Part shown: one piece after another, positions 1 to 36,906 of the stretch | Numbering within the stretch: the stretch's first letter is position 1 | How the letters are laid out: every line of letters starts with the position of its first letter | DNA from: a virus | IMG/VR virus record: IMGVR_UViG_3300042691_021608 | Coordinates: 1 to 36,906 of that record | Direction: 5' to 3' (one strand) | DNA length: 36,906 nt | The notes under the pieces: model-generated | Databases searched by the model: none | The model's input: only the letters and a program-made list of their open reading frames with translations | Told to the model about the DNA's origin: nothing | Made by a program: the position numbers and the translations under genes

Positions 1-2
1 GC

Positions 3-1259
3 TCCGTCCAGGCCACGTTCAACAACGACGCAATCACCGTGGCCGCTGGTCAGGTCGTCATCTACACCTACCAAGGCTCGGCCTACGTCTATACGGGCGG
101 CACGGGCTCTCCGGTACTGGGTGCAACGTCAGCCCAGTTCACGGTGCTGGGCTCCACGGTCAACGTGGATACGCAGTTTGTTGACCTTGGTACGACTGCA
201 ACTGATATCGGTGCGGGCTGGACTGCGCTGGGCACCAAGCCTGCGACCACGGGAGCCGTTGTCACTGTCGCCGCATTCAAGGGCGACACTTACATCCTGG
301 TTAACGAATCTGCTCCTGCAACCGTTGCATCTTGGCTCAAAGTCGGCTCCACGCCCACCGCAGCGACCGCTTCTGAGATCATTTCCCGCACATCGACGAC
401 AACCGTTGTAACTCCTGCCGGTCTCGCCGGTGCGGTCACCGCCGCTCCCACTGGAACGGCTGCTGACGCTGGCAAGCTCCTGGCTCTCGATGCCTCCGGC
501 AAGCTAGGCGCCAATGCTCTTCCGGCCACGGCTGTCCAGACAACCTCGTTCATCGACGCCACGACAGGCGTTGCTGACGCTGGCAAGCCTATCAAGACGA
601 ATGCTACCGGTCTGGTCGGAGACACCTTCCTCGCCAACGCAGTTCTGAAGTCTGAGACGATCGCTGCGTCTGTCGGTGCGGGTTCGGCTGGGCAAGTTCC
701 GAAAACCGACGCGGCTGGCAAGATTGACGCGACGTTCCTGCCTGCGGCGGTGGTTCTCGAAACGGAGCTTCTGGGCACGTCTACGGGTGCTACTGACGCT
801 GGAAAGCCCATCAAGCTGAATGCGGCTGGCAAGATTGACCTCTCGATGCTTGATGTCGGCGGCATCAACTACGCTGGTAGTCTTGATTTGACTGCCGCTT
901 ATGCTGCACCGACGCCTACGCCTGCCGATGGTTCTTTCTTCACCGTGTCCACGGCTGGTAATGTTCACAGCTCTTGGGACGGCACCAAGATTGAGAACGT
1001 CCCGATTCCGGCCACGGTCGCTGCCGGTGACCTCGTCTTCTACCTTGCTGGCAAGTATCACGTTATTTCTGAAGCCAGCAATTCGTCGGCTTACGTCCGC
1101 AAGGCGGGTGCCAACGCGATTGCTGCTGACATGGTCATGACGTGGACGGCACCGGCTACAGCGAACACCACGATCATCAATGGTGGAGATAATACGAAAT
1201 CCACCATTATGAACGTCACGTTGGATGCATCTGTTATCGACGCGGGAACTTACACGTAA
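3..1259 (+). CDS. Fibre-like structural protein, 5' end cut by window edge
   Basis: The reading frame is open to the left edge. The first in-frame start visible, GTG at 39, lies inside sequence that reads as continuous protein, so the true start is probably outside the window. The protein is rich in Ala, Thr and Gly. It carries repeated segments of the type TGATDAGKPIKLNAAGKID (also in degenerate form as TGVADAGKPIKTNATG), typical of phage fibre shafts. The C-terminal third (GDLVFYLAGKYHVI region) resembles a segment of the tail fibre at 14422-15978. Because it lies upstream of the head-tail connector genes it could be a head fibre or decoration protein rather than a tail fibre. The role is inferred from composition and position only. 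Confidence 0.65.
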   Translation, partial: SVQATFNNDAITVAAGQVVIYTYQGSAYVYTGGTGSPVLGATSAQFTVLGSTVNVDTQFVDLGTTATDIGAGWTALGTKPATTGAVVTVAAFKGDTYILVNESAPATVASWLKVGSTPTAATASEIISRTSTTTVVTPAGLAGAVTAAPTGTAADAGKLLALDASGKLGANALPATAVQTTSFIDATTGVADAGKPIKTNATGLVGDTFLANAVLKSETIAASVGAGSAGQVPKTDAAGKIDATFLPAAVVLETELLGTSTGATDAGKPIKLNAAGKIDLSMLDVGGINYAGSLDLTAAYAAPTPTPADGSFFTVSTAGNVHSSWDGTKIENVPIPATVAAGDLVFYLAGKYHVISEASNSSAYVRKAGANAIAADMVMTWTAPATANTTIINGGDNTKSTIMNVTLDASVIDAGTYT

Positions 1260-1301
1260 ACCGCTCAACAAACAGAAAAGCAGATGTGACAGGAGAAACA
1301 A

Positions 1302-2369
1302 ATGGCAACCAACGCAATCAAGATTAAGAGAAAGATCGCGGCTGGCAAGTCTGCGCCAGCCGGCGGCACGGCGGGAGAACTTGCTCTCTGGAAAGCTGGA
1401 ACCGCGACGACTGATGCGTTGGCGATTTATGCTCACGATGGCGTTCAGTATGTCCCTATCGTGGACACTGACGCCAATGTGACGCTGCCTAAACCCGGCG
1501 CTGGCACAGCCGGGCGGCAGGTGACGGCGGACGCGGCTGGAGCGGTAAGTTGGACTCCTCCGGCAGCATCTGTTGCGCCTACGTTGACGATCAGCGGAAC
1601 GCTATCGATCACCGGAGGCGGAGATCTCTCAGCTAATCGCACGATGTCTTTGGTAAACGACAGTGCGGCACCTGGGAACGGGTTTTACTATGGAACTAAC
1701 GCGACTGGTGTAAAAGGCTTCTACGCACTCCCGGCGGGTGCAGGCGCAACTGGTGATGTTGTAGGCCCGGCTTCGGCAGTCGATAACGGTATTGCCCGTT
1801 TTGACGCGACGACAGGCAAGCTGATCCAGGGCTCGACTGGCATCATTGACGATACTGGAAACCTTACCGGCATCAACAATGCAGTGATGCTCGGTAGTGT
1901 GTTTTTCGGAGCAACCGCAGCCAACACGGTCACAATAATCGGCGATACTCTCACAATTCCAAACGGCCTCAACATCGACAGCAACACGCTGATGATCGAC
2001 GCGACCAACAACCGCGTTGGCTTCGGCACGGCGACTCCCGCTTCTCAAGCCGATGTAAACGGCGTTGCATCTCATAACGTCATTGCTTCGACGGGTGTGA
2101 TGGATCTTGCGAACGGGCAGATGTTCACTGCTCAATCCTCGGCAGCAATTGGATGGTCGTTCCAGAACGTTCCAGCTAGTCGCGGAGTAACTGTCGTGCT
2201 GCATCTGACGAATGGCGGTGCCTTCACGCAGACCTGGCCCGGCTCGGTGAAGTGGCCGGGCGGCACCGCGCCGACGCTCACTGCCGCTGGCACCGACGTT
2301 CTCGTGTTCGTTACCCATGACGGCGGCGCGACGTGGCGCGGCAACATCTTCGGGAAGGATATTCGCTGA
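1302..2369 (+). CDS. Fibre-like structural protein
   Basis: The protein is 355 aa and starts at ATG after a good AGGAG ribosome site in the intergenic gap. Its N-terminus (APAGGTAGELALW near residues 19-31) resembles the short N-terminal motif of many phage fibre and head-fibre proteins, in which a trimmed beta-structured element precedes Gly/Thr-rich repeats. The middle is low-complexity Gly/Ala/Thr with GATGDVVGPASAVDNGIARF, a segment common in phage tail-fibre proteins. The C-terminus ends in VFVTHDGGATWRGNIFGKDIR-like sequence with aromatic residues, as in receptor-binding tips. The stop overlaps the next start (CTGATG), so the two genes are probably co-translated. The exact virion location is unknown. 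Confidence 0.6.
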   Translation: MATNAIKIKRKIAAGKSAPAGGTAGELALWKAGTATTDALAIYAHDGVQYVPIVDTDANVTLPKPGAGTAGRQVTADAAGAVSWTPPAASVAPTLTISGTLSITGGGDLSANRTMSLVNDSAAPGNGFYYGTNATGVKGFYALPAGAGATGDVVGPASAVDNGIARFDATTGKLIQGSTGIIDDTGNLTGINNAVMLGSVFFGATAANTVTIIGDTLTIPNGLNIDSNTLMIDATNNRVGFGTATPASQADVNGVASHNVIASTGVMDLANGQMFTAQSSAAIGWSFQNVPASRGVTVVLHLTNGGAFTQTWPGSVKWPGGTAPTLTAAGTDVLVFVTHDGGATWRGNIFGKDIR

Positions 2370-3070
2370 TGAGCCTTATGCTGCATGAGCTGCTGGTGGG
2401 CGGTGCGGTCGATGACAGTATTTATGTTGCGCAAGAATTTATTCCTACCGGAACGAGCGTCGGGTCGATAACGCTACCCGCAGGAATCATCGCTGGCGAT
2501 CTTCTCATTCTCAATTGGACCGGTTTCAGATTTGGCGCTGCACCCGCGTACTCAGCCCCGGCTGGCTGGAACAATAGAAACAACTTAGTTACCGGCACAA
2601 ATCAGTCTCACACCAGCTTTCACTGGAAAATTGCCAACGGAACCGAGTCTGGCACAACACTATCAATATGGACTTCGCAGAATCTTGGCGGTTTCGGATT
2701 GCTGGTTTTAAGGCGCAGGTCGGGACCAATTCTGTCAGCAACTGAGTTTGATTATCAATTCTACAGCAATCTTGTGGCGGAAAACGCGACCAGAACAATA
2801 AACGCAGTTGGCAGGACGAAGCCACTTTTTGTATACTTGACAGCGTTCGCTGGTTCGGGGGTAACTCAAGATCTTCAGTTTACGACGAGCATGACTCCTG
2901 ACTTTGAAATTACAAGAATAAATGTGCCAGGTTTTGTAGCCAACAGAATTTTGAAAAAAACATACAGCGGGTCAGAAGTACTCTTGAACGATACGTACAG
3001 ATTAAACACCACGGCTGGTGCCGGTGGTGGTGGGTACACCACTCGTTCGGTAATCTTTGAAATCACCTAA
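2369..3070 (+). CDS. Lectin-like or fibre-tip protein, hypothetical
   Basis: The start is taken at ATG 2369, which overlaps the preceding stop, rather than at the upstream in-frame start at 2333 that lies inside the previous gene. This gives 233 aa. The protein is predicted beta-rich, with a GDLLILNWTGF strand followed by an APAGWNN turn, a W-K strand, and a Gly-rich C-terminus before SVIFEIT. The same order of elements (NDLLVIF, VAGWN, WWKF, RG, PALVL) occurs in the protein at 15978-16802, suggesting a shared fold. DNA here is more AT-rich than the flanking genes, consistent with recent exchange of a host-recognition module. No catalytic motif is visible. Confidence 0.5.
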   Translation: MSLMLHELLVGGAVDDSIYVAQEFIPTGTSVGSITLPAGIIAGDLLILNWTGFRFGAAPAYSAPAGWNNRNNLVTGTNQSHTSFHWKIANGTESGTTLSIWTSQNLGGFGLLVLRRRSGPILSATEFDYQFYSNLVAENATRTINAVGRTKPLFVYLTAFAGSGVTQDLQFTTSMTPDFEITRINVPGFVANRILKKTYSGSEVLLNDTYRLNTTAGAGGGGYTTRSVIFEIT

Positions 3071-3123
3071 CCCGCCAACCTCTTCCACGGCGGTCCCAAC
3101 TTCAAGACTAGAAGGAAAACACA

Positions 3124-3594
3124 ATGGCCTACGTTCTCGCAGACGGTTCAAGCGTAAAAGCATACCCTTACAACATCGGCCTGCTTCGCCGCGACAACCC
3201 GAACGTTTCGTTCCCCGCGAGCATGGCTGACGCAGCGCTTGCCGACTGGAATGTGTTTCCGGTCTCGCCCACGTCAGTCCCGGATTATGATCCTCTTTCA
3301 AGCCGGGTTACTGAAGAACGGCCGCAGCTGTCCGGTTCTGCGTGGGTTCAGGTGTGGCGTGTCGAGTCTCTATCTACGGAAGAAGCAAAGCTTGCTTTTG
3401 ACGGTGCGCTTGCCAGTCTCCGTGCCGACCGCGACGAACGGTTGCGCGTGTCTGACTGGACGCAGATGTCAGACTCGCCGCTGACTGCCGACCAGCGTGC
3501 TGCCTGGGTAAAATATCGTCAGGCTCTGCGCGATCTGCCGGGCGCGACCTCTAACCCGCTGGCTCCCGTATGGCCGGTTGAACCCGCAAGGTGA
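3124..3594 (+). CDS. Tail-assembly-chaperone-type protein (Phage_tail_APC-like)
   Basis: The protein is 156 aa, preceded by AGAAGGAAAAC. The C-terminal half has the pattern ADRDERLRVSDWTQMSDSPL followed by TADQRAAWVKYRQALRDLP. That signature is characteristic of small phage proteins annotated as tail assembly chaperone or tail-fibre assembly protein. Such proteins usually sit beside the fibre they help to fold, which matches the three fibre-like genes just upstream. The N-terminal half is not recognised. It lies 4 bp before the connector gene start, so it is in the same transcript. Confidence 0.65.
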   Translation: MAYVLADGSSVKAYPYNIGLLRRDNPNVSFPASMADAALADWNVFPVSPTSVPDYDPLSSRVTEERPQLSGSAWVQVWRVESLSTEEAKLAFDGALASLRADRDERLRVSDWTQMSDSPLTADQRAAWVKYRQALRDLPGATSNPLAPVWPVEPAR

Positions 3595-3598
3595 TCTG

Positions 3599-4159
3599 AT
3601 GTTTGACCTCGCCACCGCGAAAGCCCGGCTCGGTATAACCGGCACAACACAGGATACGCTGGTTCAAACTGCGATCACGACAACGCTTGAGATCGCAGAG
3701 CGATACTGTGACCGCAAATTCACTTATGCCGCTGAGACGGTAAAGTTCTATCATTTCCTCGGTGAAACGCTTTTCCTGCCGAGATACCCGGTGCAAGACG
3801 TAATCAGTCATACCGGGCTACCGGATCAGATGAAGGTGCACCATCGTTTGGGAGTGGTCGAGCTTCACTATAATCAGTTTATTGAGGAAGCAGAGATCAT
3901 CTACACCGGAGGTTACAGCGTATTACCGGCTGACCTTGAGCTTGCGCTCTGGGGCATCTTCAACGGCCTGTGGCCTTCGATCAACGGCGGTTCCAGCGTG
4001 GCAGCCGGTGCCATCGACAGTATCAGCATTCCTGATGTTGGGACGATTCGATTTTCCAACTCAGGTGGCTCGGCATCAAGTTCTGCGGGCACTGGCAATG
4101 CAAATGTGTTAGGTCCGTACTACAGTATCCTCGACACTTATCGGAGGGTTACGTGCTAG
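3599..4159 (+). CDS. Head-tail connector protein, gp6-like
   Basis: ATG 3599 is chosen over TTG 3578 because AAGGTGATC gives a ribosome site and 3578 lies inside the upstream gene. The 186-aa protein begins MFDLATAKARLGI, then has ERYCDRKF and a helical segment around PADLELALWGIFNGLW. This is the layout of the HK97 gp6 / lambda gpW-type adaptor that forms a ring under the portal (phage_connect family). A Ser/Gly/Ala-rich stretch precedes the C-terminus. It overlaps the next gene by 7 bp. Connectors normally follow the capsid gene, so the capsid should lie to the left of the fibre genes. Confidence 0.75.
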   Translation: MFDLATAKARLGITGTTQDTLVQTAITTTLEIAERYCDRKFTYAAETVKFYHFLGETLFLPRYPVQDVISHTGLPDQMKVHHRLGVVELHYNQFIEEAEIIYTGGYSVLPADLELALWGIFNGLWPSINGGSSVAAGAIDSISIPDVGTIRFSNSGGSASSSAGTGNANVLGPYYSILDTYRRVTC

Positions 4160-4494
4160 CCAGCAGCGACTTCGCTAACGTCAGGGGTTCTTGGGAATCC
4201 GTCGTCGCGCAGCTGGGTGTTCCGGCTGCCTGGACCCGTGCCAAGGCGCCTGGCGCGGCTGCGAACCTGACTGTCGGGTTCAAGACGGCTGGCGTCAAGG
4301 ATGTCGAGATCGTCAACACCTATGGCATCAACGCGATCATCCTCACCGTTCGCGCTATCGACGTGACGGTGCCGCCGGAAAAGTTCGACACTTTCGTCGT
4401 GTCCGGCCAGCGCATCACGGCGGACGCGGTGCATCCGGTTCATCTGAACGGCTCCGTCATCGGCTGGAAGATCTACGCGCGGGGGAGCAACTGA
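4153..4494 (+). CDS. Head-closure / head-tail joining protein
   Basis: The protein is 113 aa, starting at GTG 4153 inside the end of the connector gene. It is beta-rich, with a charged C-terminus (VIGWKIYARGSN) typical of small stopper proteins of the HK97 gp7/SPP1 gp16 class. Function is inferred from size and from its place between the connector and the next minor tail gene. The stop overlaps the following ATG (CTGATG). Confidence 0.55.
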   Translation: MLASSDFANVRGSWESVVAQLGVPAAWTRAKAPGAAANLTVGFKTAGVKDVEIVNTYGINAIILTVRAIDVTVPPEKFDTFVVSGQRITADAVHPVHLNGSVIGWKIYARGSN

Positions 4495-4889
4495 TGTCGT
4501 CTTCCTACGTTCGCAACAAGATCCGCCAGTGGGCAGCTGCGGCTTCAACTGCGACCGGCGTACCGTTCCACGAAACGATAAACGTCAGCGTCAACCCGTC
4601 CGATGCAGTTTGGTTCACGGTTTCGTTCACCAGCGAGAGCCACGAAGGCAACTTTTGCAAGTCGCCGTTCATCGAGAACGGGTTCGTGACGTTTACCTTC
4701 GTCGCCCGGCCCGGCATCGGTGATGCGGCGTGCCTCGCAGCGGTGGAGAGCGTCATCCCGCTGGCATACGCGAACACGGACGCGCAGCTGACGCTGATCA
4801 ATTATGAGCCGATTGACGAAGACAGTTTCGGATCGGCTGACAAGGATTACAGAATGACCGTCAACATGAACTATCGGTTATCGCTGTGA
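4494..4889 (+). CDS. Probable tail terminator / minor tail protein
   Basis: The start is set at ATG 4494, overlapping the preceding TGA; longer versions of the frame run inside the upstream gene. The protein is 131 aa. An N-terminal helix (YVRNKIRQWAAAA) is followed by a beta-rich body and ends in DYRMTVNMNYRLSL. The ending with alternating polar and hydrophobic residues is common in lambda gpU-type tail terminators and DUF4128-type proteins, which sit at this position before the tail tube gene. Assignment rests on order and fold impression, not on a diagnostic motif. Confidence 0.5.
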   Translation: MSSSYVRNKIRQWAAAASTATGVPFHETINVSVNPSDAVWFTVSFTSESHEGNFCKSPFIENGFVTFTFVARPGIGDAACLAAVESVIPLAYANTDAQLTLINYEPIDEDSFGSADKDYRMTVNMNYRLSL

Positions 4890-4937
4890 TGAAGAACAAG
4901 GTGAGCGCAACCCAACCCGGCCTCAAGGAGAGAGTAC

Positions 4938-5621
4938 ATGTCCACGGCCTATTCTAGCAAGGGCACGAAAGTCTGCGTGCTTAAGGGGTCGGCAACGGCG
5001 ACCTCTCTTACCCCGACCGCCATCAGCAAGGCGTCACCCGCTGTGGTCACCGTCGCATCTGTGACGGGTCTCACCGTTGGTGATCTGGTCAAGTTCCCCA
5101 GCACGACAGATCCGGGCTATTCCGGTTTCGCAGAACTTGCTGACAAGACGTTTGCGATCAGCAAGATCACCACTGTCGGCAACACGTTCGAGCTTGCTGG
5201 CGCTGACACGACGACCTCGACCGGCGCGCTGGCAGCTACGCCGTCGATCGCGCAGTATCCCAGCGCGACGAGCATGCTGTGCCTCTGCCTGTCGAGCCTC
5301 GCTTTCAATCCTGAAAGCGCGAACTCGATCAGCACGGCTACGTTCTGCGACCCTTCGGCGTCCATCGCCTCTCAGGTTGTCGGCGCAGGCACGATCGACA
5401 TCGGTGGCTACGTGGACATCGCTGATGCCGGTTACAAGGAACTGATCGCGGCGGAAGCGGACGGCAAGGCCCGTTCCTGGCGGATCACGCTTGGCAACAA
5501 TCAGGGCTACATCCTGTTCGATGGCGTCCTGTCTTCGCTTTCGCTGGATATCCCGCTCGATGGCGCTATCGCTTACAGCGGCACTGTGACCCTGTCCTCA
5601 CGCTATCGGCACCTGTTCTAA
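4938..5621 (+). CDS. Major tail tube protein
   Basis: The protein is 227 aa with a strong AAGGAGAG ribosome site before ATG 4938, as expected of an abundant structural protein. It has an N-terminal STAYSSKGTKVCVL, an Ig-like insertion with SVTGLTVGDLVKFPS, and a C-terminal half (GYILFDGVLSSLSLDIPLDG, then GTVTLSSRYRHLF) typical of tail tube proteins. The position between the terminator-like gene and the chaperone pair is diagnostic of the tail module in lambdoid siphoviruses. An 11-bp perfect stem-loop follows at 5639-5672, which could lower read-through into the chaperone and tape measure genes. Confidence 0.75.
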   Translation: MSTAYSSKGTKVCVLKGSATATSLTPTAISKASPAVVTVASVTGLTVGDLVKFPSTTDPGYSGFAELADKTFAISKITTVGNTFELAGADTTTSTGALAATPSIAQYPSATSMLCLCLSSLAFNPESANSISTATFCDPSASIASQVVGAGTIDIGGYVDIADAGYKELIAAEADGKARSWRITLGNNQGYILFDGVLSSLSLDIPLDGAIAYSGTVTLSSRYRHLF

Positions 5622-5638
5622 CGAACGGGTGAAGATGG

Positions 5639-5672
5639 TGCCCGGCTGGTTTGCTCACCTTCCAGCCGGGCA
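5639..5672 (+). terminator. Stem-loop after the tail tube gene
   Basis: Arms TGCCCGGCTGG (5639-5649) and CCAGCCGGGCA (5662-5672) are perfectly complementary over 11 bp with a 12-nt loop. No U-run follows, so it is either an attenuating or RNA-stabilising hairpin rather than a classic intrinsic terminator. Confidence 0.55.
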
Positions 5673-5705
5673 TCTCAAACTCAAGGTGAGCCGAAAAGGT
5701 GAAGC

Positions 5706-5954
5706 ATGAAAACCAAGACAATCGACATCGACGGCAAGAACTACGTCATCCGTGAACTCACGCTTGAAGAAGGAATGCCCTTGCTGGCTCCTGCTTCCGG
5801 TAATGTTGATTTCGCTGCCTTGATCCGGCTGGCGACAACCATTGACGGACATCAGGCGGCGCAGGGTGAAATCAGCATGAGCGTCGGCATGCAGCTGATG
5901 CCGCTGGTCATGGAGCTTAACAACTTCACGGGAGCCGCACCGGGAAACGTATGA
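5706..5954 (+). CDS. Tail assembly chaperone, short product (gpG-like)
   Basis: The protein is 82 aa, starting at ATG 5706 after AAAGGTGAAGC. It begins KTKTIDIDGKNYVIRELT, the strand pattern usual for small tail chaperones that coat the tape measure protein during tail assembly. It ends PGNV. A G-GGA-AAC heptamer, in phase for -1 slippage, sits three codons before the stop. Ribosomes that slip would skip the TGA and continue into the frame of 5951-6166, giving a chaperone fusion of about 153 aa. This is the lambda G/GT arrangement, located immediately upstream of the gene before the tape measure. Confidence 0.75.
   Translation: MKTKTIDIDGKNYVIRELTLEEGMPLLAPASGNVDFAALIRLATTIDGHQAAQGEISMSVGMQLMPLVMELNNFTGAAPGNV
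5942..5948 (+). promoter_or_regulatory. Programmed -1 frameshift site GGGAAAC
   Basis: The heptamer fits X-XXY-YYZ exactly: the zero-frame codons are GGA (5943-5945) and AAC (5946-5948), and after slippage the codons are GGG and AAA. The -1 frame is the frame of the downstream ORF, and the zero-frame stop follows one codon later at 5952-5954. Lambda uses GGGAAAG at the same genomic position. Confidence 0.8.
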
Positions 5955-6166
5955 GCCCGCACCAGTCGAACATGTATCAGCTAGCGGAAAACTTGCACAT
6001 GACGGTAACCCGCATGTCGAGCGAGATGACAATGGCTGAGTATTTCGGCTGGATTTCCTTTTACAGTCAGAAAGCTGAAGACGCCGAACGCGAGGCCAAG
6101 GGCCTACCGAAGCGTCCAGCGGGCAAGCCGGGCGACGGGGTTGTGTTGACGGGGTTCGGTCTCTAA
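5951..6166 (+). CDS. Tail assembly chaperone, frameshifted extension (T-like part)
   Basis: This is a 71-codon frame that enters from the slippery site and is in the -1 phase. It has its own ATG overlapping the upstream stop (ATGA), so independent initiation is also possible. The content (TMAEYFGWISFYSQKAEDAE) resembles the T domain of G-T chaperone fusions, which are rich in short amphipathic helices and often contain an EYxxWxxFY-type segment that contacts the tube and tape measure proteins. It ends at TAATG, coupling to the next gene. Confidence 0.7.
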   Translation: MSPHQSNMYQLAENLHMTVTRMSSEMTMAEYFGWISFYSQKAEDAEREAKGLPKRPAGKPGDGVVLTGFGL

Positions 6167-6900
6167 TGGCCCGCTCAATCCGCCTCAAAAGCCCTGATGC
6201 GACTCGCCTGATGGCGGTAATGCAGGAAGAGATCGAAAGCACGTTCAAAGCCTTCGCGGCTGCAGAAGCTGCGAAGGCGAAACTGAAAGACCCGAAGACG
6301 TTCTACTGGCGCGGCAACAACCCGGCGGCGGCGAGGTCTGTTTCGAACATTACTTCGATTCCTCCAGGCACCCTTGTTCCGCTGCCGTCTTACATAGCTG
6401 TTGCCGACAAGTCAGGCGTCAACAATGCCCATCTGGTGGCGATGCGGTTCACGCAGATGTTTGCGCGTGCTGCACCTCGCATCACGGGACGATATGCAAC
6501 ATCGATCAGGTACTTGTTGAACGGTCGAACAAAGGCGCTATCGACCATAATGGAGATTGGCAACAAGAACCTTCTGCGGCCCGGCGAGACAATCACGATC
6601 TACAGCGATGCTGTCTATGCGACAAAGCTTGAATCGGATTATTACCGGCGTGATCGTGAGGGTATCTGGCGCAAGATCACGAAGGCGTTGATTGCAGAGT
6701 TTGCCGGGCGGGCTTCCATCAAATACATCACAGTGAGCGGCATGAAGCTCAACGCGGGCTTTGTGCTGAATACCACGGTGCTTGTCATCGGCGCCAAGGG
6801 TCAATTTGGCAGCGGCATTGCCAGCAAGACGGGCCAGGCTGCGGCGCGCAGGAAGCGCAAGAAGACAAGAGAAGCGAACAAGCTGAAAAGGCTGAATTGA
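6166..6900 (+). CDS. Hypothetical tail-module protein
   Basis: The protein is 244 aa. Its ATG overlaps the previous stop (TAATG) and its own stop is 1 bp from the tape measure ATG. The N-terminal helix (MAVMQEEIESTFKAFAAAEAAKAKL) is followed by a mixed alpha/beta body with YATSIRYLLNG and ITIYSDAVYATKLESDYYRR. The tail is very basic (ARRKRKKTREANKLKRLN), suggesting nucleic-acid or acidic-protein contact. I do not recognise the family. It occupies the slot between chaperone and tape measure, where minor capsid or tail-completion proteins sometimes occur. Confidence 0.6.
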   Translation: MARSIRLKSPDATRLMAVMQEEIESTFKAFAAAEAAKAKLKDPKTFYWRGNNPAAARSVSNITSIPPGTLVPLPSYIAVADKSGVNNAHLVAMRFTQMFARAAPRITGRYATSIRYLLNGRTKALSTIMEIGNKNLLRPGETITIYSDAVYATKLESDYYRRDREGIWRKITKALIAEFAGRASIKYITVSGMKLNAGFVLNTTVLVIGAKGQFGSGIASKTGQAAARRKRKKTREANKLKRLN

Positions 6901-6901
6901 C

Positions 6902-8968
6902 ATGACCAACAAAGTTGCTGCTCAGTTTGACTTGATGTTCAAGGCGGTTGGCTCGCCTGAACTTCGCGACATGCAGACCCAGCTGCAGGCTCTCGGAGCA
7001 TCCTACAAGAACGCGCAGGATGAAATCGCGCGGCTGACCGGCAAGATGGACCCTGCCGTGAGGCAGACACAGCGGTTGACGAAGGCTGCCAACGATAACG
7101 CGCGGGCTTTCAAAAATGCTGGCGGCGCGGGCGGCATCCAGAACTTCGGTTATCAGATTCAGGACTTCGCGACACAGGTTGGCGCGGGCACTAGCGCGGT
7201 GCAGTCGCTTGGTCAGCAGCTGCCTCAGTTGCTGTCGGGCTTTGGCGCACTAGGCGTCGTAGCTGGCGCGTTCGTCGCCATTGCCATCCCGGTCGGTCGG
7301 GTGCTGCTCGACATCCGTGACTATTCGAAGGAGGCCGCAGATGCCCTGCAGGCGCTGGGCGATGCGCAGGGAACGCTCGGCACCAACCTCGACGAACTGA
7401 ACCTGAAGTATGGCGAGTTCGCGAAGACGATTCGTGATATCGCCGCGGCCCAGGTTTCGATCAATGCGGAAAAGGTGACTCAGGCTCTCCGTGATCAGGC
7501 GCAAGCCGCGACAGAGGCGTCAGCCGCGAACACCTTCTACACTCGGTTCTTTGATGCGATGGCGCAGAGCGGATCGGAGTTGGCCGCGATCTTCGAAACG
7601 GTTGGTAACTCGATCGCTAACTCTTTCGGTGATACAGAGATTTTCTCCCAGCAGGCGAACAACCTTGCGAAGTTCCGCTCCGATTTCAGCCTCACGGCAG
7701 AAAATGCCAAGCTCTTTGGTGACGAGTACCTCAAGATCCAGGCGGCTCTCGCGCAGGGCGAATTCGCCACGGCTGCTGACCTGATTGCCACATTCACCGC
7801 CAACGTGAACGCCTCATCGTCTGCGATTCGCGCTGACATGCTCCCGGTGCTGAATGCGTTCGAAACGCAGATGAAGTCCTTGGGCGAGGCTATTGCGGCG
7901 ACAGCTTCGACCGCCAGTTCAATGGGCTTCAGCTTCACGCCGAAGTGGGACACCCGAGGCCAGATTGCTGCCGAGGCCGGTCTTGGTAAGGTTCGCGAAC
8001 AGCTTGCGGAATTGGAGCGGCCTGCCGCCGAAGCCGAAAAAGCTGCTGCTGAAGCAAAGCGAGCCAGCGCAACTGCAGCGAGAGAAGCTGCAGCCGCTCT
8101 CGACACTTATCGCAAGTCTCTTGAAGGTGTGCGTACACCTTTGGAACAGACAACAGCCAAGTTGAATGAGGCGCAAGCAAATTTGCGCAAGTTCGGGAAA
8201 TTCCTGTCACCTGAAGAACTCGAACTTGCGAAACGCCAGATCGATGAACTCAACGCCAAAATTGCTGAACTCTCGTTCGAAGGTCAGTGGCAGAAGATGT
8301 CTGCCGGGATTGCCGAAGCGACAACCGCGCTTGGTACGATGCAGACCGTTCTGATCGACATCGGCAAGGAGATGCAAGACCAGTTTGTCACCGGGCTGAC
8401 GGATGCGTTTATCAGTTTCGTGGATGGTACGAAGAGCGCCAAAGAGGCTTTCAAGGATTTTGCGGTTTCATTCCTGAAAGAGGTCGCCAAGATGATTTTG
8501 CAAACCGCAATCCTCTATTTCATCAAGCAGGCGGCTGGCATGATCACGGGCGGCATGGGCGGCGGGTTTGGCGGCCTTGGCGGTATCGGCGCCAGCATCT
8601 ACTCCGGTAGCGGCGGCGGTTTCGGTCTGCCTGCCATTGCGCCACTGTCAGCCGGGCTTCATACCCGTGACGGCGCACCGCAGCCGATGGTGACCTCTAT
8701 CCAGCCAATCGGCCGGCAGTTCAACACCGGCAGCATCATCCCGGCAACGGGCGGCGGCATGGCCAAGATGAGGTCGGAGCCGCAGAAGGTGACCATCAAC
8801 AATTACGCTGGCGTCGAGGTGAAGACCCGGCAGATGCCAGATGAGATGGTGATCGAGATCGCCACGAAGCGGGCCAAGGCTGAAATGACATCCGACCTTC
8901 GTCGCGGCGGCAACCCGCTCGCCAACGCGATGGAGGGTGCTTACGCCGTGAGGAGGGCCGGGCGGTGA
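6902..8968 (+). CDS. Tail tape measure protein
   Basis: The protein is 688 aa, the longest before the tip gene, and lies directly after the chaperone block. It has long helical, Ala/Gln/Lys-rich regions with heptad-like spacing (residues about 15-60 and 360-460), a hydrophobic stretch around GFGALGVVAGAFVAIAIPVG, a second near MILQTAILYFIKQAAGMI, and a Gly-rich region after it. These features match small tape measure proteins, which set tail length and may insert in the membrane during DNA ejection. The last codons overlap a GTG that begins the interrupted small membrane gene (GTGA). Confidence 0.85.
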   Translation: MTNKVAAQFDLMFKAVGSPELRDMQTQLQALGASYKNAQDEIARLTGKMDPAVRQTQRLTKAANDNARAFKNAGGAGGIQNFGYQIQDFATQVGAGTSAVQSLGQQLPQLLSGFGALGVVAGAFVAIAIPVGRVLLDIRDYSKEAADALQALGDAQGTLGTNLDELNLKYGEFAKTIRDIAAAQVSINAEKVTQALRDQAQAATEASAANTFYTRFFDAMAQSGSELAAIFETVGNSIANSFGDTEIFSQQANNLAKFRSDFSLTAENAKLFGDEYLKIQAALAQGEFATAADLIATFTANVNASSSAIRADMLPVLNAFETQMKSLGEAIAATASTASSMGFSFTPKWDTRGQIAAEAGLGKVREQLAELERPAAEAEKAAAEAKRASATAAREAAAALDTYRKSLEGVRTPLEQTTAKLNEAQANLRKFGKFLSPEELELAKRQIDELNAKIAELSFEGQWQKMSAGIAEATTALGTMQTVLIDIGKEMQDQFVTGLTDAFISFVDGTKSAKEAFKDFAVSFLKEVAKMILQTAILYFIKQAAGMITGGMGGGFGGLGGIGASIYSGSGGGFGLPAIAPLSAGLHTRDGAPQPMVTSIQPIGRQFNTGSIIPATGGGMAKMRSEPQKVTINNYAGVEVKTRQMPDEMVIEIATKRAKAEMTSDLRRGGNPLANAMEGAYAVRRAGR

Positions 8969-8979
8969 ACAAAAAGCGA
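8965..8979 (+). pseudogene. 5' remnant of the small membrane gene split by the IS element
   Basis: GTG 8965 overlaps the tape measure stop and reads MNKKR before entering the element. The frame then closes at a TAA inside the element (9034-9036). The phase equals that of the hydrophobic ORF resuming after the element at about 10242, so one small gene seems to have been split. Confidence 0.5.
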
Positions 8980-8986
8980 GCGCAAT

Positions 8987-9006
8987 CCTCCCCCTTCAGG
9001 GGGAGG
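8987..9006 (+). repeat. Left-end hairpin of the IS element
   Basis: This is a perfect 8-bp stem with a TTCA tetraloop. Subterminal imperfect hairpins of this kind are the recognition sites of the Y1 transposase in IS200/IS605 elements. Confidence 0.6.
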
Positions 9007-9028
9007 TCAAGCGAAGCAGGGGTTGAAG

Positions 9029-10195
9029 ATGTTTAACGAGTTTGCTACATATGAGCGAGCCGAAGGGGTGCTGGAAACACCGTCTTCGGCTCTAACCGAG
9101 GACGCGATGGAACCGCATCAGTCGGCTGCTGGCACCTTAGCCACGGCCACGCTCACATTCAAGTTTCGCCTGCGCGACAAACACGCCGCCGAACTCAACC
9201 GGCAGGCTCGCGCCGTGAACTATGTGTGGAACTTCTGTAACGAGACTCAGCAGAAGGCAGCGCGTTCCGGCAGGAAGTGGCTGTCCAAATACGATCTGCA
9301 AGACCTGACAGCAGGAGCCAGCAAAGAGTTAAACCTGCATGCTCACACTATTCAGCAGGTCTGCTGGACCTATGAGCGTTCTCGTAAGACTCACAAGAAG
9401 GCGTGGCTGAAATTCCGTGGCCGCAAGTCTCTTGGATGGGTGCCGTTCAACCAAGGACACGTTACCTTCGACGGCGCCGCCTTCACCTTCCGCAAGGTGC
9501 GCTATGAGCCGATGCATTCGCGTGAAGAACTGAAGCCGGGTACAAAGGTGCTGGCTGGTTCGTTCAACCAGGATGCGCGTGGCCGCTGGTACATCAATAT
9601 CCCGGTCGAAGTCCCCGCTTCAGAAGCGGCAGAGCGCCCAACTGTAGGCATCGATCTCGGCCTTCACGATCTTGCCACGCTGTCAGACGGCAACAAGATC
9701 GAGGCACCACGCCTCTATCGCGCCTCCGAAGAGAGGCTCGCAAAGGCACAGCGGGCAAAGAAAACCCCGAAGCGCGTCCGAAACATTCACGCGAAGATCG
9801 CCAACCGCCGCAAGGATCACTTGCACAAGGCATCGGCATCAATCGCGAAAACCTACGGGCTGATCATCGTTGGTGATGTCAGCGCAAAGAAACTCGCCAA
9901 GACCAGCATGGCGAAGAGCGTCCTCGACGCTGGCTGGTCGAGCTTCAAGTCAATGCTTGCATACAAGGCCATTAGGCATGGTGGGTGCATGATTGAAGCT
10001 GATGAGCGTTGGTCTACCCAGACTTGCTCTTGTTGCGGCTCACTACCGCCCGAGAGGCCGAAAGGTATCGCAGGTCTTGGAATAAGAGAATGGCGGTGCA
10101 GCGATTGCGGAACGGTCCACGACCGGGATGTCAACGCAGCCAAGAACATTCTCCGCGTGGGACAACACGCGCTTGCAGAAGGAGCCTCAGCATGA
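9029..10195 (+). CDS. tnpB: TnpB RNA-guided nuclease (IS605 OrfB)
   Basis: The protein is 388 aa. ATG 9029 is preceded by AGGGG at good spacing. It has the N-terminal OrfB helix-turn-helix region with LNRQARAVNYVWNFCNETQ, a RuvC-I motif VGIDLGLHDLATLSDG (Asp about 209), a zinc ribbon CSCCGS...WRCSDCG, and RuvC-III HDRDVNAAKN (Asp about 367). At the RuvC-II position the usual Glu of an IVVEDL-type motif is replaced: the sequence reads LIIVGDVSAKKLAKT. Acidic residues near 323-326 (IEADERW) may supply the missing ligand, as reported for TnpB variants with a rearranged catalytic site. The family cleaves DNA guided by an RNA from the element's 3' end. An extra N-terminal segment of about 40 residues precedes the usual start of homology. 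Confidence 0.85.
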   Translation: MFNEFATYERAEGVLETPSSALTEDAMEPHQSAAGTLATATLTFKFRLRDKHAAELNRQARAVNYVWNFCNETQQKAARSGRKWLSKYDLQDLTAGASKELNLHAHTIQQVCWTYERSRKTHKKAWLKFRGRKSLGWVPFNQGHVTFDGAAFTFRKVRYEPMHSREELKPGTKVLAGSFNQDARGRWYINIPVEVPASEAAERPTVGIDLGLHDLATLSDGNKIEAPRLYRASEERLAKAQRAKKTPKRVRNIHAKIANRRKDHLHKASASIAKTYGLIIVGDVSAKKLAKTSMAKSVLDAGWSSFKSMLAYKAIRHGGCMIEADERWSTQTCSCCGSLPPERPKGIAGLGIREWRCSDCGTVHDRDVNAAKNILRVGQHALAEGASA

Positions 10196-10365
10196 ACAGC
10201 AGGGATCAGAAGCCCCTGACTTCAGGCAGGGGAGTTGTCACAAACACCCGGATTAACAGGGCGGCGTATTTCCTCGGCACGGTTGTCGGGCTATTGTGGT
10301 ATCCGGCAGCGTTTGCCGCGTTGGCTTTGGCAATGTGGCTTTTGGCAAGGTGGGTCTGGTCGTGA
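10192..10365 (+). CDS. Small membrane protein, chimeric after IS insertion
   Basis: ATG 10192 overlaps the tnpB stop (ATGA) and reads through the right end of the element into phage sequence, giving 57 aa. After about 18 residues encoded by the element comes TRINRAAYFLGTVVGLLWYP and a hydrophobic helix (AAFAALALAMWLLARWVW), so it is a single- or double-span membrane protein. The original start was probably GTG 8965. Its stop overlaps the next start (GTGA). A tiny gene in this slot is common in such phages, but its function is unknown. Confidence 0.5.
   Translation: MNSRDQKPLTSGRGVVTNTRINRAAYFLGTVVGLLWYPAAFAALALAMWLLARWVWS
10213..10241 (+). ncRNA. Right end of the IS element, predicted 3' end of omega RNA
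   Basis: The hairpin CCCCTG (10213-10218; alternative pairing CCTGA/TCAGG) with CAGGGG (10227-10232) precedes GTTGTCAC. In characterised TnpB elements the guide-RNA scaffold overlaps the tnpB 3' end and stops at this boundary, with the guide read from flanking DNA. Here the guide would start near 10242. The 5' end of the RNA cannot be placed. Confidence 0.45.
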
Positions 10366-10862
10366 CGATTTCACAGGCTCTGAAAGAAATCTACGCATCA
10401 GCGCCAACGACAGCGCGGTATGTCGAGACGCTGTCCTTCGGGCACAGCCTGTTTCCGTCCACCTATTACATCGTGGCCGACAACAAGCCGTGGGATTTCC
10501 TGCTCGAGACGGGTCAGGCGGTCAAGTTCACCGCGATGCCGTTCAAGGTTGTGCTGCCGACGCTCGACGGAAACGGCAACCAGGATTTGAACCTGACGCT
10601 GGCAAACATCGGGCGCGACCTGGTCGATCCGTTGGAAGCTGCCATCGCGAATCCGGCTGAGCCCATCCGCTGCACCTACCGGGTCTACCTCGATCAGCCG
10701 AATACTCAGCCGCAGAATGATCCGCCGCTGACGCTGATCATCACGGCGGTCACGGTCACCAAGGAAGCAGTGTCCGCCACGGCAACTCGCAATGACGTTC
10801 TCAACAGGGCGTTTCCGTTTAATTTCTATGATTATAAAACTTTTCCCGGGCTACGCCGATGA
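10362..10862 (+). CDS. DUF1833 family tail protein
   Basis: The start is set at GTG 10362, overlapping the preceding TGA, giving 166 aa. The frame upstream belongs to the small membrane gene. It begins TISQALKEIYASAPTTARYVETLSF, continues with a beta-rich core (VKFTAMPFKVVLPTLDGNG), and ends NRAFPFNFYDYKTFPGL. This matches DUF1833, found between the tape measure and the NlpC/P60 gene in alphaproteobacterial siphoviruses and gene transfer agent-like tails. It probably belongs to the distal tail or baseplate. It overlaps the hydrolase ATG by 4 bp. Confidence 0.75.
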   Translation: MTISQALKEIYASAPTTARYVETLSFGHSLFPSTYYIVADNKPWDFLLETGQAVKFTAMPFKVVLPTLDGNGNQDLNLTLANIGRDLVDPLEAAIANPAEPIRCTYRVYLDQPNTQPQNDPPLTLIITAVTVTKEAVSATATRNDVLNRAFPFNFYDYKTFPGLRR

Positions 10863-11254
10863 ACATCAACGATTACGTCGGGCTACCATATCGGGAAGGC
10901 GGACGCGGGCCGGATGCCTTCGATTGCTACGGCCTCATCGCGGCGGTCTACAAGGCTGCCAGAGGCGTTTCTCTGCCCGACTGGTATCAGGCTGCTCCCG
11001 GACATCCAGCGGCCTCCAGGGCTATCTCTGCGGCGCTGGAAGGAGAGGTCCACGGCGGCAGGACTTTCAAGGTTGAGCAGCCGGAAGATCTCGACATCGC
11101 TATCGTGGGTTCGACGCTCCGCCCGCATCATGTCGGGCTTTGGGTCAGTGGCGGCATACTTCACGCATCCAAGCCGTTCGGATCGACTTGGGCTACGTTC
11201 CCGCAGTTCAAGCTGCTGTACCCGCACACGGAGTTCTACAGATGGCATCCCTGA
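10859..11254 (+). CDS. NlpC/P60 peptidoglycan hydrolase, tail associated
   Basis: The protein is 131 aa. The catalytic Cys lies in DAFDCYGLIAAVYKAARG and the His in RPHHVGLWVSGGILHAS, the order and spacing of NlpC/P60 cysteine peptidases. In this position (lambda gpK-like C-terminal domain) the enzyme cuts peptide crosslinks locally during DNA entry and helps assemble the tip. A third catalytic polar residue is not obvious; His or Gln near PHTEF or TFPQF is possible. It overlaps the next gene by 13 bp. Confidence 0.85.
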   Translation: MNINDYVGLPYREGGRGPDAFDCYGLIAAVYKAARGVSLPDWYQAAPGHPAASRAISAALEGEVHGGRTFKVEQPEDLDIAIVGSTLRPHHVGLWVSGGILHASKPFGSTWATFPQFKLLYPHTEFYRWHP

Positions 11255-13512
11255 TCCTGCTCCGTAACCCGCTGAACCCGCAGTCGCGCGAAATCTTCCC
11301 GCTGAAAGCCGGTCAGACTGTCATCGATTGGCTGGTCGTTCATCACCCGCACGGATTTGGCGCTCCTGTGCGCTTCTACGTGAATGGCGAGGAAAAGCCG
11401 ATTGACGACCTCGATTACGAGGTTGGCCCAGAAGACGTTGTCGTCATCGCGCTGATGCCGGGCGACCCGGCTACCGCCACCTTTATCATCATTAGCATTG
11501 TGGCCAGCGCCATCATTGCGGCGGTCACGTATTACGAAATGCAACAAATGTTGAAGGGCTTGCAGAACTCAGGCAAGGGCCAATCAATCAGTCCGTATGA
11601 AATCTCGTCCAACCAGAATGCTGCACGCATTGGCGAGGCTGTGCCGGTGCTTTACGGCGAGCTTCTTGTCACGCCCGACTACGTTGCCCAGCCCTATGGG
11701 TTTGTGTCGTGGTCTCAATCCAGCTTCAATGAACTCTACAACGGCGTGCAGTATCTTGATCTTGTTCTGTGCATTGGGCAGGGCAACATCGATGTATCAG
11801 ACGTGTTCGTGGGTGAGACAGACTCAACGGTGTTACCTCCTGGCGTCATGTCTTGGCAAGTGTTCACGCCCGCGCAACACCAGTCGAAGATGGGCGTCAT
11901 CTCCGCAGCAATGGGCGGCGGGTTTCACGAGAGCGTTATCTCATCGCCGGAAGTGTCGAACCAGGAGTTCGTCCAGGCGAACGACTCTGCCGGGTTCTTC
12001 GCAACGTGTCCTCCCGGTCACAAGGGGTCAAGGTTCCAGATCGATATCACTTTCCCCGGCGGATGTTTCGATCCGGATAATGATGGCAACATTAAAGGTA
12101 GAAGAGTTGACTTCGATGTTTTCTATGTCGAGCTTGATGACAACGACAACGTCGTCGGCTCAATCACAACGACACGCATCGTGTGCAGCACGGTGGCTTC
12201 TGCTTCTGTCGCTGGACCGAACGTCACCAACATCACGACCGGCTCTGCAAGCGCGGCAAACCAGACCGCTCTCACCTCCCCGATTCGGCGGTCATACATG
12301 TTTACAACTCCACGCAGTGCGCGGTGGGCCGTTAAAATTACAAGAGTGACTACCGCTCCGAACGCCAAGAACGGCACAGATCGCTTCACGTGGGCTGGCT
12401 TGCGTCTGTATGAGGATTACCCCGCAGGCGCAGCTTATGGCGATGTGACGTTGCTGGCCTGCCGCATCAAAGCCAGCCAAGGTCTCGGACCTGATGCCTC
12501 CGTCCGCGTCAGTGTCAAGGCAACCCGGCGGCTGTCGCCACCGGGCGGCGGCTCTGAGGTGCAGACGACCAGCGGTATCGACGCATTTGCAGATATCTAC
12601 CGGAACGCCATCTACGGTGCCAACCGGCCCGAAACGGAACTCGACCTCGTCACGCTTGCAGACCTCAAGCCGAAGTGGGCGAGCTACAAGTTCAACCACA
12701 TCTTCCGCAATCGTGGAACGGTCTGGGAGGCACTCAGGACGGTATGTGCGCCTTACGCTGCCCAGCCGTTGCCTCTGGGAGCCTACATGTCGATCTCTCA
12801 AGACGGCGTGAAGCCGATGCGCTCCATGATGTTCACCGATGCCAACATCGTCGCAGGCTCGATGAGCATCAATTATTCCTTCGATGAAGAAGGTGCTGCA
12901 GACGGCATCGAGATCGAATACCTTGACCCGAAAGACCTTCGTCAGATGTATGCCACCTATCCGGCGTCCGCTCTCAGGGCTGACAAATATGCGTTGACCG
13001 GCGTGACGGATGTCAACTGGGCAAACCAGTACGCTCGCCTTGTCTGGCAGCGCAGGCTTGGCCAGCGGAAGTTTGTGACCTTTGAGACGGAGCTTGAGGG
13101 CCTCATCCTGCGCATTGGAGACCGCATCGGCATTGCCCACAACGTGCCGAAGTGGGGCGACAGCGGGCTGGTCGTCGGCATTGCTGGCAACGTGCTTATC
13201 GCGGATCATGACCTCGACTGGAGCGGTGCTGGGCTCAGGTACGTCTTGCTGCGCCGCACGGATGGAAGCGTCACAGATCCAATCGTGGTAACGAAGGGTG
13301 CGCAGGATCATCGCATGGTCATGGCGACGGCAAATTCGGTGAACGCCGACAACGAGTATGAATACACGTCCTTCGCATTCGGCCCTGCTGACTTGATGGT
13401 CCGCGATTTCGTCGTGACGGCAGTCAAGCCGAACGGCGAAAACACGGTGACGGTCGATGCTGCGAACTACAACCCGTCGATCTTCAACAGCACGATGAGT
13501 ACCACCCAATGA
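11242..13512 (+). CDS. Central tail tip protein (gpJ-like host specificity protein)
   Basis: ATG 11242 is chosen because the in-frame sequence upstream lies within the hydrolase gene. This gives 756 aa. The N-terminus (MASLILLRNPLNPQSREIF, then PLKAGQTVIDWL) is a ubiquitin-like domain as in lambda gpI/gpJ. Next come a hydrophobic segment (FIIISIVASAIIAAVTYYEM, residues about 76-95) and the tip motif ARIGEAVPVLYGELLVTPDY, conserved in J proteins. The rest is beta-rich, with YRNAIYGANRPETELDL and NRGTVWEALRTVC. The protein forms the tail tip that contacts the host and closes the tube. It overlaps the next ATG by 4 bp. Confidence 0.8.
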   Translation: MASLILLRNPLNPQSREIFPLKAGQTVIDWLVVHHPHGFGAPVRFYVNGEEKPIDDLDYEVGPEDVVVIALMPGDPATATFIIISIVASAIIAAVTYYEMQQMLKGLQNSGKGQSISPYEISSNQNAARIGEAVPVLYGELLVTPDYVAQPYGFVSWSQSSFNELYNGVQYLDLVLCIGQGNIDVSDVFVGETDSTVLPPGVMSWQVFTPAQHQSKMGVISAAMGGGFHESVISSPEVSNQEFVQANDSAGFFATCPPGHKGSRFQIDITFPGGCFDPDNDGNIKGRRVDFDVFYVELDDNDNVVGSITTTRIVCSTVASASVAGPNVTNITTGSASAANQTALTSPIRRSYMFTTPRSARWAVKITRVTTAPNAKNGTDRFTWAGLRLYEDYPAGAAYGDVTLLACRIKASQGLGPDASVRVSVKATRRLSPPGGGSEVQTTSGIDAFADIYRNAIYGANRPETELDLVTLADLKPKWASYKFNHIFRNRGTVWEALRTVCAPYAAQPLPLGAYMSISQDGVKPMRSMMFTDANIVAGSMSINYSFDEEGAADGIEIEYLDPKDLRQMYATYPASALRADKYALTGVTDVNWANQYARLVWQRRLGQRKFVTFETELEGLILRIGDRIGIAHNVPKWGDSGLVVGIAGNVLIADHDLDWSGAGLRYVLLRRTDGSVTDPIVVTKGAQDHRMVMATANSVNADNEYEYTSFAFGPADLMVRDFVVTAVKPNGENTVTVDAANYNPSIFNSTMSTTQ

Positions 13513-13898
13513 GCACGCAGTATCCTTCCGACTTTCCCTGCGTCCTGATCAGCGGATTCACGTTCACCGTTGCATCCGGTGTGATCAGGGCACCAGGCCC
13601 GCACCAGAAGCAGCGCCGCGTGTTCAACACCATGCCGCACGAAGGCAATCTGTCCTTTGTCATGCCGGTTTCACAGTGGGGTGCATGGCATGCTTGGGTG
13701 AAGACCAACGCCTACAAATGGTTCGAGATGAACTTGCCCAGCATGTACGCCGGACTGGTGAGCCAGCGGATGACCGGGCATCTCGTCAGGTTCACCTCAA
13801 TGATAACAGTCGAGAACGTGACCGAAGACGATGTGCGGGCTTCAGTGTCCGCTGAGTTCTCGCCATCCATGATCGCTCGATACCTGGAGGCCACGTGA
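13509..13898 (+). CDS. Small tail protein, paralogue A
   Basis: The protein is 129 aa with an ATGA overlap to the tip gene. It begins TQYPSDFPCVLISGFTFTV and has RVFNTMPHEGNLSFVMP and WGAWHAWV. The next gene has the same skeleton (TDYPSTLPCPQIEGYRV, RRGVESEVNTFSLSL, LWEWQSWA), so the two look like a tandem duplication. The pair is located between the tip protein and the fibre and is probably part of the tip complex or a fibre adaptor. No enzymatic motif is seen. Confidence 0.6.
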   Translation: MSTQYPSDFPCVLISGFTFTVASGVIRAPGPHQKQRRVFNTMPHEGNLSFVMPVSQWGAWHAWVKTNAYKWFEMNLPSMYAGLVSQRMTGHLVRFTSMITVENVTEDDVRASVSAEFSPSMIARYLEAT

Positions 13899-14410
13899 CA
13901 GATTATCCTTCAACGCTTCCCTGTCCGCAGATCGAAGGCTACCGGGTCGAGACGGATTTCGGCATCAGCCGGGTTCAATTCGAGCATGGCAATGTTCGGC
14001 AGCGGCGCGGTGTCGAAAGCGAGGTCAACACGTTCTCGCTCTCGCTTGTCCTGTCAATCAGGCAGTTATGGGAATGGCAATCCTGGGCGAACATGTATGG
14101 CTATGAATGGCACTGGATGTCGCTGGAGAGCCATTACTCATCAGCGGGGAACGGCGTTCTGATCCCGCATTACATTCGCTACATTGGCGACATTTCCATC
14201 GAGGCCATCGACGCAGACTATGTAAGGGTGTCGTTCCAGGCTGAATCCGACGTTGATACGCTGCCGCAGGGTGTCGTGATCAAGACACGAAACTGGATCA
14301 TTGGCGGAACACCTCCTGCGCCGTCGCCAGACTGGATCATCGCCCGCACGCCTTCCAACCCATCTACAGACAAAGTCATCGCCGGTTCGCCCGGCTCGCC
14401 TGCCGCATAA
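13895..14410 (+). CDS. Small tail protein, paralogue B with Ile/Thr/Pro-rich tail
   Basis: The protein is 171 aa and starts at GTG 13895 overlapping the previous stop. It is homologous in layout to the preceding protein over residues 1-120. After that it has a short repeat tail with three related units: NWIIGGTPPAPSP, DWIIARTPSNPST and DKVIAGSPGSPAA. The tail looks like a flexible linker or a beta-arch stack that could hold the fibre encoded next. The function is not known. Confidence 0.6.
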   Translation: MTDYPSTLPCPQIEGYRVETDFGISRVQFEHGNVRQRRGVESEVNTFSLSLVLSIRQLWEWQSWANMYGYEWHWMSLESHYSSAGNGVLIPHYIRYIGDISIEAIDADYVRVSFQAESDVDTLPQGVVIKTRNWIIGGTPPAPSPDWIIARTPSNPSTDKVIAGSPGSPAA

Positions 14411-14421
14411 GGAGAACCGCC

Positions 14422-15978
14422 GTGGCCGACACATTTGCCAGAATGCGCCAGATCGTAGGCTCGACCGCCGACTGGACTGCCAACAATATCGTCCTCGGTT
14501 CCGGCGAGATCGGCATCGAGCAGGTGAGCGCGACCGACATCCGCATCAAGGTTGGCGACGGTACGCTTACCTGGTCCGCGTTGCCGTATGCCAGCGCATC
14601 CAGCACGACCATCAACGCGGCGACACAGACGGCGTTGAACGGCAAGGTCAACAAGGCTGGCGACACGATGACCGGTCTCCTGATCCTGTCGGGTGATGCC
14701 GTGAACGTGAAGGGCGCGGTCACCAAGCAGCAGATGGATGCGGCTGACGCAGCCCTTACGACCTCTGTGAACGGGAAACTTTCGACCACTGGCGGCACGC
14801 TGACCGGCGCGTTGACGCTCGCTACGGACCCCGCCCAGCCGTTGCAGGCCGCAACCAAGCAGTACGTTGATACAGCGGATGCGGCAAAGGTATCACGGGC
14901 TGGCGACACGATGACCGGCGCGCTGGTGCTGCCCGGCCCGCCCACGGCGGCGCTGGAGGCTGCCACCAAGGACTATGTGGACAATGGCGGATACCAGACG
15001 ATTGTCGGCGGATCTGCGGCCTATTCCGGCAAGGTGGTCAAGCTGAATGCGCAAGGTCAGATCGACCAATCGCTGGTGCCGGTGTCTGCGACCTACCTTG
15101 GCACCGTCAACCCGACGCTGCCTTATGCCTTGAGCGGCACGTACAATACCGGCGACTATTTCGCGGTGTCGGCAAGCGGCGCGATCGACGCAAGCTGGAA
15201 CACGCGCATCAACGGCAGCCCGGCTACGGTTGGTGCAGGCCAGGACTTGATCTTCAACTCCAACGGCAAGTGGGATCTGGTCGGAGACACGACTTCTAGC
15301 ACGGCCATCAGCGGCAAGCTCGACAAGACCGGCGGCACCATGACGGGCGCTCTCGTCCTCGCTGGCAACCCGGTAGCTGCTCTCGAGGCCGCTCCAAAAC
15401 AGTACGTTGACACAATGGTGCCGCTGGCAGGCGGGACGATGACCGGGCTCCTGGTGCTGTCTGGTGCGCCAACGGCGGCGTTGGAAGCGGCGACGAAGGC
15501 ATACGTGGATGGTGCGGTCGGCGGCGTGACGGGCTTCCTGCCGCTGGCTGGCGGCACCTTGACCGGACCACTCACGTTGTCAGGTGATGCAACTGCGTCA
15601 TTGCATGCGGTCACCAAACAGCAGATGGATGCTCTTGACACTGCCAACCGGGCAGCATGGGCGGCAGCCGATACAGCAATCACGACGGCCTATCAGACGG
15701 CGGACAACAACCGGGTGAACAAGGGCGGCGACGTGATGACCGGCCCGCTGACGCTGTCGGCAGACCCGGCTACGGCGCTAGGGGCGGCGACAAAACAGTA
15801 CGTCGATGCGGCTGATGCGCTGGCGCTCAAAAAAGCCAGCAACCTGTCGGATCTCGCCAACGTCACGACAGCGCGGACGAACCTCGGCCTCGGCACGGCG
15901 GCGGTGCGCAACATCAGCGTGGGCACGACCGCGCCCGCTTCCCCGGCAACGAATGATCTTTGGGTGGATACAAACTGA
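14422..15978 (+). CDS. Tail fibre with collar-type repeats
   Basis: The protein is 518 aa and starts at GTG 14422 after AAGGAGAACC. It contains at least six copies of a 30-45 residue unit of the form GDTMTGALVLPGPPTAALEA followed by ATKQYVD, the classic phage tail-fibre repeat (Phage_fiber family, also seen in T4 and lambda-type side fibres). A non-repeat segment (about 200-295) with KVVKLNAQGQIDQSLVPVSA and GDYFAVSASGAIDASWN resembles the C-terminal part of the fibre-like gene at the left edge. It ends TTAPASPATNDLWVDTN, a common fibre junction sequence. The next gene starts in the stop codon. Confidence 0.8.
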   Translation: MADTFARMRQIVGSTADWTANNIVLGSGEIGIEQVSATDIRIKVGDGTLTWSALPYASASSTTINAATQTALNGKVNKAGDTMTGLLILSGDAVNVKGAVTKQQMDAADAALTTSVNGKLSTTGGTLTGALTLATDPAQPLQAATKQYVDTADAAKVSRAGDTMTGALVLPGPPTAALEAATKDYVDNGGYQTIVGGSAAYSGKVVKLNAQGQIDQSLVPVSATYLGTVNPTLPYALSGTYNTGDYFAVSASGAIDASWNTRINGSPATVGAGQDLIFNSNGKWDLVGDTTSSTAISGKLDKTGGTMTGALVLAGNPVAALEAAPKQYVDTMVPLAGGTMTGLLVLSGAPTAALEAATKAYVDGAVGGVTGFLPLAGGTLTGPLTLSGDATASLHAVTKQQMDALDTANRAAWAAADTAITTAYQTADNNRVNKGGDVMTGPLTLSADPATALGAATKQYVDAADALALKKASNLSDLANVTTARTNLGLGTAAVRNISVGTTAPASPATNDLWVDTN

Positions 15979-16802
15979 TGCCGATTACTTTCCTTGGGAT
16001 AGCACGTCAAATCTCGTCCACGCAATTTGATATCACCCAATACTATAACTGGGGTACATCGACATACGCGCCGCTTTTGGAGAACGATCTTCTCGTTATC
16101 TTTGGCGTGCGGGCCGGGACTGTTTCGACCGTCAATGTTGCTGGCTGGAACGTGCTGTTCGGTGGTCCGATTCGCCGCACGCCTGGTGGCACCAGAAACG
16201 TCGGAATCGGGATGTGGTGGAAGTTCAGATCGAGCCTGGATACCACCGTCACAGTGCCCGACATGGACCCACTGAACCCGTCTGGCAGATATATGATCTA
16301 TGCTTTTCGCGGCGTGGACACAGCGAGTCCATTCGACATCACTCCAGACGCCGTCGCTCACGTCATAAGTGGCGCTGCAGTTCCAAACCCGCCTGCGGTA
16401 ACACCGCTGACCGTGGGTGCAATGGTTTGCTATTGGGGCTGCAACTGGTCGGACAGCGGTAGCGTCAACTTGCTTTGGGACAGCCCTATCGTTGGTGCCG
16501 TGGCTCAAATCGAAAGCACCTACAGCTTCAAATACACCTATCTCCCCAGATTGCCCCACAGGTTTGGCCACTTCCCGAACTGGACGAGCGGTGTCGTCGA
16601 TGGAAGGATGTCATCCGTATACGGAGACGCATCGATTGTACCCGCTCTTGTCTTGCGACCGGCGGGGGCAGGAGGCAACATCAAGGTATGGAACGGGTCG
16701 GCCTGGGTGGCGAAGCCCGCCAAGGTGTGGAACGGGTCGGCATGGGTAACCAAGCCGGTGAAAGTCTGGAACGGAACGACTTGGGTCACGACGAAATACT
16801 GA
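15978..16802 (+). CDS. Fibre tip / lectin-like receptor-binding candidate
   Basis: ATG 15978 overlaps the fibre stop, giving 274 aa. It is beta-rich with many Trp and Tyr residues. The core NDLLVIFGVR, VAGWNVLFGG, GMWWKFRSS and IYAFRGVDTASPFD matches the order seen in the protein at 2369-3070. The C-terminus carries three tandem 13-residue units (KVWNGSAWVAKPA, KVWNGSAWVTKPV, KVWNGTTWVTTKY), a short beta-hairpin repeat often found at the end of phage fibre proteins. It is the best receptor-binding candidate of the tail. Specificity cannot be read from sequence. Confidence 0.6.
   Translation: MPITFLGIARQISSTQFDITQYYNWGTSTYAPLLENDLLVIFGVRAGTVSTVNVAGWNVLFGGPIRRTPGGTRNVGIGMWWKFRSSLDTTVTVPDMDPLNPSGRYMIYAFRGVDTASPFDITPDAVAHVISGAAVPNPPAVTPLTVGAMVCYWGCNWSDSGSVNLLWDSPIVGAVAQIESTYSFKYTYLPRLPHRFGHFPNWTSGVVDGRMSSVYGDASIVPALVLRPAGAGGNIKVWNGSAWVAKPAKVWNGSAWVTKPVKVWNGTTWVTTKY
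16683..16799 (+). repeat. Three 39-bp in-frame repeats (KVWNG units)
   Basis: Each copy encodes a 13-residue KVWNG(S/T)xWV unit. The first two copies are nearly identical in DNA and the third has diverged. The units may vary in number between relatives. Confidence 0.85.
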
Positions 16803-16814
16803 AGGAGAAATATA

Positions 16815-17012
16815 ATGTCCAACCCACAAGCCATCGTCGCCATCATGCTGGCACTCACGTTGATGATCTTCATCATCGGCTCGGCTGTCATCACCGTGAT
16901 GGGCGCCGGTATGAACGCGGACGCACTGGGCTTCTGGTCTCACTTTCTCAGCACAGTTGTCGGAGGCCTCATCGGCTACATCGCGGGTAACAACAAGGAC
17001 ATCCAAAAGTGA
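16815..17012 (+). CDS. Small two-span membrane protein, holin candidate
   Basis: The protein is 65 aa and ATG 16815 follows AAGGAGAAAT. Two hydrophobic spans are visible: AIVAIMLALTLMIFIIGSAV (residues 6-25) and FLSTVVGGLIGYIAG (about 44-58), with a charged end (NNKDIQK). It is near the lysozyme gene, separated by the antisense homing endonuclease, so a holin or lysis-related role is possible. No family motif confirms this. Confidence 0.55.
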   Translation: MSNPQAIVAIMLALTLMIFIIGSAVITVMGAGMNADALGFWSHFLSTVVGGLIGYIAGNNKDIQK

Positions 17013-17014
17013 CG

Positions 17015-17572
17015 CTAACCACGGCCATGATTAGGGTGATATCCAAGCTCGGCTTCCGCTTTCTTGCGGGCGGCGATGGCTTCGCGCATGTCTTCAAAGT
17101 AGCCAAGGCTAACCTGCTTGTTTCCATTCCGTATTATTGCCTGCCACTTTTGGGTATTACCTCGCCACTTTACACCAGTCGCACCGCTGGTATTTGCCTT
17201 CGACCGCTTAGTGTTCCTAAGATTGGTTTGATGGTTGACGGAGCGAAGATTGACCAACCTGTTGTCGGATCGGTCGCCGTTTATGTGATCAATCGTGATG
17301 GGTTCAACGCCATGCACCATGACCCAGATAATGCGGTGGGCGCGATACTTCTTATTAAAAAGACCTACTGCGATGTAGCCATCAGCCTTTCTAACCACTT
17401 CTTTATCAGCCAGTGCTGTGTTCCACGCTTTAGCGCGAGCTTCTGCACTCCTGTGGCCATCACTCTTGAACCAATGTTCACCACGTTTTTTGTGAAACAG
17501 CTTGCCCGTTTCCGGTTCGTACCGAAGCAGTTCCAAAAGCTGATCGCGGGTGATATGGATCTTCTTAGCCAT
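17015..17572 (-). CDS. HNH homing endonuclease with AP2 DNA-binding domain
   Basis: The protein is 185 aa on the minus strand with a strong GGAGG ribosome site before its ATG. The HNH_3-type core runs RAHRIIWVMVHGVEPITIDH, then INGDRSDNRLVNLRSVN with catalytic His and Asn residues. A C-terminal AP2/ERF-type domain (SGATGVKWRGNTQKWQA, then SLGYFEDMREAIAARKKAE) follows. This domain pair is typical of free-standing phage homing endonucleases that spread by cutting intron- or insert-less alleles. It is opposite to all neighbours, ends 2 bp from the gene before it, and so appears to be an insertion into the lysis region. Confidence 0.85.
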   Translation of the reverse strand: MAKKIHITRDQLLELLRYEPETGKLFHKKRGEHWFKSDGHRSAEARAKAWNTALADKEVVRKADGYIAVGLFNKKYRAHRIIWVMVHGVEPITIDHINGDRSDNRLVNLRSVNHQTNLRNTKRSKANTSGATGVKWRGNTQKWQAIIRNGNKQVSLGYFEDMREAIAARKKAEAELGYHPNHGRG

Positions 17573-17676
17573 CGTGGCCTCCGTGAAAGGTCGTTGTGGT
17601 CAGGGCTGGGTGAAGCGTGGACGCGCTTCCCCGGCCCGCATTCGTTTAGCACATCTTCAGCATAGGAACAAAGTAG

Positions 17677-17940
17677 ATGTTTGAAAACCTCATCAAGGAC
17701 ACGGCATTTCCAACGCTCATCGGGCTGATCGACCAGATCGACAAGTCCCTCATCGGCGTGCGCGAACGGCTCAACGACCAATCCCTCGGCAGTGACCACA
17801 TCACGGCGCTCACCGCCAAGGCGCAGATCGACGCCCTCAACGCTTGGGAGCCCCTGCTCTGGGAAATCAAGGCCTACCTCGACAGCCAGGTCACGCACCA
17901 CGCCGCGCCACATGCGCCTATCACCGGAGGACATCGCTGA
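17677..17940 (+). CDS. Small helical protein of unknown function
   Basis: The protein is 87 aa with a weak AGGA site before ATG 17677. It is helical with LIGLIDQIDKSLIGVRERLN and ALNAWEPLLWEIKAYLDSQ, and there is no clear membrane span. It overlaps the lysozyme start (TGATGA). Genes in this position often encode lysis accessory proteins, but nothing in the sequence identifies it. Confidence 0.55.
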   Translation: MFENLIKDTAFPTLIGLIDQIDKSLIGVRERLNDQSLGSDHITALTAKAQIDALNAWEPLLWEIKAYLDSQVTHHAAPHAPITGGHR

Positions 17941-18392
17941 TGAAAACGTCTGAGCACGGTATTGACCTCATCAAGAGGTTTGAAGGTTGCAGACTGACAG
18001 CTTACCCCGATCCAGCGACTGGAGGTGAGCCTTACACTTGCGGTTGGGGCATCACCTCGGCTGCTGGTGTTGGTATTGTTGACCGGCATACTGTTTGGAC
18101 TGAGCAGGAAGCGCACGACAAGCTGGTCGAGGCTCTGGGGCGATATGAGCATGCTGTGCTTGAGGCAGTGAAACATCCGCTTACACAGAACCAGTTCGAT
18201 GCTTGCGTTTCGCTTTGTTGGAATATTGGCCCGACGAATTTCAAGCATTCCAGCGTTGTTCGTCATATCAACGAAGGCCGGATGCAAGAGGCGGCGGATT
18301 CGTTTCTTGCATGGGACAAAGCTGCCCACCACGTCATGGCCGGGCTTCACCGTCGCCGGGAGCAGGAGCGGGGGCAGTTCCTGGCAACTTGA
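17940..18392 (+). CDS. Endolysin, GH24 lysozyme (T4/P22 type)
   Basis: ATG 17940 overlaps the preceding stop, giving 150 aa, the usual length. The catalytic Glu is in IDLIKRFEGCRLTAYPDPAT, followed by YTCGWGITSA, which contains the Thr of the E-8aa-D-5aa-T triad (the Asp is in YPDP). The C-terminal part has NQFDACVSLCWNIGPTNFKH and GLHRRREQERGQFL, hallmarks of phage lysozymes that hydrolyse the glycan strand. There is no signal peptide or SAR anchor, so export would depend on a holin. Confidence 0.9.
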   Translation: MKTSEHGIDLIKRFEGCRLTAYPDPATGGEPYTCGWGITSAAGVGIVDRHTVWTEQEAHDKLVEALGRYEHAVLEAVKHPLTQNQFDACVSLCWNIGPTNFKHSSVVRHINEGRMQEAADSFLAWDKAAHHVMAGLHRRREQERGQFLAT

Positions 18393-18576
18393 GGAACAGC
18401 GCTCAACCCAGAACAGACACTTCTGTCGCGACACACGACACGGAGAGTTGCTTCTCCGTGTCTGCCTGCTGGATTATTTCGACCGCCTTCCGGCAGTCGT
18501 TCAGGCTGTTGAAATTGGCCGAGGTGATGATCGGCGTTCCGTTAATGATGACGAATAGCGTCCAGATAATGCTCAA
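18352..18576 (-). CDS. Small secreted or membrane-anchored protein
   Basis: TTG 18576 overlaps the stop of the upstream minus-strand gene (TTGA), giving 74 aa. The N-terminus (MSIIWTLFVIINGTPIITSA) looks like a short signal or anchor, followed by NFNSLNDCRKAVEIIQQ and a Cys-containing SVSCVATE. Small phage proteins with this plan (hydrophobic start, two Cys) are common but uncharacterised. It overlaps the 3' end of the lysozyme gene antisense, which lowers confidence in the last residues. A spanin-like role is not supported. Confidence 0.45.
18437..18462. terminator. Stem-loop between convergent lysozyme and leftward operon
   Basis: GACACGGAGA and TCTCCGTGTC form a perfect 10-bp stem with a 6-nt loop (GTTGCT) 45 bp after the lysozyme stop. 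It could terminate or stabilise the rightward late transcript. There is no U-run on either strand. It lies inside the small minus-strand ORF. Confidence 0.45.
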
Positions 18577-18998
18577 GGTGCGGGCTCCTCGTCCTCGTCC
18601 CTGCCTTCCCAGTACGGCAAGCCGGGCAGTTCCAACGGGTCAAGATAATGGCTGGCGCTCCAGTGCGCCCAGATGCGCGGTGCCGGGCTGATGTTCCAAT
18701 CGCAGCCCGCCTCGACCATCCACTCCTGCTGATCTTCGCGCCAGTGGATGATGTCGTAATAGGTCTTCTCTTCGTATGGCGGGCGCTCGACGCCGATCAG
18801 CACGCGGTCCTTCGGCTCGTTGCCGTCGAGAGGCTTCGGCGTCATGATGGCTTTCAGCCGCTCGATCTCCTCACGCAGCCCGAAGATGATGCTGCGGGCA
18901 TGCAAAACGGGCTGCAGCCATTCGTCCGGCGCAGTCATGACGTCCATGTCATTTGCCAGCCAGTCCAGCTTCGCCAAAATGTCGCGGTTATCCTTCAT
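18573..18998 (-). CDS. Hypothetical protein, DUF551-like
   Basis: The protein is 141 aa. An N-terminal helical part (DWLANDMDVMTAPDEWLQPV and a short coiled coil LREEIERLKAI) is followed by RVLIGVERPPYEEKTYYDII, then HWREDQQEWMVEAGCDWNIS and PRIWAHW. The second half resembles the DUF551-type phage domain with a Trp-rich beta sheet. The start at 18998 lies just inside the end of the upstream gene. It is probably an accessory protein and no function is known. Confidence 0.6.
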   Translation of the reverse strand: MKDNRDILAKLDWLANDMDVMTAPDEWLQPVLHARSIIFGLREEIERLKAIMTPKPLDGNEPKDRVLIGVERPPYEEKTYYDIIHWREDQQEWMVEAGCDWNISPAPRIWAHWSASHYLDPLELPGLPYWEGRDEDEEPAP

Positions 18999-19185
18999 TG
19001 GTCTCCTCCTTCAATTCCTTCGACACAGGTTTAACGCGCGGAGCCATCGGCATATCGAAGCGCGGCATCGGCAGCGTGTTCTTCTTTAGTCCTTCACGGA
19101 TGACGGCATACAGGAACACACATCCTCCAAGACTGCCGACCACGAAGTAGGCGTACCAAATCCATTGCACAGCATTATTCGGCAT
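18988..19185 (-). CDS. Small membrane protein
   Basis: ATG 19185 is preferred to the longer frame because the upstream part lies in another gene. This gives 65 aa. One clear transmembrane helix, WIWYAYFVVGSLGGCVFLYA (residues about 8-27), is followed by a basic, Pro/Met-rich cytoplasmic tail. It overlaps the end of the upstream gene by 11 bp and the start of the next, so it is translationally coupled. The function is unknown. Confidence 0.55.
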   Translation of the reverse strand: MPNNAVQWIWYAYFVVGSLGGCVFLYAVIREGLKKNTLPMPRFDMPMAPRVKPVSKELKEETNEG

Positions 19186-19531
19186 TGGTGTTCTCCTCCA
19201 GCGCGGCGCGGGCGATGGCCTTGATGCGCCTTCCCCGCACAAACGGGCCGTTGTTGCAAACGGCGTGAATATCCCACAGCGCCGCCCGCAGCGTCTCGTT
19301 CTCGGCGCGGAGGTGTTTGCTGGCATCGCACGTTCCGCACTTGAACGGATTTGATGGCAGAATGTGAAGCTCATCTTCCGCCAGTATCCCGTAGCCTAGC
19401 GCAGCCCGCATCTGGATGCTCTCCACTTTCAGCCGCTCGTTCTCGGCGCGGAGGGCGGTGATGGTAACTTCGGCGAAGCGTGTTCCATCACGATATCCGT
19501 CAGCGTAATCTCGGTTCTCAAAGGCACTCAT
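19175..19531 (-). CDS. Hypothetical helical protein with duplicated LRAEN motif
   Basis: The protein is 118 aa from ATG 19531. It has an N-terminal FENRDYADGYRDGTRFAE, a first helix ITALRAENERLKVESIQM, a Cys-containing middle (FKCGTCDASKH), and a second helix LRAENETLRAALWDIHAVC. The repeated ALRAEN/HLRAEN phrase suggests a short coiled coil on each side of a possible metal site (CGTC). Similar small coiled-coil proteins are frequent in phage leftward operons. The function is unknown. Confidence 0.55.
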   Translation of the reverse strand: MSAFENRDYADGYRDGTRFAEVTITALRAENERLKVESIQMRAALGYGILAEDELHILPSNPFKCGTCDASKHLRAENETLRAALWDIHAVCNNGPFVRGRRIKAIARAALEENTNAE

Positions 19532-19718
19532 CGCTAGCCTCCTGCGGCAAGGGGAGTTTGATTGCGGCGTCATCGCCTGTGTCAATATCAACCATCATCC
19601 TCATCCCCGGCCACGCATTGATGGCGGCGGCGATGGCGTGCTTCCACGGTTGTGCGACGTTGCTAGTGTCAAGCAACGCCTCCACCACCTCATCCGGTAT
19701 CTGTTCAGCCTTGATCAT
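19518..19718 (-). CDS. Small hypothetical protein (NAWPGM family, copy 1)
   Basis: The protein is 66 aa from ATG 19718. The motif IPDEVVEALLDTSNVAQPWK and IAAAINAWPGM is shared with the gene at 19903-20112. It ends with KLPLPQEASDECL, and the codons for LPQE contain the AGGAG ribosome site of the next gene. The two relatives are probably a tandem duplication now separated by one gene. The function is unknown. Confidence 0.55.
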   Translation of the reverse strand: MIKAEQIPDEVVEALLDTSNVAQPWKHAIAAAINAWPGMRMMVDIDTGDDAAIKLPLPQEASDECL

Positions 19719-19906
19719 GTCCGTGGCTCCTGTGGCAGTAGATACCGTTTGGCGCAGTTGTCTTTCGGCGCTCCGACCTCAAGGCATTCGGTGTACTGAC
19801 GTTGCGCTTCACGGAGCGGTTTTATGTTTGAGTGAGCCATAAACACACCCACCACAGTGCCAATCATGCCTGACACAAAGGCAGTCACTACGACCTCAAC
19901 ACTCAT
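19715..19906 (-). CDS. Small membrane protein
   Basis: The protein is 63 aa. An N-terminal membrane span (VVVTAFVSGMIGTVVGVFMA) is followed by a polar tail with two Cys (YTECLEVGAPKDNCAKRY), resembling small Cys-paired phage proteins of the periplasm. It ends LLPQEPRT, the same terminal peptide as the gene upstream in the operon, because both encode the ribosome site of the following gene. The function is unknown. Confidence 0.55.
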   Translation of the reverse strand: MSVEVVVTAFVSGMIGTVVGVFMAHSNIKPLREAQRQYTECLEVGAPKDNCAKRYLLPQEPRT

Positions 19907-20112
19907 GTACGGGGCTCCTGTGGCAGGGGGAGGATGATCTTGCCGGGGTCGCGGTAGGCATCTGTGACCAGTGCGCCCGGATCATATTCCATCCCCGGCC
20001 ACGCATTGAGCATGGCGAGGCAGGCGGCGCGGGCCATGCTCTCGCTGAAAAACGGCGGCAGCTTTGCCATCATGGCTCTCAGCGCCTCGGGCGGGATGGT
20101 GATGTCAGTCAT
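19903..20112 (-). CDS. Small hypothetical protein (NAWPGM family, copy 2)
   Basis: The start is set at ATG 20112, giving 69 aa. The longer frame to 20436 is an artefact of the GC-rich repeat in the upstream gene. It contains IPPEALRAMMAKLPPFF and ARAACLAMLNAWPGMEYDPG and ends IILPLPQEPRT. It is similar to the protein at 19518-19718. The last codons carry the AGGAG site for the downstream gene. The function is unknown. Confidence 0.6.
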   Translation of the reverse strand: MTDITIPPEALRAMMAKLPPFFSESMARAACLAMLNAWPGMEYDPGALVTDAYRDPGKIILPLPQEPRT

Positions 20113-20710
20113 TGGCAACTCCACCGACCACACGCAGGAACTCAGCCTTTTGAGCGTCCCATGCGGCGGCCCGTGCGGCGTCCCATGCGGCGTCCCCTGC
20201 GGCGTCCCATGCGTCCCCTGCGGCGTCCCATGCGGCGTCCCCTGCGGCGTCCCCTGCGGCGGTCCCTGCGGCCCATGCGGCGGCCCATGCGGCGTCCCAT
20301 GCGGCGTCCCCTGCGGCGACCCATGCGGCGTCCCATGCGCCGTCCCCTGCGGCGTCCCCTGCGGCCCCTGCGGCGTCCCATGCGGCGGCCAGTTCCTTAT
20401 CCGTCGCATGTCCGTTGGCGTGGCGCTCGGCCACATCCAGTGCCGCGATACTGCGCTCGTCCGTCATCAGGTGCTGGACCTGACGGGCGCAGTAGACGGC
20501 AAACAGACGCCACTCGCGGGCGTGCTGCGGCTCGGCGCGGCAGCACCACAGTGCGTCATCGAGGCCGTTGATCTCGACAATGCGCGCGAACGGCAGCGGC
20601 TCATCATCTGCGTCGGTCTTGCCCAACCCCTTAAGCAGCTTCTGCCAGCCCTCGCGGCAGGGGCCGTGCGCCCGGATGCGGTTCAGTGTTGTTTCACAAA
20701 GATCACGCAT
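20105..20710 (-). CDS. Phage protein with Ala-Trp-Asp tetrad repeats
   Basis: ATG 20710 gives 201 aa. The N-terminal 125 residues (MRDLCETTLNRIRAHGPC, RIVEINGLDDALWCCRA, LFAVYCARQVQHLMTD, ALDVAERHANGHATDKELAA) form a conserved helical domain seen in many proteobacterial phages. Residues about 110-190 are four-residue repeats such as AWDA, AGDA and AAWA, then it ends KAEFLRVVGGVAND. The DNA repeats are 12-bp units in 20155-20385. The tetrad period suggests a helical rod or stacked structure. The function is not established. Confidence 0.7.
   Translation of the reverse strand: MRDLCETTLNRIRAHGPCREGWQKLLKGLGKTDADDEPLPFARIVEINGLDDALWCCRAEPQHAREWRLFAVYCARQVQHLMTDERSIAALDVAERHANGHATDKELAAAWDAAGAAGDAAGDGAWDAAWVAAGDAAWDAAWAAAWAAGTAAGDAAGDAAWDAAGDAWDAAGDAAWDAARAAAWDAQKAEFLRVVGGVAND
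20155..20385 (-). repeat. 12-bp tandem repeat encoding Ala/Trp/Asp/Gly tetrads
   Basis: Units of TGCGGCGTCCCA / TGCGGCGTCCCC recur with a few 9- and 6-bp interruptions over about 230 bp. Unit length is a multiple of three, so copy-number changes keep the frame. Confidence 0.85.
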
Positions 20711-21020
20711 CGCCCGGCTGCTCCTTCGACTCTTCCGGCTGCCCCTTGCGCCGGGCAATCGTCGTGCGGGCGTCGATCATCGGGGGCGTATCCTGCCCAC
20801 CGCCCAGGATCATGGTGAGCATACGATTACGCTCTTCGTGGGAGTTGCCCAACTGATCGCGCAGGTCGGACAGCATCTGCAGTGCTTTTTGGTGATGCTC
20901 GACCATCAGGTCGATTGCCGACATGTTCAACATCAGCGCATCGTGCGCGAACTGCTTCTCGCGCTGGGTGCGGTCGCGGATGTCGATCAGAGCGGTTTCA
21001 AGATGTGTCAGGCTGGTCAA
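20703..21020 (-). CDS. Hypothetical coiled-coil protein
   Basis: The protein is 105 aa from ATG 21020. Helices cover HLETALIDIRDRTQREKQFA and LMVEHHQKALQMLSDLRDQL. The C-terminal third is polar and charged. It overlaps the next gene by 8 bp. It is probably a small dimeric accessory protein. The function is unknown. Confidence 0.5.
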   Translation of the reverse strand: MTSLTHLETALIDIRDRTQREKQFAHDALMLNMSAIDLMVEHHQKALQMLSDLRDQLGNSHEERNRMLTMILGGGQDTPPMIDARTTIARRKGQPEESKEQPGDA

Positions 21021-21021
21021 G

Positions 21022-21198
21022 TTATTCCTCCTTGATGATATGGTCCGCCCGGATGCGCGTTACGCGGGGCGGGTTGTCCTGTGTGAAGCCGCCGTCGAAC
21101 TCAGCTGCCTTGTTATGGCGGCGGTGCGCGATGATGACGGCCACGATTGCAACGATCTCCAGCGCGACCATGACGATCATGGCTGAGAGGACGATCAC
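21022..21198 (-). CDS. Small single-span membrane protein
   Basis: GTG 21198 overlaps the preceding stop (GTGA), giving 58 aa. The first 25 residues are strongly hydrophobic (VLSAMIVMVALEIVAIVAVI), then a basic stretch HRRHNK marks the cytoplasmic side, and it ends RADHIIKEE. The codons for KEE carry the AAGGAGG ribosome site for the following gene. The function is unknown. Confidence 0.55.
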   Translation of the reverse strand: MIVLSAMIVMVALEIVAIVAVIIAHRRHNKAAEFDGGFTQDNPPRVTRIRADHIIKEE

Positions 21199-21365
21199 CG
21201 CTTCTCTCCAAGATGAGCCAAGAGCGCCAACTCGATGGCGGCACGCATCACGACCTCGACCATCTCTGCCGACAACTCGACCTCGTTATCTTTGGCGCGA
21301 TTGAAAACGGTTTCCTGAATTTGCCGGGCCGTTGCAGACAGCTTGATGTAATCGACGCTACTCAA
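21195..21365 (-). CDS. Small hypothetical protein
   Basis: TTG 21365 overlaps the resolvase stop (TTGA), giving 56 aa. It is helical: SSVDYIKLSATARQIQETVF and ELSAEMVEVVMRAAIELALL. Charged residues alternate with hydrophobic ones, so it could be a small dimer. It is coupled at both ends (TTGA, GTGA). The start codon choice relies on this overlap. The function is unknown. Confidence 0.45.
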   Translation of the reverse strand: MSSVDYIKLSATARQIQETVFNRAKDNEVELSAEMVEVVMRAAIELALLAHLGEKR

Positions 21366-21844
21366 AGTCCGCACCTTCTGCCATACTCACCAAGCAGGGC
21401 AGCCTCGGCACGCCCATCATCGCGCTTGCGGCTGAACATGTCGCAGGCGGGCCACTTGGCGCGGGCGAGCGTCAGGGATGCCGCCTTGTCGCGGTCGAGG
21501 CCCATGTACTTCTTCCATGTCTGAGGGCGCACGCGCTCGACAGGAATGCAGAGTGCGGACAAGACGCCTGTCAGAAGGCCGTAACCCTCACCGAAGCGGA
21601 AGGCGGATGCCCGGCCCATCTGCGGCGAGGAAGCGACCTGTTCGATCACTGCCAAATGAATCTTGCCGTGGTCGGACTGCAGCGTGAGCAGTTCATCGCG
21701 CAGCGTGTGCGGGCAGATTTCGTTCCGTGATTTCTCACCATGCCGGGCTTTCGCCAGAGGCATGTCGAAGAGATGCACGATGCCGTCATTGCTGACCGCG
21801 GCCAAGGCTCCGTTGAAGCCGGGGTCTACGCCAAGCCAGATCAT
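21362..21844 (-). CDS. ruvC: RuvC-like Holliday junction resolvase
   Basis: The protein is 160 aa. Acidic active-site residues appear in the expected order: MIWLGVDPGFNGALAAVSND (first Asp), IHLAVIEQVASSPQ (Glu) and SRKRDDGRAEAALLGEYG (last Asp pair). It matches the phage RuvC family that resolves recombination or packaging intermediates. The middle has GRASAFRFGEGYGLLTGVL and PQTWKKYMGL, common to this family. It overlaps the XRE gene by 4 bp, so both are expressed from the leftward promoter. Placement of a resolvase in the regulator's operon is uncommon, although phage resolvases vary in position. Confidence 0.85.
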   Translation of the reverse strand: MIWLGVDPGFNGALAAVSNDGIVHLFDMPLAKARHGEKSRNEICPHTLRDELLTLQSDHGKIHLAVIEQVASSPQMGRASAFRFGEGYGLLTGVLSALCIPVERVRPQTWKKYMGLDRDKAASLTLARAKWPACDMFSRKRDDGRAEAALLGEYGRRCGL

Positions 21845-22035
21845 TTAGCACCTTGGCGGCGGGGTTTCTGCGCCAAGAGCTTCTGCACCATCGTGGCATA
21901 GAGGCCCATTGGCTCGACATCGCCGGATTCCCAGCGGCTGATGGTGCCCTGGTTGACCCCCAGCTTTGCGGCGAGAAACCCCTGCGTCCACCTTCGCTTC
22001 GCACGCAATCTCTTGATTTTATTGCCGATATGCAC
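21841..22035 (-). CDS. XRE-family (Cro/CI-like) transcriptional regulator
   Basis: The start is set at GTG 22035 because AGGAG lies 8 nt upstream; ATG 22056 is a weaker alternative and longer frames are not supported. The 64-aa protein has a helix-turn-helix: NKIKRLRAKRRWTQGFLAAK, then LGVNQGTISRWESGDVEPMG. It lacks a C-terminal dimerisation or peptidase domain, so it is Cro-like in size. It is first in the leftward operon and next to the divergent control region with TGCA-NN-TGCA palindromes, its likely operators. The remaining residues are basic (KPRRQGAK). Confidence 0.8.
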   Translation of the reverse strand: MHIGNKIKRLRAKRRWTQGFLAAKLGVNQGTISRWESGDVEPMGLYATMVQKLLAQKPRRQGAK

Positions 22036-22200
22036 GCCTGTCGCTCCTGTTACCATTGATTTGCATTGAGTGATATAATGCAACTGCATAGCTGGCAACC
22101 GGTTTCTTCTGGAGTTGAAAAGTTGTGGAAATCGCATACACGCTAAAATAGTATGCATTTGCATCTTTTGCTGTTGCAAACGCATCTGAACTCGCTCACC
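22036..22200. promoter_or_regulatory. Divergent early control region with operator palindromes
   Basis: The region lies between the leftward regulator and the rightward early genes. It contains TGCA-AC-TGCA (22079-22088) and TGCA-TT-TGCA (22154-22163), plus a related TGCAAACGCA at 22175-22184 and a half site TTTGCATTGA near 22060. On the minus strand TTGCCA (22098-22093) and a TATAT box flank the first palindrome. On the plus strand TTGTGG and TAAAAT lie just before the second. Repressor control of both directions is inferred from this layout. Promoter positions are approximate. Confidence 0.6.
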
Positions 22201-22263
22201 ATGAGTGCGCCGTTTGTCCTCCCTGCGGCGCAACTTGGGGCTTCGGCCCCCCTTTTTCGGTGA
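22201..22263 (+). CDS. Possible leader peptide overlapping the terminator
   Basis: This is a 20-codon ORF (MSAPFVLPAAQLGASAPLFR) that ends 3 bp before the nuclease start and spans the GGGGC-UUCG-GCCCC terminator. There is no strong ribosome site. If translated, ribosomes would cover the hairpin and could permit read-through, making it an attenuator. This may be chance. Confidence 0.3.
   Translation: MSAPFVLPAAQLGASAPLFR
22237..22257 (+). terminator. Intrinsic terminator in the early leader
   Basis: The stem GGGGC/GCCCC closes a TTCG tetraloop and is followed by CC and TTTTT. It lies upstream of, not after, the first early gene, so it probably acts as a conditional terminator (attenuation or antitermination). 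Confidence 0.75.
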
Positions 22264-22266
22264 GCC

Positions 22267-23151
22267 ATGTTCAACATCAAGAAAACAACGACAGCGCCGT
22301 CTGAGCCCGGCATCTACTCTGGCCTGTCCAATGCCGACTACCACGCCGGTCCCGGCATTTCGAAGTCTGGCCTCGACCTGATCGCCAGGTCGCCGCTGCA
22401 TTACTGGGACGCCTACATCAATCCGTCGCGCCCGCAGCGCGTTGAAACACCGGCAATGGCGTTCGGCACCGCCGTCCACACTGCCATCCTCGAGCCGCAT
22501 GATTTCGCCCGCTGGATCGTCATGGACAAGGTGGACGCGCGCACGACCGCTGGCAAGGCCGCGAAAGCCGAAGCCGAAGCCCGTGCTGCTGCAGAAGGCG
22601 TGCCCATGATCGACAGCGCCACCGCCGCCACCATTGCCAGGATCTCCACTCAGGTTTTCGGCCACCCGATGATCAGCAACATCCTCGACACAGGCGTGCC
22701 AGAGCTTTCCGTCTACTGGGTCGATGAGGATTCCGGCGTGTTCTGCCGCTGCCGACCCGATTGGCTGGGTGCTGACTGCGTGCTCGACCTCAAGACGACC
22801 GAAGACGCCTCGCCACGGGCGTTCACCAAGTCAGCCTATACGTACCGATACTTCGTACAGGCCGCATTCTACATGGACGGCCTTGCTGCCAATGGCCTCA
22901 ACATGTACGAATTCATCTTCGCCGCAATCGAGAAATCGTCGCCGCATGCCGTCATGGCGTACCCGGCAGGAGACGCGCTCATCGAGGCCGGTCGCCGCGA
23001 ATACAAACGCCTGCTGCGCACCTATGCCGACTGTCTCGCTGGCGACGCATGGCCGGGCTACGCTGGCGTATGGGAGCTTGCCTTGCCTCGATGGGCGCCC
23101 GAATCTCTGGACTTCAATAATGCACTTGCATCAGACGTTGATTTCGGCTAA
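22267..23151 (+). CDS. RecE/exonuclease VIII-type PD-(D/E)XK nuclease (DUF3799)
   Basis: The protein is 294 aa. It begins with the family signature PGIYSGLSNADYHAGPGISK, then LDLIARSPLHYWDAYINP and AMAFGTAVHTAILEP. The nuclease core has CRPDWLGADCVLDLKTTEDA (Asp and D-x-K motif), followed by YRYFVQAAFYMDGLAANG. This is the DUF3799 putative exodeoxyribonuclease VIII family, which resects double-strand ends for phage recombination. An annealing partner (RecT or Erf) is not seen nearby; the single-strand binding protein at 24611 may serve. The ATG has only a weak GGTGAG upstream. Confidence 0.8.
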   Translation: MFNIKKTTTAPSEPGIYSGLSNADYHAGPGISKSGLDLIARSPLHYWDAYINPSRPQRVETPAMAFGTAVHTAILEPHDFARWIVMDKVDARTTAGKAAKAEAEARAAAEGVPMIDSATAATIARISTQVFGHPMISNILDTGVPELSVYWVDEDSGVFCRCRPDWLGADCVLDLKTTEDASPRAFTKSAYTYRYFVQAAFYMDGLAANGLNMYEFIFAAIEKSSPHAVMAYPAGDALIEAGRREYKRLLRTYADCLAGDAWPGYAGVWELALPRWAPESLDFNNALASDVDFG

Positions 23152-23163
23152 TGCAGATGCATT
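23119..23163. promoter_or_regulatory. Two TGCA-NN-TGCA palindromes at the nuclease gene end
   Basis: AATGCA-CT-TGCATC (23119-23132, inside the coding end) and AATGCA-GA-TGCATT (23150-23163, perfect palindrome arms) are spaced 31 bp apart. The second lies just after the nuclease stop, before an AAGGAGAG ribosome site, so they may control an internal promoter. Confidence 0.5.
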
Positions 23164-23177
23164 AAAGGAGAGCTATC

Positions 23178-23375
23178 GTGAACCACATGAACACTGCCTG
23201 CGACCAGTTCCTCATCGCCTGCAATCTGATCCAAGAAGGCGACCGCGTGCTGGCCATCGGGCATCTGAAGGCAGCCTTGCGCGCCATCGACAGGTGCAAG
23301 ACGCCTGACCTCGACATTCGTGCCGACATCGTTTCGCTGCTGGCAAAGGTTGATCGCAACGCGAGGGCTGCGTGA
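23178..23375 (+). CDS. Small helical hypothetical protein
   Basis: The protein is 65 aa and GTG 23178 follows AAAGGAGAG. It is entirely helical: ACDQFLIACNLIQEGDRVLA and IGHLKAALRAIDRCKTPDLD. The layout resembles a TPR-like pair of helices. The stop overlaps the next ATG. The function is unknown. Confidence 0.55.
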   Translation: MNHMNTACDQFLIACNLIQEGDRVLAIGHLKAALRAIDRCKTPDLDIRADIVSLLAKVDRNARAA

Positions 23376-23548
23376 TGTCCCGCAGCGACCTCAACCTTCT
23401 CTACGACTTGAAGCGCGCGATGCTGCGGCCAGCCTACGACCGGCTGGCCAACGCGCACCACATCCGCCGCGACCCGCGCACCTATGAAATCTCGTGGGAG
23501 CCGACCGCCATCGAGGCGAAACTGCGCGAAGCGGGGCTCATCACATGA
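23375..23548 (+). CDS. Small basic hypothetical protein
   Basis: ATG 23375 overlaps the previous TGA, and its own TGA overlaps the next ATG, giving 57 aa. The sequence is basic (LNLLYDLKRAMLRPAYDRLA, RRDPRTYEISWEPT). It is too short for reliable prediction, but coupling at both ends supports it as a gene. The function is unknown. Confidence 0.5.
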   Translation: MSRSDLNLLYDLKRAMLRPAYDRLANAHHIRRDPRTYEISWEPTAIEAKLREAGLIT

Positions 23549-24378
23549 AGCCGTGGCATGAAACAGACTCCTACACTTTCAAATGGCCGGAGCTTTCCGA
23601 CCGGGTCGCGCAGGACTTCATGCTGCGCGTGTCGGCGCACCTGATGGAGAAGACGCCCGCCGAGCGGGTTGCCTACATCAATGAAATTCTGCCCGCCCTG
23701 CGCGCGCCGACCGGATCGGTGTCGGCCTTCGACCAGCACCTCGTCATCACCGCGCTCATGACGTGGCGCGAAGACAACCGTGGAAAAAATTCAATGAACC
23801 GCCTCATCATCACTGGCACCAATGCCGAAATGCCCCACAACGCCGCGCAGATGATCGCTGCACGGCAGCGGCGCTACAATCGCACCGGCCAGGACATCCC
23901 GCGCGTCCCGCATTTCGACTCACATAAATCCGAACGTGAACTGCGACAGCACCTTGAAGGCAAGTTCTTCCGCGTAAACGGCAAGGACGTGAACGATGTC
24001 GAAGAACGCAAGGCAGAGGAAATCAAGGCTTTCACCGAAAAGCTGGAAGAGGATAATCAGGTCAGGGAAAAGGTCAAACGCTGGATGGCGTCGGCCAGCA
24101 GGGTCGAGGCGATCATTACCGCAGTCGCCGCCGCCCATCGTGTCGGCCCCAAGGACATCATCGGCAAGAGCCGTTCATACCCTGTCGCTGCCGCCCGCAT
24201 GCACGCCATGGCGCTGACACGCGAAATCACATGGCAATCATATGTCTGGATCGGGAGGAAATTCGGTGGCCGGGATCACTCGACCGTCCTCCACGCATTC
24301 AAGACATGGTCAGAGCGGAAGTGGCTCTATCAAGCGCAAGTCGAAGCCGTCGAGCGCCAGCTGGAGGCGGTGGAGTGA
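23545..24378 (+). CDS. DnaA domain IV-containing DNA-binding protein
   Basis: ATG 23545 is preferred to the upstream in-frame start. The protein is 277 aa. The C-terminal residues (about 186-260) match DnaA domain IV: RVEAIITAVAAAHRVGPKDI, IGKSRSYPVAAARMHAMALT and the signature GGRDHSTVLHAFKTW. There is no AAA+ ATPase region; the N-terminal 180 residues are unrelated and charged, with a helical linker. It could bind DnaA boxes and either recruit host DnaA, compete with it, or act at the phage origin. It is downstream of recombination genes and upstream of the SSB. The stop overlaps the following GTG (GTGA). Confidence 0.75.
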   Translation: MKPWHETDSYTFKWPELSDRVAQDFMLRVSAHLMEKTPAERVAYINEILPALRAPTGSVSAFDQHLVITALMTWREDNRGKNSMNRLIITGTNAEMPHNAAQMIAARQRRYNRTGQDIPRVPHFDSHKSERELRQHLEGKFFRVNGKDVNDVEERKAEEIKAFTEKLEEDNQVREKVKRWMASASRVEAIITAVAAAHRVGPKDIIGKSRSYPVAAARMHAMALTREITWQSYVWIGRKFGGRDHSTVLHAFKTWSERKWLYQAQVEAVERQLEAVE

Positions 24379-24518
24379 GTGCTTACTACAACGAGATCGT
24401 CCCGCAAGTCGCGGCAGAAGTGATTGGCGCATTCATGGATATGCATGATGCAAATGCAACAACTCACACCAATTCCCCCATGCCGGGGGATTCCGGCGCC
24501 GCAGCGGAACTGCGGTAA
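24375..24518 (+). CDS. Small hypothetical protein
   Basis: GTG 24375 overlaps the preceding stop (GTGA), giving 47 aa. It has an N-terminal helix YYNEIVPQVAAEVIGAFMDM, then a His/Asn/Pro-rich tail. The coding sequence contains a TGCA-AA-TGCA palindrome (24449-24458), so this DNA also has a likely regulatory role. Confidence as a protein is modest. Confidence 0.4.
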   Translation: MSAYYNEIVPQVAAEVIGAFMDMHDANATTHTNSPMPGDSGAAAELR

Positions 24519-24537
24519 CACCTAGTCCAAACACAAC

Positions 24538-24580
24538 GGCCCGGTTGCAGCCTTTAGCCCCCCGGTCCTGCAGTCGGGCC
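24538..24580 (+). terminator. Hairpin before the SSB gene
   Basis: GGCCCG...GCAG (24538-24550) pairs with CTGC...CGGGCC (24568-24580), and a second small hairpin CCGCAG-cggaa-CTGCGG lies at 24499-24515. There is no U-run. It may be an mRNA processing or attenuating structure in the 92-bp leader of the SSB gene. Confidence 0.4.
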
Positions 24581-24610
24581 ACCCCAACAACAGTAGAACA
24601 GGAGTTGCGC

Positions 24611-25264
24611 ATGGCGCAGAAGACGACAACCAACGAAGACTTCAAGGAGGTCTTCTTCCGCAAGGCCGAATTGCTGTACCCCCGGCTGAAGGACACCTTC
24701 CGCTACAACACAGCGGAAAAGCGTTCCGAGGCCTGCCAGCCCACCGCTGCAAACGCAGCATGGTCGATCACCGTCAAGATGGCCAAGGCCGACGCCAAGG
24801 TCATCCACGATGCCCTCAAGGCTCACTATGAGGATTGCCGCAAGCGCAACAGCAAGCTGCCGCCGTTCACCAAGGTCTTCGGCATGAAGAAGGACGATGA
24901 AACCGGCACCGTCACCTTCGAAGCCAAGAAGAAGGGCGTGACCGGCGATGGCAAGGCCAACCGCCCGCCGACCGTGGTCGATGGTGCGCTCAATGCCTTG
25001 CCAGCCGACAAGGTCGAAATCTGGTCGGGCTCAATCGGCACGGTCAAGACCAAGGCGTTCCCCACGATCGACCCGGACGGCCAGGGCGGCATCAGCCTGT
25101 TGCTCGATACCGTACAGGTGCTGAAGGCAGTCTACGGCTCCGCGAACCTCGACGGCTTCGAAGTAGACGAATCCTACGCCGATCAGCCCGCTGAAGATCC
25201 GTTCGCCGCAGCTGCCGCACGCAAGTCTGCAAAGCCCGCTGTTGCCGATATGGATGAGTTTTGA
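24611..25264 (+). CDS. Single-stranded DNA-binding protein (gp2.5/DUF2815-like)
   Basis: ATG 24611 follows CAGGAG, giving 217 aa. The N-terminus ([20 protein letters not shown]) and the middle ([40 protein letters not shown]) match the phage ssDNA-binding OB-fold family of the Enc34/DUF2815 type. The C-terminus is acidic and aromatic (VADMDEF), as used by SSBs and T7 gp2.5 to contact partner enzymes. It is coupled to the GapR gene by TTGA. Confidence 0.75.
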
Positions 25265-25557
25265 GCATGCCCGGCATTGGCGACAACCTGAAGGCCGAAC
25301 TCAAGGCGGTGATCGAGCGCATCGAGCGGCTTGAGGAACAGAAGAAACTGATCGCTGACGACATCAAGGAAGTCTACGCCGAGGCCAAATCTGCAGGCTT
25401 CGACACCAAGATCCTGCGCAAGGTCATCACCGCGCGCAAGAAGTCAGCCGAAGAACGCGCCGAGGAAGCAGCCATCCTCGAAACCTACCTCGCAGCATTA
25501 GGCGACCTTGCCGACACGCCGCTGGGCCGCGCAGCCGTCGAGCGCGACGGGTTCTGA
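25261..25557 (+). CDS. GapR-like DUF2312 nucleoid protein
   Basis: The start is TTG 25261 overlapping the SSB stop, or ATG 25267 two codons later. The protein is 96-98 aa. It is a long amphipathic helix pair: [56 protein letters not shown]. This is the DUF2312 family, whose Caulobacter member GapR binds overtwisted DNA and supports topoisomerases during replication. Its presence in the phage replication block suggests help with torsional stress or competition with host GapR. The family is strongly alphaproteobacterial. Confidence 0.85.
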
Positions 25558-25568
25558 CAACGACAGCG

Positions 25569-25606
25569 CCCGCGGGCATCCGTGTCCGCGGGTAATACAT
25601 TTGCAG
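25569..25606 (+). promoter_or_regulatory. Hairpin plus TAATACATTTGCAG element, copy 1
   Basis: CCCGCGG and CCGCGGG (25569-25575, 25586-25592) form a 7-bp stem with a 10-nt loop, followed directly by TAATACATTTGCAG (25593-25606). The same arrangement recurs at 26919-26959. The tail half resembles the TGCA-NN-TGCA operator with one arm lost. Confidence 0.5.
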
Positions 25607-25618
25607 CAGGTGAGAGAT

Positions 25619-26299
25619 TTGACGATTCATTATCATGGTACGCCACTGACACCCCGCGACAAACTGTGGTTGATGGCTGGCAAGTCATTTTGTGTTTCGT
25701 ATGCGAACCCTTCTGATGCCGATGTGTGCCTTCGGATCGGTCAATCAATCATGTGGGACAATGGGGCATTCTCGCTGCACACGCGGGGAAAGGCGGTTGA
25801 CTGGACCGCGTTCTACCGGTGGGTAGAGCCTCGTCTTGGTCATCCGCACTGGGCAGTCATACCGGATGTAATTGACGGTGATGTTGAAGCTAACGGAGAA
25901 CTGGTGAAGCAGTGGCCGTTTCGCAAAGAACTTGCCGCGCCTGTCTGGCACATGGCGGAACCGATTGAGGTTCTTCTCGATTTTGCCCAAGGCTTTGGCC
26001 GGGTGTGCTTTGGATCATCCGGTTCATATTGGCAAGTCGGTTCCGAATCCTGGTGCCGCCGTGCCGACGAGGCATTCAACGAACTAGCCCGCCGTGGCCC
26101 GCTGCCGTGGGTTCACATGCTTCGTGGCATGGCCGTGGCGGGCAAGCGGTGGCCTTTTGCATCCGTCGATTCCGTAAACGTTGCCAGAAACTTCAAGGAC
26201 ACGGACAGCTGCCCTGAAGCAATGGCCCGCGTCATTGACAGCGTGCAGTGCCCGATAAAATGGACAACTCAACCTCAGAAAATGGATATGCTGTTGTGA
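25619..26299 (+). CDS. TGT-fold protein, candidate DpdA-like DNA transglycosylase
   Basis: The start is set at TTG 25619 after AGGTGAG; GTG 25610 is also possible. This gives 226 aa. Motifs line up with tRNA-guanine transglycosylases: SIMWDNGAFSLHTRGK (DNGAF, compare DSGGFQ with its substrate Asp; here about D47), WAVIPDVIDGDVEANGELVK, GRVCFGSSGSYWQVG (Gly-rich loop, compare GGLAVGE), and FASVDSVNVARNF (about D184, compare the catalytic D in DMFDCV...RNARN). TIM-barrel enzymes of the DpdA group put 7-deazaguanines into DNA. It is shorter than classical TGT or DpdA and lacks the full Cys4 zinc site, so activity is inferred. The next gene is a deazaguanine-precursor transporter, which supports it. 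Confidence 0.6.
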   Translation: MTIHYHGTPLTPRDKLWLMAGKSFCVSYANPSDADVCLRIGQSIMWDNGAFSLHTRGKAVDWTAFYRWVEPRLGHPHWAVIPDVIDGDVEANGELVKQWPFRKELAAPVWHMAEPIEVLLDFAQGFGRVCFGSSGSYWQVGSESWCRRADEAFNELARRGPLPWVHMLRGMAVAGKRWPFASVDSVNVARNFKDTDSCPEAMARVIDSVQCPIKWTTQPQKMDMLL

Positions 26300-26826
26300 A
26301 GTTTATTATTTTCCTCGCCTTCCTCGCAACGATCCCGGTCGCCAATTGGCTCATCGGAAACGTCGGAACCACATGCATTCCAAACGGACCCTGCTTGCTG
26401 CCGGTCGGATTCGGACTGATGGCGCCTAGCGGTGTGCTGATGATCGGCGGTGCCTTGGTGCTGCGTGATGCGGTGCAACAACTGCTCGGCATCCGCTGGG
26501 CGTTCGTCGCCATCGCATGTGGCATCATACTGTCAGCCACCTTCGCACCACCATCACTCGTCATCGCATCTGCCGTTGCTTTCGGTGTTGCAGAACTTCT
26601 TGACCTTGCCGTCTACACACCGCTGCGTCAGCGCAATCTGCCGATTGCGGTGCTGGCCTCTGGTGTCGTCGGCGCATTTGCGGACTCCATTGCATTCCTT
26701 TGGCTGGCATTCGGTTCGCTCGACTTCCTTGCAGGGCAATGGCTGGGAAAAATGTGGATGTCTATCGCCGCCGCGACACTGCTGTGGCTGTGGTCGCGCT
26801 TCAGGAATCAGGAGGTAAGGGCATGA
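26296..26826 (+). CDS. yhhQ: YhhQ/VUT-family 7-deazaguanine precursor transporter
   Basis: The start is set at GTG 26296 (GTGA overlap) with GTG 26248 and ATG 26260 as alternatives, giving 176 aa. About six hydrophobic spans are seen. Family features are PSGVLMIGGALVLRDAVQQL, IASAVAFGVAELLDLAVYTP with LRQRN, and SGVVGAFADSIAFLWLAFGS, which parallel E. coli YhhQ (TDLTVR, LDVHVFNRLRQ, GNVSDTLAFFFIAF). YhhQ imports preQ0/preQ1 for queuosine. Some phages encode it with DpdA to feed DNA modification. No preQ0 synthesis genes (queD, queE, queC) are in the window. Confidence 0.8.
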   Translation: MKFIIFLAFLATIPVANWLIGNVGTTCIPNGPCLLPVGFGLMAPSGVLMIGGALVLRDAVQQLLGIRWAFVAIACGIILSATFAPPSLVIASAVAFGVAELLDLAVYTPLRQRNLPIAVLASGVVGAFADSIAFLWLAFGSLDFLAGQWLGKMWMSIAAATLLWLWSRFRNQEVRA

Positions 26827-26906
26827 GCCCGTCTGTCGATTACGCATGGTTCCAGTTTGCACCAGGCAATCGCATGGGTGCGCCGGTCAGGTTGGATAGA
26901 GGGTAG
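26823..26906 (+). CDS. Very small ORF after the transporter
   Basis: ATG 26823 overlaps the transporter stop (ATGA), giving 27 aa (VDYAWFQFAPGNRM inside). The overlap style matches the other genes. The size makes it uncertain. Confidence 0.3.
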   Translation: MSPSVDYAWFQFAPGNRMGAPVRLDRG

Positions 26907-26918
26907 GGGCTCTAACGA

Positions 26919-26959
26919 CGCCAGCCGGGGAGACTTGGCTGGCGGTGATACATTTGCAG
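26919..26959 (+). promoter_or_regulatory. Hairpin plus TGATACATTTGCAG element, copy 2
   Basis: CGCCAGCC and GGCTGGCG (26919-26926, 26937-26944) form an 8-bp stem with a 10-nt loop, followed by TGATACATTTGCAG (26946-26959). Stem sequence differs from copy 1 but loop length and the tail motif are kept. It ends the transporter transcript and precedes the HNH-helicase promoter. Confidence 0.55.
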
Positions 26960-26976
26960 TATTTTAAAAATCGTAC

Positions 26977-27005
26977 TTGCATTAAGCAAACGCAGTGCGT
27001 ATATG
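26977..27005 (+). promoter_or_regulatory. Promoter of the HNH-helicase gene
   Basis: TTGCAT (26977-26982) and TATATG (27000-27005) are separated by 17 bp, with the gene start 43 bp downstream behind an AGGA ribosome site. The -35 box is part of a CTTGCATTA half-site of the TGCA motif, so the regulator could block it. Confidence 0.6.
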
Positions 27006-27048
27006 TGTCTCGTGGCACCTCGCACATTGTCAGGGGTAGGAAAGTATT

Positions 27049-29640
27049 ATGAAAAAGCCAAAATGGTGCGCAGATTCCGAGTGGAAACTCGTTCGCGCCA
27101 AGTATGAACGTAACGGGCAGATGCATTGCCAGCACCCTGGCTGCACGTTGTCAACGTCAGACACTGGCGTTGTATTCTCCCTCGATCACATCATCTCCCG
27201 TTTCAAGGGCGGAACGGATGAGGCCTCAAACCTCCAGCCGATGTGCCGCGATTGCAATGCTCGGAAAAACAAGTTTGCCGACAAATTCTGGTCGCGCCCG
27301 ACATACTTTGATAAGCAAATCTACACGAAATCGCTGCGCGTATCTCAGAACGATTTCGTCTATGAGCCAGTCATGCAGAACAGGGAATTCTTCTCGGAAC
27401 CTTGGTCAAGCATCAATGGCAAGCTCTTCTCTTATGTCCAGATCGTCGGCGCAGGAAAGACGCTCGGCATCTTCTCTCTTCCGTTCGCCCTGAATCAGGT
27501 TGCTGGAGGCCCCGCTGCCGGGGCACCGCGTGTGCAGCGAATGCTGGTTGTCACCAAAGACCAGCCGTTGCGCGCCCAGATCGCGCGCGAACTCATGGAG
27601 GAGCCAGAGAGGTTCGGCATCGTCAACACGGCGCCCGTGGTTCTGGAGATCAAAAGCCGGGATGACATCACCTCTGTTGGTGGCACAGATCACGATATCG
27701 CCGTCATGTGCCCCAACATGCTTTGGCCACAGATCGATCACGAAGACAGTCTCAAGATCAAGTTCGATGACGCTGTCCTCGACAGTGTTCTTTCGAGATA
27801 TCAGCTCATCGTGTTCGATGAAATGCACTATGCCTATGGCAACATCAGCAAGTTCGTGCGGATGGCCTCGACGGCGCTTGTTTTCGGATTCACCGCATCT
27901 CCTATGGATTCGGCTGGTGCACTGCTCTCCGATATCGTTCTCATGGGACAGGCATACGGCTATCGTGAAGCGATCATTCATGATCAATCAATGAAGGGCA
28001 TTTCAGCATTGCCGACCGGAGAGGTCGAGCCTGGAAAGAGTCGCTATGCGAACGTCACGATCATTTCAGCCGATGAACAGGTTGTTGACGGAGTTGCCCG
28101 CAATGACACGCAGCTGGCCGGTCTTCCTGCGGTAAAATCGGTATGCGATTGCGTCTGCAAGGAACTGCTTGAGTACGACACAAATGTCCATCGCCAGGAG
28201 CGCGTTGTTTCATCGCATCGGGAAATCCGTGGCTCATCATCGTCACGTAAGATCACGGTGGGAAATCATTTTCCGCCTCACGCCATCATCCGGGTGGACG
28301 ATGTCGATACTGCAAACGATGTGGCCGATTATCTGAACCATAAATTCAATGGCAATCGCGGCCTGTTTCCCAAGAAGATGGGCTGGGGCGCCATTGTCGT
28401 GGATGGCAGCGTCAAGGACTTCGATAGTGCACATGGGTTCTTTCGCTACAAGGAGAAGGGCTACCTCGACAGTCATTGCATCCGCATCATCGTCGTCATC
28501 AAGCGCGCCATAGAAGGCATGAACAACAAGTTCCTGTTGGTCGAGGGCCTTGCCGGGCGCTGTGATCGCGACAGCCGCGTGAAACAGGTTCAGATGCGCG
28601 GACGACTTATTCGCTCTACGGCCTACACTGAAAAGGATGACACGCTGGTGGTGCCGCCAAGGCATTTTGACCAGATCAAGATCATCACGCACGAAGCATT
28701 CCAGAACGTCACAGCTATCGATGATAGCCTCGACTTCATCACCAACATGAACTCCGCGATGAACGGAGTCATGACCATCGATGACTATGTCAACCTCGAC
28801 ACCGATCTTTCAGACGATGATGACGGCAACTATCGCCCGTCCTGCGCGTGGGAGACGCTCGTTGGCATCGGCCAGGATGTAGGTGAAGCAAGGATCAACG
28901 GGCGCCGGGTGAACGTGAATACGCTGGTGAAGAAGTATGCCAAGAACGTGAACCGCACGAAGGAAGGCTATATCCGCGCCATTATTCAGTCTGCGATTTC
29001 CAACTCTTCGCATCCATACCAGTACAAGAAGGATGGCGTCATTGAAGTGGGAGATGCTTCGTTCACCGACTTGTTCCTGCGCCGCATTTTTCCGGCGCTG
29101 CCCGATCCGCTGCAGATCGTGTCCAGCGAGAAGATCGCGCGCAAGGATATGGACGCGAAGGCATGTCATGAGTTCATGTCCTCGCGAACTGAACTCGCAG
29201 CGGCATACGGCCTTTACAAGAGTCTTCTAGATAACGGGCATCTTTCAGAAAGTAAATTCGTCCACATAGTGAACGGCATCGAAATCACAGTTCAGAACGT
29301 ACACACGGAAGCCGAACTCAACACCAAAGAAACAGCGATGGGCCGCGTGAACAGTTATGTCACCGAACTCGTCGCCCAGCTTTGCAACTCCGACAAGGAC
29401 GAAACACGGGCAGACTTTATTCAGCATCGCTACCACGAAGCCGTGGCGCATGTGCTGTCGAACCAGCCCGGCTTTACCGGGATGGCAGCCCTTGAGACGG
29501 ACGGCAGCCTCTGCACCCCGTCAGTTGTCCAGGCGCTCCGTGACGATGAACTGAAGGACCGCATTCGCGGCTGGGTTCTCATGGAAATGCTGAAGGCAAA
29601 ACTACTGTCGGAAATCGAAATTCTTGGCGTTATGTCGTGA
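27049..29640 (+). CDS. HNH nuclease - SF2 helicase fusion protein
   Basis: The protein is 863 aa. Residues about 26-76 form a zinc-bound HNH domain (HCQHPGC, FSLDHIISRFKGGTDEASNL, MCRDCNARKN). Helicase motifs follow: Walker A VGAGKT (133-138), DEMH box LIVFDEMHYAYG (253-264), motif III GFTASP (280-285), and motif VI QMRGRLIR (515-522). About 330 further residues have no recognised domain. It sits alone with its own promoter and a palindrome at its end, unlike the overlapping genes around it. It could be a replication or recombination helicase, but a nuclease-helicase fusion in a stand-alone transcript is also typical of defence or exclusion effectors. The role is unknown. Confidence 0.7.
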   Translation: MKKPKWCADSEWKLVRAKYERNGQMHCQHPGCTLSTSDTGVVFSLDHIISRFKGGTDEASNLQPMCRDCNARKNKFADKFWSRPTYFDKQIYTKSLRVSQNDFVYEPVMQNREFFSEPWSSINGKLFSYVQIVGAGKTLGIFSLPFALNQVAGGPAAGAPRVQRMLVVTKDQPLRAQIARELMEEPERFGIVNTAPVVLEIKSRDDITSVGGTDHDIAVMCPNMLWPQIDHEDSLKIKFDDAVLDSVLSRYQLIVFDEMHYAYGNISKFVRMASTALVFGFTASPMDSAGALLSDIVLMGQAYGYREAIIHDQSMKGISALPTGEVEPGKSRYANVTIISADEQVVDGVARNDTQLAGLPAVKSVCDCVCKELLEYDTNVHRQERVVSSHREIRGSSSSRKITVGNHFPPHAIIRVDDVDTANDVADYLNHKFNGNRGLFPKKMGWGAIVVDGSVKDFDSAHGFFRYKEKGYLDSHCIRIIVVIKRAIEGMNNKFLLVEGLAGRCDRDSRVKQVQMRGRLIRSTAYTEKDDTLVVPPRHFDQIKIITHEAFQNVTAIDDSLDFITNMNSAMNGVMTIDDYVNLDTDLSDDDDGNYRPSCAWETLVGIGQDVGEARINGRRVNVNTLVKKYAKNVNRTKEGYIRAIIQSAISNSSHPYQYKKDGVIEVGDASFTDLFLRRIFPALPDPLQIVSSEKIARKDMDAKACHEFMSSRTELAAAYGLYKSLLDNGHLSESKFVHIVNGIEITVQNVHTEAELNTKETAMGRVNSYVTELVAQLCNSDKDETRADFIQHRYHEAVAHVLSNQPGFTGMAALETDGSLCTPSVVQALRDDELKDRIRGWVLMEMLKAKLLSEIEILGVMS

Positions 29641-29664
29641 TCAGTCGCCTACTAGGCGACTGAT
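29640..29664 (+). terminator. Perfect 25-bp palindrome after the HNH-helicase gene
   Basis: The arms ATCAGTCGCCTA and TAGGCGACTGAT are fully complementary over 12 bp around a single C. The stem begins in the stop codon region. No U-run follows; it may be a terminator aided by Rho or a binding site for a dimeric protein. Confidence 0.55.
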
Positions 29665-29695
29665 AATCACTTACAAATTCAGGGGTTTACATCAA

Positions 29696-30517
29696 ATGAC
29701 TACTTCAAAGGACCGACTCCGCACCGCTTACGCAGATGGTGCTTTTTCAATGGAAACCCTTGTCGAGGTTTCCGGCTCCAAGGCCCGCGAAGCCTACACC
29801 AAGCTGCGCAACAAGGACGAGCGCCGTGAGATGTTGAACGGCATCGCCAACAACATCGACATCAAGGCCAACCGCTGGGTCGACTTTTATGAGGCCATCA
29901 AGCTGGTCGAGGAAAACGACTGGTATTGGAGGGAGTGCGGCTACGCCGGGTTCCAGCCGTTCCTGAAGGACACCATCGGCACCTCGCTTGAGCAGTGGCG
30001 CGAACTCGAGGACCTTTATAACTACGCCAAGGCCGCGTGCCCGCAGTTGTTCCACATTGATGACGCCACGGCGGCGAAGATGACGCGGAAGATGGAGACT
30101 ATCGCTGCCGCGCCAAAGAATGGTGGTGATCGCAAATCTGATCTTCGCAACCAGATGACTGCCGCCATGAAGAAGACTGCCGTTCAGGGGCAGTACAGTC
30201 TTGAGCGGGTGGTCGCCCGTGTAAAGCGTGACCGGCCTGACGTGATTGCCGCCGCCTTGGAGGAACTCAAGGCGGGCAAGGTCGGCAACTTCGTAAAGGA
30301 GGACACGCAGGGCAACATGACGTGGAGCGTGCCAGCCCTCATCAATGCATCTGGCGGTGAAACTCAATCAGATCAGATCAAGCGCCTCCGCAACACTACC
30401 ATCGACAGCCGCCTGACCGACCTTCTGAAGAAGGCCGAAAGCGTCGGCGACCGGCAGAAGATCCTGAAGGTGCTGCGCTCCGTCAAATGGATCAAGGACG
30501 GGATGGAGCGCAAATGA
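29696..30517 (+). CDS. Hypothetical DNA-binding-type protein (GGDRKS family)
   Basis: ATG 29696 is selected over an earlier in-frame start inside the previous gene, giving 273 aa. The central GGDRKS followed by SLERVVARVKRDRPDVIAAA resembles phage proteins in which a short linker (GGDRKS) leads to a ParB/KorB-like helix-turn-helix that ends with PDI..L..G. The N-terminal half is charged and helical. The end (DRLTDLLKKAESVGDRQKIL-like helices) could dimerise. It may act as a partition or replication regulator. There is no direct evidence. Confidence 0.5.
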   Translation: MTTSKDRLRTAYADGAFSMETLVEVSGSKAREAYTKLRNKDERREMLNGIANNIDIKANRWVDFYEAIKLVEENDWYWRECGYAGFQPFLKDTIGTSLEQWRELEDLYNYAKAACPQLFHIDDATAAKMTRKMETIAAAPKNGGDRKSDLRNQMTAAMKKTAVQGQYSLERVVARVKRDRPDVIAAALEELKAGKVGNFVKEDTQGNMTWSVPALINASGGETQSDQIKRLRNTTIDSRLTDLLKKAESVGDRQKILKVLRSVKWIKDGMERK

Positions 30518-30879
30518 ACATCGTCTCATTGCTCGGCGCGACACGTTTAAAGAAGTCTGCCGATCTGGAAGACTTCACATACGTTGACCTCACCCGGTTC
30601 ATGCAACCGGGTGAGGCAGTCACCTTCACGCTCTGCTACACGGCCACGGCTACCGTCACCGAAAACGGTGAATTGCTCTGCACGTATTATGACGCAGAAA
30701 AGGGCATGTATCAGAATATTGAAGCGCCCCTCGAGGAAGTCACCGCCCAAATCATGAAGCAGAAACGCTTTTACAATTTCAGGATGTTAAACCCCTTCAT
30801 GCTGTGGAGAATGGCAAAGTCAAAGAAAAAGCTAGACAGCTTCAAGAGCCGCTACATGAAAAGTGCAAGAAAGCCATGA
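30514..30879 (+). CDS. Hypothetical protein
   Basis: ATG 30514 overlaps the preceding TGA, giving 121 aa. It is a mixed fold with FTLCYTATATVTENGELLCTYY-like beta strands and a strongly basic C-terminal helix (MLWRMAKSKKKLDSFKSRYM) ending KSARKP. Basic residues suggest nucleic-acid contact. The stop overlaps the next ATG. No family is recognised. Confidence 0.5.
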   Translation: MNIVSLLGATRLKKSADLEDFTYVDLTRFMQPGEAVTFTLCYTATATVTENGELLCTYYDAEKGMYQNIEAPLEEVTAQIMKQKRFYNFRMLNPFMLWRMAKSKKKLDSFKSRYMKSARKP

Positions 30880-31142
30880 AGATGTTGAAGATGGCAAAAA
30901 TCGGTGTAAGGCTCACCCCCATGCCGCACCCCAACCGATCCAAAAGCCGCGACAAGCCGGGCGCCAACCCGACGCCAGAACAGATCACCACTGTTCGCGT
31001 CGCATCTGGGCTGTCCAGAGCCGAAGCAGCAAGGCTTATCTATTGCGGAGAACGCGCATGGCAAGAGTGGGAGCTTGGCAACCGTCAGATGCACGCCGCC
31101 ATGTGGGAACTATTTAAAATAAAGCTGCATCAGCAGACCTAA
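30876..31142 (+). CDS. Helix-turn-helix protein (XRE/NadS-like)
   Basis: ATG 30876 overlaps the preceding stop, giving 88 aa; ATGs at 30885 and 30891 are close alternatives. After a Lys/Pro-rich start, the core TPEQITTVRVASGLSRAEAA, RLIYCGERAWQEWELGNRQM is a helix-turn-helix of the type found in NadS/HigA-like regulators, with the recognition helix near CGERAWQEWE. It is followed by a stem-loop with four Ts. It could regulate the early operon. The target is unknown. Confidence 0.6.
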   Translation: MKMLKMAKIGVRLTPMPHPNRSKSRDKPGANPTPEQITTVRVASGLSRAEAARLIYCGERAWQEWELGNRQMHAAMWELFKIKLHQQT

Positions 31143-31147
31143 CCCAT

Positions 31148-31185
31148 TGACCGGCAACCAGTAAACACTGCTTGCCGGTCATTTT
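31148..31185 (+). terminator. Terminator with 10-bp stem and TTTT
   Basis: TGACCGGCAA (31148-31157) pairs with TTGCCGGTCA (31172-31181), loop 14 nt, followed by TTTT. It ends the 29.7-31.1 kb group and precedes the palindrome and -35 box of the primase-helicase transcript. Confidence 0.6.
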
Positions 31186-31200
31186 GCACATTGCGGCTGA

Positions 31201-31216
31201 TGCAAATGCATTGACA
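31201..31216 (+). promoter_or_regulatory. Operator palindrome abutting a TTGACA -35 box
   Basis: TGCA-AA-TGCA (31201-31210) is followed directly by a perfect TTGACA (31211-31216). No good -10 box is seen 16-18 bp later, so a helper factor may be needed. This is the clearest operator-promoter contact of the motif family. Confidence 0.5.
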
Positions 31217-31276
31217 CTGCCACCAACCCGGCAGCACAAAAGCGTCAGCGACGCGGAGACCCCCAAGGTGAGCAGC

Positions 31277-31336
31277 ATGAAAATCCAACACAACATCAAT
31301 GGTATAGGCACGCACGCGAGCGAAACAGGTGTCTGA
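31277..31336 (+). CDS. Possible 19-aa leader peptide before the primase-helicase
   Basis: ATG 31277 follows AAGGTGAG at good spacing and reads MKIQHNINGIGTHASETGV, ending inside the start region of the next gene. Possible translational coupling. The size allows little confidence. Confidence 0.25.
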   Translation: MKIQHNINGIGTHASETGV

Positions 31337-33608
31337 CATGCTGCTCGCATTTGGGAGAAACGGCGCTCGCGACACAGACCTGGTGTCAAAGGAATACACT
31401 TGGGAACAATTCGCGCAGAGGCTTTCCAAGCCCAGCATAGGGGCGAAGGATGGCAGCTATGTTGTTCGGGGCGGGAAACTACGCGAACCCAAGAGATCCG
31501 ACGAAAACCTCATGGAAGCGGAACTCCTGATTATTGACGGAGACAGCCGCTTTGACCTTGAGACAGGAGAAATTTTGCGCGGCGCACCGCCAATAGAACT
31601 GGCGAAAGCAGCCCTCGATGCGCTCAATTATCGGTATATCGTCCACACAAGTTATTCCTACGTGCCCGGCGAGGTGTGGAAATATCGTATTTTCATCCCT
31701 GCCAAGATAGCCGACACATTCGAACTTTCTGCAGCCGTCAATCTTGTCATTGATCAGCTAAACGCAAACGGCTGCCCAATCGTGGACGTAAAGGAAAACC
31801 ACACTTTCAGCCAGGCATGGTATCTTCCACGCTGCAAGCCGGAATACCTTGAGGCATTCAAGTGCTTCGCCAGCCTCACCGGCAAGGACGTGGATGTCAA
31901 CGCCGCCGTCAAGGCCCACAAAGCCCGCGCCAAGGCCGACGAAGCGTTAAGGGCACGGCAGGAGCAGCCGAAGCCGGAAGCCGCTCCAGAGGCCTCCAGG
32001 AACGGCGACGGGCCGATCGACACCTTCAACAAGGCGGCAACGATGGGCCTCGTCCGCAAAATGCTCGAAGACGCCGGATACAAGTTCGCGTTCAAGCGTG
32101 GCGACAGCCTGCGCTTCATGGCACCGCAATCCGAAACGCGCACAGCCGGTGTTACAGTTTTCAAGGGCCGCCAGCGCGGCGACATCGTGGCTTACTCCCA
32201 TCACGGTGCCCACGATCCCTTGAGCGGACGCCTCACGGACGCATTCGGCATCCTGTGGCACGTCACCTACGCGGGTGACCAGGAAGCCGCCCTGCAGCAC
32301 GCCAAGGGCGCCATCGGCTGGGCCAGCAAGCGCGATCCGCTCGCCGGGTTCGACGCCGTGGAGATCTCGCCAGAGGATTTTAACAAGGCCCGACCGGACG
32401 CCGAGAAGCCGGATGGGCAGAAGAAGCCCATTTTAGCCAACCCGTTCAGGCTGGTTGCCGAGGGTGATATTCCTCCCCGCCAGTGGGTCTACGGGCGTCA
32501 CCTGATCCGCCGGTTCGTCAGTGCCACCGTTGCCCCAGGTGGCGTGGGTAAGTCATCCCTGAGCTTCGTGGAGGCCATGGCAATGGCAACAGGTAAGCCG
32601 CTGCTGGGCGTGAAGATCGAAGTGCCGCTGAAGGTGTGGGTCTGGTGCCTGGAAGACCCCCGTGAGGAGCTTGATCGGCGTTTCACGGCTATCGCAAAGC
32701 ATTACGGGGTGGCCGGAAATGACATCGGTGACCGGCTGTTCCTGAATTCCGGGCGTGATACGCCATTGTGTGTCGCCCGGCAGGAGGCGCGCACCGGCAC
32801 TATCATCATCGAGCCTGACATGCCGCAGATGGAAGCGGAGATTGCCCGGCTTGGTATCGATGTGGTGGTCATCGATCCTTTCGTCGCCTCCCACATGGTG
32901 AGCGAGAACGACAATGTGGCCATCAATACCGTCATGCGTCAGTGGGTTCTGCTGGCAGAACGCTGCAACATAGCCATCGAACTGATCCACCATACCCGCA
33001 AGAACGGCGATGGCGAGGTTACAGCCGAAACCAGCCGTGGAGCCAAAGCCCTCACGGATGCAACGCGCGACACCCGCGTCATCAACCAGATGAGCGAGGC
33101 AGAGGGTGCCAGATTTGGTGTCGAGAACCGCCGCCTGCACTTCCGCACATACTCCGACAAGGCGAACCTCGCGCCGCCAGCCGAGCAGGCTGACTGGTAC
33201 AAGCTGGAGAATATTGCCCTGCTGAACGGTCCCGGTGGTCAACCGGGCGACTATGTGGGCGTGGCATCCAGGTGGGAGATTCCCGGCCCGTTTGCCAAGG
33301 TCAGCCGCGAAACCATCCACGCCCTCCTGACGGCCATCGACATCGGCGTCATCAACGGCGACGGACAGCAGACCGGAACACCCTACAGCCCCACAAAGCA
33401 GGGCCGCAGCAACGCCCGCTGGGTGGGCCAGGTCATCATGGATATCGCCACTATGGAAGAGCCGGAAGCGAAGCGGGCGATCGATGCCTGGGTGGCCTCT
33501 GGAGTACTGGTCGTCGCCGATTTTGAACATGGTCGGAAGACCGTCAAAGGCGTCTCAGTGAACAAGGCAGCGTGGTCGGAAATGGTGGAGGGTGCAAATG
33601 TCAGGTAG
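31329..33608 (+). CDS. Primase-helicase (RepA-like)
   Basis: The protein is 759 aa from GTG 31329 or ATG 31338. The N-terminal third looks like a primase-polymerase domain: LLIIDGDSRFDLETGE with D70 and D72, VWKYRIFIPAKI and FSQAWYLPRC. A charged linker (about 200-230) leads to a second small domain. The C-terminal half is a RecA-fold helicase with Walker A VAPGGVGKSSLSF (about 402-409), a WCLEDPREELDRR motif, Walker B DVVVIDPFV (D516), and HHTRKN, as in hexameric RepA/RSF1010-type helicases. It probably primes and unwinds at the origin found in the next gene. Its transcript has its own operator-like motif. Confidence 0.8.
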   Translation: MSDMLLAFGRNGARDTDLVSKEYTWEQFAQRLSKPSIGAKDGSYVVRGGKLREPKRSDENLMEAELLIIDGDSRFDLETGEILRGAPPIELAKAALDALNYRYIVHTSYSYVPGEVWKYRIFIPAKIADTFELSAAVNLVIDQLNANGCPIVDVKENHTFSQAWYLPRCKPEYLEAFKCFASLTGKDVDVNAAVKAHKARAKADEALRARQEQPKPEAAPEASRNGDGPIDTFNKAATMGLVRKMLEDAGYKFAFKRGDSLRFMAPQSETRTAGVTVFKGRQRGDIVAYSHHGAHDPLSGRLTDAFGILWHVTYAGDQEAALQHAKGAIGWASKRDPLAGFDAVEISPEDFNKARPDAEKPDGQKKPILANPFRLVAEGDIPPRQWVYGRHLIRRFVSATVAPGGVGKSSLSFVEAMAMATGKPLLGVKIEVPLKVWVWCLEDPREELDRRFTAIAKHYGVAGNDIGDRLFLNSGRDTPLCVARQEARTGTIIIEPDMPQMEAEIARLGIDVVVIDPFVASHMVSENDNVAINTVMRQWVLLAERCNIAIELIHHTRKNGDGEVTAETSRGAKALTDATRDTRVINQMSEAEGARFGVENRRLHFRTYSDKANLAPPAEQADWYKLENIALLNGPGGQPGDYVGVASRWEIPGPFAKVSRETIHALLTAIDIGVINGDGQQTGTPYSPTKQGRSNARWVGQVIMDIATMEEPEAKRAIDAWVASGVLVVADFEHGRKTVKGVSVNKAAWSEMVEGANVR

Positions 33609-34179
33609 CAACGATCAGCATGCCAATTGGTTCGATGAAGACCCCCCTAAAAAGCGCGCAATAGCTGAAACCGAATTGCGCACAATTGCGCAAAAGGGGG
33701 TGCGCAATTCACAGATCGCCTATAGGTCAGAGGTAATTGCGCAAGGGCGCGCAATAGACCCTCATGTATTCGGGCACTATTGCGCACCCGCAATTACCTC
33801 TGACCTATTTGGCGAGGGCGATCAGGCGTTGGCGGAACTGGAACTGGAGAAGAGACAGATCGAAGGAGCTATCGCAGAAAAATCAGAAGACGCGGCATTC
33901 ATGCAACGAGAAGTTGGGCCGTGGTATGACCTCCAGAAAATCCATGTCAGGGCCTTCAAAGAGGAGGTCGAACGGGAAGGATTCAAGGTCGGCGGAGAAC
34001 AGAGCGTCAACCGCCTCAGCCGGGTCGCTCATCTCGATGCCGTCCGTGCCAGCCTCCGTCAGGAGTTCAAGGAACTCGGTCGCCTGAACAACCACGTTAA
34101 GTCGCTCAAGAACCGGCTTCGCGGCGTCGAGGTCGAGATCAAGATCGTGAAGGGCAAGAGCAAGAGGAAAGCGAAATGA
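33598..34179 (+). CDS. Hypothetical protein carrying the origin-like DNA
   Basis: ATG 33598 follows GGAGG and overlaps the end of the primase-helicase gene, giving 193 aa. The first 70 residues are encoded by DNA filled with repeats and inverted arms. The rest is a long coiled coil: ELELEKRQIEGAIAEKSEDA, LDAVRASLRQEFKELGRLNN, SLKNRLRGVEVEIKIVKGKS. It ends very basic (KSKRKAK). It could bind the origin it encodes, as lambda O does, but no DNA-binding domain is recognised. The stop overlaps the next ATG (ATGA). Confidence 0.6.
   Translation: MSGSNDQHANWFDEDPPKKRAIAETELRTIAQKGVRNSQIAYRSEVIAQGRAIDPHVFGHYCAPAITSDLFGEGDQALAELELEKRQIEGAIAEKSEDAAFMQREVGPWYDLQKIHVRAFKEEVEREGFKVGGEQSVNRLSRVAHLDAVRASLRQEFKELGRLNNHVKSLKNRLRGVEVEIKIVKGKSKRKAK
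33656..33808. other. Putative phage replication origin
   Basis: Seven exact copies of GCGCAAT or its complement lie at 33656, 33675, 33685, 33702, 33736, 33749 and 33779. A pair of 20-bp perfect inverted arms begins ATAGGTCAGAGG (33722-33741, 33789-33808) and encloses inner arms GCGCAATAG/CTATTGCGC (33749-33757, 33777-33785). This is the architecture of an iteron origin within a coding gene, next to the primase-helicase. Confidence 0.65.
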
Positions 34180-34844
34180 CCCCGCCCGCAAAAGCACCCC
34201 GCCCGGAGCCGGGCGACAACGCCCCGGCTGAACGCATCAGCATCATGCCAGAACAAGACGGGCCACTCGCAGCCGCCCTCCGGGTCCGCGACAAGACCGT
34301 GGTCGAGTATGACGCCCGCTGGGGAACCGATGTCCTGCAGACGCTCGTCTCGCCCGCAACCGCTGCCCTGTTCGCTTCCGTAAGGGAACGTCTCGACGAG
34401 GCCATCAAAGCCGCCAACAAGGCTATCGACGATGCCAACAAGGCCACCGACGCCGCCAAAAAGGCAATCAGCTTGCAAGCTCACGCCGCAGCCCTCGACA
34501 TCGCCATCAACACCATGGCCGTCGAAATGCGCGGCCTTGCCAAAATGGAGAAGGACGCCCTGGCAGCCGGGCGCAAGCCGCTCGATCCCGGTCGAGCCTG
34601 GGCGTTCAAGCTGGCAGACGGAATGCAAGCCGTTCTCGTGCAGACCGACGAAGACGCCCGCGCCGCCCGCCGGTCGCAACGCTTCACCGGCTGGGTGATC
34701 TACTCGGTCAGCGAAATGGCCCACATCCTGTCAGAGCGTTCACTGACCGGCATCATCGATGCGAAGAAGGCGTTCCCCGATGCCACGGTCATCGCCGTCA
34801 AGACGCCGCCGGATTGGAAGCAAGGGGATGAGGTTTCGTTCTAA
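34176..34844 (+). CDS. Hypothetical helical protein
   Basis: ATG 34176 overlaps the preceding stop, giving 222 aa. It has a Pro-rich start, then a continuous Ala/Lys-rich helix (FASVRERLDEAIKAANKAID, DANKATDAAKKAISLQAHAA) and a C-terminal alpha/beta part (WVIYSVSEMAHILSERSLTG, FPDATVIAVKTPPDW). The helix resembles a coiled-coil stalk. It is the last clear gene of the rightward early operon. The function is unknown. Confidence 0.5.
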   Translation: MTPPAKAPRPEPGDNAPAERISIMPEQDGPLAAALRVRDKTVVEYDARWGTDVLQTLVSPATAALFASVRERLDEAIKAANKAIDDANKATDAAKKAISLQAHAAALDIAINTMAVEMRGLAKMEKDALAAGRKPLDPGRAWAFKLADGMQAVLVQTDEDARAARRSQRFTGWVIYSVSEMAHILSERSLTGIIDAKKAFPDATVIAVKTPPDWKQGDEVSF

Positions 34845-34893
34845 TGCCCCGCCAAGCCACAGAGAAGGCCGCTGGCGGCGATTTGCGACCGCC
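34844..34893 (+). pseudogene. Possible 5' remnant of an interrupted plus-strand gene
   Basis: ATG 34844 overlaps the previous stop and begins MPRQATEKAAGGDLRPPYAG. The frame then continues only antisense to the HigA-like gene. This is consistent with the toxin-antitoxin cassette having been inserted into, or replaced most of, a further early gene. Alternatively it is a chance overlap. Confidence 0.3.
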
Positions 34894-35202
34894 CTACGCC
34901 GGAACCAGCGTCGGGATACCAGAAACGTCTACAGCATGCTCTGCGTGCCACAGGTCATGGGCCGCTTGCATGTTGAGCCACAGCGCAGCCCCGTTGCCGC
35001 AAAGCTTGCCCAATCGCACCGCCGTTTCAGGCGTCACAGGCTGCCGACCAGCCAAAATGTCATACAGCGACTGCCGCGAGATCCCCATCAGCCGGGCAAT
35101 CTCGGCTTTCGGTCGCTTCAGCGCCGGAATAACCGTGTTTTCAAGAACGATGCCCGGATGCGTCGGTGCCCGGTTAAAATTGCGGTTTGTTCTACGTTTC
35201 AT
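34894..35202 (-). CDS. higA: HigA-like antitoxin (XRE family)
   Basis: The protein is 102 aa on the minus strand. It matches the HigA signature: APTHPGIVLENTVIPAL, IARLMGISRQSLYDILAGRQ (helix-turn-helix), PVTPETAVRLGKLCGNGAAL and WLNMQAAHDLWHA. HigA proteins repress their operon and neutralise the HigB RNase. No higB is adjacent: the gene upstream is hicB, 6 bp away. It may be an orphan antitoxin or a third component of the HicAB operon. Confidence 0.8.
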   Translation of the reverse strand: MKRRTNRNFNRAPTHPGIVLENTVIPALKRPKAEIARLMGISRQSLYDILAGRQPVTPETAVRLGKLCGNGAALWLNMQAAHDLWHAEHAVDVSGIPTLVPA

Positions 35203-35208
35203 GCTTGG

Positions 35209-35541
35209 TCATCTTGCAGCATCCGCAATAATCTCTTCCGCCCATTGGTTCAGGCTTTTGCCTGCCAATTTGGCACGCAAGGCAGCTCGCGCATGAACCT
35301 CCGGGGAAAAACGAAACATCACCTTGCCGGAATATGGACGCTCCGGTGCCTTGCCCACCGCTTTGCAGGTCTCCACGTAATCGTCGACAGCCTCCGCAAA
35401 AGCTGCGCGCAGCCCTTCAACCGTGTCACCGTGGAAACCCACGATATCGTTGATCCCGGCAATATGCCCAACGAAGCAACCATCATCGGAAGCAAAGTCG
35501 ATCCGGGCGCTGTATCCGTTATATTCCATCACGTTTTTCAT
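35209..35541 (-). CDS. hicB: HicB antitoxin
   Basis: The protein is 110 aa. It has the degenerate RNase H-like fold sequence YNGYSARIDFASDDGCFVGH, then HIAGINDIVGFHGDTVEGLR and AFAEAVDDYVETCKAVGKAP, followed by a ribbon-helix-helix tail (KVMFRFSPEVHARAALRAKL, GKSLNQWAEEIIADAA). HicB binds HicA and the operator. It starts inside the hicA stop (ATGA), the usual toxin-first order. Confidence 0.9.
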   Translation of the reverse strand: MKNVMEYNGYSARIDFASDDGCFVGHIAGINDIVGFHGDTVEGLRAAFAEAVDDYVETCKAVGKAPERPYSGKVMFRFSPEVHARAALRAKLAGKSLNQWAEEIIADAAR

Positions 35542-35792
35542 GGTCTGATTCCCAATGCTCCAAGGAAGTTGCGCGCGTCTTCAACCTGGTATCTCTTCGC
35601 CTCTTTCGTAGGGTGCGGCCGATGGAAGGTTGCCACGATGCCGTTCAATTCGAACTTGACCCGTGACCCGCTACCTTCGATGACGCGGCAGCCGCATCCA
35701 ACGAGCAATCGTTCGATGTCGTTCCACGCGATGCCGGGGTTCGTCGGTTTCGCGAATACCTGTTCCAGCGTCTTTCGTTGCTTCCCGTTCAT
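35538..35792 (-). CDS. hicA: HicA mRNA interferase toxin
   Basis: The protein is 84 aa, with dsRBD-like fold motifs ERLLVGCGCRVIEGSGSRVK, FELNGIVATFHRPHPTKE and YQVEDARNFLGALGI. This is the HicA class with SRVxF and FHRPHP motifs. The canonical GSH His is not at the usual place; His in FHRPHP may act instead. The ATG at 35792 abuts the operator, leaving no room for a ribosome site, so it may be read from a leaderless mRNA. Confidence 0.85.
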   Translation of the reverse strand: MNGKQRKTLEQVFAKPTNPGIAWNDIERLLVGCGCRVIEGSGSRVKFELNGIVATFHRPHPTKEAKRYQVEDARNFLGALGIRP

Positions 35793-35826
35793 GCTATCAA
35801 TATATGATAGCGTTGCGATTGTTCAA
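35793..35826 (-). promoter_or_regulatory. hicAB promoter and operator
   Basis: The inverted repeat GCTATCA-ATATA-TGATAGC (35793-35811) overlaps a minus-strand -10 box TATATT (35804-35799). The -35 box TTGAAC is at 35826-35821, 16 bp away. The -10 box ends 6 nt before the hicA ATG, so transcription would start at about the first base of the gene. Confidence 0.65.
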
Positions 35827-35845
35827 GGAGAAAGTTGGTGCGCCC

Positions 35846-36145
35846 ATGAAACAGGTTGACCCCTACTACCGCAGCCCGGCATGGGAAGCCCTGCGCAAGG
35901 CAGCCCTCAAGGCCGCACACTGGCGATGCGCCGACTGCGGCCAGGGTGTACGCGGCCAAGCCGCCGGGCAATCCCGCCCCATCGTGGACCACATCGTGCC
36001 ACGCCGCAAAGGCGGATCAGACGCGATGCACAATCTTCGAGTGCTTTGCCTTCCATGCCACAATCGCAAGACACATTGGGAAGACCGAAACACCCATGAG
36101 CAGACCGGCGCAGATGGGTTCCCAGTGGGCAAGGGCTGGGGGTAG
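35846..36145 (+). CDS. HNH endonuclease
   Basis: The start is set at ATG 35846 (MKQVDPYYRSPAWEALRKAA); ATG 35804 is possible but lies in the hicAB operator. This gives 99 aa. It is the compact phage HNH: HWRCADCGQ (zinc Cys pair), RPIVDHIVPRRKGGSDAMHN (DH motif), LRVLCLPCHNRKT (second Cys pair and HNH). Small HNH proteins of this type are usually just upstream of terminase genes and help DNA packaging or cos cleavage, so the packaging genes may lie beyond the right edge. Confidence 0.85.
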   Translation: MKQVDPYYRSPAWEALRKAALKAAHWRCADCGQGVRGQAAGQSRPIVDHIVPRRKGGSDAMHNLRVLCLPCHNRKTHWEDRNTHEQTGADGFPVGKGWG

Positions 36146-36160
36146 GGGTGGGGGTAGGGG
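36133..36160 (+). other. G-quadruplex motif across the HNH stop codon
   Basis: There are five G-runs of 3-5 bases separated by 1-2 nt (GGG CT GGGGG TA GGGG T GGGGG TA GGGG). The sequence meets the standard G4 pattern on the plus strand. The TAG stop at 36143-36145 lies between the runs. Confidence 0.6.
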
Positions 36161-36218
36161 TGGTGGCCGCTACCACCCCACATGCCCCTGTTAAAAACGC
36201 CGCCAGCGGCCTTCCTTG

Positions 36219-36467
36219 TCAATCCTTGGGCCAATCTATCGGGCGATATCCGGCAAGGTATGCTTCCATCAGCCTCACCATTCGCGGCGCCGGTGCCCGG
36301 TGCGTTGACTGGCTCGGGTCGCTCTCAATCGCCCGCAGCGACCTCGGATCTGTGTCAAGCATGACAGCCAACTCAGTCAGCGACAGCCCCAACTCCTCAC
36401 GCGCCGCCTTGAACTGGTCGTGATCCCAGAAAATCCTGTTCGGCTTTACCTGATTGATCGTATTCAT
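36219..36467 (-). CDS. XRE-family helix-turn-helix protein
   Basis: ATG 36467 follows AAAGGGAAAAA, giving 82 aa; the longer frame extends into AT-rich non-coding DNA. The core FKAAREELGLSLTELAVMLD, TDPRSLRAIESDP is a helix-turn-helix of the Cro/XRE group, ending AYLAGYRPIDWP. It lies by itself on the minus strand next to repeats that could be its operators. It is probably a repressor of packaging-side or lysogeny genes. Confidence 0.75.
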   Translation of the reverse strand: MNTINQVKPNRIFWDHDQFKAAREELGLSLTELAVMLDTDPRSLRAIESDPSQSTHRAPAPRMVRLMEAYLAGYRPIDWPKD

Positions 36468-36628
36468 GTTTTTCCCTTTTTGCAGTCGTGAAATTTTAAC
36501 TTGAGTTCTGTTTCGATTGGTCCGCCGGTAGAAAAAATCAAAATCGATTTTCCCCCGGAAAATAATATTTCTGGGAGGCAAATTTTTTTTCAAAATGCCA
36601 CTATACCCCCCAAAGTTGTTCTCCTCGA
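36468..36628. promoter_or_regulatory. AT-rich non-coding region upstream of the XRE gene
   Basis: No gene is seen. The stretch is much more AT-rich than the rest of the window, with runs such as AAATAATATTT, and should contain the leftward promoter of the XRE gene. A specific -35/-10 pair is not assigned. Confidence 0.4.
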
Positions 36629-36728
36629 CCCCCCCCTATATCAGTCCGATATATGCCAATCCGATATATGCCAGCCCGATATAGCCCCCCCTATATCAAT
36701 CCGGCATATATCGGATCGATATATATCC
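36629..36728. repeat. Iteron-like CCGATATATGCC repeats
   Basis: ATCCGATATATGCC-type units occur at 36645-36657 and 36660-36672, a degenerate one follows near 36675, and an exact inverted copy lies at 36703-36716. Two copies of CCCCCCCTATATCA(G/A)TCCG start at 36630 and 36685. No coding frame is supported. Confidence 0.75.
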
Positions 36729-36761
36729 AAGCCATTGATTTTGCTTGGTTTTCCTTTCCGA

Positions 36762-36906
36762 TGCCAGCCCGGTGGATCGGTGCCAGCCCGGTGGATCGGT
36801 GCCAGCCCGGTGGATCGGTGCCAGCCCGGTGGATCGGTGCCAGCCCGGTGCCAGCCCGGTGGATCGGTGCCAGCCCGGTGCCAGCCCGGTGGATCGGTGC
36901 CAGCCC
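36762..36906. repeat. 19-bp tandem repeat running off the window
   Basis: The unit TGCCAGCCCGGTGGATCGG is present in six full copies. Two 11-bp short copies (TGCCAGCCCGG) alternate with full ones after the fourth, and a partial copy meets the edge. The full extent cannot be known. Confidence 0.9.

Follow-up and report, generated by a model that had tools for sequence, protein, structure and literature searches.

Archaeal pRN1 encodes a replication protein, ORF904, in which an AEP primase and a helicase are followed by a C-terminal winged helix; a stem-loop of about 100 bp, whose structure but not sequence is conserved and which has no iteron structure, lies 54 bp past the rep stop codon, and a similar origin has been proposed for Bordetella phage BIP-1 (PMC4234260). 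In satellite phage P4, too, one protein, alpha, is both primase and helicase and binds the repeats of the origin by its C-terminal winged helix, and the oriV of RSF1010 carries iterons together with the hairpins ssiA and ssiB (PMC4234260). Proteins of the PrimQH family (PrimPol-PV1 supergroup) consist of a primase, a PriCT or Zn-binding domain, a RepA-type helicase and a winged helix; the authors of that family suggested that the winged helix may recognise origins, and identified no origin (PMC5862659).

The DNA analysed here is the whole of a viral record of 36,906 nucleotides (IMGVR_UViG_3300042691_021608; hereafter the window), a fragment with tail genes on the left and early genes on the right. 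An array of short, regularly placed repeats, as in iteron origins, lies beside the putative initiator gene, beginning 48 bp past the stop codon of a 759-aa primase-helicase. Judging from sequence comparisons, this array is very probably the replication origin of the phage, of an iteron and hairpin type, and bound by the helicase's own winged helix. The features concerned are the following.

31329 to 33608, plus strand: primase-helicase, 759 aa (Pfam AAA_25, 5e-37; RSF1010 RepA 1g8y profile match, 4e-31; AlphaFold pLDDT 86), with a primase-like (AEP) fold at residues 1-212, a zinc-ribbon-like part at 226-333, an RSF1010 RepA-type hexameric helicase at 378-620 and a winged helix at 650-759
33276 to 33605, plus strand: C-terminal winged helix (residues 650-759), candidate iteron reader, wing tip 735-737 (DSSP of the model; base-residue association)
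33598 to 34179, plus strand: ORF of 194 aa when begun at ATG 33598 (alternative start GTG 33592); it overlaps the end of the helicase gene and spans the array (open frame in relatives)
33654 to 33814, no strand: putative replication origin, iteron and hairpin array (repeats, inverted repeats, folding, position in relatives)
33656 to 33662, minus strand: iteron 1, ATTGCGC (exact repeat)
33675 to 33682, plus strand: iteron 2, ATTGCGCA (exact repeat)
33685 to 33692, plus strand: iteron 3, ATTGCGCA (exact repeat)
33701 to 33708, minus strand: iteron 4, ATTGCGCA (exact repeat)
33736 to 33743, plus strand: iteron 5, ATTGCGCA, within the long 5' arm (exact repeat)
33749 to 33755, minus strand: iteron 6, ATTGCGC, inner stem (exact repeat)
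33779 to 33786, plus strand: iteron 7, ATTGCGCA, inner stem (exact repeat)
33789 to 33795, minus strand: half-iteron 8, degenerate, AATTGCG, within the long 3' arm (inverted-repeat arm)
33656 to 33681, no strand: hairpin 1, iterons 1 and 2 (ssDNA fold)
33684 to 33709, no strand: hairpin 2, iterons 3 and 4, 9-bp perfect stem (inverted repeat and fold)
33722 to 33808, no strand: hairpin 3, with a perfect 20-bp outer stem (33722-33741/33789-33808) and an inner stem (33749-33757/33777-33785) (fold; arm covariation in relatives)
34176 to 34844, plus strand: conserved next gene (BLASTP 1e-9 to the gene downstream of the array in the related contig L089)

An earlier note on this DNA had reported seven copies of GCGCAAT/ATTGCGC and nested arms of 20 and 9 bp after the primase-helicase, and its coordinates proved right: GCGCAAT occurs exactly on the plus strand at 33656, 33702 and 33749 and on the minus strand at 33675, 33685, 33736 and 33779, giving seven copies in 33656-33785, to which a degenerate eighth half-site (33789-33795) can be added. 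With 10 copies in the entire window the motif is not enriched in total, only clustered. A 7-mer present at least seven times per 130 bp was found at three places in the window, namely the array and, at 20.2 kb and 36.8 kb, two runs of simple tandem repeats. The claim that this density exceeds any coding need was borne out when the host ORF was recoded synonymously 3000 times: neither GCGCAAT nor any other 7-mer ever reached more than 4 copies. The 20-bp pair of hairpin 3 is the longest short-range perfect inverted repeat of the window, with the 9-bp pair (33749-33757/33777-33785) nested in it, and the predicted ssDNA fold of 33640-33820 has an energy of -56 kcal/mol as against -27.5 +/- 3.1 for shuffles (z -9.1). 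This ssDNA fold comprises three hairpins, with a pair of iterons making up each. No stretch exceeds 58% A+T in 33400-36450 of the window, and an AT-rich stretch (68% A+T) adjoins the array of a related Rhodoplanes element. DnaA boxes did not rise above chance, their count being below expectation, an Rfam search at the array gave 0 matches and a tRNA scan none, and promoter and terminator scans found nothing at the array itself.

By both fold and sequence the helicase is a member of the RSF1010-type RepA family: RepA (1g8y/1nlf/1olo) was the sole match in a PDB profile search (E 4e-31) and the best Foldseek match of the model, which was computed by AlphaFold from an alignment of 40 sequences (pLDDT 86). 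The helicase domain is RepA-type and not the SF3 domain of pRN1-type replication proteins. In the model, DSSP assigns to the winged helix three helices (660-672, 695-707 and 711-724) and two strands (727-734 and 737-744). When the N-terminal 333 residues were modelled separately (pLDDT 90), the best VIA match was RSF1010 RepB' (3h20; Z 8.4, rmsd 5.0 over 154 residues), and residues 226-333 matched the DnaG zinc-binding domain 1d0q with Z 7.9; because VIA rates Z values near 8 as borderline, these likenesses are only suggestive. Pfam gave no match for the primase-like N-terminal domain, and Foldseek alone no significant one. The predicted structure would unite, suggestively as regards the primase part, folds like those of RSF1010 RepB' and RepA with a winged helix.

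The nearest parallel to the array is the pRN1 origin. In both systems a primase-helicase-winged-helix protein is followed by a stem-loop just after its gene (at 48 bp in the window), and structure is kept while sequence varies, but the pRN1 helicase belongs to SF3 and the window's to the RepA type, and the stems of the window are built from iterons that appear tied to the winged helix. RSF1010 provides the closest solved structures for both enzyme domains and also has iterons and hairpins at its origin; it differs in its iteron sequences and in using three separate proteins, whereas the candidate reader of the window is a winged helix carried by the helicase. A RepC-like gene was not seen among the neighbouring ORFs scanned, which are part of the ORFs of a fragment. 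Satellite phage P4, compared by description, shares the single primase-helicase with a C-terminal winged helix, whose role as reader is putative in the window, but combines a TOPRIM primase with another helicase where the window has AEP-like and RepA-type domains. The domain order of PrimQH, again by description, is common with that of the window protein. The likeness to lambda O drawn in the earlier note holds in so far as iterons lie in the coding sequence of a replication module; it is a loose analogy, because the lambda iterons are within the initiator gene and those of the window, only in this clade, are in a small gene after the helicase that is not the initiator.

A search with the helicase half yielded seven contigs at 66-75% identity, all of which carry an array at matching offsets from the helicase stop. 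The repeats start at 48, 67, 77, 94, 128, 141 and 171 in the window, at 46, 66, 76, 93, 127, 140 and 170 in L094, and at 48, 68, 78, 95, 128 and 172 in L089, where the sixth is missing. The iteron unit of L089, L094 and L095 is the ATTGCGCA of the window, that of L092 and L093 is ATTCCGCA and that of L090/L091 is TTTGCGCA, the last two being altered in most copies. Since MAFFT misplaces the 3' arm when aligning the array, arm pairing was counted outward from the iteron core. Over 12 positions, long arms pair with their own partner at 12 in the window, 9 in L092, 11 in L093 and 11 in L094, compared with 3-5 of 12 when arms are crossed between the window's clade and the other types. In L089 and L090 the long arms pair only if bulges or mismatches are allowed, so that shift-free covariation is found in four of six (window, L092, L093 and L094). 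From these comparisons, the spacing and structure of the array appear conserved while its sequence turns over. Conservation of the repeats in relatives had been named beforehand as the test on which the idea of an origin could fail; the idea survived, with offsets and architecture kept and sequence not.

In the window and in L089, L090, L092, L093 and L094 (6/6), the +1 frame stays open, starting ahead of the helicase stop and reaching about +530-580, and the other two frames have several stops in most of these six. The product of the small ORF has a conserved, coiled-coil-like C-terminal part and an N-terminal, array-encoded part that varies with the iterons; it is 41% identical to its L090 homologue over 168 aa, and no match to it was found in GenBank phages. 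The codon score of the array part falls below that of every chunk of this phage's known genes, which is expected if DNA function dictates the letters. The embedding in a coding gene put forward in the earlier note is real and restricted to the window's clade, of which it is a local feature, since 53 of 80 array-positive representatives have no open frame at the array; most other arrays are intergenic.

Single-protein searches of viral contigs with the helicase or the small ORF returned no relatives, and alignments were needed. The wider family was studied through 110 helicase representatives (from viral contigs, genomes and plasmids, dereplicated at 70% identity), a 160-bp stretch being counted as an array if its inverted 7-mer pairs numbered at least 6. 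At +60 bp from the helicase stop an array is present in 79% of the 110, as against 0-8% at nearly all positions beyond about 300 bp, and the best inverted-repeat window of the locus sits there in 79/110, where about 3% would be expected. The array region also folds better than other stretches of its locus, with a mean z of -1.8 in array-positive loci and -0.3 in array-negative ones. Downstream genes vary among the relatives; array and helicase stay together.

About one fifth of the representatives have no obvious array at the helicase stop. A repeat cluster lies 0.3-2.2 kb past the stop in four loci (L018:7462-7587, L030:4603-4788, L015:9130-9234 and L037:8383-8506), which looks like the outcome of gene insertions between the helicase and its array. 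Phage ctyzp037 (MW202711) has seven ACGTTCA repeats within the helicase gene itself, in the primase-helicase linker (L003:5000-5105), which are possibly an origin inside an initiator gene, or else a coding repeat.

Genomic matches named by title come nearly all from alphaproteobacteria, which suggests the host range of the family. Some relatives are circular extrachromosomal elements. For pVL1_6 and the Rhodoplanes element no other replication initiator is listed in gene tables that are incomplete, and another array-bearing relative, NZ_CP141051, also has repB/repC plasmid genes. The proposal of an origin gained comparative support from the position in 79% of the 110 representatives, the maintained architecture and the predictability of iteron bases from the winged helix; it gained none from GC skew, which gave no informative signal in the window and did not point to the array in four circular relatives.

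The relation between protein and repeats was examined over 80 arrays. Iterons mostly fit the pattern NTKNNGCA, an 8-mer of this type occurring at least 3 times in 47 arrays and in 0/236 control regions. The partial correlation of iteron similarity is 0.18 with the C-terminal domain and 0.07 with the helicase core. In a permutation test over 342 columns, two C-terminal ones, 680 and 736, exceeded all 500 permutations (0/500). Column 680 is Q or R in most members, usually 4-5 residues before W698, and column 736 is a wing residue. At column 680, R is associated with a C as base 1 (12/12), Q with a G (25/30) and K with a T (2/2). Base 5 follows wing residue 738, being G for M or N, C or A for K or H, and A for R. 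Among 687 column states R680 was the best for base 1 in independent pairs (4 agreeing, 0 opposed and 1 showing no difference), the tree being that of the helicase core minus the C-terminal domain. The phylogenetic independent-pairs tests by themselves comprise few pairs (p about 0.03-0.13). C440 and K737 were left unused, as both were picked by base 1 and base 3 alike and are clade markers, and iteron base 4 had no convincing association with protein columns.

A fixed rule was applied to 20 fresh helicases less than 90% identical to any earlier one, 15 of which carry an NTKNNGCA-type array; on these 15 held-out arrays, base 1 was correct in 14/14 and base 5 in 9/11. This held-out prediction is the strongest, though indirect, evidence that the helicase itself may bind the repeats. 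Over some 80 lineages, the iteron sequence and the presumed DNA-reading tip of the helicase seem to change together, so that one is largely predictable from the other. It is in the clade of the window itself that the residue code is hardest to make out. This clade carries an insertion at column 680: the column falls at a gap, and the residue of the window there is alignment-dependent, of low confidence in the model and not reliable.

The primase half follows another course. It is unrelated in L089, L091 and L094 (18-20% identity), is replaced by a Pfam Prim-Pol domain in L189, L239 and L241, and L005 and L008 have TOPRIM as a separate gene. Phages with the window's primase half (41-48%) but another C-terminal region have arrays of CGTGACA and CGGGACA. 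As the primase half is swapped freely and iterons differ with the C-terminal region, the array type goes with the C-terminal half of the helicase.

What was computed here is the array itself, the conservation of its position, the persistence of its structure as the sequence turns over, and the power of wing residues to predict iteron bases. A mechanism can be proposed in which the winged helix of the primase-helicase would bind the seven or eight iterons (NTKNNGCA pattern, here ATTGCGCA), arranged as three inverted pairs directly downstream of the protein's own gene. Iteron binding would load the RepA-type hexameric helicase and lead to unwinding, and once single strands are exposed the inverted pairs would fold into hairpins on them, at which the N-terminal, RepB'-like primase would prime. 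Direct binding, a replication start at the array and hairpin priming are what we infer from the sequences; loading, unwinding and priming are suggested by the domains and by analogy with RSF1010, P4 and pRN1 (PMC4234260). One polypeptide would then cover the roles of RSF1010's RepC (iteron binding), RepA (helicase) and RepB' (primase).

The same sequence signal would arise if the winged helix, or another protein, bound the repeats as an operator array regulating downstream transcription and not replication, and in most relatives the array does sit between two genes of one operon. We consider this improbable: the single weak sigma-70-like match in the region is on the opposite strand and outside the array, the genes that would be regulated differ among relatives that keep array and helicase together, and eight sites with long conserved hairpins exceed the need of an operator. 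The two roles are not exclusive, many origins doubling as operators.

It is still less probable that the true origin lies elsewhere, for instance in the tandem repeats of 36630-36906, and that the array is an auxiliary site for partition or helicase loading. Satellite phage P4 needs two separated repeat regions, a parallel in favour of such an arrangement, and 36762-36906 offers about seven direct repeats of 17-19 bp with an AT-rich leader and an adjoining HTH regulator. The 36.8-kb tandem repeat is found in 0/246 other loci searched, whereas the array is conserved, and its place at the contig end beside a repressor-like gene would fit an operator. The segment 36630-36906 as a whole contains the AT-rich leader, palindromes of TATATC type and the tandem repeats (CGGTGCCAGCCCGGTGGAT), which run off the contig end; the HTH_3-type regulator beside it is on the minus strand (ORF 36219-36593).

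Strong hairpins directly past a stop codon could also be a terminator or an RNA element ending the helicase transcript, which we regard as very unlikely, given that the long hairpin is not followed by a T-run, that the sole terminator-like match is on the minus strand and at chance level, that Rfam has no match, that the transcript runs on into a gene whose frame crosses the hairpins, and that iteron sequence tracks the DNA-binding domain of a protein. A mobile palindrome (REP, MITE or Rickettsia-palindrome-like) inserted in frame into the small gene, to which the perfect 20-bp inverted repeat in an ORF and a codon use unlike that of phage genes might point, is scarcely credible and was dropped, there being one copy in the window, no scattered copies of that element in the relatives, and, in close relatives, the same position and spacing with coordinated iteron changes and wholly different arm sequences.

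On the preferred reading, that of an origin recognised by the helicase, the window probably represents a widespread family of alphaproteobacterial phage, prophage and phage-plasmid replicons in which a RepA-type helicase with a winged helix would serve as origin recogniser, the iterons turn over fast under a two-residue code, and one clade has its origin running through an ORF. In the literature, subscription papers aside, we found no description of the origin of this helicase family or of a residue-base code. Such a family would open a sequence-only route to the origins of many uncultured phages and phage-plasmids, with iteron specificity assignable from the protein, and would form a bacterial RepA-helicase counterpart to the archaeal stem-loop origin of pRN1. 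An initiator and about eight copies of its site changing together would also constitute a natural data set for the old question of iteron divergence and compatibility.

Other regions of the window carry further features. A 12-bp repeat (GCGTCCCATGCG) occurs 20 times at 20154-20388, in overlapping ORFs on both strands. The stretch 9023-10195, flanked by the tape measure gene and by further tail genes, encodes an IS605 OrfB/TnpB-type protein (Cas12f1-like_TNB, 5e-23), beside which Rfam found no RNA. Finally, 27049-29640 encodes a protein of 863 aa that has an HNH nuclease at its N-terminus and, in addition, a type III restriction/helicase-like domain.

Follow-up and report, generated by a model that had tools for sequence, protein, structure and literature searches.

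Two kinds of repeat at the non-coding edge of a tailed-phage contig: a possible control and boundary region beside the packaging genes

The right edge of the window, by which we mean the entire 36,906-bp IMG/VR virus record analysed here (G000), is real non-coding phage DNA built from two kinds of repeat, CCGATATATGCC iterons and a tandem array, and these repeats run up to the contig end. The array appears to be one of two that flank a small gene group beside the packaging genes. We tentatively read this edge as the left margin of non-coding control and boundary DNA, located at the right end of a siphophage whose terminase is of the HK97 type; an origin of the arrays as neutral minisatellites is nearly as likely and explains much of their structure.

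The window covers only part of a tailed-phage genome and lacks terminase, portal and capsid genes; none of these was recognised among its proteins, which are of tail, lysis, nuclease and replication types. A TnpB/OrfB_IS605-type protein with a Cas12f1-like TNB domain (9023-10195, plus strand) lies among the phage tail genes, and about 20 tandem copies of a 12-bp unit (20154-20387) fall in overlapping ORFs of both strands; translated from the minus strand, they would give AAWDAAGDA-type repeats. A protein with the DnaA C-terminal DNA-binding domain (Bac_DnaA_C; 23542-24378, plus strand) is encoded in a replication-type gene cluster, and an AAA_25 RepA-like ATPase at 31329-33608. Closer to the repeats, a HicA/HicB toxin-antitoxin pair (35209-35792, minus strand) sits just left of an HNH endonuclease gene (35846-36145, plus strand), which in HK97 is the kind of gene found just left of cos, and an 82-residue XRE/HTH_3 regulator follows at 36219-36467 on the minus strand. 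Homologues of the HicA/HicB pair and of the XRE regulator were not found in the two related contigs described below (L036 and L027), and scans of viral contigs with the XRE and HNH proteins returned no relatives.

The whole window holds three exact copies of CCGATATATGCC, two direct (36646-36657 and 36661-36672, plus strand) and one inverted (36703-36714, minus strand), all inside 36646-36714, against a mean of 0.01 in 100 shuffles, none of which reached three. A degenerate copy with two mismatches occupies 36676-36687 on the plus strand. The copies form a nested inverted repeat (36659-36716) with 14-bp outer arms ATCCGATATATGCC/GGCATATATCGGAT, 7-bp inner arms GATATAG/CTATATC and a 6-nt C loop; when 36629-36740 was folded as single-stranded DNA, the z-score was -4.7 and none of 200 shuffles was equally stable. 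The left part of array 1 follows on the plus strand at 36758-36906, with six 19-bp units, two 11-bp units and one partial unit cut by the contig end. The 19-bp unit TGCCAGCCCGGTGGATCGG has six exact copies there and none in 100 shuffles, while minus-strand RNA folding of the array was weakly better than that of shuffles (z -2.1). The shuffles of the two repeat units served as the chance tests; a Markov test built from this same low-complexity sequence produced high counts now and then and was set aside. These exact, shuffle-tested copies confirm the iterons and the 19-bp tandem array of the sequence-only reading. The higher-order pattern of full and short units that it also described is real but limited to the second half of the window's part of the array, where unit lengths run 19, 19, 19, 19, 11, 19, 11 and 19 bp in order before the partial unit.

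A 27-base array pattern had only one other match in viral contigs, the 11,766-bp contig IMGVR_UViG_3300042691_040341 (L003). This contig begins within array 1, in the same orientation as in the window, and its first 26 bases are identical to the last 26 of the window; the array occupies its positions 1-552. At the far end there is no sequence overlap, and the last ORF of L003 continues in frame into the first ORF of the window when the two are abutted. Since L003 starts in the array, supplies the missing genes and has a far end in frame with the window start, it most likely borders the window; we infer, with high probability, that both contigs come from one phage or from two nearly identical ones. 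Tetranucleotide composition is weak evidence for the join, because the correlation between window and L003 (0.936) is nearly matched by relatives (0.90-0.92) and by one of seven other contigs, which reached 0.87. If the two are joined, array 1 spans at least about 675 bp, and both contigs break inside it.

Beyond array 1, L003 carries a GP88-family gene on the minus strand (903-1742), with a strong terminator-like hairpin on the same strand (629-661) between the GP88 side and array 1. Array 2 lies on the other side of the GP88 gene, at 1873-2149, close to the small terminase gene (terS); the window alone does not reveal this pairing of arrays around a gene. About five near-identical palindromic units of 27 bp, with the inverted repeat TGACTGAC/GTCAGTCA, occupy 2151-2283, directly before a G-run and a predicted cos; CCGATATATGCC iterons are absent from L003. 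The small and large terminase genes are at 2428 and 2870, followed by a homing endonuclease, a protease/capsid protein, a portal protein and an open collagen-like ORF. The terminase proteins match TerL_nuclease/TerL_ATPase and Terminase_4 in Pfam, with HK97-like phages as the best named matches (36%). An HK97-family large terminase (TerL) with terS upstream is thus present in L003, and belongs to the window only through the inferred join.

A TerL scan yielded seven loci, L003 itself among them. Three (L005, L006 and L027) were counted as one lineage, as L005 equals L006 over their overlap and L006 is from the same contig as L027. The L027 lineage is 78% identical to L003 in TerL and 68% in GP88 and has the same layout, with a left-open array (1-297), leftward genes including GP88, a second array (2779-3096), iterons and terS. 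Its array units have diverged to GCCAGCCCGGTGAACGT, GCCAGCCCGGTGACCCT, GCCAGCCCC and GCCA (GCCA x 13), and the longest string identical between its arrays and those of the window and L003 is 13 bp. A 12-bp core, GCCAGCCCGGTG, is identical in both lineages; L027 contains 21 of them where chance predicts 0.01, every one inside one of its two arrays, and no exact core was found outside arrays in four records. Core spacing is irregular, at 11, 19, 25-30 and up to 87 bp. The CCGATATATGCC iterons of L027 (3152-3206) keep the 15-bp spacing seen in the window; they lie on the opposite strand and right of array 2, whereas those of the window lie left of array 1. The copies in L027 are direct, so the nested inverted repeat is not kept there as a structure. 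The place of the 27-bp palindromic units of L003 is taken in L027 by the CCGATATATGCC iterons.

A third dataset supplied L036, which has homologues of seven of the 13 window proteins tried. Here the order of an HNH gene, about 250 bp, a 117-bp array of L027-type units and the first bases of the L027 cassette is seen directly. The succession of HNH gene, array 1 and GP88 side is thus visible in a relative. Two copies of AATTTTTTTTCAAAACGCCACTATAGGG lie between HNH and array in L036 (198-220 and 346-368, minus strand), with a short palindrome after each whose two arms change in step (CTGAAC/GTTCAG and CTAAAC/GTTTAG). A conserved motif left of the window repeats, AAATTTTTTTTCAAAATGCCACTATA (36580-36605, plus strand; one copy in the window), is the same motif as these paired copies left of the L036 array. 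In L008, whose TerL is about 50% identical, no array was evident by eye from HNH to terS. A loose core pattern matched 19 stretches, of which three were kept (L003, L027 and L036); the other 16 were rejected as chance, being single matches with two or three GCCAGCC copies in 150 bp. Scanning viral contigs with a GP88 alignment added L039 alone, which was rejected too; its terminase-like gene is a different one and it lacks arrays of this kind. In genome contigs, a 25-bp array pattern had no matches and a TerL-alignment scan confirmed no relative, so that neither a host nor a prophage emerged. Rfam at gathering scores gave no match in L001, L003 and L027, and BLAST searches of named phages and plasmids with array or intergenic DNA were likewise negative, a result of little weight as simple repeats were masked.

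The arrays are non-coding because their units of 4-19 bp break every reading frame. That the array might instead be part of a protein-coding gene with in-frame repeats is suggested by frames that stay open at the window end, but frames in L003 are open alike on both strands and, divided by 3, the unit lengths of either lineage leave differing residues (1/2/0: 31/7/1 and 18/4/0 in arrays 1 and 2 of L003, 6/10/9 and 34/10/0 in those of L027). The continuation into a gene with in-frame repeats that would mark a coding array was not found, as the array in L003, its probable continuation, ends outside genes, and the chance of a coding array is practically negligible.

The sequence-only reading had offered an XRE operator field and a partition centromere among possible functions. 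AT-rich inverted repeats are usual for XRE-type autoregulation, and in the window the XRE gene is the divergent-side neighbour of the iterons. Against an operator field of this protein, L036 and L027 carry the array, and L027 the iterons too, with no XRE homologue detectable in the 29 kb compared. As no such homologue was found in these relatives, the array does not depend on an adjacent XRE gene, and we consider the operator explanation very improbable. The centromere suggestion gained no support: neither ParA/ParB nor ParM/ParR was matched in Pfam among the 27 window proteins scanned, a subset of the ORFs.

A packaging site (cos or pac), or an array of small-terminase binding sites, would fit an HK97-type terminase and the position of array 2 and the palindromic repeats, which end within about 300 bp of terS. 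In both L003 and L027, however, a G-run and a TTAACCAGTGT...GAGTT block that resembles the surroundings of HK97 cos lie outside the arrays, between the repeats and terS, and the repeat beside this cos-like block differs between the two. As around HK97 cos, an HNH gene lies to the left and terS to the right, with a G-run upstream of the end, here a predicted one; in HK97 about 320 bp separate HNH and cos and there are no arrays, whereas here about 3 kb with arrays and cassette separate HNH and terS. The small terminase of HK97 depends on one 15-bp site (+15 to +29) that lies immediately downstream of the cut (PMC11331095). Because of the cos-like block and this single site, a packaging role of the arrays, which had also been suggested from the sequence, is highly unlikely.

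The repeats could also form all or part of a replication origin bound by some factor such as the phage protein with the DnaA C-terminal domain. Two lineages have AT-rich direct iterons at a constant spacing of 15 bp, and the phage encodes the Bac_DnaA_C protein and the RepA-like ATPase mentioned above. These genes are 3-13 kb distant, array spacing is irregular, and no TTATCCACA-like box with at most one mismatch was found near the repeats in four records; judged by what marks an iteron origin, neither an adjacent initiator gene nor DnaA boxes lie near them. In the P1 plasmid, 19-bp iterons stand on both sides of repA. Like lambda-type and P1 iteron origins, the present repeats are direct and near replication-type genes, and as in P1 two arrays flank one gene; unlike in those origins, the flanked gene is GP88, no known initiator, the spacing is irregular and there is no adjacent initiator gene. 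A second origin, also among the suggestions made from the sequence alone, is neither supported nor dismissed by these observations, and we consider it unlikely.

A control and boundary region is the reading that we prefer, albeit tentatively, and the paired arrays around GP88, near terS, in both L003 and L027 argue for it. HK97/lambda-type packaging, in which the right end enters the cell first, is the basis for the end assignment: the arrays would lie on either side of a leftward operon, expressed early and located at the right end of the chromosome, which is injected first. DNA-binding proteins that regulate or insulate this operon would have putative repeated sites in the core GCCAGCCCGGTG and, independently, in the CCGATATATGCC iterons. 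The arrays may lengthen and shorten through slippage or recombination, and we propose this as the reason for a constant core amid varying unit lengths and copy numbers. The reading of a leftward early operon draws on the place of GP88 at genome ends in linear records. Six named phages were chosen from 30 listed records out of 263; in all three linear ones GP88 is annotated first or second from a genome end (Nyxis, CRP-6 and Lo5R7ANS); the circular records (TRX32-1, HMO-2011 and ctYwJ313) are uninformative on this point. Tandem repeats upstream of GP88 in these phages are suggestive at best, with a score of at least 100 in two of the six (CRP-6 and ctYwJ313) and not in the other four. A literature search for GP88 found no paper naming it.

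Operators or iterons in multiple copies near the early regions of phages are already known. The stoperators of cluster A mycobacteriophages are many asymmetric sites in one orientation (PMC6550527). Cluster A phages (L5; Nyxis) resemble the present phage in a leftward GP88-family gene near the right end with a long non-coding stretch before it; they differ in that stoperators are dispersed 13-bp sites, not tandem arrays, and no cluster-A-type repressor was identified here. Two putative forms of the stoperator motif are absent even from the Nyxis stretch and hence allow no sequence comparison.

Several observations speak against a control region. The irregular core spacing is unlike that of helically phased sites, and the iterons are on different sides of the cassette in the window and L027 and absent in L003. 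No leftward gene adjoins array 1 in L036, L008 is without an evident array, and units such as the GCCA x 13 of L027 look like plain slippage. Immediately upstream of GP88, neither L003 nor L027 showed a promoter-like site, and L027 had no terminator comparable to the L003 hairpin. In the close rival, the GC arrays are neutral minisatellites, grown from a short GCCAGCC-rich seed in tolerated intergenic DNA and amplified by slippage and unequal exchange, with the iterons alone functional, if anything. Nested units of 4, 9, 10, 11, 17 and 19 bp, long single-unit runs, an array of 117 bp in L036 against at least 297 bp in L027, the seed-like TGCCAGCCCGA within the window iterons and the irregular spacing of cores all fit such an origin, which we regard as a real possibility. 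Less easily accommodated are arrays that flank the GP88 cassette with the same orientation in two lineages, and a 12-bp core that is identical though the rest has diverged.

A more specific form of the control reading is that the paired arrays are a boundary element of a phage early operon, of a kind not described before, whose GCCAGCCCGGTG core is recognised by a phage or host protein. Variable-length arrays on both sides would insulate or tune the first-injected genes, and array sequence would evolve in concert within each phage lineage. We regard this specific proposal as quite unlikely. In the literature searches made on phage repeat arrays, nothing matched paired core-bearing arrays flanking a GP88 cassette by a predicted cos.

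The repeat array explains why the contig stops where it does and indicates where the missing quarter of the phage genome is to be found. Binding, recombination and length change can be compared between two lineages whose arrays correspond; if the core is a binding site, these would offer a compact model of the control that repeat arrays, placed at the end of a phage genome, exert on the first-entering genes.
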